57,118 nucleotides of DNA. It comes from Armatimonadota bacterium (GTDB taxonomy: Bacteria; Armatimonadota; Fimbriimonadia; Fimbriimonadales; Fimbriimonadaceae). The notes under the pieces were generated by a model. That model saw only the letters and a list, made by a program, of their open reading frames with translations, ran no database searches and was not told the origin of the DNA. Positions 1 to 57,118 of this stretch are shown here, piece after piece. Both the position numbers and the translations under genes were made by a program. Where the stretch lies: NCBI GenBank assembly GCA_016223145.1, contig JACRPN010000008.1, positions 1-57,118 on the forward strand. The letters run 5' to 3'. Each line of letters starts with the position of its first letter. Within the stretch, counting starts at the first letter, position 1.

Positions 1-132
1 TTGTGGACGCAGGAGAGGGGACGCGAGTTTGGGGATGGTGATGGCGGAAAGCCCCAACTCCCTGAAGGCATGTGCCAATGAGTTGATATGCATACAATGA
101 GGCAGGCGGCAGAAAGGGCGGAGACGTCAACC
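1..132. repeat. 132-bp direct repeat, copy A
   Basis: This stretch recurs at 509-640 with a constant offset of 508 bases, no indels and only about four substitutions. It begins at the window edge, so it may extend further left. It includes the ATATGCAT palindrome near its 3' end. No coding capacity is supported. It is non-coding repetitive DNA, possibly the edge of a larger duplicated unit. Confidence 0.9.
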
Positions 133-262
133 ATGGGCTTCCGGCCTCTTTCGGCGGCCGCGCTCCGTCCCTTCTCCTGCGACGACACCCTTTCCCGGTT
201 GCCGGAGAAGCTCTCGTCGCGGGGGAGGGTGGCCCTTGGGCCGGGTGGGGGTGCTGCGCCAC

Positions 263-490
263 TTTCACCGCATCCCTGTGGCAGCCTGGCCGTGCGTTCT
301 CTGATTGGGCCGCTGCTGCCGTGACGTAGCCGATGCCCTACACCCCCACCCTGTCCCTCCCCCGCGTCTTGGGGTGTTTCACCGCACCTTTGTGCCCGCC
401 TGGCTGTGCGCTACCCGATAGGGCCGCTGCTGCCGTGATGTAGCCGATGCCCTTCACCCCCACCCTGTCCCTCCCCCGCGTCCAGGGGTT
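263..490. repeat. Tandem repeat, two copies, 114-bp period
   Basis: Two diverged copies, about 263-376 and 377-490, share blocks such as TTTCACCGCA (263 and 377), GGGCCGCTGCTGCCGTGA (307 and 421) and CCCGCG (361 and 475), always 114 bases apart. The array lies between the two copies of the 132-bp direct repeat. Together they fill most of the first 640 bases, where I see no believable gene. Confidence 0.85.
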
Positions 491-508
491 TTGGGGTACC
501 TGGAAGGT

Positions 509-640
509 TTGTGGACGCAGGAGAGGGGACGCGAGTTTGGGGATGGGGATGACGGAAAGCCCCAACTCCCTAAAGGCATGTGCCAATGAGTTGATATGCA
601 TACAATGAGGCAGGCGGCAGAAAGGGCGGGGACGTCAACC
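509..640. repeat. 132-bp direct repeat, copy B
   Basis: This is the second copy of the repeat at 1-132, about 97 percent identical by eye. It ends about 105 bases before the start of the AIPR-type gene, so the gene's promoter must lie in or just after this repeat. Confidence 0.9.
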
Positions 641-746
641 TGGTTGTGCCCCTGTTGACAAGGACGCCACGTGGTCTGCAATAATGGATCCGGCATCGGG
701 GTTCCGGTGACTAAAACGGGCGGGATCGCCCACAAGGAGCATCGTA

Positions 747-1949
747 GTGACTAGAAGTCAATTCAAGGTGCGCTTAGCAAAGCGCATGGCAGACCCTATC
801 TTCGAGGGAGCCGAACGCCATCTCTGGCTTATCAACGTTTTGGACATGCCTGTCGGCCTGCCCATGGATACCAATCCGCGAAAGCAGAAGATCGAAGCTG
901 CGATCTACAAAGGTGTCGCCAGAAGTCTCCGTAACGAGGACGACTCAAGACCGAACTCGTTCCACCTGAAGAACAAAGGAATCACGGTACTTGCGGACTC
1001 CGTAAGTCGGGTGGCATCTCATGACGGATCTGAAGCCTATGAGGTGGTGTTCCAAGACGGCCGCCACGGAATTGTCGACGGGGGCCACACGTATGCAATC
1101 ATTCAGGAGAACCTGGATGATTTGCGGGCTCGCGGAACACAAAATGGCGACGAGGTCGCGCTTGAGCAATTCGTGCGTGTCGACATCCTAACGGGCATCG
1201 ACGATGAAATGGTTGCTCAGATTGCAGGGGGCTTGAACACTGCAGTGCAGGTGCAGCAGTCTGCATTGGCCGAACTTGACAATAAGTTCGACTGGCTCAA
1301 ACGTGTACTCCGCGGTCAGCCCTTCGAGCGGGACATTGCCTACAAGGGGAATGAGGACCGGGAATACACTGTAAGGGAAGTGCTGGGAATTCTCGATCTT
1401 TTCAACATTGACGAGTTTCCGGTTGCTGAGGGAAAGCACCCGATCCGAACCTGTGCGAGCGAGTGGCGCGTTCTGGACTCCTACCTAAAGGATGAAAGGC
1501 GGTTCTCGCGCATGCAGAGCATCGTGCTCGAAATTCTGCAACTGAGAGACATCATCGCGAGCAGCATCCGCGATATTCGCAATCAGGAAGGTGGACGTGG
1601 TGGCCGGTTAGCCTGGGTCAAGAAGGCAGCGGGAACTAGGAAGTTCCGCTATATCTTCATCGGCACCGAGTCAGAGTATGAACCCTATAAGGGGGCACTC
1701 TTCCCGATTATCAGCGCCTTCAGGTGTTTCGTGAAACTGAACCCGATCAGCGACCTCTACGAGTGGAAGGTGCCTTTCCCTCAAATCGTGGAATTCTGGA
1801 CTGAGATCGCGCCTCAACTAATCCAGTTGACGGTCGAAACAAGTGATGCAGTAGCCAAAAAGCCAGACGCAATTGCCAAGGCAAAATGGCACTGGCAGAC
1901 GTTGGCGTCGACAGTGGAGAGCGCCTACCTCAGAAAATTCGGGGGGTAA
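747..1949 (+). CDS. AIPR-family protein (abortive infection phage resistance type)
   Basis: 400 residues with a GTG start, preceded by AAGGAG at 734-739. The middle of the protein has the two hallmarks I associate with the AIPR family: an NKGITVLAD block near residue 76 and IVDGGHTYAII near residue 108. These resemble the N-x-GIT and IV(D/N)GxxT motifs of AIPR and the related DndB/DGQHR ParB-like proteins. Family members are linked to phage resistance and restriction-modification loci, but their reaction is not well defined. No partner restriction or methylase gene is visible here, so this may be a stand-alone defence gene. It sits downstream of repeat DNA, which fits a horizontally moved accessory gene. 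The family call is fairly good; the role is inferred. Confidence 0.68.
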   Translation: MTRSQFKVRLAKRMADPIFEGAERHLWLINVLDMPVGLPMDTNPRKQKIEAAIYKGVARSLRNEDDSRPNSFHLKNKGITVLADSVSRVASHDGSEAYEVVFQDGRHGIVDGGHTYAIIQENLDDLRARGTQNGDEVALEQFVRVDILTGIDDEMVAQIAGGLNTAVQVQQSALAELDNKFDWLKRVLRGQPFERDIAYKGNEDREYTVREVLGILDLFNIDEFPVAEGKHPIRTCASEWRVLDSYLKDERRFSRMQSIVLEILQLRDIIASSIRDIRNQEGGRGGRLAWVKKAAGTRKFRYIFIGTESEYEPYKGALFPIISAFRCFVKLNPISDLYEWKVPFPQIVEFWTEIAPQLIQLTVETSDAVAKKPDAIAKAKWHWQTLASTVESAYLRKFGG

Positions 1950-2013
1950 CTCGGTGTGTGGCCTGGCGAATACAAATCTCCGGGCCACACTACCTTTCCA
2001 TCAGGAACTTCCT

Positions 2014-2039
2014 GCCTCAACACCTAAAGGTGTTGAGGC
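2014..2039. terminator. Perfect 12-bp inverted repeat after the AIPR gene
   Basis: GCCTCAACACCT and its exact reverse complement are separated by AA, giving a strong hairpin 65 bases past the AIPR stop. There is no T-run on either side (AAGCAACG follows), so it is not a textbook intrinsic terminator. It could act as a transcript-end hairpin, or be a palindromic protein-binding site or a repeat remnant. Confidence 0.55.
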
Positions 2040-2168
2040 AAGCAACGACAGTTCGTAATTGACGGAATCGCAGGTGAGAACCGACTCGCTTCGGCAGAGC
2101 TTCGCCTGGATATGAACTGAACCGCGAGGCCTCGCGCGAGCTCACACCAGTCGGCAAGGCGTCGGGGC

Positions 2169-2879
2169 TCAAGCTAACGCTCGAGAGTTGAGTGAATCGA
2201 CTAGTGGTCGAAGAGTTCGTCCAATCTCCTGAGCTGTCGCGAGTAAGATATAGTATGTCATCGGGTACCCACCGGCCACTTGTTGTCGGTGCATGAGCCT
2301 GACGTAGCGGTCAAACCTGTTCTTCTTGGCTTTCTCGTTAGGTCTCTTCCGAGGATGTGAGCCACCGAATACGTTGGCCGTTCTCTGAATCAAGACGCCA
2401 CGGCTAATATCCATGTTGCGGCCATCGCGGCGTCTCTGGTTCCCGAATACATAGATGCGACAACCCAGCCATTCTACAAACTTCATCCTGCGCCGGCGAG
2501 TTTGCGGAGGTCCAGCTTTGTACATGGCGGCAGCGTCGGCCTGGTCTGAGATTGGGCCCGCGATCTGGAACATAGCGCCGATGGTGACATTCAGCCCGCC
2601 GGGGGGGCAAGGCAGCAGTAGTTGATGATAGGGGTTCCTCTGAGCCAACTGCTTCACCTTGTCTCCACTTGTCAATAACTCATCAAATGTGAGGATGATC
2701 CCGTATTGCTCACACAGGGAATCGACGGCTTTGCGCATCTCCCACCAGTTGCGAAGGCAGGCTGCCATATCTCGAAAAGCAGCTTCATCAACGTCTGCAA
2801 TCGCCCGCTGCACATGAACAGATAGCCGCCCATACTCTATGACTATCTCACCAGGATCGACATCAGTGCCTGTTAACAT
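2169..2879 (-). CDS. Hypothetical protein, family not recognised
   Basis: 236 residues. I do not recognise a family. The protein appears soluble, with no signal peptide or membrane segment. It has an acidic N-terminal third, a central RRRRMKF basic patch near residue 130, a basic stretch around residues 175-190 (HPRKRPNEKAKKNRFDR) and a final helix-rich part. The basic patches would suit nucleic-acid binding, but that is inference only. It points away from a pair of direct repeats at 2910-2942 that may control it. Base composition is lower in GC than the clusters to the right, similar to the neighbouring AIPR gene, so both may belong to the same acquired segment. Confidence 0.55.
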   Translation of the reverse strand: MLTGTDVDPGEIVIEYGRLSVHVQRAIADVDEAAFRDMAACLRNWWEMRKAVDSLCEQYGIILTFDELLTSGDKVKQLAQRNPYHQLLLPCPPGGLNVTIGAMFQIAGPISDQADAAAMYKAGPPQTRRRRMKFVEWLGCRIYVFGNQRRRDGRNMDISRGVLIQRTANVFGGSHPRKRPNEKAKKNRFDRYVRLMHRQQVAGGYPMTYYILLATAQEIGRTLRPLVDSLNSRALA

Positions 2880-2909
2880 TACATAATTGTGGCATAGGTG
2901 CTTATGCGG

Positions 2910-2942
2910 TTGACACAGTAGTTATAGGCCCTTGACATAGTA
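2910..2942. promoter_or_regulatory. Paired TTGACA(C/T)AGTA direct repeats, possible operator/promoter
   Basis: TTGACACAGTA (2910-2920) and TTGACATAGTA (2932-2942) match at 10 of 11 positions and are 22 bases apart start to start, about two helical turns. They lie 31-63 bases upstream of the minus-strand gene starting at 2879. They could be a repressor or activator site for it. Each also contains a TTGACA-like -35 word on the plus strand. Confidence 0.4.
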
Positions 2943-3022
2943 CATGCACATCCCACACCTCATCCTTTCCCTCACCCAAACCAGGCCCTTCCTGCGAGGC
3001 GCGAAGGGCGAAGGGGGAGGAG

Positions 3023-3064
3023 AGATCGCAGATTTGAGATTGGAGATTTCAGATTGGGGATGGG
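3023..3064. repeat. Degenerate heptamer array AGATNNN, 6 units
   Basis: Six consecutive 7-base units: agatcgc, agatttg, agattgg, agatttc, agattgg, ggatggg. It lies in the 400-base gap between the unknown minus-strand gene and glpX. No gene is supported in 2943-3286. Confidence 0.7.
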
Positions 3065-3200
3065 CGAAGATCGGTCTCCACCCCTCCCGACTTCGTTCCC
3101 CTCACTACGCTCGGCGGGATCTGCGACAACCCCCTCCTTCCCGACACGTCGGGACTCGGAAGCAGTTTCGCTGCGCAAAACCAAGGAGGGGGCTACTCTG

Positions 3201-3270
3201 CGATGTGCGATGTGCGATGTGCGATGCGCGAAGGGCGAAGGGCGATGGGCGATGCGCGATACGCGATGCG
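3201..3270. repeat. Degenerate heptamer array CGATNNG, 10 units
   Basis: Ten consecutive 7-base units: CGATGTG three times, CGATGCG, CGAAGGG twice, CGATGGG, CGATGCG, CGATACG and CGATGCG. It ends 17 bases past the glpX stop. A second heptamer array lies at 3023-3064. This looks like slippage-type expansion in non-coding DNA. Confidence 0.85.
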
Positions 3271-3286
3271 GTTTGAGAGTAGGGAA

Positions 3287-4237
3287 TTACACCCCGTGGT
3301 CGAGGTGTTGGGTTTCGATGCGGCGGACGGTGCGGTTCCAGGCGCGCATGACCAGCGACTCCGTGATCACCGAATCCCTCCTGAACTGAACGCCGCGCAG
3401 GATGTCGCCGGTGGTGATGCCGGTGGCCACGGCCGTGACCTCGCCAGAGGCCAAATCGTCGGTGAAGAACACGCGGTCGAGGTCGCCTCCCACCATGCGC
3501 TCGGCCCTCTCGCGCTGGCCCTCTCTGGGGAAGAGCAATCGGGCCTGCATCTCGCCTGCCCAGCACTGCGTGGCCGCTGCGGTGATGACGCCCTCCGGCG
3601 CTCCGCCGATGCCCATGAGGCCATCCAAGCCGCCATCAGGATCGAGCGCGGCCAGGGCGATGGTGATGTCGCCGTCGGTGACCAGGTGGACCCGGCAACC
3701 CACGGATCGCAGCTCGTTGATGATGGGATCGTGGCGAGGGCGCTCGAGGATGCCGATGATCATTTCACCCACGTCTTTGCCGAGAGCCTTGGCCATTTTC
3801 TTCACGTTCTCGGCAGGCGGCGCCTTGATGTCCACCACCCCTTTGCACTCCTTTCCGACCACCAGCTTGTCCATGTAGCAATCGGGCGCATGCATGAGCT
3901 TGCCCTTGCCCTCTTCGGCTGCGGCGAGCACGGCGATGGCGTTCGCGAGGCCGTTGGCACAGAGGTTGGTGCCCTCCAGGGGGTCCACGGCGATCTGGAT
4001 TTTGGGGCCTTCTCCGCTGCCCACCTTCTCGCCGATATAGAGCATGGGCGCCTCGTCGCGCTCGCCTTCGCCGATGACGATGGTGCCGTCGATAGGGAGC
4101 TCGTTGAGGGTGGACCTCATGCCCTCGCAAGCGGCCTGGTCGGCGGCGTTTCGGTCGCCACGGCCCACCCAACGGGCGGAGGAGATGGCGGCGGCTTCGG
4201 TGATGCGAACGTAATCGAGATGCGGGTTGCCTATCAT
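3287..4237 (-). CDS. glpX: Class II fructose-1,6-bisphosphatase (GlpX type)
   Basis: 316 residues, the normal length for GlpX. It hydrolyses fructose 1,6-bisphosphate to fructose 6-phosphate in gluconeogenesis, in the cytosol with divalent metal. Diagnostic blocks are GEGERDEAPMLYIGE (about residues 57-71), the metal and phosphate site DPLEGTN (about 85-91), the VTDGDI block near residue 188 and the GIGGAPEGV loop near 210. The ATG start fits the usual short N-terminus. It stands alone, with heptamer repeats downstream and tRNA-Glu on the opposite strand upstream. A bacterial class II enzyme may also accept sedoheptulose bisphosphate; the sequence cannot decide this. Confidence 0.93.
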   Translation of the reverse strand: MIGNPHLDYVRITEAAAISSARWVGRGDRNAADQAACEGMRSTLNELPIDGTIVIGEGERDEAPMLYIGEKVGSGEGPKIQIAVDPLEGTNLCANGLANAIAVLAAAEEGKGKLMHAPDCYMDKLVVGKECKGVVDIKAPPAENVKKMAKALGKDVGEMIIGILERPRHDPIINELRSVGCRVHLVTDGDITIALAALDPDGGLDGLMGIGGAPEGVITAAATQCWAGEMQARLLFPREGQRERAERMVGGDLDRVFFTDDLASGEVTAVATGITTGDILRGVQFRRDSVITESLVMRAWNRTVRRIETQHLDHGV

Positions 4238-4374
4238 GTGCTGTTTTGCCCGAGCGCCTTTGGTCGGGCCAGTAATATTATGGGGCGATTCCGGGGCGGT
4301 CTGGATTGCCTCGGATGAAAAGGTGCCTGGTCTGGACGGGAAGGGGCCGGTTCGGGTACCTTTTCGGTCCGTCT

Positions 4375-4450
4375 GGTCCCGTCGTCTAGCGGTTAGGACA
4401 TCGCCCTCTCAAGGCGAAGATCGCGGGTTCGAATCCCGTCGGGACTACCA
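4375..4450 (+). tRNA. tRNA-Glu (anticodon CTC)
   Basis: 76 bases folding as a full cloverleaf: acceptor GGTCCCG with CGGGACT (one G-U at the first pair), D-stem GTCT/GGAC, anticodon stem TCGCC/GGCGA around loop CTCTCAA (anticodon CTC), T-stem GCGGG/CCCGT around TTCGAAT, discriminator A and an encoded CCA. I saw no second copy of its 3' end in the window, so there is no sign that this tRNA is itself an integration site here. Confidence 0.93.
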
Positions 4451-4886
4451 ACTTCCTTTCATGCTTGCGGCGTTGCCGAGCGGGGACACCTGGTTGTCGG
4501 GTTATCAGGTTTTCAGGTTTTCAGGTTTTCAGGTTTTCAGGTGGTGGGGTGTTCGGGTGTTCCGAGTGCGGGGTGCTGGGTTCAGGGTTCAGAGTCCAGG
4601 GTGCGAAGTATGGGGCGCGGGGCTAACGCCTATGAGCAGCGAAAGACGACTGCCGGCAAGGTGTGGTGAGGCTTCGGGAACTCGCGAAGGAGCTCGATCT
4701 GCTTCTTCAACCAAGGCATGAGGGTCTCTGAGCATCTATTGGGCCGCTCGTCTGGCTGGTATTCAGTTGCCGGCCGAGCAGGGCTTTTGTTCTGATGCGC
4801 CATCAGAGAGGTTATCCACACTCCAAAATCCCGGTCCCGTGCGTCCTTTTGGATGTGTTCGGCGCGCAAGCGCAGCTGGATTGCCG
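4451..4886. other. Intergenic gap with octamer array, no supported gene
   Basis: The 436 bases between tRNA-Glu and the Wzz-like gene hold a TTTTCAGG octamer array (4502-4541) followed by G/T-rich near-repeats (GGGTTCAG). Minus-strand open reading at 4630-4869 has no recognisable domain. The promoter of the Wzz-like gene should be here, but I cannot point to convincing -35 and -10 boxes. Confidence 0.5.
4502..4541. repeat. Octamer tandem array TTTTCAGG, 5 units
   Basis: One TTATCAGG unit is followed by four perfect TTTTCAGG units. It begins 52 bases after tRNA-Glu. It is similar in style to the heptamer and octamer arrays at 3023, 3201 and 6422, all in non-coding DNA. Confidence 0.9.
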
Positions 4887-6215
4887 ATGAGGGATTGGAT
4901 CAAGTCGCTTCGTCCGTTGTGGATTTCGCTGGGAATCGCCGTCGTGATCTACGGCGGTAGTTACCTGCTTGCGCCCACCTATTTGGGATACTTCAGCCTA
5001 TATTTCCCTAACACATCGGCAACCCCGATGCTGCTGGCAGGCATCCGGTCTTCGGCAGAGTCGGACCAAGGCGCGGTGAGGAATTTCGGTGGGGCGCTGC
5101 TGTCGCCGTTGGTGGGCTCGGGGACACAGACGGCGACGGGGATTTTGGAGAGCACGGCTTGCGCGCGAGAAGTCGTCCGGAAATGTGGTCTCGTCGAGCG
5201 CTGGAAGAAGAAGGAGGGGGAGGCGGTCGAGGAGTTCAAGGACAGCCTGTCGGTGACGGTGGAAAAGAGCGGGTTCCTAAGGGTGGAGATCACCGGAGAA
5301 TCGCGCGGGCTCTGCGTCAAGATGCTGGACGTCATGTACGGCTTTTTGAATCGCCGCGCAGAGGCCATGACCATCAACGTCAGCCAGAAGAACAGGGAGT
5401 TCGTCGAGAAGCGGTACGACCTGGCGGTGAAAGAGGTGGACAGTCTGCAGGGCGGGCTGACGCAAATGCTCACCGACTTTCGGCTTGCCGGTTACGATGA
5501 GATTCAGGGAAAATACCTATCCGCAAGGAGCGCCATTTACGACGCAAAGGTTCAGCTCAAGGTGGCGCAGGCGGTCCTGGAAATCAACAAGAAGGCCCTC
5601 AAACAGCTCATCGAGCTAAGCCAAGATGAGGAGACGAGCGTGTTCGCCCTTCCTTATGTGAGCGGCAACCTTTCGGGGCTCGCCGGCGCGCTTGAGTCCA
5701 AGCGGATTGCCCTTGAGACGGCGATGACCAAGTTCACGAACAGCAGCGTGGAAGTACAAATGGCCAAGCGCGATCTCAACCTGACGAAGCGGTTTGCCGA
5801 CGAGCGGCTCAAGCTGGAAGAGGATGCTTTGAAAGAGGACTTGACGCCGCAGTTCCGCGACGCGCGCGTACAGTTCGAGACGCTCAAGGTGACGCTTGCC
5901 CAGAACGAAGAGGTGCTGGCGAAGTACGAGGAGCTGATGCCGGTCTCGGCGACGCAGTACGCCAAGCTTGAGCGGGCAAAGCAGACTTTCAATGCGGCGA
6001 TGAGCCAGATGGGCGCCTTGCGCGGGGAGCTCGAAATAGCACGGATTGCAGAAGAGCGCGATCCTTCGCGGTACGAGATCCTGGATGAGCCCCAGACCCA
6101 GTGGAAGCCGGTGGGACCCCGGCGCGCACTTCTTGCGGGGATCGGCTTCATCGGGGCGATGTTGATCTTCTATTGGCCGACAATCCGAGCGCGGATGCGA
6201 GAAGTGGACGCCTAG
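4887..6215 (+). CDS. Wzz-like polysaccharide chain-length determinant (PCP family)
   Basis: Starting at the ATG at 4887 gives 442 residues beginning MRDWIKSLRP. The frame is open from 4767, but the added 40 residues look non-native. The protein has the polysaccharide co-polymerase plan: an N-terminal membrane helix (about residues 10-30, WISLGIAVVIYGGSYLLA), a long periplasmic domain with extended coiled-coil helices (about 140-390), a proline-containing PVGPRRA stretch and a C-terminal helix (about 414-430, LLAGIGFIGAMLIFYW). There is no C-terminal tyrosine kinase domain. Such proteins set chain length for Wzy-made polymers, which fits the adjacent Wzy-like and glycosyltransferase genes. It is the only gene of the locus on the plus strand and converges with the glycosyltransferase at 6493. 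Confidence 0.75.
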   Translation: MRDWIKSLRPLWISLGIAVVIYGGSYLLAPTYLGYFSLYFPNTSATPMLLAGIRSSAESDQGAVRNFGGALLSPLVGSGTQTATGILESTACAREVVRKCGLVERWKKKEGEAVEEFKDSLSVTVEKSGFLRVEITGESRGLCVKMLDVMYGFLNRRAEAMTINVSQKNREFVEKRYDLAVKEVDSLQGGLTQMLTDFRLAGYDEIQGKYLSARSAIYDAKVQLKVAQAVLEINKKALKQLIELSQDEETSVFALPYVSGNLSGLAGALESKRIALETAMTKFTNSSVEVQMAKRDLNLTKRFADERLKLEEDALKEDLTPQFRDARVQFETLKVTLAQNEEVLAKYEELMPVSATQYAKLERAKQTFNAAMSQMGALRGELEIARIAEERDPSRYEILDEPQTQWKPVGPRRALLAGIGFIGAMLIFYWPTIRARMREVDA

Positions 6216-6421
6216 TCGCCTAGGGTGCTCCAGGGGTATTGGTTTAGGGTGCCTGGCCGACCCATGAAGGCTGCTCGTTAGGGCGCTGGGCCGCACACTT
6301 AGGCTTGGCGGTTCATTTTGGGCTGCGGCGACCTCTCGCCCCTTTGGATCAGCCGGCTTGTCGGCGCGGCTTGCCCACCTAGGGGCGAAGGACAAGTCCG
6401 CCTCCCTATAAAGCGCCGCTC

Positions 6422-6459
6422 AATGCCCAATGCCCTAATGCCCTAATGCCCTAATGCCT
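6422..6459. repeat. Octamer tandem array AATGCCCT
   Basis: AATGCCC, three perfect AATGCCCT units and AATGCCT in a row. It lies in the 277-base gap between the convergent Wzz-like and glycosyltransferase genes. No gene or clear terminator is seen in the rest of that gap. Confidence 0.88.
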
Positions 6460-6492
6460 CGAAACGGACCACAGCACGCGAGGACTTCGTCT

Positions 6493-7809
6493 CTAGTTCC
6501 CCGAAGAGCCGGACCTCAGCCCTTGCTGGCTGGTGCGGGAGGTGCTGGTTCCCTCGGCTTCGCGGGCTACCGCGAAGGTGGGCGGCGCGATCCCGGCCGA
6601 GCGCTCGATCGCGGCGATCATGTCGGCCGCCTGACGCTCTCGGGTGTGCCGAGAAGCCGCACTGCTGGAGCTTGCCGCAAGTTTCTCTCTGAGGATCGGG
6701 TCTTCGATCAAGCGGGTGACCTTGGCCGCCAAGTCATCCGGATCGCCGGCCGCAGCGCAGATCCCGGCTCCTTCGCTCAGGATAAGTTCCTCGGCCTCGC
6801 CCCTCGGTCCGCAATAGAGAATGGGCAACCCGTAGGCCATCGCCTCAAAGATCTTGCTGGGGAGCACGGTCGAGAATAGTGGGTCGGCCTTGAGGTGGAC
6901 CAGCGCCACGTCGAGCAGCCTCCAATAGTCGCCGATCTCCGATTTGGGCAAGTTTGGAAGGAACACCACGTTATCAAGGCCGCGCGCTTTGGCTTCCTGA
7001 ATCAGTTCCTGCCGCTGTGCGCCGGCGCCGACGAAGAGGAAGCGGATCCGGCTGTCGCCACGCAGCGCATTGGCGGCTTCCAGAGCATTGCCCAGGTCGT
7101 GCGCCATGCCGTGGGTGCCGATGTAGCCGACCACGAACTTGTCCTTGAGACCGAGCGACTCCGCCAGAGCCGGACTGTAGGGGCGCTCTTCGATGTGCCC
7201 GATATCCACGCCGTTGGGGATCACCTTGATCTTGTCCGGCTGAATCCCTCGCCGCGTCAGGTCCTCCTTGAAGGCGTTGGTGAGCGCCACGACCGTGTGG
7301 GAGTCCCGATAGAGCTTGAGCTCAAGCTTCTCCACGAACCTGAGGACCCGCTCGCTTTTCATCGCCCCGACTGCACGGATGGAAGCAGGCCACAGATCGC
7401 TCAATTCGAAGACGAATGGGATGCGCTTGAGACCCGCCAGAATTCTGCCCGCGACGGCGCAGAAGAACTGGGGCGAGGTTGCGACCACGACGTCTGGCCG
7501 CTTCATGAACGCGCCGCAGCAAACTGCGGAAACCATGAACGACATGAAATCGAGGATGCGCATTTTCACGCCGCTATTCGGGGCGATCAGCGTCTTGACG
7601 CGGATGACTTTGATGCCGTCGATAACCTCGCGGTGCAGCCAGCGGTTCTTGTAGCCGGCATACACCTTGCCCTCAGGGAAGTTGGGAGCGCTGGTCAGCA
7701 CGGTCACGTCGTGGCCCCAAGACACCCAGTAGCGCGCCCTTTCATGAACCCTCGATGCCGCGGCGTTCGTTTCAGGTGGGTAATTGTCTGCCAGGAACAA
7801 GATCTTCAT
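6493..7809 (-). CDS. Glycosyltransferase family 4 (WbuB-like)
   Basis: 438 residues from the ATG at 7809 (MKILFLADNYPPE). A TTG at 7827 would add six residues and is less likely. It is a retaining GT-B enzyme, probably cytosolic or membrane-associated, that adds one sugar to a lipid-linked oligosaccharide. The N-terminal domain has PPETNAAASRVHERA, as in WbuB-type transferases. The C-terminal domain has the family 4 donor-site pattern around IFEAMAYGLPILYCGPRGEAEELI, near residues 340-363, with the E-x7-E spacing. It is the last gene of the minus-strand polysaccharide group. The exact sugar cannot be read from sequence. Confidence 0.8.
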   Translation of the reverse strand: MKILFLADNYPPETNAAASRVHERARYWVSWGHDVTVLTSAPNFPEGKVYAGYKNRWLHREVIDGIKVIRVKTLIAPNSGVKMRILDFMSFMVSAVCCGAFMKRPDVVVATSPQFFCAVAGRILAGLKRIPFVFELSDLWPASIRAVGAMKSERVLRFVEKLELKLYRDSHTVVALTNAFKEDLTRRGIQPDKIKVIPNGVDIGHIEERPYSPALAESLGLKDKFVVGYIGTHGMAHDLGNALEAANALRGDSRIRFLFVGAGAQRQELIQEAKARGLDNVVFLPNLPKSEIGDYWRLLDVALVHLKADPLFSTVLPSKIFEAMAYGLPILYCGPRGEAEELILSEGAGICAAAGDPDDLAAKVTRLIEDPILREKLAASSSSAASRHTRERQAADMIAAIERSAGIAPPTFAVAREAEGTSTSRTSQQGLRSGSSGN

Positions 7810-7925
7810 ATGGGAGTCGATCCGCAATGCTCGCTACAAAGACGATTCGTAAGGCCCCATCGCCTCGGAGGCAAGAGCTTACCAGCGGCCTCTTGTTCTT
7901 GTATTGGCAGACTTAACAGACCGCG

Positions 7926-10064
7926 CTAGGGTTCCAGGTTGGAACTTTGGCGCACAAACGTTGCGCGAGTGACTTCGACAGCCTCCGAAAACGGTATGGG
8001 TGAAAGCCTTCCGCTCCCTGCTGCTTCCAGAAATGCGACGAGGCTGGCCTGCTGCCCCTTATCTTGGGATTTGGTCTTGTAGCGCGAAAAGCCGGCCCAG
8101 CCGTAGGGTTCCAAGGTACGAAAGTTATCAAGTACCGCCACCCGTCCGCCGCAAAAGACCTCGAGCCTCTCTTTGGGATAGGAGCGATGCCCGTTGCTCA
8201 GATACTGCAGCGTGGCGACCGACCCATCCTCAAACCGCAGGTGCATATGGACGGAGTCCGGTGTCGGCGGGGATGTGCCGCCCAGGTCCTGCCTCGTGAC
8301 GCTGACGATCGGGGCGCCGGCGAGATGCCGCAGAAGGTCCACGAAATGGCACGCCTCGCCGATGATCCGGCCGCCCCCGACCGCTGGGTCTTGCGTCCAG
8401 TGATCTGGCGGGATAGCCCCCGCGTTGACCGTCATGGACAGAGCTTTGGGCTCGCGCAGCCGATCAAGGGCAGCCTTGAGACGGACCACGTGCGGCGAGA
8501 ATCTCCGGTTGAAACCGACCATCAACTGGCCGCCCAGTTCCCGGGTCTCCTCGTAGGCGGCAATCACGGCTTCGAGCTGATCCTCGTCGATCGCCAGCGG
8601 CTTTTCGACATATACGTGCTTTCCGGCCCTTAGGCCACGGATCAAAAGCGGCGCATGGCTGGCGTGGCGTGTGGCGATCACGACCGTGTTGACCTGCGGA
8701 TCGCCGAACACCCTCTCAAGGTCGGTGGTGGCCTCGGAAAACCCATAGGTCGTCGCCGCCTTCCTTGAGGAAACGCCGCTGCTGGCCGCCACCACTCTGC
8801 GCACGACGTCGGCCTCTTTCAGCGTGGGCAAATGCACGGATCGTGCATACAGCCCCGCGCCGATCATCGCCACTACGGGCTTGCCCGAAGGAATCGGCCC
8901 CGTGGGTGCAAGCTCGACCCACCGTCCGAGCAGGGAATCGTCGGGCCGAACGTCGGGCTTGGCGTATTCCAGCAGCACCCCCAGCGCGCTTTTGTCCGAG
9001 GTGATCAGATCATAGGCCCTGGGGGCATCGGAGAGTGGAATCCGGTGAGAGATAAGGGGTGTGACTTGGACCGATCCAGAGGCCGAAAGGTCCAGGAACG
9101 CCTCGAAGTTGCGCTGGGCCGTCCAGCGGACGTGGGAGATCGGATAGTCATTCCCGCACTCTTCATAGCTCGAGTCGTACCTTCCGGGCCCATAGGAGCA
9201 CGACACCTGGAAGCTCAGCTCCTTGTGGTAGAAGTCGTTCCGGTTGAGCTCGAGCCCGGTGACGCCCACGAGCACGATCCGGCCCTTCTTGCGGCACATG
9301 TGCGCGGCTTGACTGATCGGCTCGGAAGAGGCTGTGGACGCCGTCACGATCACGCCGTCCACCCCCCGCCCCCGCGAGAAGTGCTCTGCGGCCACGGCAG
9401 GGTCCTCGCCCGGTTGGAGCTGTAGCGCCTCGACGCCCAACGACCTCGCCAGGGCGCAGCGCTCAGGGCTCAAATCGAGGCCCAGCACCCCGCAGCCGTT
9501 CGCCTTGAGAGCCTGGCAGGCGATTTGGCCCAACAGGCCAAGGCCCGTCACAACAAAACGCTCGCCCAAGGTCGGCTCGGCAAGCCGCACGCCTTGAAGC
9601 GCGATCGCGCCAAGCACCGCGAAGGCGGCAGCCTCGTCGGGGACACCCTCCGGAACCTTGGCGCAAAGGTTTTTGGGAACGCAGACGATCTCGGCGTGGC
9701 TGCCGTTCGAGACGACCCGGTCGCCCGGTTGAAACTCCGTGACCCCGTCCCCCACCGCCAGCACGACGCCCACATTGCAGTAGCCGAGCTGCATAGGCTC
9801 GTCGAGACGCGTGCGGACCGCCTTGATCGTCGCCGCCCAGCCGTCGGTTTTCACCTTCTGCAACATCTGCTTGACGCGGTCCGGGTGTTTTCTGGCCTTG
9901 GCAAGCAGACTGGCCTTCCCGAATTCGACGAGCATGCGCTCGGTCCCAGCTGAGATGATTGTCGCAGATGTTCGAATGAGCACGTGGCCGCCCTTGAGGC
10001 TGGGGCATGGCACCTCGGCAACTTCGACATTTCCGTTCGCAAGGGACTGCAGGACTTGGTTCAA
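7926..10064 (-). CDS. Bi-domain oxidoreductase: zinc-type alcohol dehydrogenase + Gfo/Idh/MocA
   Basis: 712 residues with a TTG start and a GAGGAG ribosome site just upstream. Residues 1 to about 370 are a medium-chain dehydrogenase/reductase with the dinucleotide motif VTGLGLLGQIACQAL near residue 170. Residues from about 393 on are a Gfo/Idh/MocA oxidoreductase starting with VVAMIGAGLYARSVHLP and carrying the family's EKPLA motif near residue 493. Fusions of this type are common in surface-polysaccharide loci next to heparinase-like and GT4 genes, where they are thought to modify a sugar nucleotide or uronic acid residue. The substrate is unknown. Both Rossmann motifs look intact, so both halves may be active. 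Confidence 0.85.
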   Translation of the reverse strand: MNQVLQSLANGNVEVAEVPCPSLKGGHVLIRTSATIISAGTERMLVEFGKASLLAKARKHPDRVKQMLQKVKTDGWAATIKAVRTRLDEPMQLGYCNVGVVLAVGDGVTEFQPGDRVVSNGSHAEIVCVPKNLCAKVPEGVPDEAAAFAVLGAIALQGVRLAEPTLGERFVVTGLGLLGQIACQALKANGCGVLGLDLSPERCALARSLGVEALQLQPGEDPAVAAEHFSRGRGVDGVIVTASTASSEPISQAAHMCRKKGRIVLVGVTGLELNRNDFYHKELSFQVSCSYGPGRYDSSYEECGNDYPISHVRWTAQRNFEAFLDLSASGSVQVTPLISHRIPLSDAPRAYDLITSDKSALGVLLEYAKPDVRPDDSLLGRWVELAPTGPIPSGKPVVAMIGAGLYARSVHLPTLKEADVVRRVVAASSGVSSRKAATTYGFSEATTDLERVFGDPQVNTVVIATRHASHAPLLIRGLRAGKHVYVEKPLAIDEDQLEAVIAAYEETRELGGQLMVGFNRRFSPHVVRLKAALDRLREPKALSMTVNAGAIPPDHWTQDPAVGGGRIIGEACHFVDLLRHLAGAPIVSVTRQDLGGTSPPTPDSVHMHLRFEDGSVATLQYLSNGHRSYPKERLEVFCGGRVAVLDNFRTLEPYGWAGFSRYKTKSQDKGQQASLVAFLEAAGSGRLSPIPFSEAVEVTRATFVRQSSNLEP

Positions 10065-10137
10065 TCGCTCCTCAGGGGCACGGCGGCTTGCCGCAAAGAT
10101 TCCGTCATTCTATCTGAGGCCGCGCCTTTCGGTCTGT

Positions 10138-11334
10138 TCAGGGGCCTTCCGGGTGCGTCTCCGGGGAACAGAGGTCCAGGAGCATCTTGCGGCTCGCTTC
10201 CAGCGGCTTTTCGTCGGTGGTGACCTTTGCCGCATAGGCGAGAGCGGAGGAGGACAGCTTATTCCACTGCTCGCGATCCATGTCCATCAGGCTCTGGAGC
10301 GCCGCCTCAAACTTCGATGGTTCCGCAAGCGGCAGGTCCCAGCCGACTCCCAGCTCTGCCAGGTTGCGCCAGGGGGTCTGGTCGCTGAGGAGCACAGGGC
10401 ACCCGGCGGCAAAGGACTCAAGGATCACGTGGCCGAAGTTCTCGCCTCGGGTTGGAAAGAGAAAGACGTGGTGCGACGCAAACGCCGCCAAAGCTTCCTC
10501 ATGGGGGATCGGGCCGTGGAAGGTGACTTGGCAGTTCTCGGGCAGCTCCGAGGCGAGCGTGCGGCAAGCCGCCGTGTAGGAAGGGTCTTCAAAAGGCCCG
10601 TAAAGATCGAACACAACCCTGCCCTGAATGTCCCGCAGCAGCTTTAGGGCATAGTCGACGTTCTTCATGGCGGAGATGCGCCCCAAGTAGACCACCCTCA
10701 GTTCTCCTGGGTTCTTCGAGGCCCTGGCATCGGAAGTCCCGGCGTTGCTCTGGATCATGGAGAGGTCCGGAGCCACGTGAACGATGACTGTTCGGACGTT
10801 CTTGCGAAGGCATCCTCGAATGTCGTCTCTTTCGTATTCGCTGGAGGCCTGCCACACGAGGTTCTCGTAAAGACCGATAAAGCGCACGACCCCAAGGAAC
10901 AGCCTTTTCCGAAGTCCGCGCAGCTTGAGTGCGCCTGAAGAGAATTCGCCTCGCGGGGCAATCACCGTCGGGGTCTTGGGAACCAACCCGTAGCGCCGCA
11001 GGAAGAGGAAGGGGATCGTGGTCTGGCGATGAAAGAAGCTGTTCAGATACACCGCGTCAGCGGAGACCTGACGGATGTAGCGTCTCAGCCTCCACGGGGC
11101 GAAATCCCAATCGCGCAAGTACAGCACCTGGGCGGCGCCGACGCGGGTCCACTGTCTGACGGGCACGTTTTCGTAATCTTGAGCAAGTCCGTAGTCGTGG
11201 CAATGGGTGATCACCCGAAAGTCGAACTGGTCCGAAAGCCTCTCGATGAGCGTCGAGACGGAGCGCACCGGGCCCCCCGAGCGGTAGCCGGGCAGATAGT
11301 GCGGGCAAAGGACAAGGACGACCGGCTTCTTCAT
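10138..11334 (-). CDS. Glycosyltransferase family 4, paralogue of the next gene
   Basis: 398 residues from the ATG at 11334 (MKKPVVLVLCPHYLPG), which overlaps the upstream stop as ATGA. The open frame runs further upstream, but that part lies inside the neighbouring gene. The N-terminus shares LCPHYLPGxxSGGPVRSVS with the gene at 11334-12548, and the two align along their length, including FFHRxxT, APRGEx, FPTRGENFGHVI and GCPVLLSDxTPWR. They therefore arose by tandem duplication. GT-B fold; the donor-site block is near residues 290-330. It most likely adds a sugar during repeat-unit assembly; specificity is unknown. Confidence 0.82.
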   Translation of the reverse strand: MKKPVVLVLCPHYLPGYRSGGPVRSVSTLIERLSDQFDFRVITHCHDYGLAQDYENVPVRQWTRVGAAQVLYLRDWDFAPWRLRRYIRQVSADAVYLNSFFHRQTTIPFLFLRRYGLVPKTPTVIAPRGEFSSGALKLRGLRKRLFLGVVRFIGLYENLVWQASSEYERDDIRGCLRKNVRTVIVHVAPDLSMIQSNAGTSDARASKNPGELRVVYLGRISAMKNVDYALKLLRDIQGRVVFDLYGPFEDPSYTAACRTLASELPENCQVTFHGPIPHEEALAAFASHHVFLFPTRGENFGHVILESFAAGCPVLLSDQTPWRNLAELGVGWDLPLAEPSKFEAALQSLMDMDREQWNKLSSSALAYAAKVTTDEKPLEASRKMLLDLCSPETHPEGP

Positions 11335-12548
11335 CAGCGTTTTGGGGCTTGTACCTCTTCTTGCTTTGCTTCGGCTGAGCCCGAAGGACGGCAAAGCGAT
11401 GCGAAGAACTCCCTTGCCCTTTGAACGGGTTGCGGATCGGTGCAAATGCGCTCGGCATAGCTTCGAGCCCTTTTGCTGAGGGCGCGCCATCCCGCGTCAT
11501 CCAGGTCCAGCACCGACTGAAGCGCGGCCTCAAAGGCCTCCGGCCTGTCCAGGGGAAGATCCCAACCGACTCCCTCTGCTTGCAGGTCCCGCCACGGGGT
11601 TCGGTCGCTCAGCAAGACGGGGCACCCGGTCGCGAGAGACTCGACGATCACGTGGCCGAAGTTCTCGCCCCGAGTTGGGAAGAGATGAAGGTGGCTCTTC
11701 TGCAGGATAGCCATCGCCTCGGCGGGGGTCTGCTGGCCGAGCAACTGCACCCGAACGTGCGCAGGCAGAGCCCGAATCCGGCGCTTGATCGCGGCCTCGA
11801 ACGCCGAATCCGAGAGCCTTCCGACGATGCTCACCCTGACGTTGCCCCTGACGTTCAGGAGGCGGTCCAGAGCGAAGTCCAGGTTCTTCTTTGGCGTGAC
11901 CTTGCCGATGCACGCGATGTCGGCTTCGCCAGGGCGCTTCGGCGCACGGGCGCCGTCATCACCGGCTGAACCGGCCAAGTCCTCCCATCGCGGAGGAATG
12001 TGAAACACGGCGACGGGTTCGCGATCCCCCATGACGTCATGGATTTCGGCCTTCTCAAAGTCGCTGGAGGCCACCCAATGAACCCCTCGATAGAGCCCAA
12101 CAAGTTTGGCCGCCACGGGGAAGAGCCGTTTGCGCGTTCGCTTGAGTTGCAGGGCCCCGGGAGCGAGTTCCCCGCGTGGAGCAAGGGCCACAGGAAGCGA
12201 GCCAAGCTTTCCCAGCCTTCGGAGCAGGAGCAGGTTCAGGGTCGCGAGGCGATGAAAGAAGCTGTTGAGCAGCACCGCATCGGGGCGCGCCTCACGGACG
12301 AACCTCGCCAGACGCCAAGGATGAAAGTCCTCATCTCGAAGGTACATCACGCTCGCCTTGCCGACCCGCACCCACTCGCGAATGGGCACTCCGGGATAGG
12401 GCTCCGCCAGTTTGGCGTCGTGGCAATGCGTCAGCACGAAGAACTCGAAATGGTCTCCCAGGGCCTCGATCAGGCAGGAGACCGACCGGACAGGACCCCC
12501 AGACTGAAAGCCGGGCAGATAGTGCGGGCAGAGGATCAGGACCCGCAT
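11334..12548 (-). CDS. Glycosyltransferase family 4, paralogue of the previous gene
   Basis: 404 residues, ATG start with GAGG upstream. It begins MRVLILCPHYLPGFQSGGPV and shares the same conserved blocks as the gene at 10138 (FFHRLATLNLL, APRGELAPGALQLKRTRKRLF, FPTRGENFGHVIVESLATGCPVL). The gene end overlaps the next start by ATGA and its start overlaps the previous gene by 13 bases, so the three glycosyltransferase genes are translationally coupled. It is likely a sugar transferase building the repeat unit on the inner face of the membrane. The paralogues probably use related acceptors. Confidence 0.82.
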   Translation of the reverse strand: MRVLILCPHYLPGFQSGGPVRSVSCLIEALGDHFEFFVLTHCHDAKLAEPYPGVPIREWVRVGKASVMYLRDEDFHPWRLARFVREARPDAVLLNSFFHRLATLNLLLLRRLGKLGSLPVALAPRGELAPGALQLKRTRKRLFPVAAKLVGLYRGVHWVASSDFEKAEIHDVMGDREPVAVFHIPPRWEDLAGSAGDDGARAPKRPGEADIACIGKVTPKKNLDFALDRLLNVRGNVRVSIVGRLSDSAFEAAIKRRIRALPAHVRVQLLGQQTPAEAMAILQKSHLHLFPTRGENFGHVIVESLATGCPVLLSDRTPWRDLQAEGVGWDLPLDRPEAFEAALQSVLDLDDAGWRALSKRARSYAERICTDPQPVQRAREFFASLCRPSGSAEAKQEEVQAPKR

Positions 12549-13789
12549 GAAAGCAGCCTCCGATAGGCCCCTGCAACGGCGTCAATCCGGTAGGGAACCA
12601 TGAACCGTTCGATCCGCTCCATTTCCGCTTCCGATGTTGGGGCACTCAACGCCTCGACAATCCTCTTCGCCTCATGGCGAGGATCGAAGCCCGTCCCGGC
12701 CGTGATCTGGAGCGCAAGGGGGTGCTCCAAGAGAAACCGGCAGGAAGCGTCGTCCGAATTGGAACAGAAGTTCAGAATGAGCTTTCCAAGCGAGGCCAGT
12801 TCGGCCACTTTGCTCGGCAGCTGCAGCCCGTTCGCGTTGCCGATGTTCACGACACCGTCCGCCTCAGAATAAGCAGCAAGGACCTCCTCACGCGGGACGA
12901 CGCCATGCAGGACCACGCCCCCTGCGTATTGCGGGTTCTTGAAGTGGTCCGCGCAGTCTCGCGTCGAGCCATAGACGTGCAGGGTCGCCTCGCCCATCCC
13001 CGGCAACTCCCTGAGCCGCCGAAAGACCTCAAGCAACAGGATGGGGCTGCGCATCTTCCTGTAGAGCCGGCCCGCCACCATGAGCCTCGGACCGGCTCCC
13101 GGCTCTGCCCCAGAATGGGGCACGTTCGCAACGATTGGCGCGAGAGGAGGGATGACCGTGAGCTTGCCCGCTACGCCACGGTAGGTCCGCTCAAATGCGG
13201 CAAGTGTCTCTTGGTTCGTGACGGCGACGGAATCGGCATGGGCCAGGACCGACCTTTCTGCATTGCGGTTTCGAGTCGCGAAGAGGAGTGAGTTGTTCAG
13301 GGGGGGAGTGCCTGGGAGCGCGAACGGGTCGCCCATATCGGCGATCCACCGAATGCCGAGCCGCCTTTTCAGCGCCAGCCCCACCAGGTGTGGAGTGAAC
13401 GGGTGTGAGACGCTCACAACGGCGTCCAGCTTCACCTCGCCCGCCAGCGCGAGGGCCGCTTGAAGAGCGGGGAGATAGTAGGTGCGCGCGTAGTCCGGCC
13501 ACCGGAACGCCGCGCGCCACGCCCTCTGGAGCCTGTGCCACTGTCCAGTTCCGCCCGCAGGCCCATCCTGCACGTCCTGGGGCCACGACGATACCGTGCC
13601 CAGGCCCGTTCCTACGCGGAGGACCCGCACCCTCTCACGGTCTTCCTGCGATGGCGCGCCGGGGGTCTGCGAACACACCACGGCCACCTCGTCGCCGCGC
13701 TGCGCCAACCATTCGGCGACCTCACCCCATCGAAACGCCCGCGGCGAAAGGACGGGCGGGTATTTGTAGGTGACGATCAGGACCTTCAA
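12536..13789 (-). CDS. Glycosyltransferase family 4-like
   Basis: 417 residues with a TTG start that overlaps the stop of the Wzy-like gene as TTGA. The N-terminus (MKVLIVTYKYPPVLSPRAFRW, shortened here) has the P-P loop and W-x-x-VAEWL helix of GT4 proteins that act on O-antigen or EPS sugars. The donor-binding domain begins at about residue 210 (PGAGPRLMVAGRLYRKM). The region near residues 300-345 has the QLPSKVAELASLGKLIL element in the place of the usual E-x7-E loop. It belongs to the same coupled operon as its neighbours. Substrate is not readable. Confidence 0.75.
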   Translation of the reverse strand: MKVLIVTYKYPPVLSPRAFRWGEVAEWLAQRGDEVAVVCSQTPGAPSQEDRERVRVLRVGTGLGTVSSWPQDVQDGPAGGTGQWHRLQRAWRAAFRWPDYARTYYLPALQAALALAGEVKLDAVVSVSHPFTPHLVGLALKRRLGIRWIADMGDPFALPGTPPLNNSLLFATRNRNAERSVLAHADSVAVTNQETLAAFERTYRGVAGKLTVIPPLAPIVANVPHSGAEPGAGPRLMVAGRLYRKMRSPILLLEVFRRLRELPGMGEATLHVYGSTRDCADHFKNPQYAGGVVLHGVVPREEVLAAYSEADGVVNIGNANGLQLPSKVAELASLGKLILNFCSNSDDASCRFLLEHPLALQITAGTGFDPRHEAKRIVEALSAPTSEAEMERIERFMVPYRIDAVAGAYRRLLSCGS

Positions 13790-15147
13790 CCCGCGGCCTC
13801 TCCGGCCAATCGAGGAGGAAGGGTTCCGGGAGCGGCGGAAGGCTTGGTTGCTCGCGCCTGAAGGGCGAGGCGCGTGCGAAAGGCAAGCAGTGCCAGCGCG
13901 ACGGCGAACGAGGGATAGAACTCCTCAAAAAGGCCCGTGTAGAGCGTCGCCCAGGCGACATAGGCCGACATGGCCGCCATCATCTCGGCTATTCCAGCGC
14001 GCCCCCGAAGAGCGGAAATCGCGCGAATGATGGGCCACAACACGGCCAAGATTATTAGTCCAAGCCCAACGAACCCCGTTGACATGAGCGCGTTCAGGTA
14101 GAGGCTGCTGAAGGTAGCCACGACGTCGAGGCCGATCCCATGCGCGAAGACCAGGTTCGCGTTGCCCCACCCGATGCCCGCGAGTCCTGGTTTCTGCTGC
14201 TCCGCGTAGCGATAAATATGGATTCGGTTCGAGCCCTTGAGACCCTTTTCGGCGATGAGGGGCTCAAGCCGGGTTTGGAGCATCTTGGTGAAGGACACCT
14301 TGGACTTGGAGGCTGACAGCGAGACCATATCGAAGACGAGCACGCCGCCGCCCAGTAGGAGCACCGCCAAAGCGAGCGAGGTCATGACGCGGGTCGAGCG
14401 CCAACCGAAGAACAGCATTCCCACCGTCAGCGCGGCCGTCAGCGCGATGAACGATGAAAGGCTCGCGGAGAGCAGGATGGACAGCGCCATCATGGCCGTC
14501 GGAATTCCGGCCAGACGAAATGGCTTGCGCAGGCTGATCAACAAGGGAAGCATCATCCACGAAGCCATGTGCGACGGCTCGCGGAACGTGCCGAGCGCTC
14601 TGACGATGCCGCCGGAGAACTCGGTGGCCTGCTCGAACCCGCTCGTCCCAAGACGGGTCCTCGGCGGCTCAGGAAGCCCAGTCAACTGGGCAACGAAGAT
14701 GTAGAGCACAGCCAGCGCCAAGAACCCGCCAACCAGGACGATCGCCCGGGTTATCCTTTCTTCAAGGCCCTGTCTGCAAAGCCACCAAACCGTGTATCCC
14801 GCCCCGAAAAACGCGAGAAAGAAGTTGAGCCGCAGGGCCATGTAAATCAGGTACGGGTTGGCCGCATTTGGTGGGACATAAGTCGAATAGTCGAACAGCC
14901 CGCTTGCCACGACCGTGACCACCAACACCCACGCGAAGAACACTTTGAAACCGATAAAGTCCGGAGGCAGCGGGACGGGCCTCTTGAAGGCTAGATACCC
15001 GGCGGTGCCAATCAGGAGCACTTGGGAAATCCAGTCAAGCGGTATCGGGCCGAGGTTGTAAGCCTGGAGTCCGTGCAGGAAATAGGCGGCCACAAAGACC
15101 CTGAAGACCTTGCCCACCAGGGCGGGGCTCGCCGAAGGACCTTTCAC
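13786..15147 (-). CDS. O-antigen ligase/polymerase-like membrane protein (Wzy/WaaL type)
   Basis: I prefer the GTG at 15147, which overlaps the heparinase-like stop as GTGA and gives 453 residues. An alternative at 15189 adds 14 residues inside the neighbouring gene. The protein is very hydrophobic, with about ten to twelve membrane segments and a large central loop (about residues 265-330, with SKSKVSFTKMLQTRLEPL). The motif GIGWGNAN near residue 327 in that loop resembles the functional loop of the O-antigen ligase superfamily. In this locus a polymerase joining repeat units under control of the Wzz-like protein is the simplest role. A ligase cannot be excluded. I see no Wzx flippase in the window. 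Confidence 0.7.
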   Translation of the reverse strand: MKGPSASPALVGKVFRVFVAAYFLHGLQAYNLGPIPLDWISQVLLIGTAGYLAFKRPVPLPPDFIGFKVFFAWVLVVTVVASGLFDYSTYVPPNAANPYLIYMALRLNFFLAFFGAGYTVWWLCRQGLEERITRAIVLVGGFLALAVLYIFVAQLTGLPEPPRTRLGTSGFEQATEFSGGIVRALGTFREPSHMASWMMLPLLISLRKPFRLAGIPTAMMALSILLSASLSSFIALTAALTVGMLFFGWRSTRVMTSLALAVLLLGGGVLVFDMVSLSASKSKVSFTKMLQTRLEPLIAEKGLKGSNRIHIYRYAEQQKPGLAGIGWGNANLVFAHGIGLDVVATFSSLYLNALMSTGFVGLGLIILAVLWPIIRAISALRGRAGIAEMMAAMSAYVAWATLYTGLFEEFYPSFAVALALLAFRTRLALQARATKPSAAPGTLPPRLAGEAAG

Positions 15148-17249
15148 GTGTTCGCCACCTCCATTTGGCCGTAGCCCGGAGAGAAGCACACATGGGAGGG
15201 ACCCTTCAAAGCCTCGTAATCTTCTCGAGCAAGCCGTCCGTCACCATCCCCCGTGAGGAAGTCCAGGATTTCAAGGCCGTCAGGGGTCAAACGGACCACC
15301 CGGGTCAGCAGGTCTTGATAGCCAAAGTGGCATCCGGCGACCCCGGCGTCGCCACATACCAGGGCCTGGGACCGGCACCGGTCCGGGAGCAGGAACATGG
15401 AGACGTCGAGGGGGTTCGGCTCATGAGAGCTGACGTGCGGCGAAGCGTGTGCAGCCGCCGAGCGATAGCGGTTTCTTGCGGCCGGGTCGGCGGTGTAGGT
15501 GTAGGTCCCAGGGTCCCGCAAGATGGACTTTCCGTCGGCCCAGAGCTCGATCGATAGGGCGTCGCTGTGCCCGTGGCCGCCCCTGCCATCGTGCGAGAGC
15601 CTGCCGCAGCGAAAGGCAAGGTAGGCCCGGTCCGAACGCAGGCAATAGACCCCGAAGTCCGGGAACTCGGCGACCGTCAGGCCCTCCCAAACCCCTGGTC
15701 CGAGGGTCACTCTGTAGTGCTGTTTGCGGCCAATCGGGAGTGGCTCCGCCAACGAAAAGAGCTCGGCCAGACGCGCCGCGGCGGGTTCACTCCAATCGCC
15801 ATGGATTGGGGCGGCGGGCGGAAGGGAAGACGCGGGCAGGTTCACCGATAACAAACGGACGATTCGGGCTGCGGGATCGGAGGGCATGTTTTTCCCCGTC
15901 TTCGCGAGGGCGTCCAGCGCTTGAATCAAACCTCGGTGGTCGAGCGATGGCGTCTTTGGGTCGCCGAGATTGAAGAACCGGCCCGAATCGTTGTCCCCGA
16001 TCTGCACGACGGTCCCGTCGGGTTTGGAGAGCGACTCCGTGAAGTGTCTCATGCGCACCAATGCCTCAAAGTGGGCAGGTGGAAACGGGCTCCTGAAGAC
16101 CGACCCGCGAACGCCAAACATCGGACGAGGCGCGGGACGAAGGGGCGGCTTGCGCTTCCATTCGGCCGTCTCTGAGTGCTCGATCGCGTGAACTTTCTCT
16201 TCAGGAAGCGCGAGCGTGAGGGCCGTCGCCAAGAGCACCATCTCGGCGGACAAGCGGTGGTAAGAGGTTGAGCCCTCGTAGTTGCCTCCGTCTCCGAGGA
16301 ATTGCTTTTCCGTTTCCGCGACGAGTTCCTGTACTGCAAAGGCGAGCCACGCGTCCGTCTCCGCTGAGCGGGGAAGATAGGCCGACGCGAACACAAGCCC
16401 GCAAACATTGGCCAGATAGTGGTTTCCGGTGTGCGCTGGTGACCACTCTAGGTTCGAGACGATATGGGCCGCGTGGTCCCGCGCCATGCGCGCCAGTTCG
16501 ACCTCGAACGCTTCTTCCCAAGGCGCGGACGCGGCGAGGAACATGTCGCGGGCCAGCAAGACGTTTGCGATTCGGATGGCGACGTCCATGGTGCAGCGCC
16601 ATTGGACGCCCCAACGCGGCGGATTCTGGGCTTGAAAGTCGACGACCTGGGCCTTGAATTCGTCCCATAGCTGGGCCGCGCGCTTATCGTCGGCGCTTGC
16701 GTATTCGAGCCCCAGCAGTGGCAGGTGCTGAAGCCGCCCGAGCTCCCAGGGGACCTTGATGTCGGCCCCATGCCCCAGGGCGATCGGGACGTCCCGGTAC
16801 CACTTGGGCACAGGCCACCGATGGCCAGACCGAAAGTCGAGCTGCCAGTCCAGCGGCTTGTAGCTTGCCGGCAACCGAGCTGCGAGGCTCGCCGCTTCCT
16901 CACGCGAGCCCTCGGGCAGGTGGCGCGCCAAGAGCTTGAGAAGGGCCTCGTCCTGCTTGGCCTGGAGCGCTACGCGTTTAGGCCCCGAACCCAGGAGGTC
17001 GAACTCGTGCCTTAGGGTGGCGTCGTTGGCCTGCGAAAGCCAGTCCGGAGTGTCGGCGAATGCCCACTCACGTCCGCGAAGCACGCGGCCCAGGTGCTCG
17101 CCTGTCTTCGGGCCATAGGTTGATCTGGACCTGTCTGCGGCGCGAAGCGCCGGTGCGCGCATCCTTGCCGCTACGACCTGGGCCAGTTTCGCCGCGAGCA
17201 GGGGCGCCGGGATGCTGAGGAGGCGCGTCAGCTTCGGGTTGACACCCAC
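15144..17249 (-). CDS. Heparinase II/III-like protein
   Basis: 701 residues with a GTG start at 17249, inside the last 22 bases of asnB. The N-terminal half is the alpha-helical toroid of heparinase II/III proteins (WRCTMDVAIRIANVLLA, then NLEWSPAHTGNHYLANVCGL near residue 280; NHYLAN is typical). The C-terminal part is the beta-rich domain, with GHGHSDALSIELWADGKSILRDPGTYTY near residues 565-595 (given here in shortened form: H-x-D-x-L and DPGTYTY). Similar genes are regular members of EPS and O-antigen loci next to bi-domain oxidoreductases. They may trim or modify uronic-acid polymers, by lyase action if active. No signal peptide is obvious, which is a point against secretion. Confidence 0.8.
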   Translation of the reverse strand: MGVNPKLTRLLSIPAPLLAAKLAQVVAARMRAPALRAADRSRSTYGPKTGEHLGRVLRGREWAFADTPDWLSQANDATLRHEFDLLGSGPKRVALQAKQDEALLKLLARHLPEGSREEAASLAARLPASYKPLDWQLDFRSGHRWPVPKWYRDVPIALGHGADIKVPWELGRLQHLPLLGLEYASADDKRAAQLWDEFKAQVVDFQAQNPPRWGVQWRCTMDVAIRIANVLLARDMFLAASAPWEEAFEVELARMARDHAAHIVSNLEWSPAHTGNHYLANVCGLVFASAYLPRSAETDAWLAFAVQELVAETEKQFLGDGGNYEGSTSYHRLSAEMVLLATALTLALPEEKVHAIEHSETAEWKRKPPLRPAPRPMFGVRGSVFRSPFPPAHFEALVRMRHFTESLSKPDGTVVQIGDNDSGRFFNLGDPKTPSLDHRGLIQALDALAKTGKNMPSDPAARIVRLLSVNLPASSLPPAAPIHGDWSEPAAARLAELFSLAEPLPIGRKQHYRVTLGPGVWEGLTVAEFPDFGVYCLRSDRAYLAFRCGRLSHDGRGGHGHSDALSIELWADGKSILRDPGTYTYTADPAARNRYRSAAAHASPHVSSHEPNPLDVSMFLLPDRCRSQALVCGDAGVAGCHFGYQDLLTRVVRLTPDGLEILDFLTGDGDGRLAREDYEALKGPSHVCFSPGYGQMEVANT

Positions 17250-19156
17250 GCCTCACCTACCTCTTTGCAGCCCTCCAAAAACCTCTCATGCCACAGCGCC
17301 AGGTTGAGCAAATACCAAATCTGCTTGGTGCTCGCCTGCGGGAGCCACCTCTCGACGCGTCCCGCATCGAAGAGGTCGGTCCGCCGGCTGAACGCAAGGA
17401 CCTTTTCCCGGGCGAATCCCCCTAGGCGCTGGTCAAACCACTCGTCGATGGGAATACCAAATCCCTGCTTCTTGCGCTGGATCGTGGCTTCAGGAATCAG
17501 GCCCCGTACCGCCTGTTTGAGCAAAGGTTTGAGCTCGCCTCCCTGGTATTTGGTGTTTGACGGCAGCCCCATTACGAGTTCGACCAGCTTGTGGTCCAGG
17601 AACGGCACCCTGGCTTCGAGGCTGACTGCCATCGTCATCTTGTCCACCCGCATGAGCAGCATTTCAGGCAGGCGCAGGTTGAGGTCCACATAGGTCATCC
17701 AGTTCAAATGTGAGCGCTCGGGAGCGTGCGTCTGGAAGTGCTCCCAGTGCGGCCGAATCACGTCCCAAGAGGTCAAAGGGCCAACCCGTTTCTTCAGACT
17801 GTCCGAGAGGATCAGGTCCTTCTCGGGCTGCGTGAACGCCTCGGCGCCGCTCCAAAACGGCGGCATTCCGGCGACGGCGCGCCGCCACCTTTCTCGCATG
17901 GGGCTGTTCCCCTTTCCGATGAGGTCGAGTGCCGATAGGCCTAGGCGCTTCAGAGGTCCGGGCAGCGTGTCGGCGAGGCCGGCGAGCTTGAGCATGTAAC
18001 GCCACTGGTTGTAGCCGCAGAACAGCTCGTCAGCCCCTTCTCCCACTTGGCACACGATCGTCCCGTCCTCGCGGGCCAGCTTCGCTACGAAGTAGAGGGG
18101 CACGCAGACCGGGTCGGCGATGGGCTCATCCTGGAATTCGACCATCTGGGGCAAGAAGGCGAGCGCGTCCTCACTGTTGAGGAAGACCTCATGATGCTCG
18201 GCGCCCACGAACTTGGCGGCCTCACGCGCATGTTCGTGTTCGTTCTGGTAGCTCGCGTTGTCCCCTTCGAACGCGACGTTATAGGTTTTGACCAGCGCTT
18301 CTCCTTCCCGAAAGAGGGCCGCGTTGGAGGTCGAATCCAGGCCCCCCGAAAGGAAGACGCCGACCGGCACGTCGCTAACCTTGCGCAGCGCGACGGATTC
18401 GCGGAGCCGATCCAGGACCTGCCCGGCTGCGGTGCCCGTTTCCGGGCACTCCGCCGCATGGGTCAGGGCGTCCCAGTAGCGCTCCTCGCGCATCTCGCCG
18501 GACTCGCTGACCCTGAGCCATCGCCCGCACGGGAGCTTTCGCACGCCTTGAAACAGGGTTTCCGGGCCAGGCGTTGCCAGGAAGCTCAAGAAGTGGAAAA
18601 GCGCGGCCTCGTCAAGCTCGCGCGGGTGCCCCGGGTCGGATAGGAGCGCTTTAATCTCCGAGGCAAACGAGAACCTGCCCCCATGAAGCGAGTAATAGAG
18701 GGGCTTGATTCCGAGTCGGTCCCGCGCCAGCCAGAGCTCTCGCTTCACCGAGTCCCAAATGGCCAGCGCGAACATGCCGCGGAATCGGCTCAGGCACTCG
18801 ATGCCCCATTGCTCAAAGGCGCGGAGCACCACCTCAGAGTCCGAGTGGTCGGTCTTCCAGACCGTATGGCCGAGCGCGATCAGCTCTTTCCGGATCTCGG
18901 CGTGGTTGTACACCTCGCCGTTGAACACCAAGCTGAGGGTGTCCTCGGGGTTCTGCATGGGTTGGTTCGCAGCCTCCGACAGGTCAATGATCGCGAGCCG
19001 CCGGTGTCCAAATCCAACCCTAGAGTCGGCGCTGACCCAAAGCCCCCCGCCATCCGGGCCTCGATGGACCATCGTGTCGCGCATCGCGACGAGGAGCCGT
19101 TCATCGACACCACGGCCCGATGCCTTGAACGAGAGGGTACCGACGATGCCACACAT
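17228..19156 (-). CDS. asnB: Asparagine synthase (glutamine-hydrolysing)
   Basis: 642 residues. Cys2, after removal of Met, is the nucleophile of the glutaminase domain (MCGIVGTLS). RPGPDGGGLW-like and RRLAIIDLS blocks follow. The synthetase domain has the ATP pyrophosphatase loop LSGGLDSTSN near residue 268. In polysaccharide loci such enzymes often amidate a sugar carboxyl group (uronamide) rather than make free asparagine. The neighbouring UDP-sugar dehydrogenase, which would make a uronic acid, supports that idea, but it is inference. The start is fixed by the catalytic Cys. A candidate promoter lies directly upstream at 19177-19204. Confidence 0.9.
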   Translation of the reverse strand: MCGIVGTLSFKASGRGVDERLLVAMRDTMVHRGPDGGGLWVSADSRVGFGHRRLAIIDLSEAANQPMQNPEDTLSLVFNGEVYNHAEIRKELIALGHTVWKTDHSDSEVVLRAFEQWGIECLSRFRGMFALAIWDSVKRELWLARDRLGIKPLYYSLHGGRFSFASEIKALLSDPGHPRELDEAALFHFLSFLATPGPETLFQGVRKLPCGRWLRVSESGEMREERYWDALTHAAECPETGTAAGQVLDRLRESVALRKVSDVPVGVFLSGGLDSTSNAALFREGEALVKTYNVAFEGDNASYQNEHEHAREAAKFVGAEHHEVFLNSEDALAFLPQMVEFQDEPIADPVCVPLYFVAKLAREDGTIVCQVGEGADELFCGYNQWRYMLKLAGLADTLPGPLKRLGLSALDLIGKGNSPMRERWRRAVAGMPPFWSGAEAFTQPEKDLILSDSLKKRVGPLTSWDVIRPHWEHFQTHAPERSHLNWMTYVDLNLRLPEMLLMRVDKMTMAVSLEARVPFLDHKLVELVMGLPSNTKYQGGELKPLLKQAVRGLIPEATIQRKKQGFGIPIDEWFDQRLGGFAREKVLAFSRRTDLFDAGRVERWLPQASTKQIWYLLNLALWHERFLEGCKEVGEAWVSTRS

Positions 19157-19176
19157 GGGTTATGAGGAGGGACTCG

Positions 19177-19204
19177 ATATTATGGACGTCCAAACCTCGG
19201 CAAA
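19177..19204 (-). promoter_or_regulatory. Possible promoter of asnB and the genes downstream
   Basis: On the minus strand TTTGCC (19199-19204) and TAATAT (19177-19182) are 16 bases apart, ending 20 bases before the asnB start. The -10 box is good, the -35 box weak. It would allow the polysaccharide genes to be transcribed separately from the UDP-sugar dehydrogenase gene. Confidence 0.3.
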
Positions 19205-19220
19205 CAAACCGGCAGGCGGA

Positions 19221-20531
19221 TCACCGCCCTTCCCCGCTGGGCCAAACGCGGGCAAAGTCCAGCACGCGGCAGGGGTTGCAGTCGGGTGCGCCCCGCTTCA
19301 CAAAGGCTTGATGCCGCACGAGCGTGACGATCATTTCCGATTCCTCAAGGGCACTTTCCAACGTCGCGATCTGAACGTTGGGCAGCTTGGCGAGGCCATC
19401 GGGCAACGATTCTGCAAAGGGCTCGACGACCCGGCACGAGCCTCTGAACTTGCTTGCAACGAGTTGGACGATCTCCAAGGCAGGAGACTCTCTGAAATCG
19501 TCGACGTCGGGCTTGTAGGCAAGGCCGAGAAAGGCGATGGAGCTTGCCTGCAGAGAGTCGGCTGCGGCCATGATCTCTTCTGCCACTTGATGGGGTCTTG
19601 CGCTGTTGATGTCTCTGGCGACTCGGATCAACCGCGCTTTGTCCGGTGCGGCCGCGACCAGGAACCAGGGATCGACCGGGATGCAATGGCCTCCCACGCC
19701 GATTCCGGGCTGGTGGATCTCGACCCTCGGGTGGAGGTTGGCAAGCCTGATGGCTTCGTAGGCGTCTGCGCCAACCGTCTCGGCTATCGCCTTGAACTCG
19801 TTTGCCAGCGCGATGTTGACGTCGCGATAGGTGTTCTCCATTACCTTGACGAGTTCTGCGGTGGTGGCGTCGGTGAGGAGGATTTCTCCCTGCACGAAGG
19901 AGGCATAGAGCTCCCTGGCTCGCTCGGCCGCAGCCAGCGTCGTGCCGCCAATGACCCGCTTGTTCTCCACAAGCTCTTTGAGAATCGAGCCGGGGATCAC
20001 GCGTTCGGGGCAGTGCACCAAGTCGTAGTCTTTCCCATGCTGCAGCCCCGCAACCTGCTCGATGATCGGCGCGATCACGTCGACGCAGGTGCCGGGTGGG
20101 ACGGTGCTTTCGAGAACCACCATGTTTCCGTGCCGGATCACGCGCGCAATAGACTCTGAAGCCGCGCGAACAAAGCTCAAGTCGGCGCCTTCTGCGCCTC
20201 GATCGGGTGTGGGGACCGCGATGATGAAGACATCGGCGCCTTCGGGTGTCGTCGTAGCCCTGAAGTTGCTCCCGCGACGAACGTCCTCGAATTTTGCGTC
20301 AAGGCCCTTTTCGCTCAGGTGGGTTTTGCCGGAGTTGAGAAGATCCACGGTGGTCGGGTTAAGGTCGACCCCGACCACTTCGAACCCAGCGCCCGCGAAC
20401 ATGAGAGAGGTCGGAAGGCCAATGTAGCCAAGACCAAGCACCTGGATTTTGGCTGGACTGACGCCAAGCTGCACAACCCCGAACCCGGGCGTGGCCTCTA
20501 ATTTGCTCCCCAACTCTCCCTTTATCGCCAA
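19221..20531 (-). CDS. wecC: UDP-sugar 6-dehydrogenase, UDP-ManNAc dehydrogenase (WecC) type
   Basis: 436 residues with a TTG start preceded by a strong GGAGGAGG site. It oxidises the C6 alcohol of a UDP-sugar to a carboxylate using two NAD+. Motifs: the NAD loop LGLGYIGLPTSL near residue 32, a substrate-binding KVMENTYRDVNIALANE helix near residue 210, and the catalytic cysteine in GGHCIPVDPWF near residue 264. The HCIPVDPWF variant is the one I associate with WecC rather than Ugd. No partner epimerase (WecB) is in the window, so the substrate could be UDP-ManNAc made elsewhere or UDP-GlcNAc. It is the first gene of the minus-strand polysaccharide group. Confidence 0.85.
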   Translation of the reverse strand: MAIKGELGSKLEATPGFGVVQLGVSPAKIQVLGLGYIGLPTSLMFAGAGFEVVGVDLNPTTVDLLNSGKTHLSEKGLDAKFEDVRRGSNFRATTTPEGADVFIIAVPTPDRGAEGADLSFVRAASESIARVIRHGNMVVLESTVPPGTCVDVIAPIIEQVAGLQHGKDYDLVHCPERVIPGSILKELVENKRVIGGTTLAAAERARELYASFVQGEILLTDATTAELVKVMENTYRDVNIALANEFKAIAETVGADAYEAIRLANLHPRVEIHQPGIGVGGHCIPVDPWFLVAAAPDKARLIRVARDINSARPHQVAEEIMAAADSLQASSIAFLGLAYKPDVDDFRESPALEIVQLVASKFRGSCRVVEPFAESLPDGLAKLPNVQIATLESALEESEMIVTLVRHQAFVKRGAPDCNPCRVLDFARVWPSGEGR

Positions 20532-21001
20532 CTCAGTCCTCCTCCATGCTTGCGATCACCCATCAGACCCACGGCGGTCCGTCAAGAAAGGGTGCGGATT
20601 GAGCACCACAAAAGTTCGTCGTGTCGACGGGGCCCCAAAACATCGGCAGGCACACAACCGTCGCCACAACCATGCCACTCGATCCGTCTGGCGGATAGTA
20701 CCTTGCAAAGACGTGCATGGCTTCGTGCGGGATGGGAGTGCAGAGTCGCCGGACCTGGATGCTCTGGCCGGCGCATTGTGCCAATGAGGTCAGGCAAACC
20801 CACCAGGATTCGAATCTACGAACAATTGTATGGATTCTTTGCCCTCAGATTGCCAACTTCGGGGCTCTTTCTGCACCAAATTTGTGTGAAATCCCGGAAT
20901 GGCGGAAACCGGGCCAACCGGTGATCGCCGGTGCGATGCCGCCGGCCATGGCTGGATCTACACACCTTTCCTCACGATTCCATCATGAATCGAGGTGCAA
21001 T

Positions 21002-21019
21002 GAATTTTCAGAATTTTCA
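21002..21019. promoter_or_regulatory. Tandem GAATTTTCA repeats upstream of the hdr operon
   Basis: Two perfect, directly adjacent 9-base copies (21002-21010 and 21011-21019), located 26 bases before a TTGACA box. Their position and AT-rich setting suit an activator or UP-element site for the hdr/hydrogenase operon. No regulator gene is adjacent. Confidence 0.35.
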
Positions 21020-21045
21020 AGTAAGTTCTAAATATTCTGATGGAT

Positions 21046-21075
21046 TTGACAAGATGACATCTGCCTGGGTAGCTT
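21046..21075 (+). promoter_or_regulatory. Possible promoter of the hdr/hydrogenase operon
   Basis: A perfect TTGACA at 21046-21051, 18 bases, then TAGCTT at 21070-21075. The -10 box is poor. It lies about 110 bases before the first start codon, leaving an untranslated leader in which I see no riboswitch. Confidence 0.3.
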
Positions 21076-21183
21076 CTCTTTGCTAGCGTCGTCCGGGCGC
21101 CACAACAGGCCCAACTGGCGGCAGTTCACCGACCAAGGCCGAACCCTATCCTCGGCGCCCGTGAGAAGACGCGGAGTGGAGCC

Positions 21184-21789
21184 ATGCCAACAGCTTCAAC
21201 CGATGAAGGGCACATTGCGTCGTCTGAGTCGGATCTTTCGTTTGTATCGAAGATCGAAAATGAGGAGGGGAGCGCGCTGCGCGCGTGCCTCCAATGCGGA
21301 GCCTGCAGCAGCGTCTGCCCCGTCAGCGGCTTCATGGACTACACGCCACGGCAGATTGTAGGGATGGCCAGAAGCGGACTCTCCGAGCGCCTGCTCAAGA
21401 GCAAGGCCATCTGGTATTGCGCTTCGTGCTACGCCTGCACCGAGGTCTGCCCCAAAAAGATCCCGATCACGGAGATCATCCACGCCCTAAGGCGAGAGAC
21501 GATCGCCCGCAAGACCTATCCCAAGCGCTTCGCCCCACCCCTCCTGACGCGCAGCTTTCATGGTGTGACGGCGTCGAGGGGCAGGTCCAACGATGGGCTC
21601 GTCATGCTGCACACCTATTTGCGCGAGAAACCCCTGAAGCACCTTGGAATGATCCGCATCGCTGGAAAGCTGTGGCTCAAGGGGCGTTTGGAGCTTCTGC
21701 CCGACGCGGTGAAGAACAGAGCGGATTTCTCGAGGCTCGTCAATGGAAGCACGGAACGGGTTGATGGCGCCAAGGAGGTTGGCTCGTGA
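21184..21789 (+). CDS. hdrC: HdrC-like ferredoxin subunit
   Basis: 201 residues. Two [4Fe-4S] binding motifs, Cys35-38-41-45 (CLQCGACSSVCP) and Cys79-82-85-89 (CASCYACTEVCP), match the HdrC subunit of heterodisulfide reductase. HdrC passes electrons from HdrA to the HdrB catalytic subunit. There is no membrane anchor, so this is the soluble type. GGAG stands upstream of the ATG. It opens a long operon and overlaps hdrB by GTGA. The C-terminal tail of about 80 residues after the second cluster is not recognisable. Heterodisulfide itself is a methanogen coenzyme, so the true acceptor in this bacterium is unknown. Confidence 0.85.
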   Translation: MPTASTDEGHIASSESDLSFVSKIENEEGSALRACLQCGACSSVCPVSGFMDYTPRQIVGMARSGLSERLLKSKAIWYCASCYACTEVCPKKIPITEIIHALRRETIARKTYPKRFAPPLLTRSFHGVTASRGRSNDGLVMLHTYLREKPLKHLGMIRIAGKLWLKGRLELLPDAVKNRADFSRLVNGSTERVDGAKEVGS

Positions 21790-22697
21790 GGCTTCTCAAT
21801 TTCCCAGGATGCTGCTGCACGATGAAGGGCTCGGGCAAGGCCTACGCCGAGTCGCTCCAATCGGTGCTGAAGGCCTTCGACGTCGAGATGGAGGCGCTGG
21901 AGGATTGGAACTGCTGCGGGGCGACCATTTGCTCATCCGTAGACCTTGAAGCCTCGCTTACGATGCCGCTCAGGAACCTGGCGCTTGCGGAACAGCAATC
22001 CGGAGCCGGCGCCGCAAGGGTCGAAATGATGGCGCCCTGCAGCGCCTGTTTCATGGTGTTGAACCAGGCCGGCGACGAGGTGGCAAAGCGGACCCCAAGA
22101 GGAATCTCCGCGCTCAAGACCCTCGAATCGAACGCTTTGACCTACGCCGGAAACGTCAAAGTCCGACATCCCCTTGACCTTCTCGCCAACGACATTGGCG
22201 CGAGGGAGATCGCCGCCAAAGTAGTCCGTCCCCTCCACGGACTCAAGGCGGCGTGCTATTACGGGTGCCTTCTGGTTCGCCCCACGGCGCCCTTCGACGA
22301 CGCGAACCGGCCGACCTCGATGGATCGAGTGGTCCGCGCCTTGGGCGCGGAGACGGTGGATTGGGACGCCAACACACGGTGTTGCGGCGGATCCTTGATG
22401 GCCACGGCCGAAGAGGTTGGGTTAGCGCTTTCTGGCGAGGTTTTTGCCAGTGCGGTCCAGGCCGGCACCGACGTCATCGTCACCGCTTGCCCAATCTGCG
22501 AATACAACCTCGAATGCTCTCAACGAAAGCTCAGGGAATCTCGCCCGGGACTCAAGGAGATGCCCGCCGTGTACTTCTCGCAGCTCATTGGGGTTGCCCT
22601 CGGCATTCCCGGCGCGGAGCTGGGGCTGAGAAGGCTGCTCATACCCCTTGAACCTGCCCTTGAAAGTGCGGCCCTGAAGGAGCACGCCCATGTCTGA
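21786..22697 (+). CDS. hdrB: HdrB-like catalytic subunit with two CCG domains
   Basis: 303 residues with a GTG start coupled to hdrC. It has two cysteine-rich CCG modules. The first uses FPGCCC, NCCGATIC and APCSACF (about residues 7, 45 and 83). The second uses YYGCLL, RCCGGSL and ACPICEYNLE (about 156, 199 and 238). In methanogen HdrB these bind two non-cubane [4Fe-4S] clusters that split the CoM-S-S-CoB disulfide. Here both sets look complete, so a disulfide-type or other two-electron reduction is likely. The second module ends in C-x-x-C. It lies directly between hdrC and hdrA1, as in HdrABC complexes. Confidence 0.85.
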   Translation: MRLLNFPGCCCTMKGSGKAYAESLQSVLKAFDVEMEALEDWNCCGATICSSVDLEASLTMPLRNLALAEQQSGAGAARVEMMAPCSACFMVLNQAGDEVAKRTPRGISALKTLESNALTYAGNVKVRHPLDLLANDIGAREIAAKVVRPLHGLKAACYYGCLLVRPTAPFDDANRPTSMDRVVRALGAETVDWDANTRCCGGSLMATAEEVGLALSGEVFASAVQAGTDVIVTACPICEYNLECSQRKLRESRPGLKEMPAVYFSQLIGVALGIPGAELGLRRLLIPLEPALESAALKEHAHV

Positions 22698-25600
22698 ATC
22701 CCTCGTTCCCGGCGCGCCGAAGATTGGCGTATACGTCTGCCATTGCGGGATCAACATCGCCGCAAAAGTGCGGATTTCCGAGGTTGTGGAGCACGCCAGA
22801 GGGCTGCCGTTCGTGGCGGTGGCGCGCGAGTACAAATTCATGTGCTCCGACCCCGGCCAAGACCTGATCCAGCAGGACCTGAGAGACGGGCTCGTCGACC
22901 GCGTGGTGGTGGCTTCCTGTTCGCCGCTGATGCACGAGGCGACCTTCCGCCGGACGCTTTCGGAGGTGGGGAACAACCCCTACCTTTACCAGATGGCAAA
23001 CATCCGGGAGCACGTGAGCTGGGTGACCCACGACATGGGCGACGCCACCGAAAAGGCCAAGGGCCAGGTCGCTGCCGCCGTGCGCCGGGTGGCGCTTCAC
23101 GAGCCGCTCGAAAGGCGCAGCGTTCGCGTTCTGCCGGATGCGATGGTGGTGGGCGCGGGCATTGCCGGCATCCAGGCCGCCCTCACGCTTGCCGACTCCG
23201 GGAAGAAGGTGTATCTGGTCGAGCGCCAACCCTCCATCGGAGGGCACATGGCGCGCTTCGACAAGACCTTCCCCACACTCGACTGCGCGGCATGCATCCT
23301 TACCCCCAAGATGACCCAGGTGCGCTCGAACCCGAACATCGAGTTGCTGACCTATTCGGAGGTCGAGTCGGTCGAGGGGTACGTCGGCAACTTCAAGGTT
23401 CGCGTCCGAAGCAGGGCCAGGTTCGTGGACCCGGACAAGTGCACCGGATGCGCACAATGTACGACGGTGTGCCCCGTGGACTTGCCTTCCGAGTTCGACG
23501 AAGGGTTGTCCACGCGCAAGGCCATCTATCGCCAGTTTCCGCAAGCGGTACCCAACGTCTACACGATCGATCGCAAGGGCACGCCGCCCTGCCAAGCGGG
23601 GTGCCCAATCCATCAGAACGCCCAGGGCTACGTGAAGCTGATCGCGCAGGGCAAGTTTGGCCAGGCGCTGGACGTCATTCTGCGGGACAACCCGCTTCCG
23701 GCGATTTGCGGTCGCGTCTGTACGCACCCGTGCATGTCCAATTGTTCGCGCACGAAGACCGACGAAGCGCTCAACATTCCGGCGCTCAAGCGGTTCGTAT
23801 CGGATCAATTCTCCGACTACAAGCTTCCAAGACCCGAATTCGATCGTTCCGAAAGGGTCGCGATCGTGGGTTCGGGGCCGGCGGGCCTTATGGCGGCTTA
23901 CTTGCTCAGGCAGAAGGGGTTTCAAGTCGTGGTGTTCGAGGCCGCGAGCGTCCCGGGAGGCATGTTGTCCCTCGGCATCCCGGAGTTTCGGCTTCCCAGA
24001 GAGATTCTCTTCTCCGACATTGAGCGCCTCAAGCAGACCGGAATCGAGATCCGGCTCAACACGCCTGTTGGCAAGGAGATCACGCTCGACTCGCTCCGCA
24101 AGGACTACTCGGCAGTGTTTGTCGCCATTGGAGCGCATCGCGAGCGGACGATGGGGATTGTCGGTGAGGAGCTGCCAGGAGTCTGGCGGGGCGTGGAGTT
24201 CCTGAAAAGGGTGAACCTCGAGGGCCCATGCGAGATTGGACGGCACGTAGTGGTCGTGGGAGGCGGCAACTCCGCGCTCGATGCCGCCAGAACGGCAAGG
24301 CGCTGTGGAGCCGAGCGCGTCCAGATCCTCTATCGGCGAACCCGCCATGAGATGCCAGCCGATCCCAAGGAAGTGGAAGAGGCTCTTGATGAGGGAATCA
24401 CCCTTATGGAGCTTGCGGCGCCGGTGGAGATTCTCGGCCAACCGGAACCCGGCGTCCAAGGTCTGAGGTGCGTGCGGATGAGGCTCGGCGCGCCCGACGC
24501 CTCCGGCAGGGCTGCGCCCGAAGCCATCCCTGGTTCAGAGTTCGAGATCGACTGCGACGCGGTGATCGTCACAGTCGGACAAACTCCCGACCTCGAATCG
24601 CTCGGCGAATCTGCCGGATGGGAACAAACGAGCTTCAAAACCCTCAAGGCCGATCGGCTCACGCTTCAGACTGGGATGGACGGCGTTTTCGCCGGTGGCG
24701 ACTGCGTCACCGGGCCCGACGTTGTCGTCAACGCCCTTTACGCGGGCAAGAAAGCCGCGATTTCCATCGAAAGGTTCATCAACGGGGAAGACCTTACCGT
24801 TGGGAGAGAAGCCGAAGAGCCGTTCGTGCCGACCTGGACCGTCGACACGTCTTATACGGCTTACGCTCCCCAGATTCCAGTCCCGCTGACGGGGCTGGGT
24901 CACCGCCGTTCCTTCGCAGAAGTGCGCACGGGCTACACGCGCGACATGGCCGTTGCCGAAGCCAAGAGGTGCCTGGACTGCGGCGTCTGTTGCGATTGCC
25001 GGCTATGCGCCTCGGTGTGCGAGCCCAAGGCGATCAACTACTCGCAGCAAGACGAGGTCCAGGAGGTTGAAGTCGGAGCGATCGTGCTCGCGACGGGCTT
25101 CAAGGTCTTCGACGCGAAGCGGATTTCCCGGTACGGCTACGGAAGGCACGACAACGTCTTCACGGCCCTTGAGGTCGAGCGCATGGTAAATGCCTCTGGC
25201 CCGACGGGCGGCGAACTGCGCATGCGCAACGGCGAGAAGCCGAAGTCTGTGGCGATCATCCACTGCGTCGGCAGCCGGGACGAGAACACGAACCGCTACT
25301 GCTCCAGGGTTTGCTGTATGTACTCGCTGAAACTCGCCCATCTTGCCAGGGAAAGGGCGGAGGCCGAGGTCTTCAACTTCTACATCGATATCCGTACGCC
25401 CGGCAAGGGGTACGAGGAGTTTTACGACAAGGTGCAGTCCGAAGGTGTGCACTTCATTCGCGGCCGGGTCGGCGAGATCAAGGAGCGGGAAGTCGAGGGT
25501 CGGAACCAGTTGGTGGTGAGGGCAGAAGACACGCTGCTAGGCAAGATCCGCGAGATTCCGGTGGATATGGTGATCCTCGCCGTCGGCTTTGAGCCGCAGA

Positions 25601-26055
25601 CCGACACTGAGGACGTTCGGCGCACATTCAACGTCAACTGCAGCAAGGAAGGGTGGTTCCTGGAGAGGCACGTCAAGCTCGGGCCGGTGTCCACCTTCAC
25701 CGACGGCATCTTTCTCGCAGGCGCTTGCCAGGGTCCGAAAGACATCCCCGACAGCGTCGCCCAGGCGGGCGCCGCGGCCGCAGAAGCCATGGCGCTTCTG
25801 GACCGGGGATCGGTCGAAACGGAGCCGTTTGTGACCTGGATCGACGACGCGCTCTGCAAAGGGTGCAAGACCTGCATCGACGTCTGCCCCTTCACTGCGA
25901 TCTATTACGACGGTGCCAAGGAGGTCGCCGTCGTCAACGAAGCTCTTTGCCGGGGATGCGGGCTCTGCGCCATCGAATGCCCGGCGCACATTCCGCAGCC
26001 GAGGCACTACCAAGACCGGCAGATCCTTGCCGAAGTAGCGGGGGCGCTCTCATGA
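22690..26055 (+). CDS. hdrA: HdrA1: HdrA with inserted GltD/NfnB-like NAD(P)H module
   Basis: 1121 residues, almost double canonical HdrA (about 650). Order: N-terminal domain with CHCG (17-20); FAD motif GAGIAG near 154; cysteine loop DCAACILTPKM near 198; ferredoxin motif CTGCAQCTTVCP near 250. Then comes an inserted GltD-like unit, about 299-740: a CQAGCP...CGRVCTHPCMSNC iron-sulfur part, FAD motif VGSGPAG near 392, and pyridine-nucleotide motif GGGNSALDAARTA near 522 followed by YRRTRHEMPA. A further Cys cluster is near 760. The second half of the HdrA flavin domain follows, and two C-terminal ferredoxin motifs lie near 1055 and 1086. HdrA carries the bifurcating FAD; the insert suggests NAD(P)H as an extra electron partner. 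AAGGAG precedes the ATG. Confidence 0.88.
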   Translation: MSESLVPGAPKIGVYVCHCGINIAAKVRISEVVEHARGLPFVAVAREYKFMCSDPGQDLIQQDLRDGLVDRVVVASCSPLMHEATFRRTLSEVGNNPYLYQMANIREHVSWVTHDMGDATEKAKGQVAAAVRRVALHEPLERRSVRVLPDAMVVGAGIAGIQAALTLADSGKKVYLVERQPSIGGHMARFDKTFPTLDCAACILTPKMTQVRSNPNIELLTYSEVESVEGYVGNFKVRVRSRARFVDPDKCTGCAQCTTVCPVDLPSEFDEGLSTRKAIYRQFPQAVPNVYTIDRKGTPPCQAGCPIHQNAQGYVKLIAQGKFGQALDVILRDNPLPAICGRVCTHPCMSNCSRTKTDEALNIPALKRFVSDQFSDYKLPRPEFDRSERVAIVGSGPAGLMAAYLLRQKGFQVVVFEAASVPGGMLSLGIPEFRLPREILFSDIERLKQTGIEIRLNTPVGKEITLDSLRKDYSAVFVAIGAHRERTMGIVGEELPGVWRGVEFLKRVNLEGPCEIGRHVVVVGGGNSALDAARTARRCGAERVQILYRRTRHEMPADPKEVEEALDEGITLMELAAPVEILGQPEPGVQGLRCVRMRLGAPDASGRAAPEAIPGSEFEIDCDAVIVTVGQTPDLESLGESAGWEQTSFKTLKADRLTLQTGMDGVFAGGDCVTGPDVVVNALYAGKKAAISIERFINGEDLTVGREAEEPFVPTWTVDTSYTAYAPQIPVPLTGLGHRRSFAEVRTGYTRDMAVAEAKRCLDCGVCCDCRLCASVCEPKAINYSQQDEVQEVEVGAIVLATGFKVFDAKRISRYGYGRHDNVFTALEVERMVNASGPTGGELRMRNGEKPKSVAIIHCVGSRDENTNRYCSRVCCMYSLKLAHLARERAEAEVFNFYIDIRTPGKGYEEFYDKVQSEGVHFIRGRVGEIKEREVEGRNQLVVRAEDTLLGKIREIPVDMVILAVGFEPQTDTEDVRRTFNVNCSKEGWFLERHVKLGPVSTFTDGIFLAGACQGPKDIPDSVAQAGAAAAEAMALLDRGSVETEPFVTWIDDALCKGCKTCIDVCPFTAIYYDGAKEVAVVNEALCRGCGLCAIECPAHIPQPRHYQDRQILAEVAGALS

Positions 26056-26486
26056 TGACCGAACCTCTTGTCGCCGAACGTGAGCCAGCTGCGTTTGTGC
26101 CGAGAATCCTGGCGTTCTCATGCACCTGGTGCTCCTATCAAGCGGCGGACCTTGCCGGGACTTCCCGCAGGGAGTATTCGCCCCATGTGCGGATCGTGCG
26201 CGTGCCGTGCTCCGGGCGGGTGGACTCCAGCTTCGTGCTGAAGGCGCTTGCCAATGGCGCGGACGGCGTGCTGATCACGGGCTGCCATCCGGGCGATTGC
26301 CACTACGTCCGCGGCAACATCTTCGCCGAAAAGCGCTTTGAGAGGCTGGCGAAGCTGGTGCTTGCCCTGGGTCTCGAACCCGAACGGGTCCGCCTGGAGT
26401 GGATCTCCGCTGCGGAGGGCGACCGGCTCGCGAAGACCGCCAATGAGTTTGCTGAGACCATTCGACGCTTAGGACCGCTGAAATGA
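26052..26486 (+). CDS. mvhD: MvhD1-like [2Fe-2S] electron-transfer subunit
   Basis: 144 residues from the ATG at 26052, which overlaps the hdrA1 stop as ATGA. The frame is open much further upstream, but that part is inside hdrA1. Cysteines sit in CTWCSYQAAD, PCSGR, and GCHPGDCHY, the pattern of MvhD/FlpD proteins, which bind a [2Fe-2S] cluster and link the hydrogenase (or another electron-input module) to HdrA. A second, related copy is at 32022-32525, so each Hdr half of the operon has its own MvhD. The nearest HdrA is hdrA1. Confidence 0.88.
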   Translation: MMTEPLVAEREPAAFVPRILAFSCTWCSYQAADLAGTSRREYSPHVRIVRVPCSGRVDSSFVLKALANGADGVLITGCHPGDCHYVRGNIFAEKRFERLAKLVLALGLEPERVRLEWISAAEGDRLAKTANEFAETIRRLGPLK

Positions 26487-27646
26487 ACCTCGAACCCCTC
26501 ATCGAAACGACCCGGGCCTATAGCTGCATCTCGTGCGCCAAGTGCACGGGGCGATGCCCGCTGGCACGCGCCTCGTATGAGTTGGACCGCGACGGCGGAT
26601 ATTCCCCTCGGGCCGTGGTTTCCAAGGCGCTTCAGGGTGAGATTGACGACCACTCCGGCATGATCTGGGACTGCCTTACTTGCAACGCCTGCGCTCTCAA
26701 GTGCCCGTCGGACGTGGACTTTCCCGGCTTCGTCCGCCAGGCGCGGTCGAAGATCCGGAAGGAGAGGGCCAACGGCCAGGTTCGGCTCTGCACCGGTGGA
26801 TCGCAGCTCTCGGAGATTGCGAACCTGATGGCGGAAAGGGACCTCCAGCAGAAGCGAATGGACTGGGTCGGCGATCTGCAGGTTGCTGTGGAGGGTGAGA
26901 CCCTTTACTTCGTCGGCTGCTTGCCGTACTTCGACCTGGTGTTCCCAGACGTCGTGCACACCCAAACGATCGCGCAAAGCATGGTCAAGATCATGAACGC
27001 GGCGGGCATCGCTCCCGTCGTGCTCGCAAACGAGGTCTGCTGCGGACACGACAAGCTGTGGACCGGCGAAGAAGACGTCTTCAAGGCGCTCGCTCGCAAG
27101 AACGCCGCGATGATCCAGGAGCGTGGCGTGAAGCGGATTGTAACGTCCTGCCCGGAGTGCTACCGCACGCTGAAGCTGGACTACCCTGAGTTCGTGGACT
27201 TCAACGTGGAGGTGGTCCACAGCTCCCAGTTCCTTAGCGAGCTCATCAGCGACGGAACCATCCGGTTCAAAGATGAGCCGGAGACCGAGAGAACCGTGTC
27301 GTATCAGGACCCGTGCCGCCTCGGAAAGCACATGCGGGTGTTCCAAGAGCCGAGGGACGTCATCAACAGCATCCCCGGATTGCGGCTTGAGGAGATGACG
27401 GAAACGAAGGCCGAATCGGCTTGCTGCGGGACGTCGGCGTTCTCGGGCTGCGACAAGGTCCGCGAGAAAATCCGGCTGGACCGGCTCTCCCAGGCGAAAA
27501 GCACGCTGGTGACGGCCTGCCCCAAGTGCCAGATCCACTTCAAGTGCACCCAGCACACCAACCAGACAATATCCCCTGAAGTCCAGGGAATCGAGGTCAA
27601 AGACCTTGCCAATCTCGTCGCGGAGGCGATGGAAGCCCATGTCTAA
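26483..27646 (+). CDS. HdrC-HdrB fusion (HdrD-like) iron-sulfur protein
   Basis: 387 residues, ATGA overlap with mvhD1. The N-terminal third has two ferredoxin motifs, CISCAKCTGRCP near residue 15 and CLTCNACALKCP near residue 64. The rest has two CCG modules: VGCL, VCCGHD and SCPECYR, then DPCRLGKH, ACCGTS and ACPKCQIHF. This is the arrangement of HdrD and of fused HdrCB proteins. It is probably a second catalytic subunit, paired with hdrA2/hdrA3. Having both a separate HdrB and this fused form suggests two disulfide- or quinone-like electron acceptors, or two active sites in one complex. No heme-binding HdrE partner is near, so it is likely soluble. Confidence 0.82.
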   Translation: MNLEPLIETTRAYSCISCAKCTGRCPLARASYELDRDGGYSPRAVVSKALQGEIDDHSGMIWDCLTCNACALKCPSDVDFPGFVRQARSKIRKERANGQVRLCTGGSQLSEIANLMAERDLQQKRMDWVGDLQVAVEGETLYFVGCLPYFDLVFPDVVHTQTIAQSMVKIMNAAGIAPVVLANEVCCGHDKLWTGEEDVFKALARKNAAMIQERGVKRIVTSCPECYRTLKLDYPEFVDFNVEVVHSSQFLSELISDGTIRFKDEPETERTVSYQDPCRLGKHMRVFQEPRDVINSIPGLRLEEMTETKAESACCGTSAFSGCDKVREKIRLDRLSQAKSTLVTACPKCQIHFKCTQHTNQTISPEVQGIEVKDLANLVAEAMEAHV

Positions 27647-30332
27647 GGACGCGCTCGTCATAGGTGGCGGAATCGCGGGCATTCAGGCCGCGATCGACCT
27701 GGCCGAAAGAGGCATCAAGGTCAAGCTGGTCGAGAAGCAGGCCAGCATCGGTGGCCGGATGGCCCAGCTCGACAAGACCTTCCCGACCAACGACTGCAGC
27801 ATGTGCATCTTGGCGCCCAAGATGATCGAGTGCTTCGATCATCCGAACATCGAGGTGCTGACGCATGCCGAGGTCGTGGCGCTGGAGGGTGAGGCCGGCG
27901 ACTTCAAGGCGCTGATCAAGAAAAAGGCCAAGTTCGTCAAGGACAACTGCACGGCGTGCGGCGACTGCGCCAAGGTCTGCCCGGTCGAAGTGCCCAACGC
28001 GTTCGACATGGGCCTTTCGACGCGCAAGGCGATCTATATTCCTTTCCCCCAGGCGGTCCCGAAGCGGTTCGTGATCGACAAGCTGGAGTCGCCCTGCAAG
28101 AACGCCTGCCCGTTAGGCATGGACGTCCAGGGCTATATCGCGCTCATCGCCAAGGGCAAGCTTAATGAGGCCTACAACCTCATCCGGATGTCCAATCCGC
28201 TGCCCTCGATCTGCGGGCGCGTGTGCATGCACCCATGCGAGACCATCTGCCGCAGGAAGCACGTGGACCAGCCGATCGCGGTCGCGGCGCTGAAGCGATT
28301 TGTCTGCGATCACGTCAGCGATCCCACTCCGCCCAAACTCCCCGACAAGAAGGGCAAGAAGGTCGCGATCATCGGCGCGGGGCCCGGCGGCCTAACGGCA
28401 GCCCACGATCTGGCGCTCCTGGGTTACCGGGTCACCGTGTTCGAGGCGCTTCCGCTGGCCGGCGGGATGCTCGCAGTGGGAATTCCTGCCTATCGCCTGC
28501 CCAAGGACGTGCTTCAGAAGGAAATCGGCTTCATCGAGTCCCTCGGTGTGGAGATCAGGACCAGCACACGGATCGGAAGGGACCTTTCGCTGAGTGATCT
28601 TGCGACGCAGGGGTTTGAGGCGACCTTGATCGCGGCCGGCGCGCACAAATCGAAGAAACTGCCGATCCCCGGGGCCGACCTTCCCGGCGTCCTGCTCGGC
28701 ACCGCGTTCCTGCGAGACGTGGCTCTGGGTGACCCGCCAAAGCTGGGTCCCAGGGTTCTGGTTCTGGGAGGCGGCAACGTGGCCTTCGACTGCGCGCGGA
28801 CGGCGATGAGGCTGGGCGCCTTGGAAGTGCGCATGGCCTGCGTCGAATCGCGGAGCGAGATGCCGGCACATCCCGACGAGATTCACGAGGGTGAGGCGGA
28901 GGGAGTCGTGCTCCACCCGTCAGTCTCCTTCAAGCGGATTGTTGGAGAGAGCTCCGTTCAAGGCGTTGAGTGCAGCGAAGTGGTGTCGGCGACGTTCGAC
29001 GAAGCCGGGAGATTGACTCTTCAGGAGGAGCCTGACTCGGAGCACGTGATCGCGGCGGACACGGTGATCTTCGCCATCGGCCAGGCCGCTGACCTGGAGT
29101 TCATCGCCGGCGCGTCCGGCCTGTCCACGACTCAACGAGGATTCCTTGGGGTGGACGATTGCGGCCGGACCGGCAGGGTGGGAGTGTTCGCCTGTGGCGA
29201 TGCCGCCGGATGCGACCAAACGGTAGTCCACGCGATGGCGTCCGGCCGGCTCGCCGCCCATTCGATCGATCAGTACCTTCGCGGCGTTCCCGTGGAGCCT
29301 CTCGAAGCGAGATTGGGCGTGGGCGAGTTGTCGCTCGGCCAGATCATCGCGCTGAAGAGAGAGCACGAAGCCGAGCAAAGGCACAAGCCAGAAGAAGTGG
29401 AGCCCGAGCTGCGACGGCGCACCTTCGACGAAGTGGCGAGTGTGTTCACGCTCGAAGAGGCGCAGGCCGAAGCGAACCGATGCTTGGAGTGCGCGATATG
29501 TTCGGGATGCCGCGAGTGCGTGGCGGTCTGTAGGGCAGGGGCCATCGACCACTCGATGAGGGACGAGATCGTCGAGGCGGAAGTGGGAGCGGTCGTGGTG
29601 GCCAACGGCCTGGATTACTACAACATCCGGGCCCTTGAGGAGTACGGCTACGGGACCTTCCCAAACGTGCTCACCGCCATGGAGTTCGAGAGGCTGATCT
29701 GCGCCTCTGGACCGACTCACGGCCACATCGAGCGCCCCTCGGATGGCAAAGTGCCCGAGAAGATCGCCTTTATCCAGTGCGTCGGCTCGCGCGACGTCCA
29801 CTGCATGCCGTATTGCACGACGGTGTGCTGCATGCACGCCACCAAGGAAGCGATCCTTGCCAACGAGCATGAGCCCGACCTGAGTTCGACGATCTTCTAT
29901 ACCGACCTCCGAGCGATGGGAAAGGGCTTCTGGGATTACACACGCAGAGCTGAGCGCGAATACAGGGTCAGCTACGTTCGCAGCAAGCCGGGAAGCGTGA
30001 CGGAGAACCCGGTAACGAACGACTTGTCGCTCTGGTATGAGGACCAAGACGACGGCAAATTCAAGAGCGCTTCGTTCGGCATGGTCGTGCTCGCCCAAGC
30101 GCTCCTACCCTCTGGAAGCACGAGCGAACTCTCCAAAGTCCTGGGTCTCAACGTGGACGAGTTTGGCTATTTCAGCGTCAAGGACAAGCTTCGCCGGCCG
30201 GTGGACACGAACCGAGAAGGCATCTACGTGTGCGGCTTCTGCCAGGCACCGCAGGACATTCCCGACAGCGTCGTTCAGGCGTCTGCGGCGGCCTGCCGGG
30301 CGGCCGAGACCCTAGTAGGAGGAAAGCGATGA
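27639..30332 (+). CDS. HdrA2: QmoA-like HdrA core with GltD/NfnB-like insertion
   Basis: 897 residues from the ATG at 27639, overlapping the preceding gene by 8 bases. The frame stays open to 27606, but the preferred start puts the FAD motif GGGIAGIQAA near residue 8, as in QmoA. It lacks the N-terminal HdrA domain and both C-terminal ferredoxins. Present are the NDCSMCILAPKM cysteine loop (about 48), CTACGDCAKVCP near 104, a GltD-type insertion (about 151-600) with FAD motif IGAGPGG near 244 and GGGNVAFDCARTA near 377, and CSGCRECVAVC near 622. The residues after the nucleotide motif read ACVESRSEMPA instead of the YRR found in HdrA1, so nucleotide preference may differ. Confidence 0.85.
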   Translation: MSKDALVIGGGIAGIQAAIDLAERGIKVKLVEKQASIGGRMAQLDKTFPTNDCSMCILAPKMIECFDHPNIEVLTHAEVVALEGEAGDFKALIKKKAKFVKDNCTACGDCAKVCPVEVPNAFDMGLSTRKAIYIPFPQAVPKRFVIDKLESPCKNACPLGMDVQGYIALIAKGKLNEAYNLIRMSNPLPSICGRVCMHPCETICRRKHVDQPIAVAALKRFVCDHVSDPTPPKLPDKKGKKVAIIGAGPGGLTAAHDLALLGYRVTVFEALPLAGGMLAVGIPAYRLPKDVLQKEIGFIESLGVEIRTSTRIGRDLSLSDLATQGFEATLIAAGAHKSKKLPIPGADLPGVLLGTAFLRDVALGDPPKLGPRVLVLGGGNVAFDCARTAMRLGALEVRMACVESRSEMPAHPDEIHEGEAEGVVLHPSVSFKRIVGESSVQGVECSEVVSATFDEAGRLTLQEEPDSEHVIAADTVIFAIGQAADLEFIAGASGLSTTQRGFLGVDDCGRTGRVGVFACGDAAGCDQTVVHAMASGRLAAHSIDQYLRGVPVEPLEARLGVGELSLGQIIALKREHEAEQRHKPEEVEPELRRRTFDEVASVFTLEEAQAEANRCLECAICSGCRECVAVCRAGAIDHSMRDEIVEAEVGAVVVANGLDYYNIRALEEYGYGTFPNVLTAMEFERLICASGPTHGHIERPSDGKVPEKIAFIQCVGSRDVHCMPYCTTVCCMHATKEAILANEHEPDLSSTIFYTDLRAMGKGFWDYTRRAEREYRVSYVRSKPGSVTENPVTNDLSLWYEDQDDGKFKSASFGMVVLAQALLPSGSTSELSKVLGLNVDEFGYFSVKDKLRRPVDTNREGIYVCGFCQAPQDIPDSVVQASAAACRAAETLVGGKR

Positions 30333-32029
30333 GCCCGAGAGTGGGAGTGTTCCTCTGTCATTGCGGCACGAACATCGGCGGCGTCGTCCGGATCAAGGAC
30401 GTCGCGGAGTTCGTCCGGACCCTTCCCGACGTGATCCACGTCGAGGACAACATCTACACCTGCTCCAAGGACGGACTGGACTCGATCCGCGCCGCAGTCG
30501 AAGAGCACGAGCTGAACCGCGTGGTGGTGGCTTCCTGCACCCCACGAACCCATGAACCCCTGTTCAAACAGAACTGTGTGAAGGCGGGGCTGAACAAGTA
30601 CCTGTTCGAGTTCGTGAACCTACGCGAGCACTGCTCCTGGGTCCACATGCGCGAGCCCGAAAAGGCGACCGAGAAGGCCAAGGCCCTGGTCGCCATGGGG
30701 GTCGCGAAGGCCAGGCTGTTGGAGCCGCAAGAGGAGGCCGAAATTCCCGTCCGCACATCCAGCGTCGTCATCGGAGGCGGTGTCGCGGGCATGTCGGCGG
30801 CCATCGCGCTGGCCAACCAAGGCTTTCAGGTCGATCTTGTCGAGCGGGAGCGCGAGCTTGGGGGCACGGTGCGCAGGCTCTACACCCTCTATCCTTCTGG
30901 CGAGGACGCACAAGAACTCTTGAGGGGCCTCAAAGAACAGATCGCGGACCTGCCGAACCTGCGGGTCCACCTCGGCGCGGAGGTCTCCGAGGTCGGCGGC
31001 TACGTGGGCAACTTCGACGTGGGGCTGAGGGACGGTACGACCGTCGAAGCAGGCACGATCATCGTCGCGACGGGCGGCCGGGAGTTTGGCGAACCTCCCG
31101 ACGAGCCAGGCGTCATCACGCAGCTCGATCTTGAGAACGAGCTAAGGGATGGGGTGAGCCATTCCAGCGTCGTGATGATCCAGTGCGTCGGATGGGACGA
31201 GGCCAAGAAGAGCGCCGGCGCAGTGGGCTATTGCTCGCGGGCCTGCTGCATGGCCGCAATCAAGAACAGCTTGTTACTGAAGGAGCGGTCTCCGGATACC
31301 CGGGTGACCGTCCTCTACCGGGAACTGATGACCTACGGGGTGGACTTTGAACGCTCGTTGCGCGACGCGATGCACAAGGGTGTGCGTTTCGTTCGCTATT
31401 CCGTCAAAGCGCCACCCGAAATCGTCGTGGATGGGGAAGCGACGGCTGTCAAGGTCAGCACATCCGAGGGGCCGCTCCAAATTCCCGCCGATCGCGTCGT
31501 GCTGACGGTGCCGTTTGCCCCGGCGCTTGGAAGGGAGGAGATTTCGCGCATGCTCAAGGTGCCCTTGAGCGGCGACGGGTTCTTCCTCGAAGCCCACGTG
31601 AAGCTCCGTCCGGTGGAGTTCGCCACCGACGGCGTGTATCTCTGCGGCACGGCGAGGGCGCCCGCGACGGTGTCGGAGTGCGTGCTGCAAGGATACGCCG
31701 CGGCATCGAAGGCCTCAGCCCTGATGGCCAAACAGAAGATGCGCGTGGAAGCGATCAACGCTTGGGTGAAGGAAGAGTTCTGTTCCGGTTGCGCCACCTG
31801 CGCCGGGCTCTGTCCCTACCATGCGATCTCGATGCGCGATGGGGGTTCGGGCAAGAAGGCATTTGTGAACGCCATCCAGTGCAAGGGTTGCGGCACGTGC
31901 GTGGCGGCATGCCCTTCGGGCGCGATGCAGCAGCGCGGCTTCACCGATGGCCAAATCTCCGAGATGATCCTCGCGTCGACGCGGAGCCTTACGGAGGGGA
32001 CGATAGAACGGGAGTTAGTCCATGTATGA
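30329..32029 (+). CDS. HdrA3: compact HdrA without the middle ferredoxin and GltD insert
   Basis: 566 residues from the ATG at 30329, with AGGAGGA at 30317-30323. The longer open frame upstream is inside hdrA2. It has the N-terminal domain with LCHCGTN near residue 9, the FAD motif GGGVAGMSAAI near 149, and two C-terminal ferredoxin motifs, CSGCATCAGLCP near 484 and CKGCGTCVAACP near 517. Missing are the DCxxCILxPK cysteine loop, the middle ferredoxin and the GltD insert, which are exactly what HdrA2 has. HdrA2 and HdrA3 may thus pair as one split HdrA, like QmoA with QmoB. The adjacent mvhD2 strengthens the QmoB comparison. Confidence 0.85.
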   Translation: MSPRVGVFLCHCGTNIGGVVRIKDVAEFVRTLPDVIHVEDNIYTCSKDGLDSIRAAVEEHELNRVVVASCTPRTHEPLFKQNCVKAGLNKYLFEFVNLREHCSWVHMREPEKATEKAKALVAMGVAKARLLEPQEEAEIPVRTSSVVIGGGVAGMSAAIALANQGFQVDLVERERELGGTVRRLYTLYPSGEDAQELLRGLKEQIADLPNLRVHLGAEVSEVGGYVGNFDVGLRDGTTVEAGTIIVATGGREFGEPPDEPGVITQLDLENELRDGVSHSSVVMIQCVGWDEAKKSAGAVGYCSRACCMAAIKNSLLLKERSPDTRVTVLYRELMTYGVDFERSLRDAMHKGVRFVRYSVKAPPEIVVDGEATAVKVSTSEGPLQIPADRVVLTVPFAPALGREEISRMLKVPLSGDGFFLEAHVKLRPVEFATDGVYLCGTARAPATVSECVLQGYAAASKASALMAKQKMRVEAINAWVKEEFCSGCATCAGLCPYHAISMRDGGSGKKAFVNAIQCKGCGTCVAACPSGAMQQRGFTDGQISEMILASTRSLTEGTIERELVHV

Positions 32030-32525
32030 GCCAAAGATAATGGCGTTTTTCTGTAACTGGTGCACCTATGCCGCCGCTGACTTGGCTGGGGTCTCGCGCC
32101 TGTCCTACCCTCCAAACGTGAAGATCATCCGCGTAATGTGCTCGGGCCGCGTAGACCCGCAGTTCATCCTACAGGCGTTTCACGCCGGGGCGGATGGGGT
32201 GGTGATCGGCGGTTGCCACCCGGAGCAATGCCACTACCAAGAGGGCAACTACAAGACCCTGCGCAGGGCCAAAGCCCTTAAGAGGCTTCTGGTGCAAATG
32301 GGCATCGAACAGGAGCGCTTCCGGCTGGTGTGGATTTCGGCCTCTGAGGGCGACCTGGTGCAGAAAACCATGCGCGAAATGACCGAAACGCTTCGGGCTT
32401 TGGGGCCGCTTCACCTGACGCGGCCCGAGGGTTTCGAAGAGGAGCTTGCGATGCTCCGCGAATCGAGTTCCATCGTGGAGGGGCAGCCCGGTGAGAAGTT
32501 GAGAGAATTGGAGGTCGTGCGATGA
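32022..32525 (+). CDS. mvhD: MvhD2-like [2Fe-2S] electron-transfer subunit
   Basis: 167 residues, overlapping hdrA3 by 8 bases. Cysteine motifs CNWCTYAAAD, MCSGRVDP and GCHPEQCHY match MvhD and are close to those of the copy at 26052. It has a C-terminal extension of about 25 residues relative to that copy. Directly followed by the hydrogenase subunits, it is the likely bridge from the [NiFe] hydrogenase to HdrA3. In methanogens MvhD is the contact between MvhAG and HdrA. Confidence 0.88.
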   Translation: MYEPKIMAFFCNWCTYAAADLAGVSRLSYPPNVKIIRVMCSGRVDPQFILQAFHAGADGVVIGGCHPEQCHYQEGNYKTLRRAKALKRLLVQMGIEQERFRLVWISASEGDLVQKTMREMTETLRALGPLHLTRPEGFEEELAMLRESSSIVEGQPGEKLRELEVVR

Positions 32526-33538
32526 ACAAACCCAAAGTCGGCTTCTATTGGTGCGCGTCCTGCGGCGGCTGCGAAGAGTCGGTGGTGGACCTCGCCGAAG
32601 ACATCCTCGCAGTGGCGGAGGCCATCGAGATCGTGCTCTGGCCTGTGGCCATGGACTTCAAGCGAAGCGACGTGGAAGCCATGGAAGACGGCGAGATGGC
32701 CGTCTGCTTCATCAACGGCGCCATCCGCACCTCAGAACAGGTCGAAATGGCCGAGCTCCTACGGCGCAAAGCCCAACTCATCGTGGCCTTTGGAAGCTGC
32801 GCGCACCTCGGCGGCATCCCGGGGCTGGCGAACCTCTTCGACCGCAAATCCATTTTCGACCGGGCTTACGTCGAGTCACAGTCCACCGTCAATCCGGAAG
32901 GGACCTTTCCCCAGGAGGTCACCCGTCTCAACGGCCACACGGTGACCTTGCCGAGGTTCTACGATACGGTCCGGACCCTGGGCCAGACCATCCCCGTGGA
33001 CTACACGATTCCCGGATGCCCGCCTCCGGTCAAGCTCTTTCAGGCGGCCGTCGAGGCGGTGCTTTCGGGCAACTTGCCGCCCAAGGGCACAGTTCTTGCA
33101 CCCGACGTGGCGCTCTGCGAAGAGTGCCCGCGCAAGGCGACCAAACCGGACCGCCTCTCGATCAAGGAACTCAAGAGGCCCCATTTGGTTATCGCCGATT
33201 CCGAGGTCTGCCTGTTGGCCCAGGGCCTGATGTGCCTGGGACCCGCGACACGGAGCGGGTGCGGGGCGGTCTGCACCACCGGCAACATGCCCTGCACCGG
33301 CTGCCTCGGCCCTACGACCCGGGTCGCCGACTTCGGCGCGAAGGCGCTCTCCGGGCTGGCCTCAGTGGTCGAGGGCGAGGACGATGCCACGATTGAGTCG
33401 GCGATGGAGGTGCTGGTGGACCCCGTCGGCACCTTCTACCGGTACAGCCTTCCCGGTTCGCTTCTTCACCGGAAAGTGCGTGTCCCCGAAAACACGGACG
33501 CCCGTGAGTCGGAGCTTGCGGGAGGTGTGAAGCCATGA
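32522..33538 (+). CDS. mvhG: Group 3c [NiFe] hydrogenase small subunit (MvhG-like)
   Basis: 338 residues, ATGA overlap with mvhD2. It carries the iron-sulfur relay from the active site to MvhD. Cysteine ligands appear in CASCGGCEE near residue 12, GSCAHLGGIPG near 92, PGCPPP near 165, and a C-terminal set (CEECP near 200, then CLLAQGLMCLGPATRSGCGAVC and MPCTGC, together about residues 230-262). There is no twin-arginine signal, so the enzyme is cytosolic, as for Mvh-type F420-non-reducing hydrogenases. The partner large subunit follows directly. The group 3c call rests on gene order with mvhD and hdr genes as much as on sequence. Confidence 0.9.
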   Translation: MNKPKVGFYWCASCGGCEESVVDLAEDILAVAEAIEIVLWPVAMDFKRSDVEAMEDGEMAVCFINGAIRTSEQVEMAELLRRKAQLIVAFGSCAHLGGIPGLANLFDRKSIFDRAYVESQSTVNPEGTFPQEVTRLNGHTVTLPRFYDTVRTLGQTIPVDYTIPGCPPPVKLFQAAVEAVLSGNLPPKGTVLAPDVALCEECPRKATKPDRLSIKELKRPHLVIADSEVCLLAQGLMCLGPATRSGCGAVCTTGNMPCTGCLGPTTRVADFGAKALSGLASVVEGEDDATIESAMEVLVDPVGTFYRYSLPGSLLHRKVRVPENTDARESELAGGVKP

Positions 33539-34998
33539 AACGCGAGATCGTCATCGACCCCATCACGCGCCTAGAGGGCCACGGAAAGATCGACATCTTC
33601 CTGGACGATCGAGGCGACGTCGAACGGGCGTATTTCCAAATCCCCGAGTTGCGGGGCTTCGAGAAGTTCGCCGAAGGCCGTGCGGCGGAGGACATGCCGC
33701 AGATCACTTCGCGCATCTGCGGGGTCTGCCCCACGGCCCACCACATGGCGGCCACCAAGGCGCTCGACGCGCTCTTCCACGTCGAGCCGCCCGCCTCAGC
33801 CAAAAAGATCCGCGAATTGGTGTATTGCACGTTCTTCGTCGAGGACCACGCGCTCCACTTCTTCTTCCTTGGTGGACCGGACTTTGTGGTCGGCCCCAGC
33901 GCTCCGAAGGCCGAGCGCAACGTGCTCGGGGTGCTCGGCAAGGTGGGCCTAGAAGTCGGCAAAGAGGTCATCGGCGTGCGGAGGCAGCTTCGCGACCTCA
34001 TCATCAAGGCAGCCGGAAAGGTGGTCCACCCGGTCTTTGGATTGCCCGGCGGCGTGTCGAAAGCGATCACCAAAGACCTTCAACAGGAGTTTGTCGTTGC
34101 CGCCGACCGCGCCATTGAGTTTGGCAAGTTCAGCCTGAAGGTCTTCGACGACGTGGTGCTCAAGAACCCACAGTATGTGGAATGGGTGACCTCCGACGCG
34201 TACACCCACAAGACGTACTACATGGGCCAGGTGGACGCCAACAACAAGGTCAACTTCTACGAGGGCGTCATCAGGGTGGTGGATCCCTCAGGGAAGGAGT
34301 TCTTGCGGTTCAATGCGGACCAGTATTTGGACCACGTCGCCGAGCATGTCGAGCCATGGAGCTACATCAAGTTCTGCTACCTGAAGGACGTCGGCTGGAA
34401 GGGGTTTGAAGACGGTCCCGAGAGCGGCGTGTATTGTGTGGCGCCTCTGGCAAGGCTGAACGCCTCCGACGGAATGGCCACCCCGCTGGCACAGGAGGCC
34501 TACGAGCAGTTCTTTTCAACGTTGGGCGGCAAGCCGGTCCACTTTTCACTCGCCAACCATTGGGCGCGGCTGATCGAGCTGCTGTATGCGGCGGAACGCA
34601 TGAAGGAACTCGCCTCCGACCCCGATATCCTCGATCCGATGCCGCGGACCCTTCCGACCGCGACCCCCGACGAGGGCATTGGGATCGTCGAGGCCCCCCG
34701 GGGCACGCTCATCCACCATTACACGTCGGACCCGCGCGGGGTGCTGACCAGCGCGAATCTGATCGTGGCGACCCAAAACAACGCCGCGCGGATCGCGATG
34801 TCGGTCGACAAGTCGGCGCGCAACTTGATTCGCGAGGGGAAGGTGGACGATGGAGTGCTGAACATGGTCGAGATGGCGTTCCGGGCCTATGACCCCTGCC
34901 ACGGATGCGCCACCCACGCTCTGCCGGGCCACATGCCCCTCAAGCTCCAGATTTATGATTCGAAGCGGAGGCTCTGCCAAGAAATCACTCGCGACTAA
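33535..34998 (+). CDS. mvhA: Group 3c [NiFe] hydrogenase large subunit (MvhA-like)
   Basis: 487 residues, ATGA overlap with the small subunit. The nickel ligands are intact: RICGVC with Cys62 and Cys65 in the L1 motif, and DPCHGCATH with Cys455 and Cys458 in the L2 motif. No selenocysteine codon is present. About 26 residues follow His461 (ALPGHMPLKLQ...), the normal C-terminal peptide removed after nickel insertion. The protease gene for this follows at once. The N-terminal ITRLEGHGKI is typical of group 3 enzymes. It should oxidise H2 (or make it in reverse) and feed MvhG, MvhD and the HdrA flavins. Confidence 0.92.
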   Translation: MKREIVIDPITRLEGHGKIDIFLDDRGDVERAYFQIPELRGFEKFAEGRAAEDMPQITSRICGVCPTAHHMAATKALDALFHVEPPASAKKIRELVYCTFFVEDHALHFFFLGGPDFVVGPSAPKAERNVLGVLGKVGLEVGKEVIGVRRQLRDLIIKAAGKVVHPVFGLPGGVSKAITKDLQQEFVVAADRAIEFGKFSLKVFDDVVLKNPQYVEWVTSDAYTHKTYYMGQVDANNKVNFYEGVIRVVDPSGKEFLRFNADQYLDHVAEHVEPWSYIKFCYLKDVGWKGFEDGPESGVYCVAPLARLNASDGMATPLAQEAYEQFFSTLGGKPVHFSLANHWARLIELLYAAERMKELASDPDILDPMPRTLPTATPDEGIGIVEAPRGTLIHHYTSDPRGVLTSANLIVATQNNAARIAMSVDKSARNLIREGKVDDGVLNMVEMAFRAYDPCHGCATHALPGHMPLKLQIYDSKRRLCQEITRD

Positions 34999-35464
34999 GC
35001 CGAAGACCATCGTGCTCGCGCTCGGCAACGATCTGTTGGCCGACGATGGAGCGGCATTGCTCGCAGCGCGGTCACTGAAGCGCCGTCTGGGGAAGGCGGC
35101 GCTCGTGACCCATACCGCCGTCAGCGGCATGGCGCTGTTGGCGGAGCTGATCGGGTTTGAGCGGGCTGTTATCCTCGACGTGATCTGCTCGCCAGACACC
35201 GCGCCCGGGTCGGTTGTTGAGCTCGACCCGAAGTCGTTTCGGCCATGCTCGCCCGGATCGCCGCACTATGTGGGTCTCCCCGAAATGCTTCAGGCGGCGG
35301 AGACCCTCGGGATGTCGTTTCCGCGAGACGTGCGGATCGTGGCGATGGGCGCCAAGGACGTGGCGACGGTTGGCGGAAGGATGACTCGCAAGGTGCGCCA
35401 GGCGGTGCCAGAAATGGTCAGGATCACGCAGCAAATCCTAATGAGAGAGGCAACTTATGCATGA
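34955..35464 (+). CDS. Hydrogenase maturation endopeptidase (HyaD/HycI family M52)
   Basis: About 169 residues from the ATG at 34955, which overlaps mvhA by 44 bases. No good ribosome site is seen, so the start is uncertain; the conserved part begins near 35005. The GND motif (LALGNDLLADDG) and a second acidic ligand in ILDVICSPD match nickel-dependent M52 proteases that cut the large-subunit C-terminus after nickel is loaded. A histidine ligand is expected around PHYVGLPEML, which fits. Its place directly after the large subunit suggests it is specific for it. Confidence 0.82.
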   Translation: MIRSGGSAKKSLATKPKTIVLALGNDLLADDGAALLAARSLKRRLGKAALVTHTAVSGMALLAELIGFERAVILDVICSPDTAPGSVVELDPKSFRPCSPGSPHYVGLPEMLQAAETLGMSFPRDVRIVAMGAKDVATVGGRMTRKVRQAVPEMVRITQQILMREATYA

Positions 35465-35864
35465 ATGGGCATTGGCGGAGGCCACCCTTAGCGCCGCAGC
35501 CGAAGAGGCTCGGCGGAGCGGGCTGTCGCAGGTTTCGGAGGTGACGGTCCGGCTTGGCGAACTGCAGCGCGTCGATCCCGATGTAATGCGGTTTGCGCTT
35601 GAGAACCTGCTTCCATCGGCGCCCGTGGCGCTCCGCGAGACGAGCTTCGCGTTTGAGAGCGAACCTGCGGTCTTCCGGTGTCGAAGCTGCGATGCGGAGT
35701 GGAGCCCCGCGCTGAGTCCCCTGAGCGAATTCGAACTGGAGGCGATCCACTTCGTTCCCGAAATGGCGCACGTTTATCTCGGCTGCCCGAGGTGTGGCGG
35801 ACCCGATTTCGAAGTGGTGCGCGGGCGCGGCGTGACCCTAACCGCGATGAGAGGTACGGCATGA
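35457..35864 (+). CDS. hypA: HypA nickel metallochaperone
   Basis: 135 residues, slightly longer than the usual 113-120. It starts MHEWALAEA, so His2 and Glu3, the nickel-site residues, are present. The usual Met or Leu at position 4 is Trp. Zinc is bound by CRSC near residue 73 and CPRC near 110. HypA delivers nickel to the hydrogenase large subunit together with a nucleotide-driven partner, normally the GTPase HypB. Here the next gene is instead a MinD/Mrp-type ATPase, overlapping by ATGA. Confidence 0.9.
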   Translation: MHEWALAEATLSAAAEEARRSGLSQVSEVTVRLGELQRVDPDVMRFALENLLPSAPVALRETSFAFESEPAVFRCRSCDAEWSPALSPLSEFELEAIHFVPEMAHVYLGCPRCGGPDFEVVRGRGVTLTAMRGTA

Positions 35865-36607
35865 ACATCGATCCAAGGCTATCTGCCATCGAGAACCGGC
35901 TCAAGGGCGTCGAGCGGGTGGTCGCCGTCGCCAGCGGGAAAGGGGGCGTGGGCAAGAGCTCCGTCTCTGCCTGTCTTGCCCTTCTCATGGCGAAAGCAGG
36001 CAAGAGAGTCGGCCTGTTCGATCTCGACTTTCACGGTCCGTCGGCCCACATCCTTCTCGGTGCGGGAGACGCCTTTCCCGAGGAGGACCGGGGAATCGTG
36101 CCGCCAGAGATTGCCGGGGTTCGCCTGATGACGCCCGCATACTATGCCGGCACGAGCCCGGTGCCGTTTCGCGGTACCGACGTCTCCAGCGCTCTGCTCG
36201 AACTCATCGCCATCACGCGTTGGGACGAACTCGACTTGCTCGTGCTCGACATGCCGCCGGGGGTCGGCGACGCCACGCTCGACCTGATCCGCCACCTTCC
36301 GCGGGCCGAATACCTCGTGGTCACCACACCTTCTCTGCTTTCGCATGAGACCGTGGCGCGGCTGGAGGGGCTGCTTTTGCGTTGCCAGCGGCCGATTCTG
36401 GGGACTGTGCGCAACCGGGTTACCGAGGGTGCGCCCGGACCCGACGCGATCACGACTTGGGACGTCCGGTTTGACCCGTCTTATGAGGCGGCGATTGGCG
36501 CGCCGGAGCGGCTTCTTGCCACCCAGTTCAGCGAGGACCTTCAACGCGCCATTACCGGGCTGGGTCTCCTAACGGGCCGAAGCAAGGAGATGCACGCATG
36601 TGTTTAG
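35861..36607 (+). CDS. MinD/Mrp-type P-loop ATPase in the HypB position
   Basis: 248 residues from the ATG at 35861 (ATGA overlap with hypA). The longer open frame upstream is inside hypA. It has the deviant Walker A motif SGKGGVGKSS near residue 25, a DLDFHGPS switch motif near 53, and LVLDMPPGVGD near 127, as in Mrp/NBP35 proteins. The Mrp CxxC cluster motif is absent. It is not HypB: there is no N-terminal CxxCGC, no histidine-rich run and no G-domain NKxD. A MinD/Mrp-family ATPase that works with HypA in nickel loading is known from Thermococcus (HypB-AT). This gene could be a bacterial counterpart, which is inference from position and fold. Confidence 0.78.
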   Translation: MNIDPRLSAIENRLKGVERVVAVASGKGGVGKSSVSACLALLMAKAGKRVGLFDLDFHGPSAHILLGAGDAFPEEDRGIVPPEIAGVRLMTPAYYAGTSPVPFRGTDVSSALLELIAITRWDELDLLVLDMPPGVGDATLDLIRHLPRAEYLVVTTPSLLSHETVARLEGLLLRCQRPILGTVRNRVTEGAPGPDAITTWDVRFDPSYEAAIGAPERLLATQFSEDLQRAITGLGLLTGRSKEMHACV

Positions 36608-36936
36608 GCGTCCCGGCCCAGGTGCGTTCGATCGAGGACGTGGACGGCATAAGGTCGGGCAAAGTGGACTTCGGCGGCGTAATGCGAAGCGTTTGCCTTG
36701 AGTTCACTCCGGAAGCCCAGATTGGCGACTACGTGATCGTTCACGCGGGTTTTTCAATCTCGACTCTCGACGACGAAGAGGCACAGAAGACCTTCGAACT
36801 GCTCAGCGACCTGGAGGCTGCCGAATGGCGTGACAAGGCGGACTGGGACCCTGGGCACAGGCCCTTTGAGGCAGCTTTGATCCCCCTGAAAACTCCCCTC
36901 GACAACCATGAAATACCTGGACGAATACCGCGATGA
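36598..36936 (+). CDS. hypC: HypC hydrogenase maturation chaperone
   Basis: 112 residues, longer than the usual 75-95 because of a C-terminal extension from about residue 80. The essential N-terminal MCLGVP motif is present, with Cys2 that holds the Fe(CN)2CO precursor. RSVCLEFTPEAQIGDYVIVHAGFSI-type core follows (GDYVIVHAGF near 46). AAGGAG precedes it. It overlaps the stop of the ATPase gene by 10 bases and hypD by 29 bases. HypC works with HypD and then binds the immature large subunit. Confidence 0.92.
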   Translation: MCLGVPAQVRSIEDVDGIRSGKVDFGGVMRSVCLEFTPEAQIGDYVIVHAGFSISTLDDEEAQKTFELLSDLEAAEWRDKADWDPGHRPFEAALIPLKTPLDNHEIPGRIPR

Positions 36937-38023
36937 GGCGCCGATTCGGCGCACCGCGCAAGAGATAAAGAGGATCGCGAGCCGCAGATGGCGTGTGATG
37001 GAGGTCTGCGGCGGACAAACCCACTCAATCCTGCGAAACGGCATTCACCAGCTCCTTGAAGGCTCGGTCGAGTTCCTGCACGGCCCCGGATGCCCGGTCT
37101 GCGTGACGCCAATCTCGTTCATCGACCGCGCCATCGCCATTGCGGGGCAACCCGGTGTGACCCTTTGCTCGTACGGCGACATGCTCCGTGTTCCGGGGAG
37201 CCGCGAAAGCCTGCTGTCGGCGAGGGCTGGGGGCGCGGACGTTCGAACGGTCTATTCTCCCCTCGACGCCCTGCTGCTGGCGCAGCGTCAGCCGGATCGC
37301 AAGGTGGTGTTCTTTGCTGTAGGATTTGAAACGACGGCGCCTGCAAATGCGATGGCGGTCCTTCAAGCTCGAAGGCTCGGAATATCCAACTTCTTGGTGC
37401 TCTCCGCGATGGTGCTGGTGCCACCAGCTATCCGGGCGCTGTTGGCCACGCCAGAGGTCGGAGTCGATGGATTCCTCGGACCCGGGCATGTGTGTTCGGT
37501 GGCCGGATCGAGCGACTATGAGGCGATTGCGCAGGACTTCCGAGTCCCCTTTGTCATCACCGGCTTCGAGCCCCTCGACCTCATGGAGGGGGTCCTGCGG
37601 TTAGTCCGGCAACTAGAGGCCGGGGAGACTTGTGTCGTGAACCAATACTCACGCTCCGTTCGCGCTGCAGGCAACTTGCGGGCTCGACAGGCGATGAATG
37701 AGGTGCTCGTTCCGGAAGATCGAGAATGGCGCGGGATCGGGGTAATCCCGGGAAGCGGATTAACCGTTTCTCCTGAATATCGCGCCCACGATGCGTTGGC
37801 CGCCTATGGCATGGGGCTACCGGCGGCAGAAGAAGGGAACGGGTGCATCGCAGGGCTGATCTTGCAGGGGCTGAGGAAGCCGGCCGATTGCCCCGCGTTC
37901 GGAAAGAACTGCTCGCCCGAGCACCCTATGGGAGCCACGATGGTGTCCAGTGAAGGCGCCTGCGCCGCGTACTTCGCCTATCCGTCGGTTAGCCCTGATT
38001 CTCTGCAGGAGGTGAGATCGTGA
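36908..38023 (+). CDS. hypD: HypD, Fe-cofactor assembly protein
   Basis: 371 residues, a normal length. HypD carries a [4Fe-4S] cluster and assembles the Fe(CN)2CO unit with HypC. Visible signatures are EVCGGQTHSI near residue 36, GPGCPVC near 61 with the thiol pair, GFETTAP near 140, and a C-terminal cysteine set (ENCxPEHP-like FGKNCSPEHPMGA near 336). The start lies inside hypC, overlapping by 29 bases. Strong coupling of hypC and hypD production suits their 1:1 complex. Confidence 0.94.
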   Translation: MKYLDEYRDEAPIRRTAQEIKRIASRRWRVMEVCGGQTHSILRNGIHQLLEGSVEFLHGPGCPVCVTPISFIDRAIAIAGQPGVTLCSYGDMLRVPGSRESLLSARAGGADVRTVYSPLDALLLAQRQPDRKVVFFAVGFETTAPANAMAVLQARRLGISNFLVLSAMVLVPPAIRALLATPEVGVDGFLGPGHVCSVAGSSDYEAIAQDFRVPFVITGFEPLDLMEGVLRLVRQLEAGETCVVNQYSRSVRAAGNLRARQAMNEVLVPEDREWRGIGVIPGSGLTVSPEYRAHDALAAYGMGLPAAEEGNGCIAGLILQGLRKPADCPAFGKNCSPEHPMGATMVSSEGACAAYFAYPSVSPDSLQEVRS

Positions 38024-39078
38024 GCGCGGTCGCTGAGGTGCAGGTAGCTTCGTGTCCGGTGGGAACTCCGACCAGTGTGCGCGTCATGCTGGGCCACGGA
38101 AGCGGAGGCAAGCTCACCCGCCAACTCATTTGCGACGTGTTCCTGCCCGCGTTTGATAACCCCGTGTTGGGGGGCATGGATGACCAGGCCGTACTTCCCA
38201 GTCCAAAAGGAAAGCTGGCCTTCACCACCGATAGTTTCGTGGTCACGCCTCACTTCTTCCCTGGGGGTGACATTGGAAAGCTTGCCGTTTGCGGCACCGC
38301 CAACGACCTTGCGATGTGCGGCGCGCGGCCGCTGCACCTCAGCGCGTCGTTCATCCTCGAAGAGGGTTTGCCCATCGAGGACCTACGCCGGGTCGCAGAC
38401 TCCATGAGGCATGAATGCGAGGGGCTTGGGGTCCACATCGTCGCCGGCGACACCAAGGTCGTGCCGCGCGGGGCGTGCGACGGGCTCTACCTCTCCACGT
38501 CCGGGATCGGCGAGTTAGGGCACGGCCACACGATATCCTGCTCCGGCGCCCGTCCCGGCGACCAGATCCTGTTCAGCGGCACGGCCGGCGACCACGGAAT
38601 CGCAGTGATGGCCGCGCGTGAGGGGATCGAGTTTGAGACCGAACTCAAGAGCGACTGTGCGGCGGTCTGGCCGTTGGTTCGCGTGCTGTTAGAAAAGCGA
38701 ATCGAGGTTCACGCCATGCGCGACCCTACTCGCGGGGGCGTGGCCGGTGTCCTCAAAGAGATCGCCGAGAGTTCCAGCGTCTGCATCCGCGTTCGAGAGG
38801 CCGAACTGCCAGTTCGCGCCGAGGTGCGTGCGGCCTGCGAAATGCTCGGGCTGGATGTGCTGTTCGTACCCAACGAGGGCATGTTTGTGGCGTTCGTTGC
38901 TCCACACGACGCCGAGAGGGCATTGCATCTGATGCGAGCCCATCCCCTCGGTCGAAACGCCCAAATCGTTGGCGAGGTACTTGCCGCGCCTGCCGGATCG
39001 GTGTACCTTCGCGCCCGAGCCGGCGGCACTCGGATCGTCGATCTTCTGCCCGGGGAGATGCTGCCAAGAATATGCTAA
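38020..39078 (+). CDS. hypE: HypE, carbamoyl-dehydratase (cyanide ligand synthesis)
   Basis: 352 residues with a GTG start, GTGA overlap with hypD and GGAGG just upstream. HypE accepts the carbamoyl group from HypF on its C-terminal cysteine and dehydrates it with ATP to thiocyanate. The C-terminus is PRIC, exactly the functional tail. The GHGSGGKL motif near residue 25 and GTANDLAMCGARP near residue 91 are typical of this PurM-like family. An N-terminal extension of about 20 residues before the core is slightly longer than usual. Confidence 0.95.
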   Translation: MSAVAEVQVASCPVGTPTSVRVMLGHGSGGKLTRQLICDVFLPAFDNPVLGGMDDQAVLPSPKGKLAFTTDSFVVTPHFFPGGDIGKLAVCGTANDLAMCGARPLHLSASFILEEGLPIEDLRRVADSMRHECEGLGVHIVAGDTKVVPRGACDGLYLSTSGIGELGHGHTISCSGARPGDQILFSGTAGDHGIAVMAAREGIEFETELKSDCAAVWPLVRVLLEKRIEVHAMRDPTRGGVAGVLKEIAESSSVCIRVREAELPVRAEVRAACEMLGLDVLFVPNEGMFVAFVAPHDAERALHLMRAHPLGRNAQIVGEVLAAPAGSVYLRARAGGTRIVDLLPGEMLPRIC

Positions 39079-41426
39079 CTGTCGACCAGCTTCAGCCCGA
39101 GACGCAAAAAGCCGTCTTCATCAAGGTAACCGGTATCGTGCAAGGTGTCGGATTCAGGCCCTATGTTTATCGGTTGGCGACGGAACTCGGGTTGGGGGGC
39201 TCGGTTCGCAACCGGGGCGACGCCGGGGTGGAGACTCTGGTGTCCGGGCCACCTGGACAGGTGGCAGCCTTTGAAGAGCGTCTTGCGAACGAATTGCCGC
39301 CGCTCGCCAGGATTTACAGCCTTGAAGCCGAACCGTGGAACACTCAAGACATCCCCCAAGACGTGCGGGGCGGAGTCTTCAGAATCGAAGCATCTACCTC
39401 CGAGGGCTCCGGCGGCGGCACCATTCCGCCCGATGTCGCCATCTGCGAAGAGTGCCTCTCGGACATCAAGAACGCGACCCGCTACCAAGGCTATTGGGCG
39501 ACCTCTTGCACCAACTGTGGCCCGCGCTACACCCTCGCCGAGACGCTCCCGTACGACCGCGAGCGAACCTCGATGCTCGAATTCCCGCTTTGCCCCGAAT
39601 GCGCTCGCGAGTACGAAGACCCCCTGGACCGCCGCTTTCACGCCCAAGCCACGGCCTGTCCGCACTGCGGACCGAGGCTGGAGTTCGTCGGCGGCGATGG
39701 CACGATCGAGAGAGAGCCGGTCGAGTGCCTCGCCGAGGCGCTGAGAGCCGGAAAGATCGTGGCGATCAAGGGGATCGGCGGTTCGCACTTGGCTTGCGAC
39801 GCCACGAGCGAAGTGGCGGTTGCGCGCCTCAGGGAGCGACGGCATCGGTTCTTCCAGCCGTTTGCTGTGATGGCCACGCCCGCGATGATTCCAGCCATCG
39901 CCAAAGCAACGCCAGAGGAACTCGAGGCGATCGCCAGTGCGCGAAGGCCGATCGTCGTGCTCCCCCTTTGCCAGGGTGCCAACTTGGCGCACTCGGTGAA
40001 CCCTGGGATGCACACCGTCGGGGTGATGCTCCCCTACACCGGGCTTCACCACCTTCTCTTCGAGCGCATCGACTTCCCGCTGGTCATGACGAGCGCGAAC
40101 TTCCCGGGCCTGCCCATGGCAATCGACAACGGCGCGATCCTCTCGGAACTCGCGCCGGTGGCCGATGGGTTCCTCCTGCACGACCGGCGCATCGTCTCGC
40201 GGTGCGACGACTCGGTGGTCCGCTGGAGCGCTGGGGCCCCGCGGTTCATCCGCCGTTCTCGGGGCTGGGCGCCCACCCCCATCGAAGTGGATCTTGGTCC
40301 CGAGCCAATCCTCGCCCTTGGGGCCGAATTGCAGAACGCCATCTGCCTTTACGCTGATGGCAAGGCGTACCTTTCTCAGTACATCGGAGACATCGCCAAT
40401 CTTGAGACCCTGGACTATTTGAAAGAGACCATCGGCCACCTTTTGGCGCTCACGGGGCACAGGATGCCCAAGCTCATCGCCTGTGACCTCCATCCCCAAT
40501 TCCTGACCTCGGAGGTCGCCCGCGAGCTCGCCGCCGAGAGCCCAGGCACACAGATCGTTCCGGTGCAGCACCATCACGCCCACGTGGCCTCGGTGATGGC
40601 GGAACATGGCCTGGACCGGGCGGTCGGGATTGCGCTGGACGGCATTGGCATTGGATCCGATGGGCAGGTTTGGGGCGGTGAGGTGCTTGTAGTCGAGCAC
40701 GGGCGCTTTGACAAAGTCGGCGGGCTGCGGCCTGTCTCGATGCCTGGCGGTGATGCGGCAACCCGGTATCCCGCCCGCATGGCTGCGGCGTATCTGTTTG
40801 CTGCCGGGCTACAAGGTGACGAGCTTGGCGACTTCATTTTGGACTTGCCTTTTCGGGGAGGGGAGGTGGAGCGCAACGTGGTTCTGCGGCAGTTGGAGTC
40901 GGGTGTGAACTCGCCGATGACGAGCAGCGCCGGGCGGTTCCTCGATGCGGCGAGCGCCCTGCTGAGGCTATGCGATGAGCGAACTTACGAGGGGGAACCG
41001 GCGATGCGCCTAGAGGCCGCGGCGGCCAGGGGTACCGCACTGGACATCGAGCCGCCCGTCGTGGCGCGGGAGACCGGCTCTGGAACGCTTAGGGAGTTGG
41101 ACGGTCCGACGCTGTTTGTAAGGCTCTGCCGGATGAAGCAGGAGGGTGCCTCTACAAACGATCTGGCGGCGACCGCGCAGCGGACATTTGCCAAGGGCAT
41201 GGCGCAGATGGCGATTGACGCGGCAAGGGAGTGGGGGATTGGGGGCGTATGCCTGAGCGGTGGCTGCGTCGTGAACGATGCCATCGCCTCACGCCTGCAG
41301 GAGTCGTTTGAGGCCGCTGAACTTGGCTTCTTCATGAACTCGGTGGTCCCTTGCGGAGACGGCGGCGTGGCCCTGGGACAAGCGGCGGTCGCTGCTTCAC
41401 GGATCCCATTTTCGCAGGCGAGCTGA
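39072..41426 (+). CDS. hypF: HypF carbamoyltransferase
   Basis: 784 residues, the expected size. Order: an acylphosphatase-like domain with VQGVGFRPYVYRLA near residue 22; zinc-finger pairs CEECLSD/CTNCGPRY near 120-150 and CPECAREYEDP/CPHCGP near 175-205; a YrdC-like domain (AIKGIGGSHLACDA near 230); and a Kae1-like domain with the metal motif HHHAHVASVMAEH near 500. It makes the carbamoyl group passed to HypE from carbamoyl phosphate and ATP. It is the last gene of the operon and overlaps hypE by 7 bases. No strong terminator follows; only a short CGGCT/AGCCG hairpin without T-run is seen just after the stop. Confidence 0.95.
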   Translation: MLTVDQLQPETQKAVFIKVTGIVQGVGFRPYVYRLATELGLGGSVRNRGDAGVETLVSGPPGQVAAFEERLANELPPLARIYSLEAEPWNTQDIPQDVRGGVFRIEASTSEGSGGGTIPPDVAICEECLSDIKNATRYQGYWATSCTNCGPRYTLAETLPYDRERTSMLEFPLCPECAREYEDPLDRRFHAQATACPHCGPRLEFVGGDGTIEREPVECLAEALRAGKIVAIKGIGGSHLACDATSEVAVARLRERRHRFFQPFAVMATPAMIPAIAKATPEELEAIASARRPIVVLPLCQGANLAHSVNPGMHTVGVMLPYTGLHHLLFERIDFPLVMTSANFPGLPMAIDNGAILSELAPVADGFLLHDRRIVSRCDDSVVRWSAGAPRFIRRSRGWAPTPIEVDLGPEPILALGAELQNAICLYADGKAYLSQYIGDIANLETLDYLKETIGHLLALTGHRMPKLIACDLHPQFLTSEVARELAAESPGTQIVPVQHHHAHVASVMAEHGLDRAVGIALDGIGIGSDGQVWGGEVLVVEHGRFDKVGGLRPVSMPGGDAATRYPARMAAAYLFAAGLQGDELGDFILDLPFRGGEVERNVVLRQLESGVNSPMTSSAGRFLDAASALLRLCDERTYEGEPAMRLEAAAARGTALDIEPPVVARETGSGTLRELDGPTLFVRLCRMKQEGASTNDLAATAQRTFAKGMAQMAIDAAREWGIGGVCLSGGCVVNDAIASRLQESFEAAELGFFMNSVVPCGDGGVALGQAAVAASRIPFSQAS

Positions 41427-41541
41427 CGGCTGCTAAGCCGAGGATTCTGTTCCCTTTCAAAATCGTCTCGAACGCCTCACTGTGGCCGAGTTGAACGCGG
41501 CTCTCCGAGAACGGACACTAATGGAAGGGCCTGCAAAAGGG

Positions 41542-41587
41542 TGGTGGGCGATGACGGGCTCGAACCGCCGACATCCTCGGTGTAAAA
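41542..41587 (-). other. 3' fragment of tRNA-Val (TAC), probable attachment site
   Basis: Read on the minus strand this is a tRNA-Val from the anticodon loop (TTTACAC, anticodon TAC) through CGAGG, the variable region, a good T-arm (GGCGG/TTCGAGC/CCGTC-type), acceptor ATCGCCC, discriminator and CCA. The 5' half is not joined to it. An isolated 3' tRNA end starting in the anticodon loop is the usual core of a tyrosine-integrase attachment site. Given its direction, the element should extend to the right, with the intact tRNA-Val at its far end, beyond this window. No integrase gene lies in view. Confidence 0.7.
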
Positions 41588-41630
41588 GAGATTTGGGTAG
41601 CTTCAAACGACCATTTTAGATTCTACGGGG

Positions 41631-41687
41631 GTCTCAGATCGTCTCATTTTGTCTCCCCCAATTGAGAGACATTTGAGAGACAAAATG
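41631..41687. promoter_or_regulatory. Helically phased GTCTC/GAGAC array with 11-bp inverted repeat
   Basis: GTCTC occurs at 41631, 41641 and 41651, exactly 10 bases apart. Its reverse complement GAGAC then appears at 41666 and 41677 within two TTGAGAGACA copies 11 bases apart. CATTTTGTCTC (41645-41655) and GAGACAAAATG (41677-41687) form a perfect 11-bp inverted repeat. A further TGAGACA is at 41724. Lying 44 bases from the tRNA-Val fragment, these look like arm-type integrase or accessory-factor sites of the element. Confidence 0.5.
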
Positions 41688-41887
41688 GCTCGGTCAACAC
41701 ATCGAGGCGCTCTACCAATCCTCTGAGACAGTTCGAAGCAATTGCGTGAACCGCCTTGCATCTGTTGTGGATGGCCCAAGTTTACCGAGGAGATCATTGC
41801 GAGCTTCTCCCGAGTGCGGTTACGAGGCAAATCTGCTTGGTTCAAGGCGCGCACCTGGCAAGCGCGTACGCATGTGACCGCTTTGGC

Positions 41888-41893
41888 TATAAT
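41888..41893 (+). promoter_or_regulatory. Possible -10 box of the first efflux operon
   Basis: A perfect TATAAT seven bases before the ATG at 41900. No good -35 is at the normal distance. If used, the first gene would be nearly leaderless, or translation would begin at the in-frame ATG at 41918. Confidence 0.35.
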
Positions 41894-41899
41894 CCGCAC

Positions 41900-42313
41900 A
41901 TGCGGCCGGGGGTCGCCATGTTCTGGATTGCAGCGTTAATCTCGAGCCAACTCGGAATTGGCCGGCCCGCTTACGTCATGCCGAACGGCCAGGAGTGCCC
42001 CACGTGCCCGCATTCTCCTTGCCGCGTTCACATCAGTGAAGCACTGCTGATGGGTCACTTCGGGGTCACAGTCGAGAACGATTGTCGTGCGTGCTGCCAA
42101 TTAACGCTCCAGGCGGAGCCCGTATCCAAGCTGTCCATACAAGCGCCGTCGACACCAAGTGTCGAAGTGGCGATGCTCGGCGAAGACTGGTCGATACCCC
42201 AGGGGACAAGAAACCCTCTGGTTCCCATCCTCACGAGAATCCCTGGATGCCCCTCCACCGGCCCTCCTCTCGAACAAGCATCCCGCGCCCCTCCCTGCTC
42301 CTTGCTGCTTTAG
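41900..42313 (+). CDS. Small exported Cys-rich protein heading the first efflux operon
   Basis: 137 residues from the ATG at 41900. A short hydrophobic leader (MFWIAALISSQLGIG) suggests export. The mature part has GQECPTCPHSPC near residue 31 and NDCRACCQL near residue 60, then a variable middle and a TGPP...SRAPP end. The gene at 48248 has the same plan (DGASCQTCP, GDCHDCCAL, GPP...SRAPP) and the same position directly before an outer-membrane channel gene. I do not recognise a named family. A periplasmic metal-binding or sensing role is inferred from the Cys motifs and context. The frame is open from 41756, but the extra part looks non-coding. Confidence 0.6.
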   Translation: MRPGVAMFWIAALISSQLGIGRPAYVMPNGQECPTCPHSPCRVHISEALLMGHFGVTVENDCRACCQLTLQAEPVSKLSIQAPSTPSVEVAMLGEDWSIPQGTRNPLVPILTRIPGCPSTGPPLEQASRAPPCSLLL

Positions 42314-42379
42314 TCGTCTGGCCTGCCGCGGGTTCGACTGCGGCTACGCCACCGGTCCATTCAGCGTTGGAGCAATCGA

Positions 42380-43570
42380 GTGAAACCTTATGTTTTCGTC
42401 CTTCCTTTCTTGGCAGTCGCCAATTGTCCGGCACAAGAGCCGCTGAGCGTCAACGATGCTCTGCGAGTCGCCGCTCAAAACCGGCCAATCGTGCGAGCAG
42501 CACGCCTGCGTCTGGACCAAGCCCGTCTTGCGGCCAGGGTGCTTGGCAGCTATCCGCCGACCTTTTTGGGCGTTGGAAGATCCACGAGATCGGAGGTCGG
42601 GGGGAGCGACGAGGATCTGTTTCTTAGTCAGCCTGTGGATCTTTTTGGACGGTCAGCGGCGGGACGCAAGGCCGGCTTTGCAGACGTGAAGCGTGCCGAG
42701 GCGGAATACCGAGGGGTCATGCTCGACCTGCAAACCGATGTGCTTGAGGCCTACTTCCAGGCTGTGACTGCAACCCGGCTCGCGAGCAGCGCGGACGAGC
42801 TTCTTAAGTTGGCTGAAGGACTAAAAAACGCGGCGCAACGCCGGTTCGACGAGGGGCTGATTCCTGAGGTCCAACTTTTGCGAGCCGACTTGGAGCTTCA
42901 AAAAGCGAGGCAGACGGCGAGTTTGCGTCGCGCTCAGCGAGATTCGGCGATCAAGCGGTTTAGAGGTACCGTTGGCTTCGGAGTATCGGACTTGGACCTG
43001 CGGGCCAGCCTGGCGCCCTTGGAAGCGACTGATGTCTCGGGGCGCGCGGACCTTCTTCAACTTCAAGCCGAAGCGCTCATCGCAGAAGCAGAAGCCGGAA
43101 TCAGTCGGGCTGCGAGGATGCCTGAACTCGAATTGCAGGCCCGGCGATCGCCGTGGACTGAATCGCAAGCACTTTACGGGGCGCGTATCCAGCTCACGTG
43201 GGCCCTGTTCGACCACGGCAAATCTCGCTTTGAAGTCGATTCGGCAAAAAAGAGGGCTGAGGCGGCATTTGAAGCGTTCAGAGATGCCTCGGGGAGGGCA
43301 GAAGCTGAGCTGGCCGCGCTGAAAGGGGAGATCGAAGCGGACAGGGTTCAGGTCGAGAACTACGGAGCGATTCTCGATTCGCTTCGAGCACTCGTCGCTA
43401 AGTCCCAAAAAGGCTTTTCCGAAGGCGTGGGGACTCTGACCGACGTTCTGGAAACGACCCGAACTCTGCGCGAAACAGAGCAGGAGGCGGTCGAAGCAAG
43501 CCTCCGATTTACGCTTGCAGTCACGGCTCAATACAAAGCTGCCGGACACTTGTCGGAGGTCCTGAAGTGA
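42380..43570 (+). CDS. CzcC/TolC-like outer membrane channel
   Basis: 396 residues with a GTG start and a signal peptide (FVFVLPFLAVANCPAQ-like, residues 4-18). It is an outer membrane efflux protein of the TolC superfamily, with two repeats of long helices (about residues 25-200 and 215-395). Typical is the ARRSPWTE segment near residue 255 and the C-terminal GVGTLTDVLETTRTLRETEQEAVEA part, kept here in shortened form. It overlaps the next gene by GTGA. A close paralogue is at 48726. It forms the outer channel of the tripartite metal pump. Confidence 0.85.
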   Translation: MKPYVFVLPFLAVANCPAQEPLSVNDALRVAAQNRPIVRAARLRLDQARLAARVLGSYPPTFLGVGRSTRSEVGGSDEDLFLSQPVDLFGRSAAGRKAGFADVKRAEAEYRGVMLDLQTDVLEAYFQAVTATRLASSADELLKLAEGLKNAAQRRFDEGLIPEVQLLRADLELQKARQTASLRRAQRDSAIKRFRGTVGFGVSDLDLRASLAPLEATDVSGRADLLQLQAEALIAEAEAGISRAARMPELELQARRSPWTESQALYGARIQLTWALFDHGKSRFEVDSAKKRAEAAFEAFRDASGRAEAELAALKGEIEADRVQVENYGAILDSLRALVAKSQKGFSEGVGTLTDVLETTRTLRETEQEAVEASLRFTLAVTAQYKAAGHLSEVLK

Positions 43571-45102
43571 AGCGATTACTAGTCTATTTCCTTCTATTGT
43601 CCGCACTCGCGGGGTGCCAAGGGGGACCTGAGCCTCAGAAGGAAACCGCGTCTACGGCCTCGGTCAATGAGGAGGCGGTAAAGACGGTCGAGCTGAACGC
43701 AGAAGCGCAGCGGACCGCGGGGATCGAGACCGAGGCGGCCGCCTTGCGAATGATGCGAGACAGCCTGGAAGTCCCCGGAGTTGTTACGAGCACGGGTACA
43801 GGGAGGGCGGTTGTAACTCCTCCTGTGCCCGGAAGGGTCGTGTCCCTCCAGGCACAACTCGGCGACTCAGTCCGTGCGGGCCAGACGTTGGGGATCATCG
43901 AGTCGAGCGACCTGGCGCAAGGATGGGCCGCTATTGCCGAAGCGCAGCGATTGCGAGATGCCGCCGCCGCAGATCTTGCCCAAGCCAAGTCCGAGGCCGA
44001 CCTTTCTGCTGCGAAGCTCGATGCGGCGCGTGGGAGTCTAAAGCGGCAGACCGAGCTGGCTCGTGCAGGTGCTTTCAGTCAAGCGCCCCTCCAGAGTGCG
44101 CGAACCGAGTTGAATGAGTCCCAGAGCGAGCTTGTCTCTGCGCAACAAGACCTCAGCTTCAAGTCCGAGCAGCGGAATCGAGCCGAACGCCTTTTCAAAG
44201 AGGGGCTGGTTTCCAAGGCGGATCTGGAGGCGTCAAGACTTGCGGAGCAGCAGTCCAGGATCGCAGTCGACAAGGTCAAAGCACGTGTAGATATCGCAAA
44301 AGCGGCTTTCGAACGCGAGCAGGCCATCTTCGACAGAGGGCTCTTGAATGCCAAAGAGGTTCAGGTTGCTGAGGCCGAGGTTAGAAGCAGCTCGCTCGAC
44401 AAGCAAAGAGCTGAGATTCGAATCCAGTCTGCTCGGGCTGCCTTGGACAATGCCTCTAATGCAGTAGTAAACGCTAAGGCAACCTACAGGAGCCTAAGCG
44501 GGGGAGCCACTGGATCGGTTGGTCGCGTGGCACTGGTCTCCCCCATCACGGGCGTTCTTACCCGGCTGGACGTGACCAAGGGGCAGGCTGTCGAACGCAC
44601 TCAGGCTCTGATGGAAATCGAGAACCTTGGATCGGTCTGGGTTTCCTGCAACGTGCCTGAAATCGATATCGCGAAAGTCCAAATCGGCCAAACGTGCTCC
44701 GTTACAATTGGATCCCAGCCGGGCCGAGAGTTTGCGGGAGTCGTTCAAGTGATCGGCGGCAATCTCGATCCGAAAACCCGGACTCTTCCCGTCCAGTGCC
44801 TCGTTACTGTGGCGAAGGGGTTGCTCAAGCCCGAGATGTTCGCTTCGGTTCGCTTAGGCGTTGGGCGGCAGTCTGAGGTCGTGGCCGTCTCCAAAGCAGC
44901 AATTTCAACGGAAGAAGGCAAGTCCTACGTTTTCGTGAATGCGGGTCAGAAGTTCGAGAAGCGCGAAGTGGAGACGGGCCGAGCAGAGCGTGGATTCGTC
45001 GAGATCCGCACCGGATTGAAGGCGGTCGAGAGAGTTGTGACCCAGGGGGTCTTCGTGCTCGTCAGCGAGTTCAAGCGAGACGAGCTCAAGGGAGAGGAGT
45101 GA
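43567..45102 (+). CDS. CzcB/CusB-like periplasmic adaptor (lipoprotein)
   Basis: 511 residues, GTG start coupled to the channel gene. Signal peptide with lipobox LSALAGC (Cys17), so probably anchored to the inner membrane. The biotinyl-lipoyl half motif (VVTPPVPGRVVSLQAQLGDSVRAGQ, in shortened form) lies near residue 80. A long alpha-helical hairpin runs about 110-300, followed by the second lipoyl half with SPITGVLTRLDVTKGQAV near 320 and a beta-barrel domain. It joins the RND pump to the channel. No N-terminal Met-rich or His-rich metal site is visible. Confidence 0.88.
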   Translation: MKRLLVYFLLLSALAGCQGGPEPQKETASTASVNEEAVKTVELNAEAQRTAGIETEAAALRMMRDSLEVPGVVTSTGTGRAVVTPPVPGRVVSLQAQLGDSVRAGQTLGIIESSDLAQGWAAIAEAQRLRDAAAADLAQAKSEADLSAAKLDAARGSLKRQTELARAGAFSQAPLQSARTELNESQSELVSAQQDLSFKSEQRNRAERLFKEGLVSKADLEASRLAEQQSRIAVDKVKARVDIAKAAFEREQAIFDRGLLNAKEVQVAEAEVRSSSLDKQRAEIRIQSARAALDNASNAVVNAKATYRSLSGGATGSVGRVALVSPITGVLTRLDVTKGQAVERTQALMEIENLGSVWVSCNVPEIDIAKVQIGQTCSVTIGSQPGREFAGVVQVIGGNLDPKTRTLPVQCLVTVAKGLLKPEMFASVRLGVGRQSEVVAVSKAAISTEEGKSYVFVNAGQKFEKREVETGRAERGFVEIRTGLKAVERVVTQGVFVLVSEFKRDELKGEE

Positions 45103-48100
45103 TGCTGGACAAGCTCCTTCACTTCAGCCTGACACAGCGGTTTCTCGTGCTTGCTACGGGATTGGTAGTCGCAGGAGCCGGCATCGCTTCCTGGAAGATT
45201 CTGACTCTTGACGCAGTTCCAGACATCACTCCGAACCAAGTTCAGGTCAACACTGAGACCGGAGGCATGAGCCCTGAGGAGATCGAGAAGCTCGTAACCT
45301 TCCCTGTTGAGACCGCAATGGGAGGCATTCCGGGCGTTCAGGAAGTCCGAAGCATGAGCCAATACGGACTCTCGCAGGTGACCGTCACCTTTCGGGAAGA
45401 CGTCGATATTTTCTTCGCCCGACAGCTCGTTTTTGAAAGGCTTGCGAGCGTCCGGGAACAGATCCCGTCGAATGTAGAGGCGCCCCAAATGGGACCCGTT
45501 GCTACCGGCTTGGGCGACATATACATGTACGCCATTGAGAGCGACGAGCGGAGCCCAATGGAGCTGCGAACCATCCAGGACTGGTTCATCGCGCCTCAGA
45601 TTCGCACCGTGCCAGGCGTCGCTGAAGTGAGCGCCGCCGATGGGAGCCAAAAACAGTATCAAGTCATCGTCAAACCCAGAGCTTTGATCGCACGGGGAAT
45701 CGCGGTCGACGAAGTGGTCTCGGCTCTCCAGAAAAACAACTCGAACGCAGGAGGGGGCGTCGTCGAGCACAGCGGCGAACGAGTCTACGTGCGAAGCGTG
45801 GGCATGGCCACCAAAGTATCCGACATCGAACGCGTTCCGGTGAAATCGGAGGGCGGCGTGCCGGTGCTCGTGAAAGACGTGGCTGAGGTGAAGCTCGGGA
45901 TTCCCGTCCTCACTGGCGTCAGCACCATGAACGGAAAGGAGACCATGGTCGCGGTGGTCATGATGCTCAAGGGGGCAAACGGACGCACGGTCGCCGATGC
46001 AGTCGACGCCAAGGTTCAAGAGATCAAGGGCCAGCTTCCGAAAGACGTGAAGTTGACGGCAGTTTACAACCGCTCAGACCTAGTCAATACAACGGTCCAT
46101 ACGGTCCAAACGAGTTTGTTGGAAGGTGGAGCGCTCGTCATCGCCGTGTTGCTTGTGCTCTTGGGCAATCTTCGGGGAGCGCTCATCGTAGCACTCGCCA
46201 TACCTCTTTCGATGCTCGTTGCCGTTATTGGGATGAACCGGTTCGGCATCTCCGGTAATCTGATGAGCCTTGGCGCCATCGACTTTGGCCTCATTGTGGA
46301 CGGCGCGGTTGTGATGATCGAAAATGCAGTCCGACGCGTTGCGGAGGCCCGGGAAAGGGAGGGGCGAACTCTCACGCGCCATGAGGTCCGTCACACCGTG
46401 CTCGAATCCTCGCGCGAAGTGGCCCAACCGACTGCGTTCGCAGTGGCAATCATCACCGTCGTCTATCTTCCCATTCTCGCGCTTGAAGGAATCGAGGGAA
46501 AGATGTTCAAGCCCATGGCCTTTACGGTAGTGTTCGCGCTCATCGGAGCTCTGATTCTCACGCTCACGCTTATCCCAACCCTTGCCAGCATGGTCCTGTC
46601 CGTAAATACTCGCGAAGCCAGGAATCCGGTCATGGCTTTGCTTTCCAAGCTGTATCGGCCGACGCTTGGGTTCGCGCTTCGGTGGAGATGGCTGATCGTC
46701 GGTGGAGCTGCTGGGCTGATCGTTTTGGCGGGAATCGTCTTTTCGAGGCTCGGCTCAGAGTTCATCCCCCAGCTCGACGAGGGCTCGATTCTCTTGCAGC
46801 CGGTGCGGCTTCGAACCGTGAGCGCGTTGGAGACTGTTCGGCTCGTGGCGGCAGCCGAGAAGAAGGTGCTTGAGATTCCAGAAGTGTCGCACGTCTTCTC
46901 CAAGAGCGGGACCCCCGAGGTGGCGATGGATGCGATGCCGCTGAGCCTCACCGACACGTTTATCATGCTCAAGCCCCGCGACACCTGGCGGTCTGGGATG
47001 ACCAAGTCCAAACTCATTGCGGAAATCGAAGAAAAAGCGAACGAAGTCCCGGGCCAAGGGTACGGCTTTACCCAGCCCATCCAGATGCGGTTCTCCGAAC
47101 TGATCGCTGGAGTCAAGGCCGACGTGGGAATCAAGGTGTTTGGAGAAGACCTCAAGATCCTGAAAGCAAAGGCCGATGAAGCCGCCTCCATCGTAAACAA
47201 GATTCAAGGGGCGGAAGACGTCGAAGTGGAGCAGGTCGACGAGGTGCCGGTTCTCCAGATCGATATCAATCGCGACGCCATCGCCCGCCAGGGTGTGAAC
47301 GTCAGCGAGATTCAAGAGCTCATCGCCGTGGCATTGGGCGGAGAGCCGATCGGCCAGGTGGTCGAGGGCGACAAGCGCTTCGCCTTAACCGTTCGGCTCC
47401 CCGAGAACATTCGCAACGATGTGGACGCTCTGGGCGCCTTGCCGATCGAGACGCCAGTGGGCGGGCATGTGCCCCTTTCGACCTTGGCGAGCCTCAACTT
47501 TGTCCCGGCGCCAGCGCAGATCAGCCGCGAGAGTGGAAAGCGGCGCGTGGTCGTGCAGCTCAATGTTCGGGGCCGAGACTTAGGCTCGTTCGTCAAGGAG
47601 GCTCAGACAGCCCTCAAGTCGAAGATGGCCCTGCCGGAGGGCTATTACGTCACTTGGGGAGGGCAGTTCGAGAACCTGCAAAAGGCGAGCGCCCGGCTGC
47701 TCATTGTGGTTCCGGTGGCCCTTGCACTGATCTTCGTCCTGCTGTTCACGACCTTCGGCTCCATCAAGCAGGCCATTCTCATCTTCAGTGGAGTGCCGTT
47801 GGCGATCACGGGAGGGGTAGTCGCGCTGGCTTTGCGCGGCATACCGTTCAGCATCACGGCGGGGGTGGGGTTCATCGCGCTTTCGGGCGTCGCCGTGCTC
47901 AACGGGGTCGTGATGGTTTCTGCGATAAACCACTTAAGAAAGGACGGCCGCGCCGTGCAGGACGCGGTCAACGAAGGCGCTCAGCTGAGGCTAAGGCCGG
48001 TGCTGATGACCGCGCTCGTGGCTGCCCTTGGGTTCATTCCCATGGCGTTGAACACGGGCATTGGGGCGGAGGTCCAGCGCCCTCTCGCGACCGTCGTTAT

Positions 48101-48197
48101 CGGTGGCATCGCCTCAGCGACCTTGTTGACTCTTGTGGTGTTGCCCGTCCTCTACGTCTGGCTTCACAAGGACCCTGAAGTCGTGGAGGATGTATAG
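45102..48197 (+). CDS. CzcA-like heavy-metal RND transporter
   Basis: 1031 residues from the ATG at 45102 (TGATG overlap). A GTG one codon earlier is also possible, but the paralogue at 51478 supports the ATG. This is the inner-membrane proton-driven pump with 12 membrane segments and two large periplasmic loops (about residues 35-335 and 555-865). The fourth membrane helix carries DFGLIVDGAVVMIEN near residue 393, the signature of divalent-cation (Zn, Co, Ni, Cd) pumps, not the AIGAMVDAA form of the copper/silver pump CusA. So divalent metal efflux is the best reading. Paralogous to 51478-54621. Confidence 0.9.
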   Translation: MLDKLLHFSLTQRFLVLATGLVVAGAGIASWKILTLDAVPDITPNQVQVNTETGGMSPEEIEKLVTFPVETAMGGIPGVQEVRSMSQYGLSQVTVTFREDVDIFFARQLVFERLASVREQIPSNVEAPQMGPVATGLGDIYMYAIESDERSPMELRTIQDWFIAPQIRTVPGVAEVSAADGSQKQYQVIVKPRALIARGIAVDEVVSALQKNNSNAGGGVVEHSGERVYVRSVGMATKVSDIERVPVKSEGGVPVLVKDVAEVKLGIPVLTGVSTMNGKETMVAVVMMLKGANGRTVADAVDAKVQEIKGQLPKDVKLTAVYNRSDLVNTTVHTVQTSLLEGGALVIAVLLVLLGNLRGALIVALAIPLSMLVAVIGMNRFGISGNLMSLGAIDFGLIVDGAVVMIENAVRRVAEAREREGRTLTRHEVRHTVLESSREVAQPTAFAVAIITVVYLPILALEGIEGKMFKPMAFTVVFALIGALILTLTLIPTLASMVLSVNTREARNPVMALLSKLYRPTLGFALRWRWLIVGGAAGLIVLAGIVFSRLGSEFIPQLDEGSILLQPVRLRTVSALETVRLVAAAEKKVLEIPEVSHVFSKSGTPEVAMDAMPLSLTDTFIMLKPRDTWRSGMTKSKLIAEIEEKANEVPGQGYGFTQPIQMRFSELIAGVKADVGIKVFGEDLKILKAKADEAASIVNKIQGAEDVEVEQVDEVPVLQIDINRDAIARQGVNVSEIQELIAVALGGEPIGQVVEGDKRFALTVRLPENIRNDVDALGALPIETPVGGHVPLSTLASLNFVPAPAQISRESGKRRVVVQLNVRGRDLGSFVKEAQTALKSKMALPEGYYVTWGGQFENLQKASARLLIVVPVALALIFVLLFTTFGSIKQAILIFSGVPLAITGGVVALALRGIPFSITAGVGFIALSGVAVLNGVVMVSAINHLRKDGRAVQDAVNEGAQLRLRPVLMTALVAALGFIPMALNTGIGAEVQRPLATVVIGGIASATLLTLVVLPVLYVWLHKDPEVVEDV

Positions 48198-48247
48198 AAA
48201 TAGTGCGGAGTCTGACGATCTGGAACGGTCGGTGGCGTGGGGGTGTT

Positions 48248-48667
48248 ATGGGTATCATCGCCAGGTTGTTTCGTTCCTTTGCCGCAGTGTTGAGCATATT
48301 GCTGGTCGTCGTGGGCCAAGTCCACGCCTGCCAAGAGCAATTTCGCCTGCCAGACGGCGCATCTTGCCAAACGTGCCCCAAGCTGAAGCACCTTCCAGGC
48401 GACCCCCTGGGCTCAGGCTTGGGCACGCAGCACGGCGACTGCCACGACTGCTGCGCGTTGGTAGCTTGCTCTAGCCCTCAGTCTGGAGCCAAGGCGGCCG
48501 TCCCATCGAGCGTCCACTTCGACTTTGCGATGCCGGAGGTGCCCTGCCTCCTTGAGTTTCCAACCGCACCCGTGGCGGCCGGCCCCATCGAACTCATTGA
48601 AACGCACCTGGCGCACGGCCCGCCGTCAGCCGCCTCCTCGCGGGCTCCCCCTTTCTGTCTGAGATAG
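48248..48667 (+). CDS. Small exported Cys-rich protein heading the second efflux operon
   Basis: 139 residues from the ATG at 48248. The open frame from 48203 adds 15 residues that spoil the leader. Clear signal peptide: RLFRSF, then AAVLSILLVVVGQVHA, with cleavage near residue 27 before CQEQF. Motifs DGASCQTCP near residue 36 and GDCHDCCAL near 63 match the protein at 41900, as does the GPPSAASSRAPPF end. Conserved position, Cys spacing and C-terminal tail in two diverged operons argue that this is a real, functional family. It may bind metal or assemble with the pump. I know no named family for it. Confidence 0.65.
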   Translation: MGIIARLFRSFAAVLSILLVVVGQVHACQEQFRLPDGASCQTCPKLKHLPGDPLGSGLGTQHGDCHDCCALVACSSPQSGAKAAVPSSVHFDFAMPEVPCLLEFPTAPVAAGPIELIETHLAHGPPSAASSRAPPFCLR

Positions 48668-48725
48668 TCGTCGTCTATCGCTCCGCCATGCCGGAGCCTC
48701 GACCCTAACTCAGACAGGAGCCTCA

Positions 48726-49928
48726 TTGAAACCCATAGCGCTTTTCGCCTGCGCGGCTGTCGTCCTAACGGCCGCTCAGGCGCAGGAACAAACTCTTCAG
48801 CTTTCCCAAGCCCTCGCCTTTGCACGAGCAAACCGTCCGAGCGTGCAGGCCGCGCAGCTACGCCTGACAAGCGCTCGACTGTCGCGGCGCGGACTTGGCG
48901 CCTATCCCGCGACCCGGCTATTCATCGGCTATCAGAATAACCTCGCCCTCGATGGCACCGAGGCCGATCTTGCGATCGCGCAGCCGATCGATCTTTTCGG
49001 AAGGACCGCTGCTTCGAAAGCGACCGGCGACGCCGAGATCCTTCGGGCTCAGGCTGAACTACAGGCAGTCCTTGCGCTCTTACAGGCCGACGTGATCGAC
49101 GAATTCAGCGAAGCCGCAGCCGCAAGGGCGCTTGCACAGAACGCGGCCCAGATCCAGGAGATCGCTCAACGACTCTATGACTCCATCCGCACTCTGGTCG
49201 ACGAGGGCAAGCTACCGGGTGTTCAATTGATGCGAGTCGGGATCGAACTTGACCGTGCCAAGCTTGCCAACGGTCAGCGAAACGCAGAGCTACAAGCCAG
49301 CCTTCAGCGACTTAGCGGCCTGGTGGGCATGGCAATGTCAGTTGAAGCGTTTGCCGAGCTTTCAGTAAATGTCATTGATCCTGCCCGGCTTCCGGGACAA
49401 AGGGCCGACCTACTTTTGCTCGCTTCAGAAATCCGCGCGGCAGAAGCAGAGACCCGCGTGGCCAAACTTGGCGCCGCTCCAGAACTGGAGATTCAGGGCC
49501 GGCGCTCCCCATGGCAAGAGCGTGATCAGCAATACGGATTGCGGATTCAGCTGGGATTCCCCATCAATGATTTCGGAAAGTCCCGCGCTGAAACGGCCGC
49601 CGCGCGGACCAAGGCAGAAGCAGCGAGAAAGGCGCTGGCGGATGCGACACGAATCGCCGAGTCCGAGCTTGCCGCCGCAAGGACCAATCTGTCCGCGGCA
49701 CAAGAGCAGATTCAGAGATATCAGGCCATCGTCCAGAACGCACGCGCCCTTGTCGAGAAGTCAAGAATCGGCTTCACCGAGAAAGCAATAACGCTGGTGG
49801 AGCTTCTGGAAAGCACGCGAGCGCTTCGAGAGACCGAGGAGGGCCTGGTGGAGTCCAAGCTTCGACTTGCGAAGGCCCAATCCGCCTATTTGAAGGCCAG
49901 TGGCCAGCTTTTGGAGGTGCCCAAGTGA
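48726..49928 (+). CDS. CzcC/TolC-like outer membrane channel, second copy
   Basis: 400 residues with a TTG start preceded by CAGGAG, and a signal peptide (FACAAVVLTAAQAQ). Same two-repeat helical plan as 42380, including QGRRSPWQERDQQYGLRIQL near residue 257 (the paralogue has ARRSPWTESQALYGARIQL) and the closing LVELLESTRALRETEEGLVE. It overlaps the adaptor gene by GTGA. The two operons clearly come from one ancestral operon, but have diverged well beyond recent duplication. Confidence 0.87.
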   Translation: MKPIALFACAAVVLTAAQAQEQTLQLSQALAFARANRPSVQAAQLRLTSARLSRRGLGAYPATRLFIGYQNNLALDGTEADLAIAQPIDLFGRTAASKATGDAEILRAQAELQAVLALLQADVIDEFSEAAAARALAQNAAQIQEIAQRLYDSIRTLVDEGKLPGVQLMRVGIELDRAKLANGQRNAELQASLQRLSGLVGMAMSVEAFAELSVNVIDPARLPGQRADLLLLASEIRAAEAETRVAKLGAAPELEIQGRRSPWQERDQQYGLRIQLGFPINDFGKSRAETAAARTKAEAARKALADATRIAESELAAARTNLSAAQEQIQRYQAIVQNARALVEKSRIGFTEKAITLVELLESTRALRETEEGLVESKLRLAKAQSAYLKASGQLLEVPK

Positions 49929-51478
49929 GAAGGTCAGCAATACCGTCGTTTGTCCTCGCCATGGCCTTGCTCATCGCTGGGTGCGGCAAGCAAAGCCCGC
50001 CGCCAGAAACCCCGCATGTCGAGGCCGAGCATAAGGAGGCCGCACATACCGGAGATATCGTCCTCTCTTCGGAAGCTGCCAAGACAGCCGGCGTCCAGCT
50101 GGAAGAGGCTCGCAACATGCCCATGCAGGGCGAGCTGAAGGTCCCAGGCGTTGTCACGAATTCCTCTCAGGGAAAGGCAGTGGTTACGCCGCCGGTCGCG
50201 GGCAAAGTCACCCAGATGCTCATCGGCGTCGGGGATCGCGTAAAGGCGGGCCAGCCGATCGCGATCATGCAGTCTTCCGACTTGGCGCAGGCATCGGCGG
50301 GGATCATTGAAGCTCAGCGCGACCTCGAAACTTCACAGGCGGCAGTGCGAGAAGCCGCCGCCGAACTGGAACTCTCAAAGGGCCAGCTTAAGACCGCCCA
50401 GGCATCGTTGGATCGTCAAAAACAGTTTGCCAGCGCGGGCGCCTTTAGCCAGCCTGCGCTTCAACAGGCCCAAAAGGACCTCAATGAAGCTGAAACGGAG
50501 CTGGAGGGGGCCATCCAGGAGCATGTCGTGCACGAGGCTCAACTTGAGAGAGCGGAGCGGCTGTTCAAACAGGAGCTCATTTCTCGGAGCGAGTTGGAAG
50601 AAGCAAGGCTCGAAGTCCAAAAGGACCGGCTGCGACAGGAAAGGGCCAAGCGCCAGATCGAGATCGCCAAGGCGACCTTCGAGCGCGAAAAGTCCATTGC
50701 TCAGCGTAACCTGATGAACTCCAGGGAGATTCAAACCGCAGAGGCCGAGGTACGCGCTGCAAGCCTGGGCCTCGAACAATCGAGGATCAAGCACCGTTCC
50801 GCTGTGGCTTCAGAGCGAGGGGCCCGGCAGGGCCTCTTGGCGGCGAAGGTCAGTTATACAGCCCTTTCCGGAAGCGGGCGCGCGTCAGGCGGCGCGGTAA
50901 CCGTTCTCGCACCCATCGGCGGCATCGTCACGGACCGCGAGGCGACCCTTGGACAGGCCTTGGAGCGCACCTCCGAGATCTGCCACATCGAAAACCTGAG
51001 GTCGGTTTGGGTCACGGCCAGTGTCTCTGAAAGGGACATTGGCAAGGTCACGAACGGAGCTTCGGTGCAGGTGGCGGTGAAGGCATTTCCGGGCCGCATC
51101 TTCGCCGGGGTTGTCCAAGTCGTGGGAAGCCGCCTCGACAAGAAGGCTCGGACCATGCCGGTGCAAGTCCTGGTGGACAACGCGGACGGCTCGCTCCGAG
51201 CGGACATGTTCGCCACCGTCTTTCTGGGCGTTGGCCAAAGCGACGTGGTGCTGGCGGTCCGCCGCAGCGCCATCGTCGAGGACGGCGACCACAGGCTGCT
51301 TTACGTCGCGGAAGAGGGCGGCAAGTACGAGGAGAAGGTCGTCGAGCTTGGCCGGACGAAAGGCGAATACGTCGAGGTGCTGAGCGGCCTCGCGGCAGGG
51401 GCCAATGTCGTCGTCAAGGGCGGGTTCATCTTGAAGAGCGAGAAGATCAAGAGCGAACTCAAGGGGCACGAAGACTGA
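49925..51478 (+). CDS. CzcB/CusB-like periplasmic adaptor, second copy (lipoprotein)
   Basis: 517 residues, GTG start. Lipobox LLIAGC gives lipid-modified Cys20. It has a short His-rich start of the mature part (HVEAEHKEAAH, about residues 31-41) that the first copy lacks and that might bind metal. Then come a lipoyl half (VTPPVAGKVTQMLIGVGD) near 88, the helical hairpin (about 115-300), and APIGGIVTDREATLGQAL near 325. It overlaps the pump gene by one base (TGATG). Confidence 0.88.
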   Translation: MRRSAIPSFVLAMALLIAGCGKQSPPPETPHVEAEHKEAAHTGDIVLSSEAAKTAGVQLEEARNMPMQGELKVPGVVTNSSQGKAVVTPPVAGKVTQMLIGVGDRVKAGQPIAIMQSSDLAQASAGIIEAQRDLETSQAAVREAAAELELSKGQLKTAQASLDRQKQFASAGAFSQPALQQAQKDLNEAETELEGAIQEHVVHEAQLERAERLFKQELISRSELEEARLEVQKDRLRQERAKRQIEIAKATFEREKSIAQRNLMNSREIQTAEAEVRAASLGLEQSRIKHRSAVASERGARQGLLAAKVSYTALSGSGRASGGAVTVLAPIGGIVTDREATLGQALERTSEICHIENLRSVWVTASVSERDIGKVTNGASVQVAVKAFPGRIFAGVVQVVGSRLDKKARTMPVQVLVDNADGSLRADMFATVFLGVGQSDVVLAVRRSAIVEDGDHRLLYVAEEGGKYEEKVVELGRTKGEYVEVLSGLAAGANVVVKGGFILKSEKIKSELKGHED

Positions 51479-54400
51479 TGCTTGACAAACTGCTTCACTT
51501 CAGCCTTACCCAGCGGCTGCTCGTCATCATGGGCGCGATTGCGCTTGCTATCTGGGGCGGGGTCTCTTGGACGCGGCTCAATCTCGATGCCGTGCCGGAC
51601 ATCACCACCAACCAGGTTCAGATCAACACGGAAACGGGCGGTATGGGACCCGAGGAGGTCGAGCGCCTCGTCACCTTCCCCATCGAGACGGCGATGGGCG
51701 GGCTGCCGGGCGTGGAGGGAGTGCGGTCCCTAAGCCAATATGGCCTTTCCCAGGTGACGGTCACCTTTGGCGACAGTGTGGATATCTTCTTCGCTCGCCA
51801 ACTCGTAAACGAACGGCTTGGCAACGTGCGAGAGGTGCTTCCAACGAGCATTGAAGCGCCCCAAATGGGACCTGTTTCTACGGGACTCGGGGACATTTAC
51901 ATGTTTGCGGTCGAAAGCGACAAGCGTGACATGAAAGAGCTTCGCTCGATCATGGACTGGCAGATTTCTCCTCAGGTCCGAACCGTCCCCGGCGTAGCCG
52001 AAGTCAACGTGGCCGATGGGAACGTCAAGCAATATCAGGTCGTTGCCGACCCCATGCGGTTGCTGGCCCACGGGCTGGGAGTTCATGACCTGATCGAGGC
52101 TCTTCAGAACAACAACCAGAATGCAGGCGGCGGCGTGGTGGACAGCGGCGGCGAGAGGGTGCTTATCCGCTCGGTTGGAATGGCAACTAAGTCCGCTGAC
52201 ATTGAGAACATCCCCATCGCGACCGAGGAGGGCACGCCGGTTCTCGTGAGGGACGTGGCCGACATCGAGATGGGAGCGCCCGTTCTCACCGGTATCTCAT
52301 CCAAAGACGGCAAGGAAGCGCTCATCGCCATCGCCATGATGCTCAAGGGTGCGAACGGTCGGACGGTCGCTGAAGCGGTCGGAAAGCGCATAAGAGAAGT
52401 GCAGGCGCAGCTTCCCGAGGACGTGAAGCTCACCCCTGTCTACAACCGCTCCGTACTGGTGAACAAGACTATCGGTACCGTCCAGAAGAACCTCCTGGAA
52501 GGCGGCGCTCTCGTCATCATCGTCCTTCTCGTGCTTCTCGGCAATTTGCGAGGCGCGTTGCTAGCGGCTCTAGTGATTCCGCTGTCCATGCTCTTCGGGT
52601 TCTCCTTGATGACCAGCTACGGCGTATCCGGAAACCTCATGAGCCTCGGAGCAATCGACTTCGGTCTGATCGTGGACGGAGCCGTGTTCATGATCGAGAA
52701 CATGGTGCGGCGGCTTGCGGAACGCCGCGCACACGAGGGTCGGACCCTCTCGAAAGAGGAGGTTCGACAATCCGTCCTCGAGGCCTCGCGAGAGGTTGCC
52801 AAGCCCACGCTGACTGCCCTGGCGATCATCACCGTCGTCTACATCCCGATTCTTGCCTTGGAAGGAACGGAAGGCAAGATGTTCAAGCCGATGGCCTGGA
52901 CCGTCGCGTTTTGTCTCATCGGAGCGCTTCTCTTCACTCTCACCTTGGTCCCCGCGTTGGCGAGCTTGGTTCTATCCGGTGACACCCGAGAAAAGCACAA
53001 TCCGGTGATGGGCTTCTTCAGCAAGCTCTACTCGCCGACGCTTGGCTTTGCCTTGAGGTTCAAGGCGCTGGTCGTTGGAGCGTCGGTGTTGGTTCTCGTG
53101 GCGGCCGGGCTCGTCTTCACCCGTCTTGGTTCCGAGTTCATTCCCAGGCTTGACGAAGGGGACCTGGTCGTTCAGCCCCTTCGAGCACGCACAGTTAATG
53201 CCGAGGAGACCAGTCGGCTCGTGACTGCCGCTGAGAGAAAGGTGATGGAAGTGCCCGAAGTGGTAACAGTCTTTTCTCGAAGCGGAACGCCCGAGGTTGC
53301 CTCAGATCCGATGCCTCTGAGCATCACCGACTCCTACGTGATCCTGAAGGAGCGCCGCCAATGGCGCGCGGGCATGACGAAGGACATGATACGCGAAGAG
53401 ATCGAGAAGAAAGTCAGCGAAGTTCCTGGACAGGGCTACAACTTCTCCCAGCCGATCGAGCTCCGGTTCAACGAGCTGATCTCGGGTGTCAAGGCCGACA
53501 TCGGGATCAAGGTTTTCGGCGAAGACCTCGACATCCTCAAGCAGAAGGCAGACGAGATTGCGGCCGTCGTGCGGGCGCTCCCCGGTGCGGCGGACGTGGA
53601 AGTTGAGCAGGTCGAGCCGATACCCGTTCTCCAATTCGATATCGACCGGGAGGCCATCGCGCGCTATGGCGTGAGCATCCACGAGATCCAGGAACTGGTC
53701 AGCTCGGCCTTAGGTGGAGAGGAGATCGGCCAGATTGTCGAAGGTGACAAGCGGTTTGGCATGGTCGTCCGGCTTCCCGAAGACATCCGCAACGACGCGG
53801 AGGCGATTGCCAGCTTGCCCGTGAAGGCGAGCAACGGGGAGAGCGTGCCTCTGTCGTCATTGGCCCACATCGACAACAAGCCTGCACCCGCGCAGATCAG
53901 TCGAGAATCGGGCAAGCGCCGTGTAGTGGTGCAGATGAACGTCCGCGGCACCGACATGGGCACGTTTGTAGCCCAGGCGCAGCAGGCGATCCAGAGCAAG
54001 GTCAAGCTCCCCGAAGGATACTACGTCACCTGGGGCGGCCAGTTCGAGAACCTGCAGAAGGCGAGCCAACGGCTCATGATCGTCGTGCCCGCCGCGCTGG
54101 CACTCATCTTCATGATTCTATTCATGACCTTCGGCTCCATCAAGCAGACGCTGCTCATCTACACGGGTGTACCTCTCGCGGTCACCGGAGGCGTGTTCGC
54201 CCTGGCGATGCGCGGCTTGCCGTTCTCCATTTCGGCCGGTGTCGGGTTCATCGCGCTCTCGGGCGTTGCCGTGCTCAACGGCGTCGTCATGGTCTCAGCG
54301 ATCAACCGGCTCCGGGAGGAACACGGACTGTCGGTTGCAGAAGCCGTGCGCCAAGGGGCCATGGAAAAGCTTCGGCCCGTGCTCATGACGGCAATGGTGG

Positions 54401-54621
54401 CCGCCCTGGGCTTCGTTCCCATGGCGATCAACACCGACATTGGCGCGGAAGTCCAGCGGCCGTTGGCCACCGTCGTGATCGGCGGCATCGCCTCGGCCAC
54501 GCTGCTGACGCTCCTCGTTCTGCCGGTACTCTACACGTGGTTCGAGCGCGCCCGGCCCGCGCCCGTCATCGTCACCCCCGAGGGCCAGGAAATGCCCCAG
54601 GAGAAGGAGATCATCGAATGA
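51478..54621 (+). CDS. CzcA-like heavy-metal RND transporter, second copy
   Basis: 1047 residues, ATG start. Same family as 45102, with the same N-terminus (MLDKLLHFSLTQR) and the same NQVQ(I/V)NTETGGM and GAPVLTG-type blocks. The helix-four motif is DFGLIVDGAVFMIEN, again the divalent-cation type. The C-terminus has an extra cytosolic tail ending EMPQEKEIIE. It overlaps the PII-like gene by ATGA. Two such pumps side by side may differ in metal range or in affinity. Confidence 0.9.
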   Translation: MLDKLLHFSLTQRLLVIMGAIALAIWGGVSWTRLNLDAVPDITTNQVQINTETGGMGPEEVERLVTFPIETAMGGLPGVEGVRSLSQYGLSQVTVTFGDSVDIFFARQLVNERLGNVREVLPTSIEAPQMGPVSTGLGDIYMFAVESDKRDMKELRSIMDWQISPQVRTVPGVAEVNVADGNVKQYQVVADPMRLLAHGLGVHDLIEALQNNNQNAGGGVVDSGGERVLIRSVGMATKSADIENIPIATEEGTPVLVRDVADIEMGAPVLTGISSKDGKEALIAIAMMLKGANGRTVAEAVGKRIREVQAQLPEDVKLTPVYNRSVLVNKTIGTVQKNLLEGGALVIIVLLVLLGNLRGALLAALVIPLSMLFGFSLMTSYGVSGNLMSLGAIDFGLIVDGAVFMIENMVRRLAERRAHEGRTLSKEEVRQSVLEASREVAKPTLTALAIITVVYIPILALEGTEGKMFKPMAWTVAFCLIGALLFTLTLVPALASLVLSGDTREKHNPVMGFFSKLYSPTLGFALRFKALVVGASVLVLVAAGLVFTRLGSEFIPRLDEGDLVVQPLRARTVNAEETSRLVTAAERKVMEVPEVVTVFSRSGTPEVASDPMPLSITDSYVILKERRQWRAGMTKDMIREEIEKKVSEVPGQGYNFSQPIELRFNELISGVKADIGIKVFGEDLDILKQKADEIAAVVRALPGAADVEVEQVEPIPVLQFDIDREAIARYGVSIHEIQELVSSALGGEEIGQIVEGDKRFGMVVRLPEDIRNDAEAIASLPVKASNGESVPLSSLAHIDNKPAPAQISRESGKRRVVVQMNVRGTDMGTFVAQAQQAIQSKVKLPEGYYVTWGGQFENLQKASQRLMIVVPAALALIFMILFMTFGSIKQTLLIYTGVPLAVTGGVFALAMRGLPFSISAGVGFIALSGVAVLNGVVMVSAINRLREEHGLSVAEAVRQGAMEKLRPVLMTAMVAALGFVPMAINTDIGAEVQRPLATVVIGGIASATLLTLLVLPVLYTWFERARPAPVIVTPEGQEMPQEKEIIE

Positions 54622-54929
54622 AGGAAGTCAAAGCGGTCATCCGGCCGCACAAGCTGGACGATGTGCTGAACGCCCTGCACAAGATCGGGCGCCTGCCGGC
54701 GGTAGTCAGCTCCCAGGCCACCACGACCAACGTCGGCGCGGAGTTCTACGAGTCAGAGCCGATGGCCAAGATCGAGCTCATGGTCCCGGACGATCAGGTC
54801 GAGGCGGTGATCGGCCTGATCGCCCAGGCCGCGCACACCGGCAACGCGGGCGACGGGCGCATCTTCATCATTCCGATCGAAGACAGCATCGTCATCCGCA
54901 CCGGCGAGCGAGGGGAAGCAGCCAGGTGA
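54618..54929 (+). CDS. PII-like signalling protein linked to metal efflux
   Basis: 103 residues from the ATG at 54618, ATGA overlap with the RND gene. The KEVKAVIRPHKLDDV start and GDGRIFIIPIEDSIVIRTGE end are PII-fold signatures (the GDGxIFxxP motif near residue 76 is the nucleotide-binding B-loop/C-terminal part). The T-loop region is divergent and lacks the uridylylated tyrosine context of GlnB. A PII subgroup encoded with CusA/CzcA-type pumps has been described (PII-NG). It may tune pump activity or expression by nucleotide or metal state; that is inference. Confidence 0.8.
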   Translation: MKEVKAVIRPHKLDDVLNALHKIGRLPAVVSSQATTTNVGAEFYESEPMAKIELMVPDDQVEAVIGLIAQAAHTGNAGDGRIFIIPIEDSIVIRTGERGEAAR

Positions 54930-54969
54930 GAATGGAGGATATGTCGCCTAACCTGGGGCGGAATGGGCC

Positions 54970-55704
54970 TTAGGCAAACGCAAGCTTCAGCGCCGCGATC
55001 ACCAGCACGACGGAGAGCGCCCGCTTGAGACCCAATGCCCCGAACTTCCGAACGCCCAAATGCGATCCCACCAAGCCGCCTACAACCGCCGCCGCCGCCC
55101 AATGGGGAAGCTGCGGCGGGAGGTTCTGCGCCGTTTGCCACCGGCCCGCAAGCCCCGCGACAGAGTTCACCAAGATGAACGCCGCCGAGACCCCGCTCGC
55201 CTCGCGCGGCCGCGCCCAACTTGCGAACAAAATCACTGGCGTCAGATAGATCCCGCCGCCGACCGCCGTCAGCCCCGAAAGCAGCCCGATAGCCGCGCCG
55301 AGACCCACGGTCTGCCACCAGGGCGGTGCAACCAGTTCCTTCTCCTTCGCCTTGCCGGTAAAGGCCAACCGAAATGAGGCCACGACAAGCGCGATGGCGA
55401 CCAGAATCTTGTACCACTTCCCCGGAAGCGTCCACGCTCCCCCGACGAACGCAAGTGGAGCCGAAGCGATGGCGAGCGGCAAGAACAGCCGCAAAGAGAA
55501 CGCTTTGGCGAGAACGAACCGCGTCGTGGCGATCACCGCGACAAGGACGTTCAGAACCAGAGCGGCGGGCTTCATGCTTTCCGGCGCGACCGCGAAGAGC
55601 GCCATTGCCGCCAGATAGCCCGAACCGCCGGCATGCCCGACCGACGAATAAAGCGTCGCCGCAAGCAAGATGCACGCGATCAGGCCGATCTCGTGAACGG
55701 TCAT
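54970..55704 (-). CDS. TSUP (TauE/SafE) family membrane transporter
   Basis: 244 residues from the ATG at 55704 (MTVHEIGLIACILLAATLYSS, shortened). The open frame reaches 55779, but the added part is not membrane-like. Seven or eight hydrophobic segments, with the TSUP signatures VGHAGGSGYLAAMAL near residue 22 and LLSGLTAVGGGIYLTP near residue 138. Family members move anions such as sulfite, sulfoacetate or other organosulfur compounds. Last gene of a minus-strand group, convergent with the PII-like gene with 40 bases between. A role in sulfur supply for metal-thiol handling is speculative. Confidence 0.82.
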   Translation of the reverse strand: MTVHEIGLIACILLAATLYSSVGHAGGSGYLAAMALFAVAPESMKPAALVLNVLVAVIATTRFVLAKAFSLRLFLPLAIASAPLAFVGGAWTLPGKWYKILVAIALVVASFRLAFTGKAKEKELVAPPWWQTVGLGAAIGLLSGLTAVGGGIYLTPVILFASWARPREASGVSAAFILVNSVAGLAGRWQTAQNLPPQLPHWAAAAVVGGLVGSHLGVRKFGALGLKRALSVVLVIAALKLAFA

Positions 55705-55815
55705 AAGGTCAAACGATACCGGCTTTTGTTTGGTTGGGGTCGGCCGCGTGACGGGTCTGGAGAACACCAGCACCGGCACCTCCGCCGCCGAGGAGACACG
55801 GGAACTCGCCTACCG

Positions 55816-56313
55816 CTACCTTTCGGCTCCACAGCACGGACTGGGGCACTTGCGGCGCATGTAGAGCCAGCCGCCGAGCACGGAGAGAACCGTGACACCC
55901 AGCATAATCGGTTTTCCCACACCTAGCGCCTTCGCGCCGAACATGCTCGCATAAACCCCGAGCATTGGCGAGCCGCAGCATCCGCTCAAGAAGCACCCCA
56001 GCGCCATCACCACCCCGACCAGCGTAATGCTCCCCGCAGCGCCTGCGGTAGCGGCCGCTTGCCGAGCCCGAATCATTACCCCAATGGACCAAACGCCATA
56101 CGCCGCGCCGAGCGCATAGGAGAGCCCCATCAAGTACTCCTTGCCGCCAAGATACGCCCCCAGCCCGAGCCAGCCATTGTCGGTCAGCCCCGCATCGTCC
56201 CAGCCCGAGGTCGGCGCCGCCGAGACCTGGCGTACGTACAGCGCATGCCCGGCGAGCACGATCACGAACGCTTGGAACGCATAAGAGACCGAAGAGCGAA
56301 GCAACCGGCCCAT
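55816..56313 (-). CDS. Small membrane protein with CCG motifs, unknown family
   Basis: 165 residues. Four predicted membrane segments (about residues 10-25, 60-82, 93-115 and 135-152). Cysteine motifs are LSGCCGSPML in the third segment and KCPSPCCGAER at the cytosolic or periplasmic C-terminus. I do not recognise the family. The Cys pairs resemble those of small mercury and copper import proteins only superficially. It starts one base after the stop of the secreted OB-like gene, so the two are tightly coupled. Confidence 0.6.
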   Translation of the reverse strand: MGRLLRSSVSYAFQAFVIVLAGHALYVRQVSAAPTSGWDDAGLTDNGWLGLGAYLGGKEYLMGLSYALGAAYGVWSIGVMIRARQAAATAGAAGSITLVGVVMALGCFLSGCCGSPMLGVYASMFGAKALGVGKPIMLGVTVLSVLGGWLYMRRKCPSPCCGAER

Positions 56314-56314
56314 C

Positions 56315-56701
56315 TCAGTTCGATGTCACCTTGGTTGCGGTGAACGAGAAGCCTTTCTCCGTTTTGGCGAGAGTGCCGTCCACCTTGACCTTCTGCTCCT
56401 TCTTGGGAGACGCAGCGGTCCATTTAACGGGGATCTTCTTGGTTCCGGCTTCCGAGAGGCAGGAGAGTCCACACTCCTTGTACTCCTTGGGATCGATCAG
56501 CAGGAAGCCCTTCTTGGGGGTCACGGTGGCCACGATTCCAATGACGGTGACCTTCCCCAGGTGAGAGGTTGGGGCGGCGGCAATCTGGTTCACCGTCAAC
56601 GGGCTGTCCTTGGGGGCCGGTGTCTTTGGTCCTGACTGGGCGAGGGAAGCGGTCAGGGAGATCACGAGGATCGCGAGCGAGAAAAGTAGGGTTGGCTTCA
56701 T
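56315..56701 (-). CDS. Secreted OB-fold-like protein, unknown role
   Basis: 128 residues from the ATG at 56701, which has GAGGAGG at the right distance. The longer frame to 56758 is rejected for that reason. Signal peptide KPTLLFSLAILVISLTASLAQ (shortened in use), then a beta-rich domain: LTVNQIAAAPTSHLGKV, VIGIVATVTPKKGFLLIDP and KVKVDGTL, the style of a small periplasmic OB-fold protein. Two cysteines (GLSC near residue 73) might bind metal. Coupled with the CCG membrane protein gene downstream. Confidence 0.6.
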   Translation of the reverse strand: MKPTLLFSLAILVISLTASLAQSGPKTPAPKDSPLTVNQIAAAPTSHLGKVTVIGIVATVTPKKGFLLIDPKEYKECGLSCLSEAGTKKIPVKWTAASPKKEQKVKVDGTLAKTEKGFSFTATKVTSN

Positions 56702-56714
56702 GGTGGATTCCTCC

Positions 56715-57107
56715 TCATTGGCAATTGCAGGTCGACGTGTTCGGGCACTGGACGGCATCGCGCAGTTCGCCTAGAGCGGCGTCCTGCTCGTACCAGGTCT
56801 TGGTTTGGATGGCGATTTCGGCCTTGGCGAGTTCGCGGCCAAGATAGGCGGAGTGGTCAAGTCGAGAGATGAGGCCCTTTTCTACCACGGTAGAGGCAAT
56901 GACGGCGGCTTTCCGCCCCTCGACGACGTTCGCGAGCCTGCCGTCGTTCCGGTAATGCTCGCAGACGATCATGCCGGTTTCAGAATTCGGCAGCACGATG
57001 AAGAAGCCGCTGGGGTCGAGCTTCAAGACTTCCGGGTTGCGGGCCTGAATCCGCTCGACAGTCAATTTCGCTCCCGAATAGGGGCTCAACGGAGGCCGGT
57101 TCTTCAT
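56715..57107 (-). CDS. DUF4346-like protein
   Basis: 130 residues, ATG start with AGGA upstream at the window edge. The core (DPSGFFIVLPNSETGMIVCEHY and LDHSAYLGRELAKAEIAI, given in part) resembles DUF4346, an uncharacterised domain found in bacteria and archaea. The C-terminus PNTSTCNCQ adds a CxC pair. It is probably first in the four-gene group 57107-54970. Function unknown. The gene appears complete; its promoter is outside the window. Confidence 0.55.
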   Translation of the reverse strand: MKNRPPLSPYSGAKLTVERIQARNPEVLKLDPSGFFIVLPNSETGMIVCEHYRNDGRLANVVEGRKAAVIASTVVEKGLISRLDHSAYLGRELAKAEIAIQTKTWYEQDAALGELRDAVQCPNTSTCNCQ

Positions 57108-57118
57108 GGTGCAATCCT

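Follow-up and report, generated by a model that had tools for sequence, protein, structure and literature searches.

Two small cysteine-rich proteins encoded directly ahead of heavy-metal efflux genes in an Armatimonadota bacterium are most likely regulatory leader peptides rather than metal carriers. Very probably, their reading frames are cis-acting arrest uORFs, with a stalled ribosome that would open the pump genes and metal as the probable signal. This reading is built on computational comparison, which brings out a family of such proteins, its operon linkage, an arrest motif, a fixed spacing and a covarying masking helix placed at the RxPP motif. The window, that is the whole stretch of DNA analysed (57,118 nucleotides of contig JACRPN010000008.1), contains two tandem heavy-metal RND sets (OEP-MFP-CzcA, 42380-48197 and 48726-54621), with a small ORF directly before each (Table 1).

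Table 1. Leader ORFs, predicted regulatory elements and efflux genes in the window.
Feature	Position	Strand	Basis
uORF 1, putatively exported Cys-rich leader, 137 aa	41900..42313	+	ORF, shared motifs, profile match, dN/dS of relatives
CPTCP motif of uORF 1	41996..42010	+	sequence
DCRACC motif of uORF 1	42080..42097	+	sequence, family conservation
RAPP arrest motif (predicted) of uORF 1; first Pro codon expected in P site	42284..42295	+	motif; biochemistry from PMC10951233
Anti-Shine-Dalgarno stretch TGCTCCTTGCTG of uORF 1, inside footprint of RAPP-stalled ribosome	42296..42307	+	predicted pairing
Shine-Dalgarno region GGAGCA of OEP gene 1, pairs with 42296-42301 in predicted fold	42369..42374	+	
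OEP 1 (CzcC-type outer-membrane channel)	42380..43570	+	PF02321
Periplasmic adaptor 1 (CzcB-type)	43567..45102	+	PF16576/TIGR01730
CusA/CzcA-family RND pump 1, DFGLIVDGAVVMIEN signature	45099..48197	+	TIGR00914
uORF 2, putatively exported Cys-rich leader, 139 aa	48248..48667	+	ORF, shared motifs, homologues, profile match
CQTCP motif of uORF 2	48365..48379	+	sequence
DCHDCC motif of uORF 2	48437..48454	+	sequence
RAPP arrest motif (predicted) of uORF 2	48641..48652	+	motif
Anti-Shine-Dalgarno stretch TTCTGTCTGAG of uORF 2	48653..48663	+	predicted pairing
Inner hairpin GCTCCG...CGGAGC between the two arms at uORF 2	48680..48697	+	predicted fold, region z = -4.0
Complement and Shine-Dalgarno of OEP gene 2, CTCAGACAGGAG	48709..48720	+	predicted pairing
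OEP 2 (CzcC-type)	48726..49928	+	PF02321
Periplasmic adaptor 2 (CzcB-type)	49925..51478	+	PF16576
CusA/CzcA-family RND pump 2	51478..54621	+	PF00873, TIGR00914

The OEP start lies 66 nt downstream of uORF 1 and 58 nt downstream of uORF 2, and RAPP stands 5 and 4 residues, respectively, before the C-terminal end of the leader. A GTG at 48203, upstream of uORF 2, is an alternative start. A promoter scan upstream of uORF 1 found none on the + strand, and an Rfam search gave no match at the leaders, its sole match being a weak tRNA-like one near 41545. The two window pumps score 1299.7 and 1285.4 bits against TIGR00914 in a whole-genome search.

An earlier note on this DNA had recognised the two proteins as a new family with shared ends and an unrelated middle. 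The two do have common motifs, P(N/D)Gx(E/S)CxTCP, DCxxCCxL and GPPxxxxSRAPP, and neither protein matches Pfam or NCBIfam at E≤1; the middle is indeed unrelated in sequence but not in length, which is nearly constant across the family. The window proteins find each other only weakly (E=1e-4), but of 61 related genomes 27 yield homologues when the uORF 2 protein is the query, with E-values reaching 2e-19. Against a profile of 24 relatives they score E=5.9e-35 and 7.5e-38, which is not an independent test because both are in that profile. With the 24-member profile, the family turns up in 50 of 291 genomes from the phylum, just one of which lies outside the window's order, and the relatives with names belong to Fimbriimonadales, Armatimonadota. 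A scan of ~85,000 species genomes for the HGDCHDC pattern gave 29 confirmed loci, nearly all in Armatimonadetes, Fimbriimonadaceae or Chthonomonas and 2 under other names, and a plasmid search returned no plasmid-borne homologue. With later-fetched loci included, 61 distinct proteins were collected, 51 of which form a close core (E<1e-20). The uORF 1 protein has lost the HxC where the predicted signal peptide ends, as well as the final Cys of DCxxCCxxxxC.

Between close relatives dN/dS is 0.18-0.36, indicating that the leader ORF is a translated, selected protein. Both the alignment and the structure model place a hydrophobic helix at its N-terminus, and metal binding by the conserved Cys positions is plausible. 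Membership of DUF2946 (PF11162) was considered and rejected: neither protein nor any of the 24 relatives matches the profile at E≤1, the PF11162 profile finds no match in the window's genome, and hhalign against Armatimonadota DUF2946 proteins returned a probability of 3.9%. The CopL family NF033807 does not match the window proteins, and 2 of the 24 relatives match it weakly (best E=0.0013). A sequence search of the PDB gave no credible solved-structure relative; its one weak match, a multiheme cytochrome (E=0.0044), was taken as chance, through Cys and signal-peptide composition. By Pfam and NCBIfam the family is new.

Its linkage to CzcA-type operons is strict. Both window ORFs precede the OEP gene (PF02321) of an OEP-MFP-CusA/CzcA set (TIGR00914), as the earlier note had it; its description of them as heading RND operons holds for uORF 1 but not for uORF 2, which lies ~50 nt after the first czcA in a tandem array and is no separate operon head. 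OEP was the next gene in 30 of the 31 members first examined, and across the 51-member core it lies within about 35-120 nt downstream, bar three members: in one the contig ends immediately behind the ORF, another (L091) is followed by MFP and RND genes with no OEP detected, and the third (L026) has no efflux operon and ends in REPP instead of R[AG]PP. L026 is the sole case tying loss of the motif to loss of the operon. Conversely, across 61 genomes each of the 28 top-scoring CzcA-type matches has a core member as its partner. The core RND genes encode IDFGxIVDGAV(V/I/F)xxEN wherever this region was covered, which we take, from what is known of CzcA, to point to divalent cations rather than copper or silver.

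The most conserved part of the proteins is the tail. R[AG]PP is found in 58 of the 60 complete members (RAPP in 37, RGPP in 21), the exceptions being the REPP of L026 and an RSPP (L069), and a second PP stands five residues before RxPP in nearly all members. In long ORFs of the same loci, RAPP or RGPP occurs 10 times and SRAPP or SRGPP 0 times in ~282,000 residues, a rough background only because spurious frames are included. At RAPP, ribosomes arrest holding peptidyl-RAP in the P site, and the Pro in the A site is not joined to it (PMC10951233); the arrest strength of RGPP is at least that of RAPP (PMC12992588). Proteomes avoid both motifs, but small secreted proteins, some of them before metal genes, are enriched for them at their ends (PMC12992588), and RAPP is required in the copper-responsive leader CruR (PMC9426467).

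Directly behind the RxPP codons, the mRNA has a complement of the downstream gene's Shine-Dalgarno sequence, and the two sides show compensatory change among family members. At uORF 1, TGCTCC pairs with GGAGCA (predicted helix -16.8 kcal/mol, shuffle P=0.005; the fold at this site is modestly better than shuffles, z = -1.5), and at uORF 2, CTGTCTGAG pairs with CTCAGACAG(GAG) (-19.7 kcal/mol, 0/200 shuffles as low). In a set of 25 short-tailed, non-redundant members, the duplex that the OEP Shine-Dalgarno can form with the 17 nt following RxPP averages -14.5 kcal/mol versus -7.7 kcal/mol with permuted partners, with 0/20000 permutations as low, relatedness among the 25 being left uncorrected in these statistics. 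A position scan peaks solely just after RxPP (-13.9 versus about -5.8 elsewhere in the ORF). All 25 helices differ, each of nine helix columns shows 3-6 canonical pair types, and the native pair score is reached by 0/20000 permutations, which serve as the control for helices having been chosen per sequence. No consensus structure emerged from RNAalifold when it was given an unanchored MAFFT alignment of the region from tail to start, since the arms are out of register there; partner permutation, the position scan and anchored pair counts were used in its place. The offset of the arm has an sd of 2.4 nt relative to RxPP versus 3.7 nt relative to the stop codon, and where just two residues follow RxPP (L079, L099) the arm spans the stop codon. 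The pairing was not found in L104, L108 and L122; the start of the next gene is uncertain in the latter two.

In model calculations, opening the site costs 11.1 kcal/mol on the free mRNA, 3.4 with a ribosome stalled at RxPP and 3.8 with one at the stop codon. When the 12 nt that follow RxPP are shuffled, the free mRNA opens at a cost of 5.0 instead of 10.5. A second arrangement is seen in long-tailed members, which have 13-17 residues after RxPP. Here the site is hidden in a hairpin of its own, TGCTCCA...TGGAGCA, whose TCCAGC is able to pair with an element, GCTGGA, that lies 23-25 nt beyond RxPP; this element is read in three frames (as Ala-Gly, Leu-Asp and Trp-Thr) and is therefore kept as RNA. 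The predicted cost of opening the long-tailed site is 9.0 free, 5.3 with the ribosome stalled at RxPP and 10.5 with the element covered, and this subgroup may represent a variant, attenuator-like switch.

Since in the short-tailed ORFs any ribosome reaching the end would open the helix, as the low cost at the stop codon illustrates, the arrangement could be read as plain translational coupling, in which every passing ribosome opens the helix, RxPP is incidental and nothing is sensed. We consider this very improbable: RxPP is kept in nearly every member and in unrelated leaders yet is avoided elsewhere in proteomes (PMC12992588), and the long-tailed model is closed with a ribosome at the stop codon and more open only with one at RxPP.

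An arrest leader also agrees with the geometry of the protein. The CC of DCxxCC lies 62-65 residues from RxPP in 47 members (mean 63.5, sd 0.6), although the middle of this linker has only 17-21% pairwise identity; HxC to CxxC is exactly 12 in 44/44, and the distance between CxxC and DCxxCC can be anything from 18 to 32. AlphaFold2 with 24 relatives yielded a low-confidence model (pTM 0.34) with little beyond the signal-peptide (N-terminal) helix. Such constancy of length, with neither sequence nor fold conserved, is consistent with a chain that runs through ribosome and translocon, and the Cys cluster would then be near the periplasmic exit of the translocon during the stall.

The earlier note had instead suggested a metal-binding partner. 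A stable periplasmic metal chaperone or buffer supplying the pump, in a role like that of CusF or CzcE, would account for the putative signal peptide, the conserved Cys/His residues and the strict linkage to pump genes. We think it unlikely, as no CusF, CzcE or CzcI profile matched in the Pfam/NCBIfam searches and no fold is predicted, and it leaves unexplained the RxPP tail, the pairing of tail codons with the Shine-Dalgarno sequence and a linker of fixed length whose sequence drifts freely.

For the arrest leader, we propose the following sequence of events. The signal peptide would target the nascent leader chain for export, and the ribosome would stall at R(A/G)PP with RAP or RGP in the P site and Pro in the A site. 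During the stall DCxxCC would lie 63-64 residues back, about at the periplasmic exit of the translocon, and metal bound to the Cys/His ligands would restrain the chain and so lengthen the stall. In this position the ribosome would cover ~10 nt after RxPP, which is the arm masking the OEP Shine-Dalgarno, and from the unmasked site CzcC would be translated, with CzcB and CzcA following by coupling (neighbouring genes share a few nt). If metal is absent, export would pull the chain through, the ribosome would terminate and leave, and the mRNA would refold to the OFF state. In the long-tailed subgroup the same outcome would be reached via the competing upstream element. We infer the stalling itself, metal as its signal and, from the pump type, a divalent metal; the sense in which stalling means ON is likewise deduced, because the RNA logic equates a stall with an open site and an efflux pump must be metal-induced. 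That metal prolongs the stall is most likely, by analogy with what has been proposed for CutF. A point against the arrest reading is that the Pro-rich tail of CutF, taken in isolation, did not cause strong stalling.

The closest parallel is CutF of Rhodobacter capsulatus with the CutF-like proteins, which share a small ORF for an exported (here putatively exported) protein, a Cys metal-binding motif, a C-terminal PP, a short intergenic stretch and a stem-loop masking the Shine-Dalgarno of the next gene (PMC9973294). Both window proteins are within the limits of length, tail and gene neighbourhood set for CutF-like proteins (<150 aa, a PP among the final 15 residues and a following same-strand gene no more than 1000 nt away), and a stem-loop shielding the next gene's Shine-Dalgarno is predicted for them. 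The commonest neighbour of CutF-like genes is the OEP of RND systems, and some of the 29 similarity clusters into which these proteins fall are His-rich (PMC9973294). CutF, however, serves copper regulation of an oxidase (CutO), whereas the family here precedes pumps of divalent-metal type, and the CutF-like catalogue, as presented in the main text of that paper, is mostly from Pseudomonadota and Bacteroidota and includes no Armatimonadota (PMC9973294). A further difference from CutF is that the masking arm here consists of the codons right after RxPP, with compensatory change.

CruR of Bordetella pertussis (DUF2946/PF11162) also heads metal operons and has a conserved spacing between its Cys motif and RAPP (PMC9426467). 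The present family has CXXC and a C-terminal RAPP at conserved spacing too, but with a different value, 63-64 residues from Cys cluster to RxPP versus about 46 in CruR (calculated from published positions; PMC9426467), and unlike CruR it has no detectable DUF2946 homology. CruR works through Rho over a 162-nt intergenic region, copper switching an importer off (PMC9426467), so the opposite sense of regulation does exist. On the strength of the RAPP tail, the CxxC and the operon-leading position, one could suppose a CruR-like leader here, with Rho-dependent termination in place of Shine-Dalgarno unmasking and metal relieving the stall. We consider this unlikely, given that the leader-OEP distance is about 40-66 nt in nearly all members, that a masking helix is conserved in the family and that metal would turn efflux off.

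Unmasking by a stalled ribosome is found in leaders of the ApdP/ApdA and SecM type, which carry RAPP near the C-terminus of a secreted uORF and whose stall exposes the next ribosome-binding site (PMC10951233). The window proteins likewise are small, putatively exported proteins with R(A/G)PP near the C-terminus. Those leaders, in contrast, sense Sec/YidC activity and precede secDF, yidC or secA (PMC10951233); no such position before sec/yidC genes was found here, the leaders lying upstream of OEP-MFP-CzcA instead, with a putative Cys-cluster sensor and a metal pump as target. CzcI of Cupriavidus metallidurans, a small exported ORF before czcCBA that has been suggested to be a metal-sensing regulator, differs in having no C-terminal proline motif (PMC9973294), and its profile matches nothing in the family. 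The leaders probably work in the mode of CutF, CruR and SecM and sense metal. That exported PP-tailed uORFs regulate metal genes has already been published (PMC9973294, PMC9426467); new here are the family and its phylum, a position-specific covarying anti-Shine-Dalgarno, an attenuator element read in three frames, a ruler of 63-64 residues and the exchange of sensors on one tail.

This exchange becomes apparent in the other heavy-metal RND operons of these genomes that score above the TIGR00914 cut-off, each of which was examined individually. Of the 44 that have upstream sequence, 42 show an ORF with an R[AG]PP tail before the OEP gene (a hand tally, in which the tail of G049 belongs to a long open frame); of the other two, one has RSPP and one (G015) has none. 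Leaders of the pump class with TM4 VVDDSIVDVEN are His-rich, and those of a second family (f2) have a different Cys pattern, of the CHEQ...CDC type. An anti-Shine-Dalgarno is present in other leaders L110, L130, L132, L137, L138 and L144 and absent in L131, L139, L140 and L141. We lean towards the view that Fimbriimonadales heavy-metal RND pumps are generally under interchangeable nascent-chain sensors, which would combine the R[AG]PP tail with at least three unrelated metal-binding modules and two RNA switches, each cluster standing at a fixed distance from the stall site to sample the periplasm. The modules would be HxC/CxxC/DCxxCC (the core, with DGAVVMIEN-type pumps), a His-rich one (VVDDSIVDVEN-type) and CHEQ...CDC (the second family).

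CruR and CutF are the two metal-responsive arrest leaders dissected in the literature considered, and the present family extends such leaders to Armatimonadota and to divalent-metal pumps. Comparison within it is by itself enough to indicate the point at which a stall must take place and the site that this would open. The masking arm coincides with the stretch that an RxPP-stalled ribosome would cover, and it covaries with the ribosome-binding site, and nascent-chain metal sensing is therefore testable with short constructs. Many of the ‘small Cys-rich periplasmic proteins’ encoded before efflux genes may likewise be regulators that are read on the ribosome.

Among the 51 close family members that form the core, a single one (L026) is found without an efflux operon, and its tail reads REPP instead of the arrest motif R[AG]PP. 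In this member, loss of the motif goes together with loss of the operon. The leader family and its operon are also found in records named Methanoregulaceae archaeon SJ84 (L062) and Cryobacterium ACE_ACT6 (L088), the titles or bins of which are probably wrong.

In the window, a TATAAT lies 6 bases 5′ of the ATG of uORF 1, the first leader, and the uORF 1 mRNA would therefore be leaderless. The promoter scan before uORF 1 did not report this TATAAT because it found no −35 match to go with it. Further along the window, a P-II-type signalling protein gene overlaps the 3′ end of czcA in the second operon, placing a PII-like protein within a heavy-metal operon.

Coordinates of the features discussed
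Feature	Location	Strand	Details
TATAAT to uORF 1 ATG	window 41888-41900		
P-II-type signalling protein gene	window 54615-54929	+	PF00543, E=1.6e-16
L026	L109:3001-3393		core member, REPP tail
L111 ORF	L111:3004-3321		Cys-rich, RAPP-tailed
L112 ORF	L112:2752-3189		exported, SRAPP-tailed, no Cys cluster
L113 ORF	L113:2959-3258		Cys-rich, SRAPP-tailed

An R[AG]PP ending also occurs in true or borderline DUF2946 proteins of other Armatimonadota (L145-L150, L154), which have no detectable homology to the leader family. Similar tails are seen in ORFs preceding other genes. The L113 ORF is followed by a gene for a YHS/TRASH-domain protein, and the L111 ORF by a weakly LTXXQ (CpxP/CnrR-like) gene, beyond which lies an RND set. 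The L112 ORF precedes a cytochrome b561 gene (PF01292), which suggests that the SRAPP tail serves other targets too.
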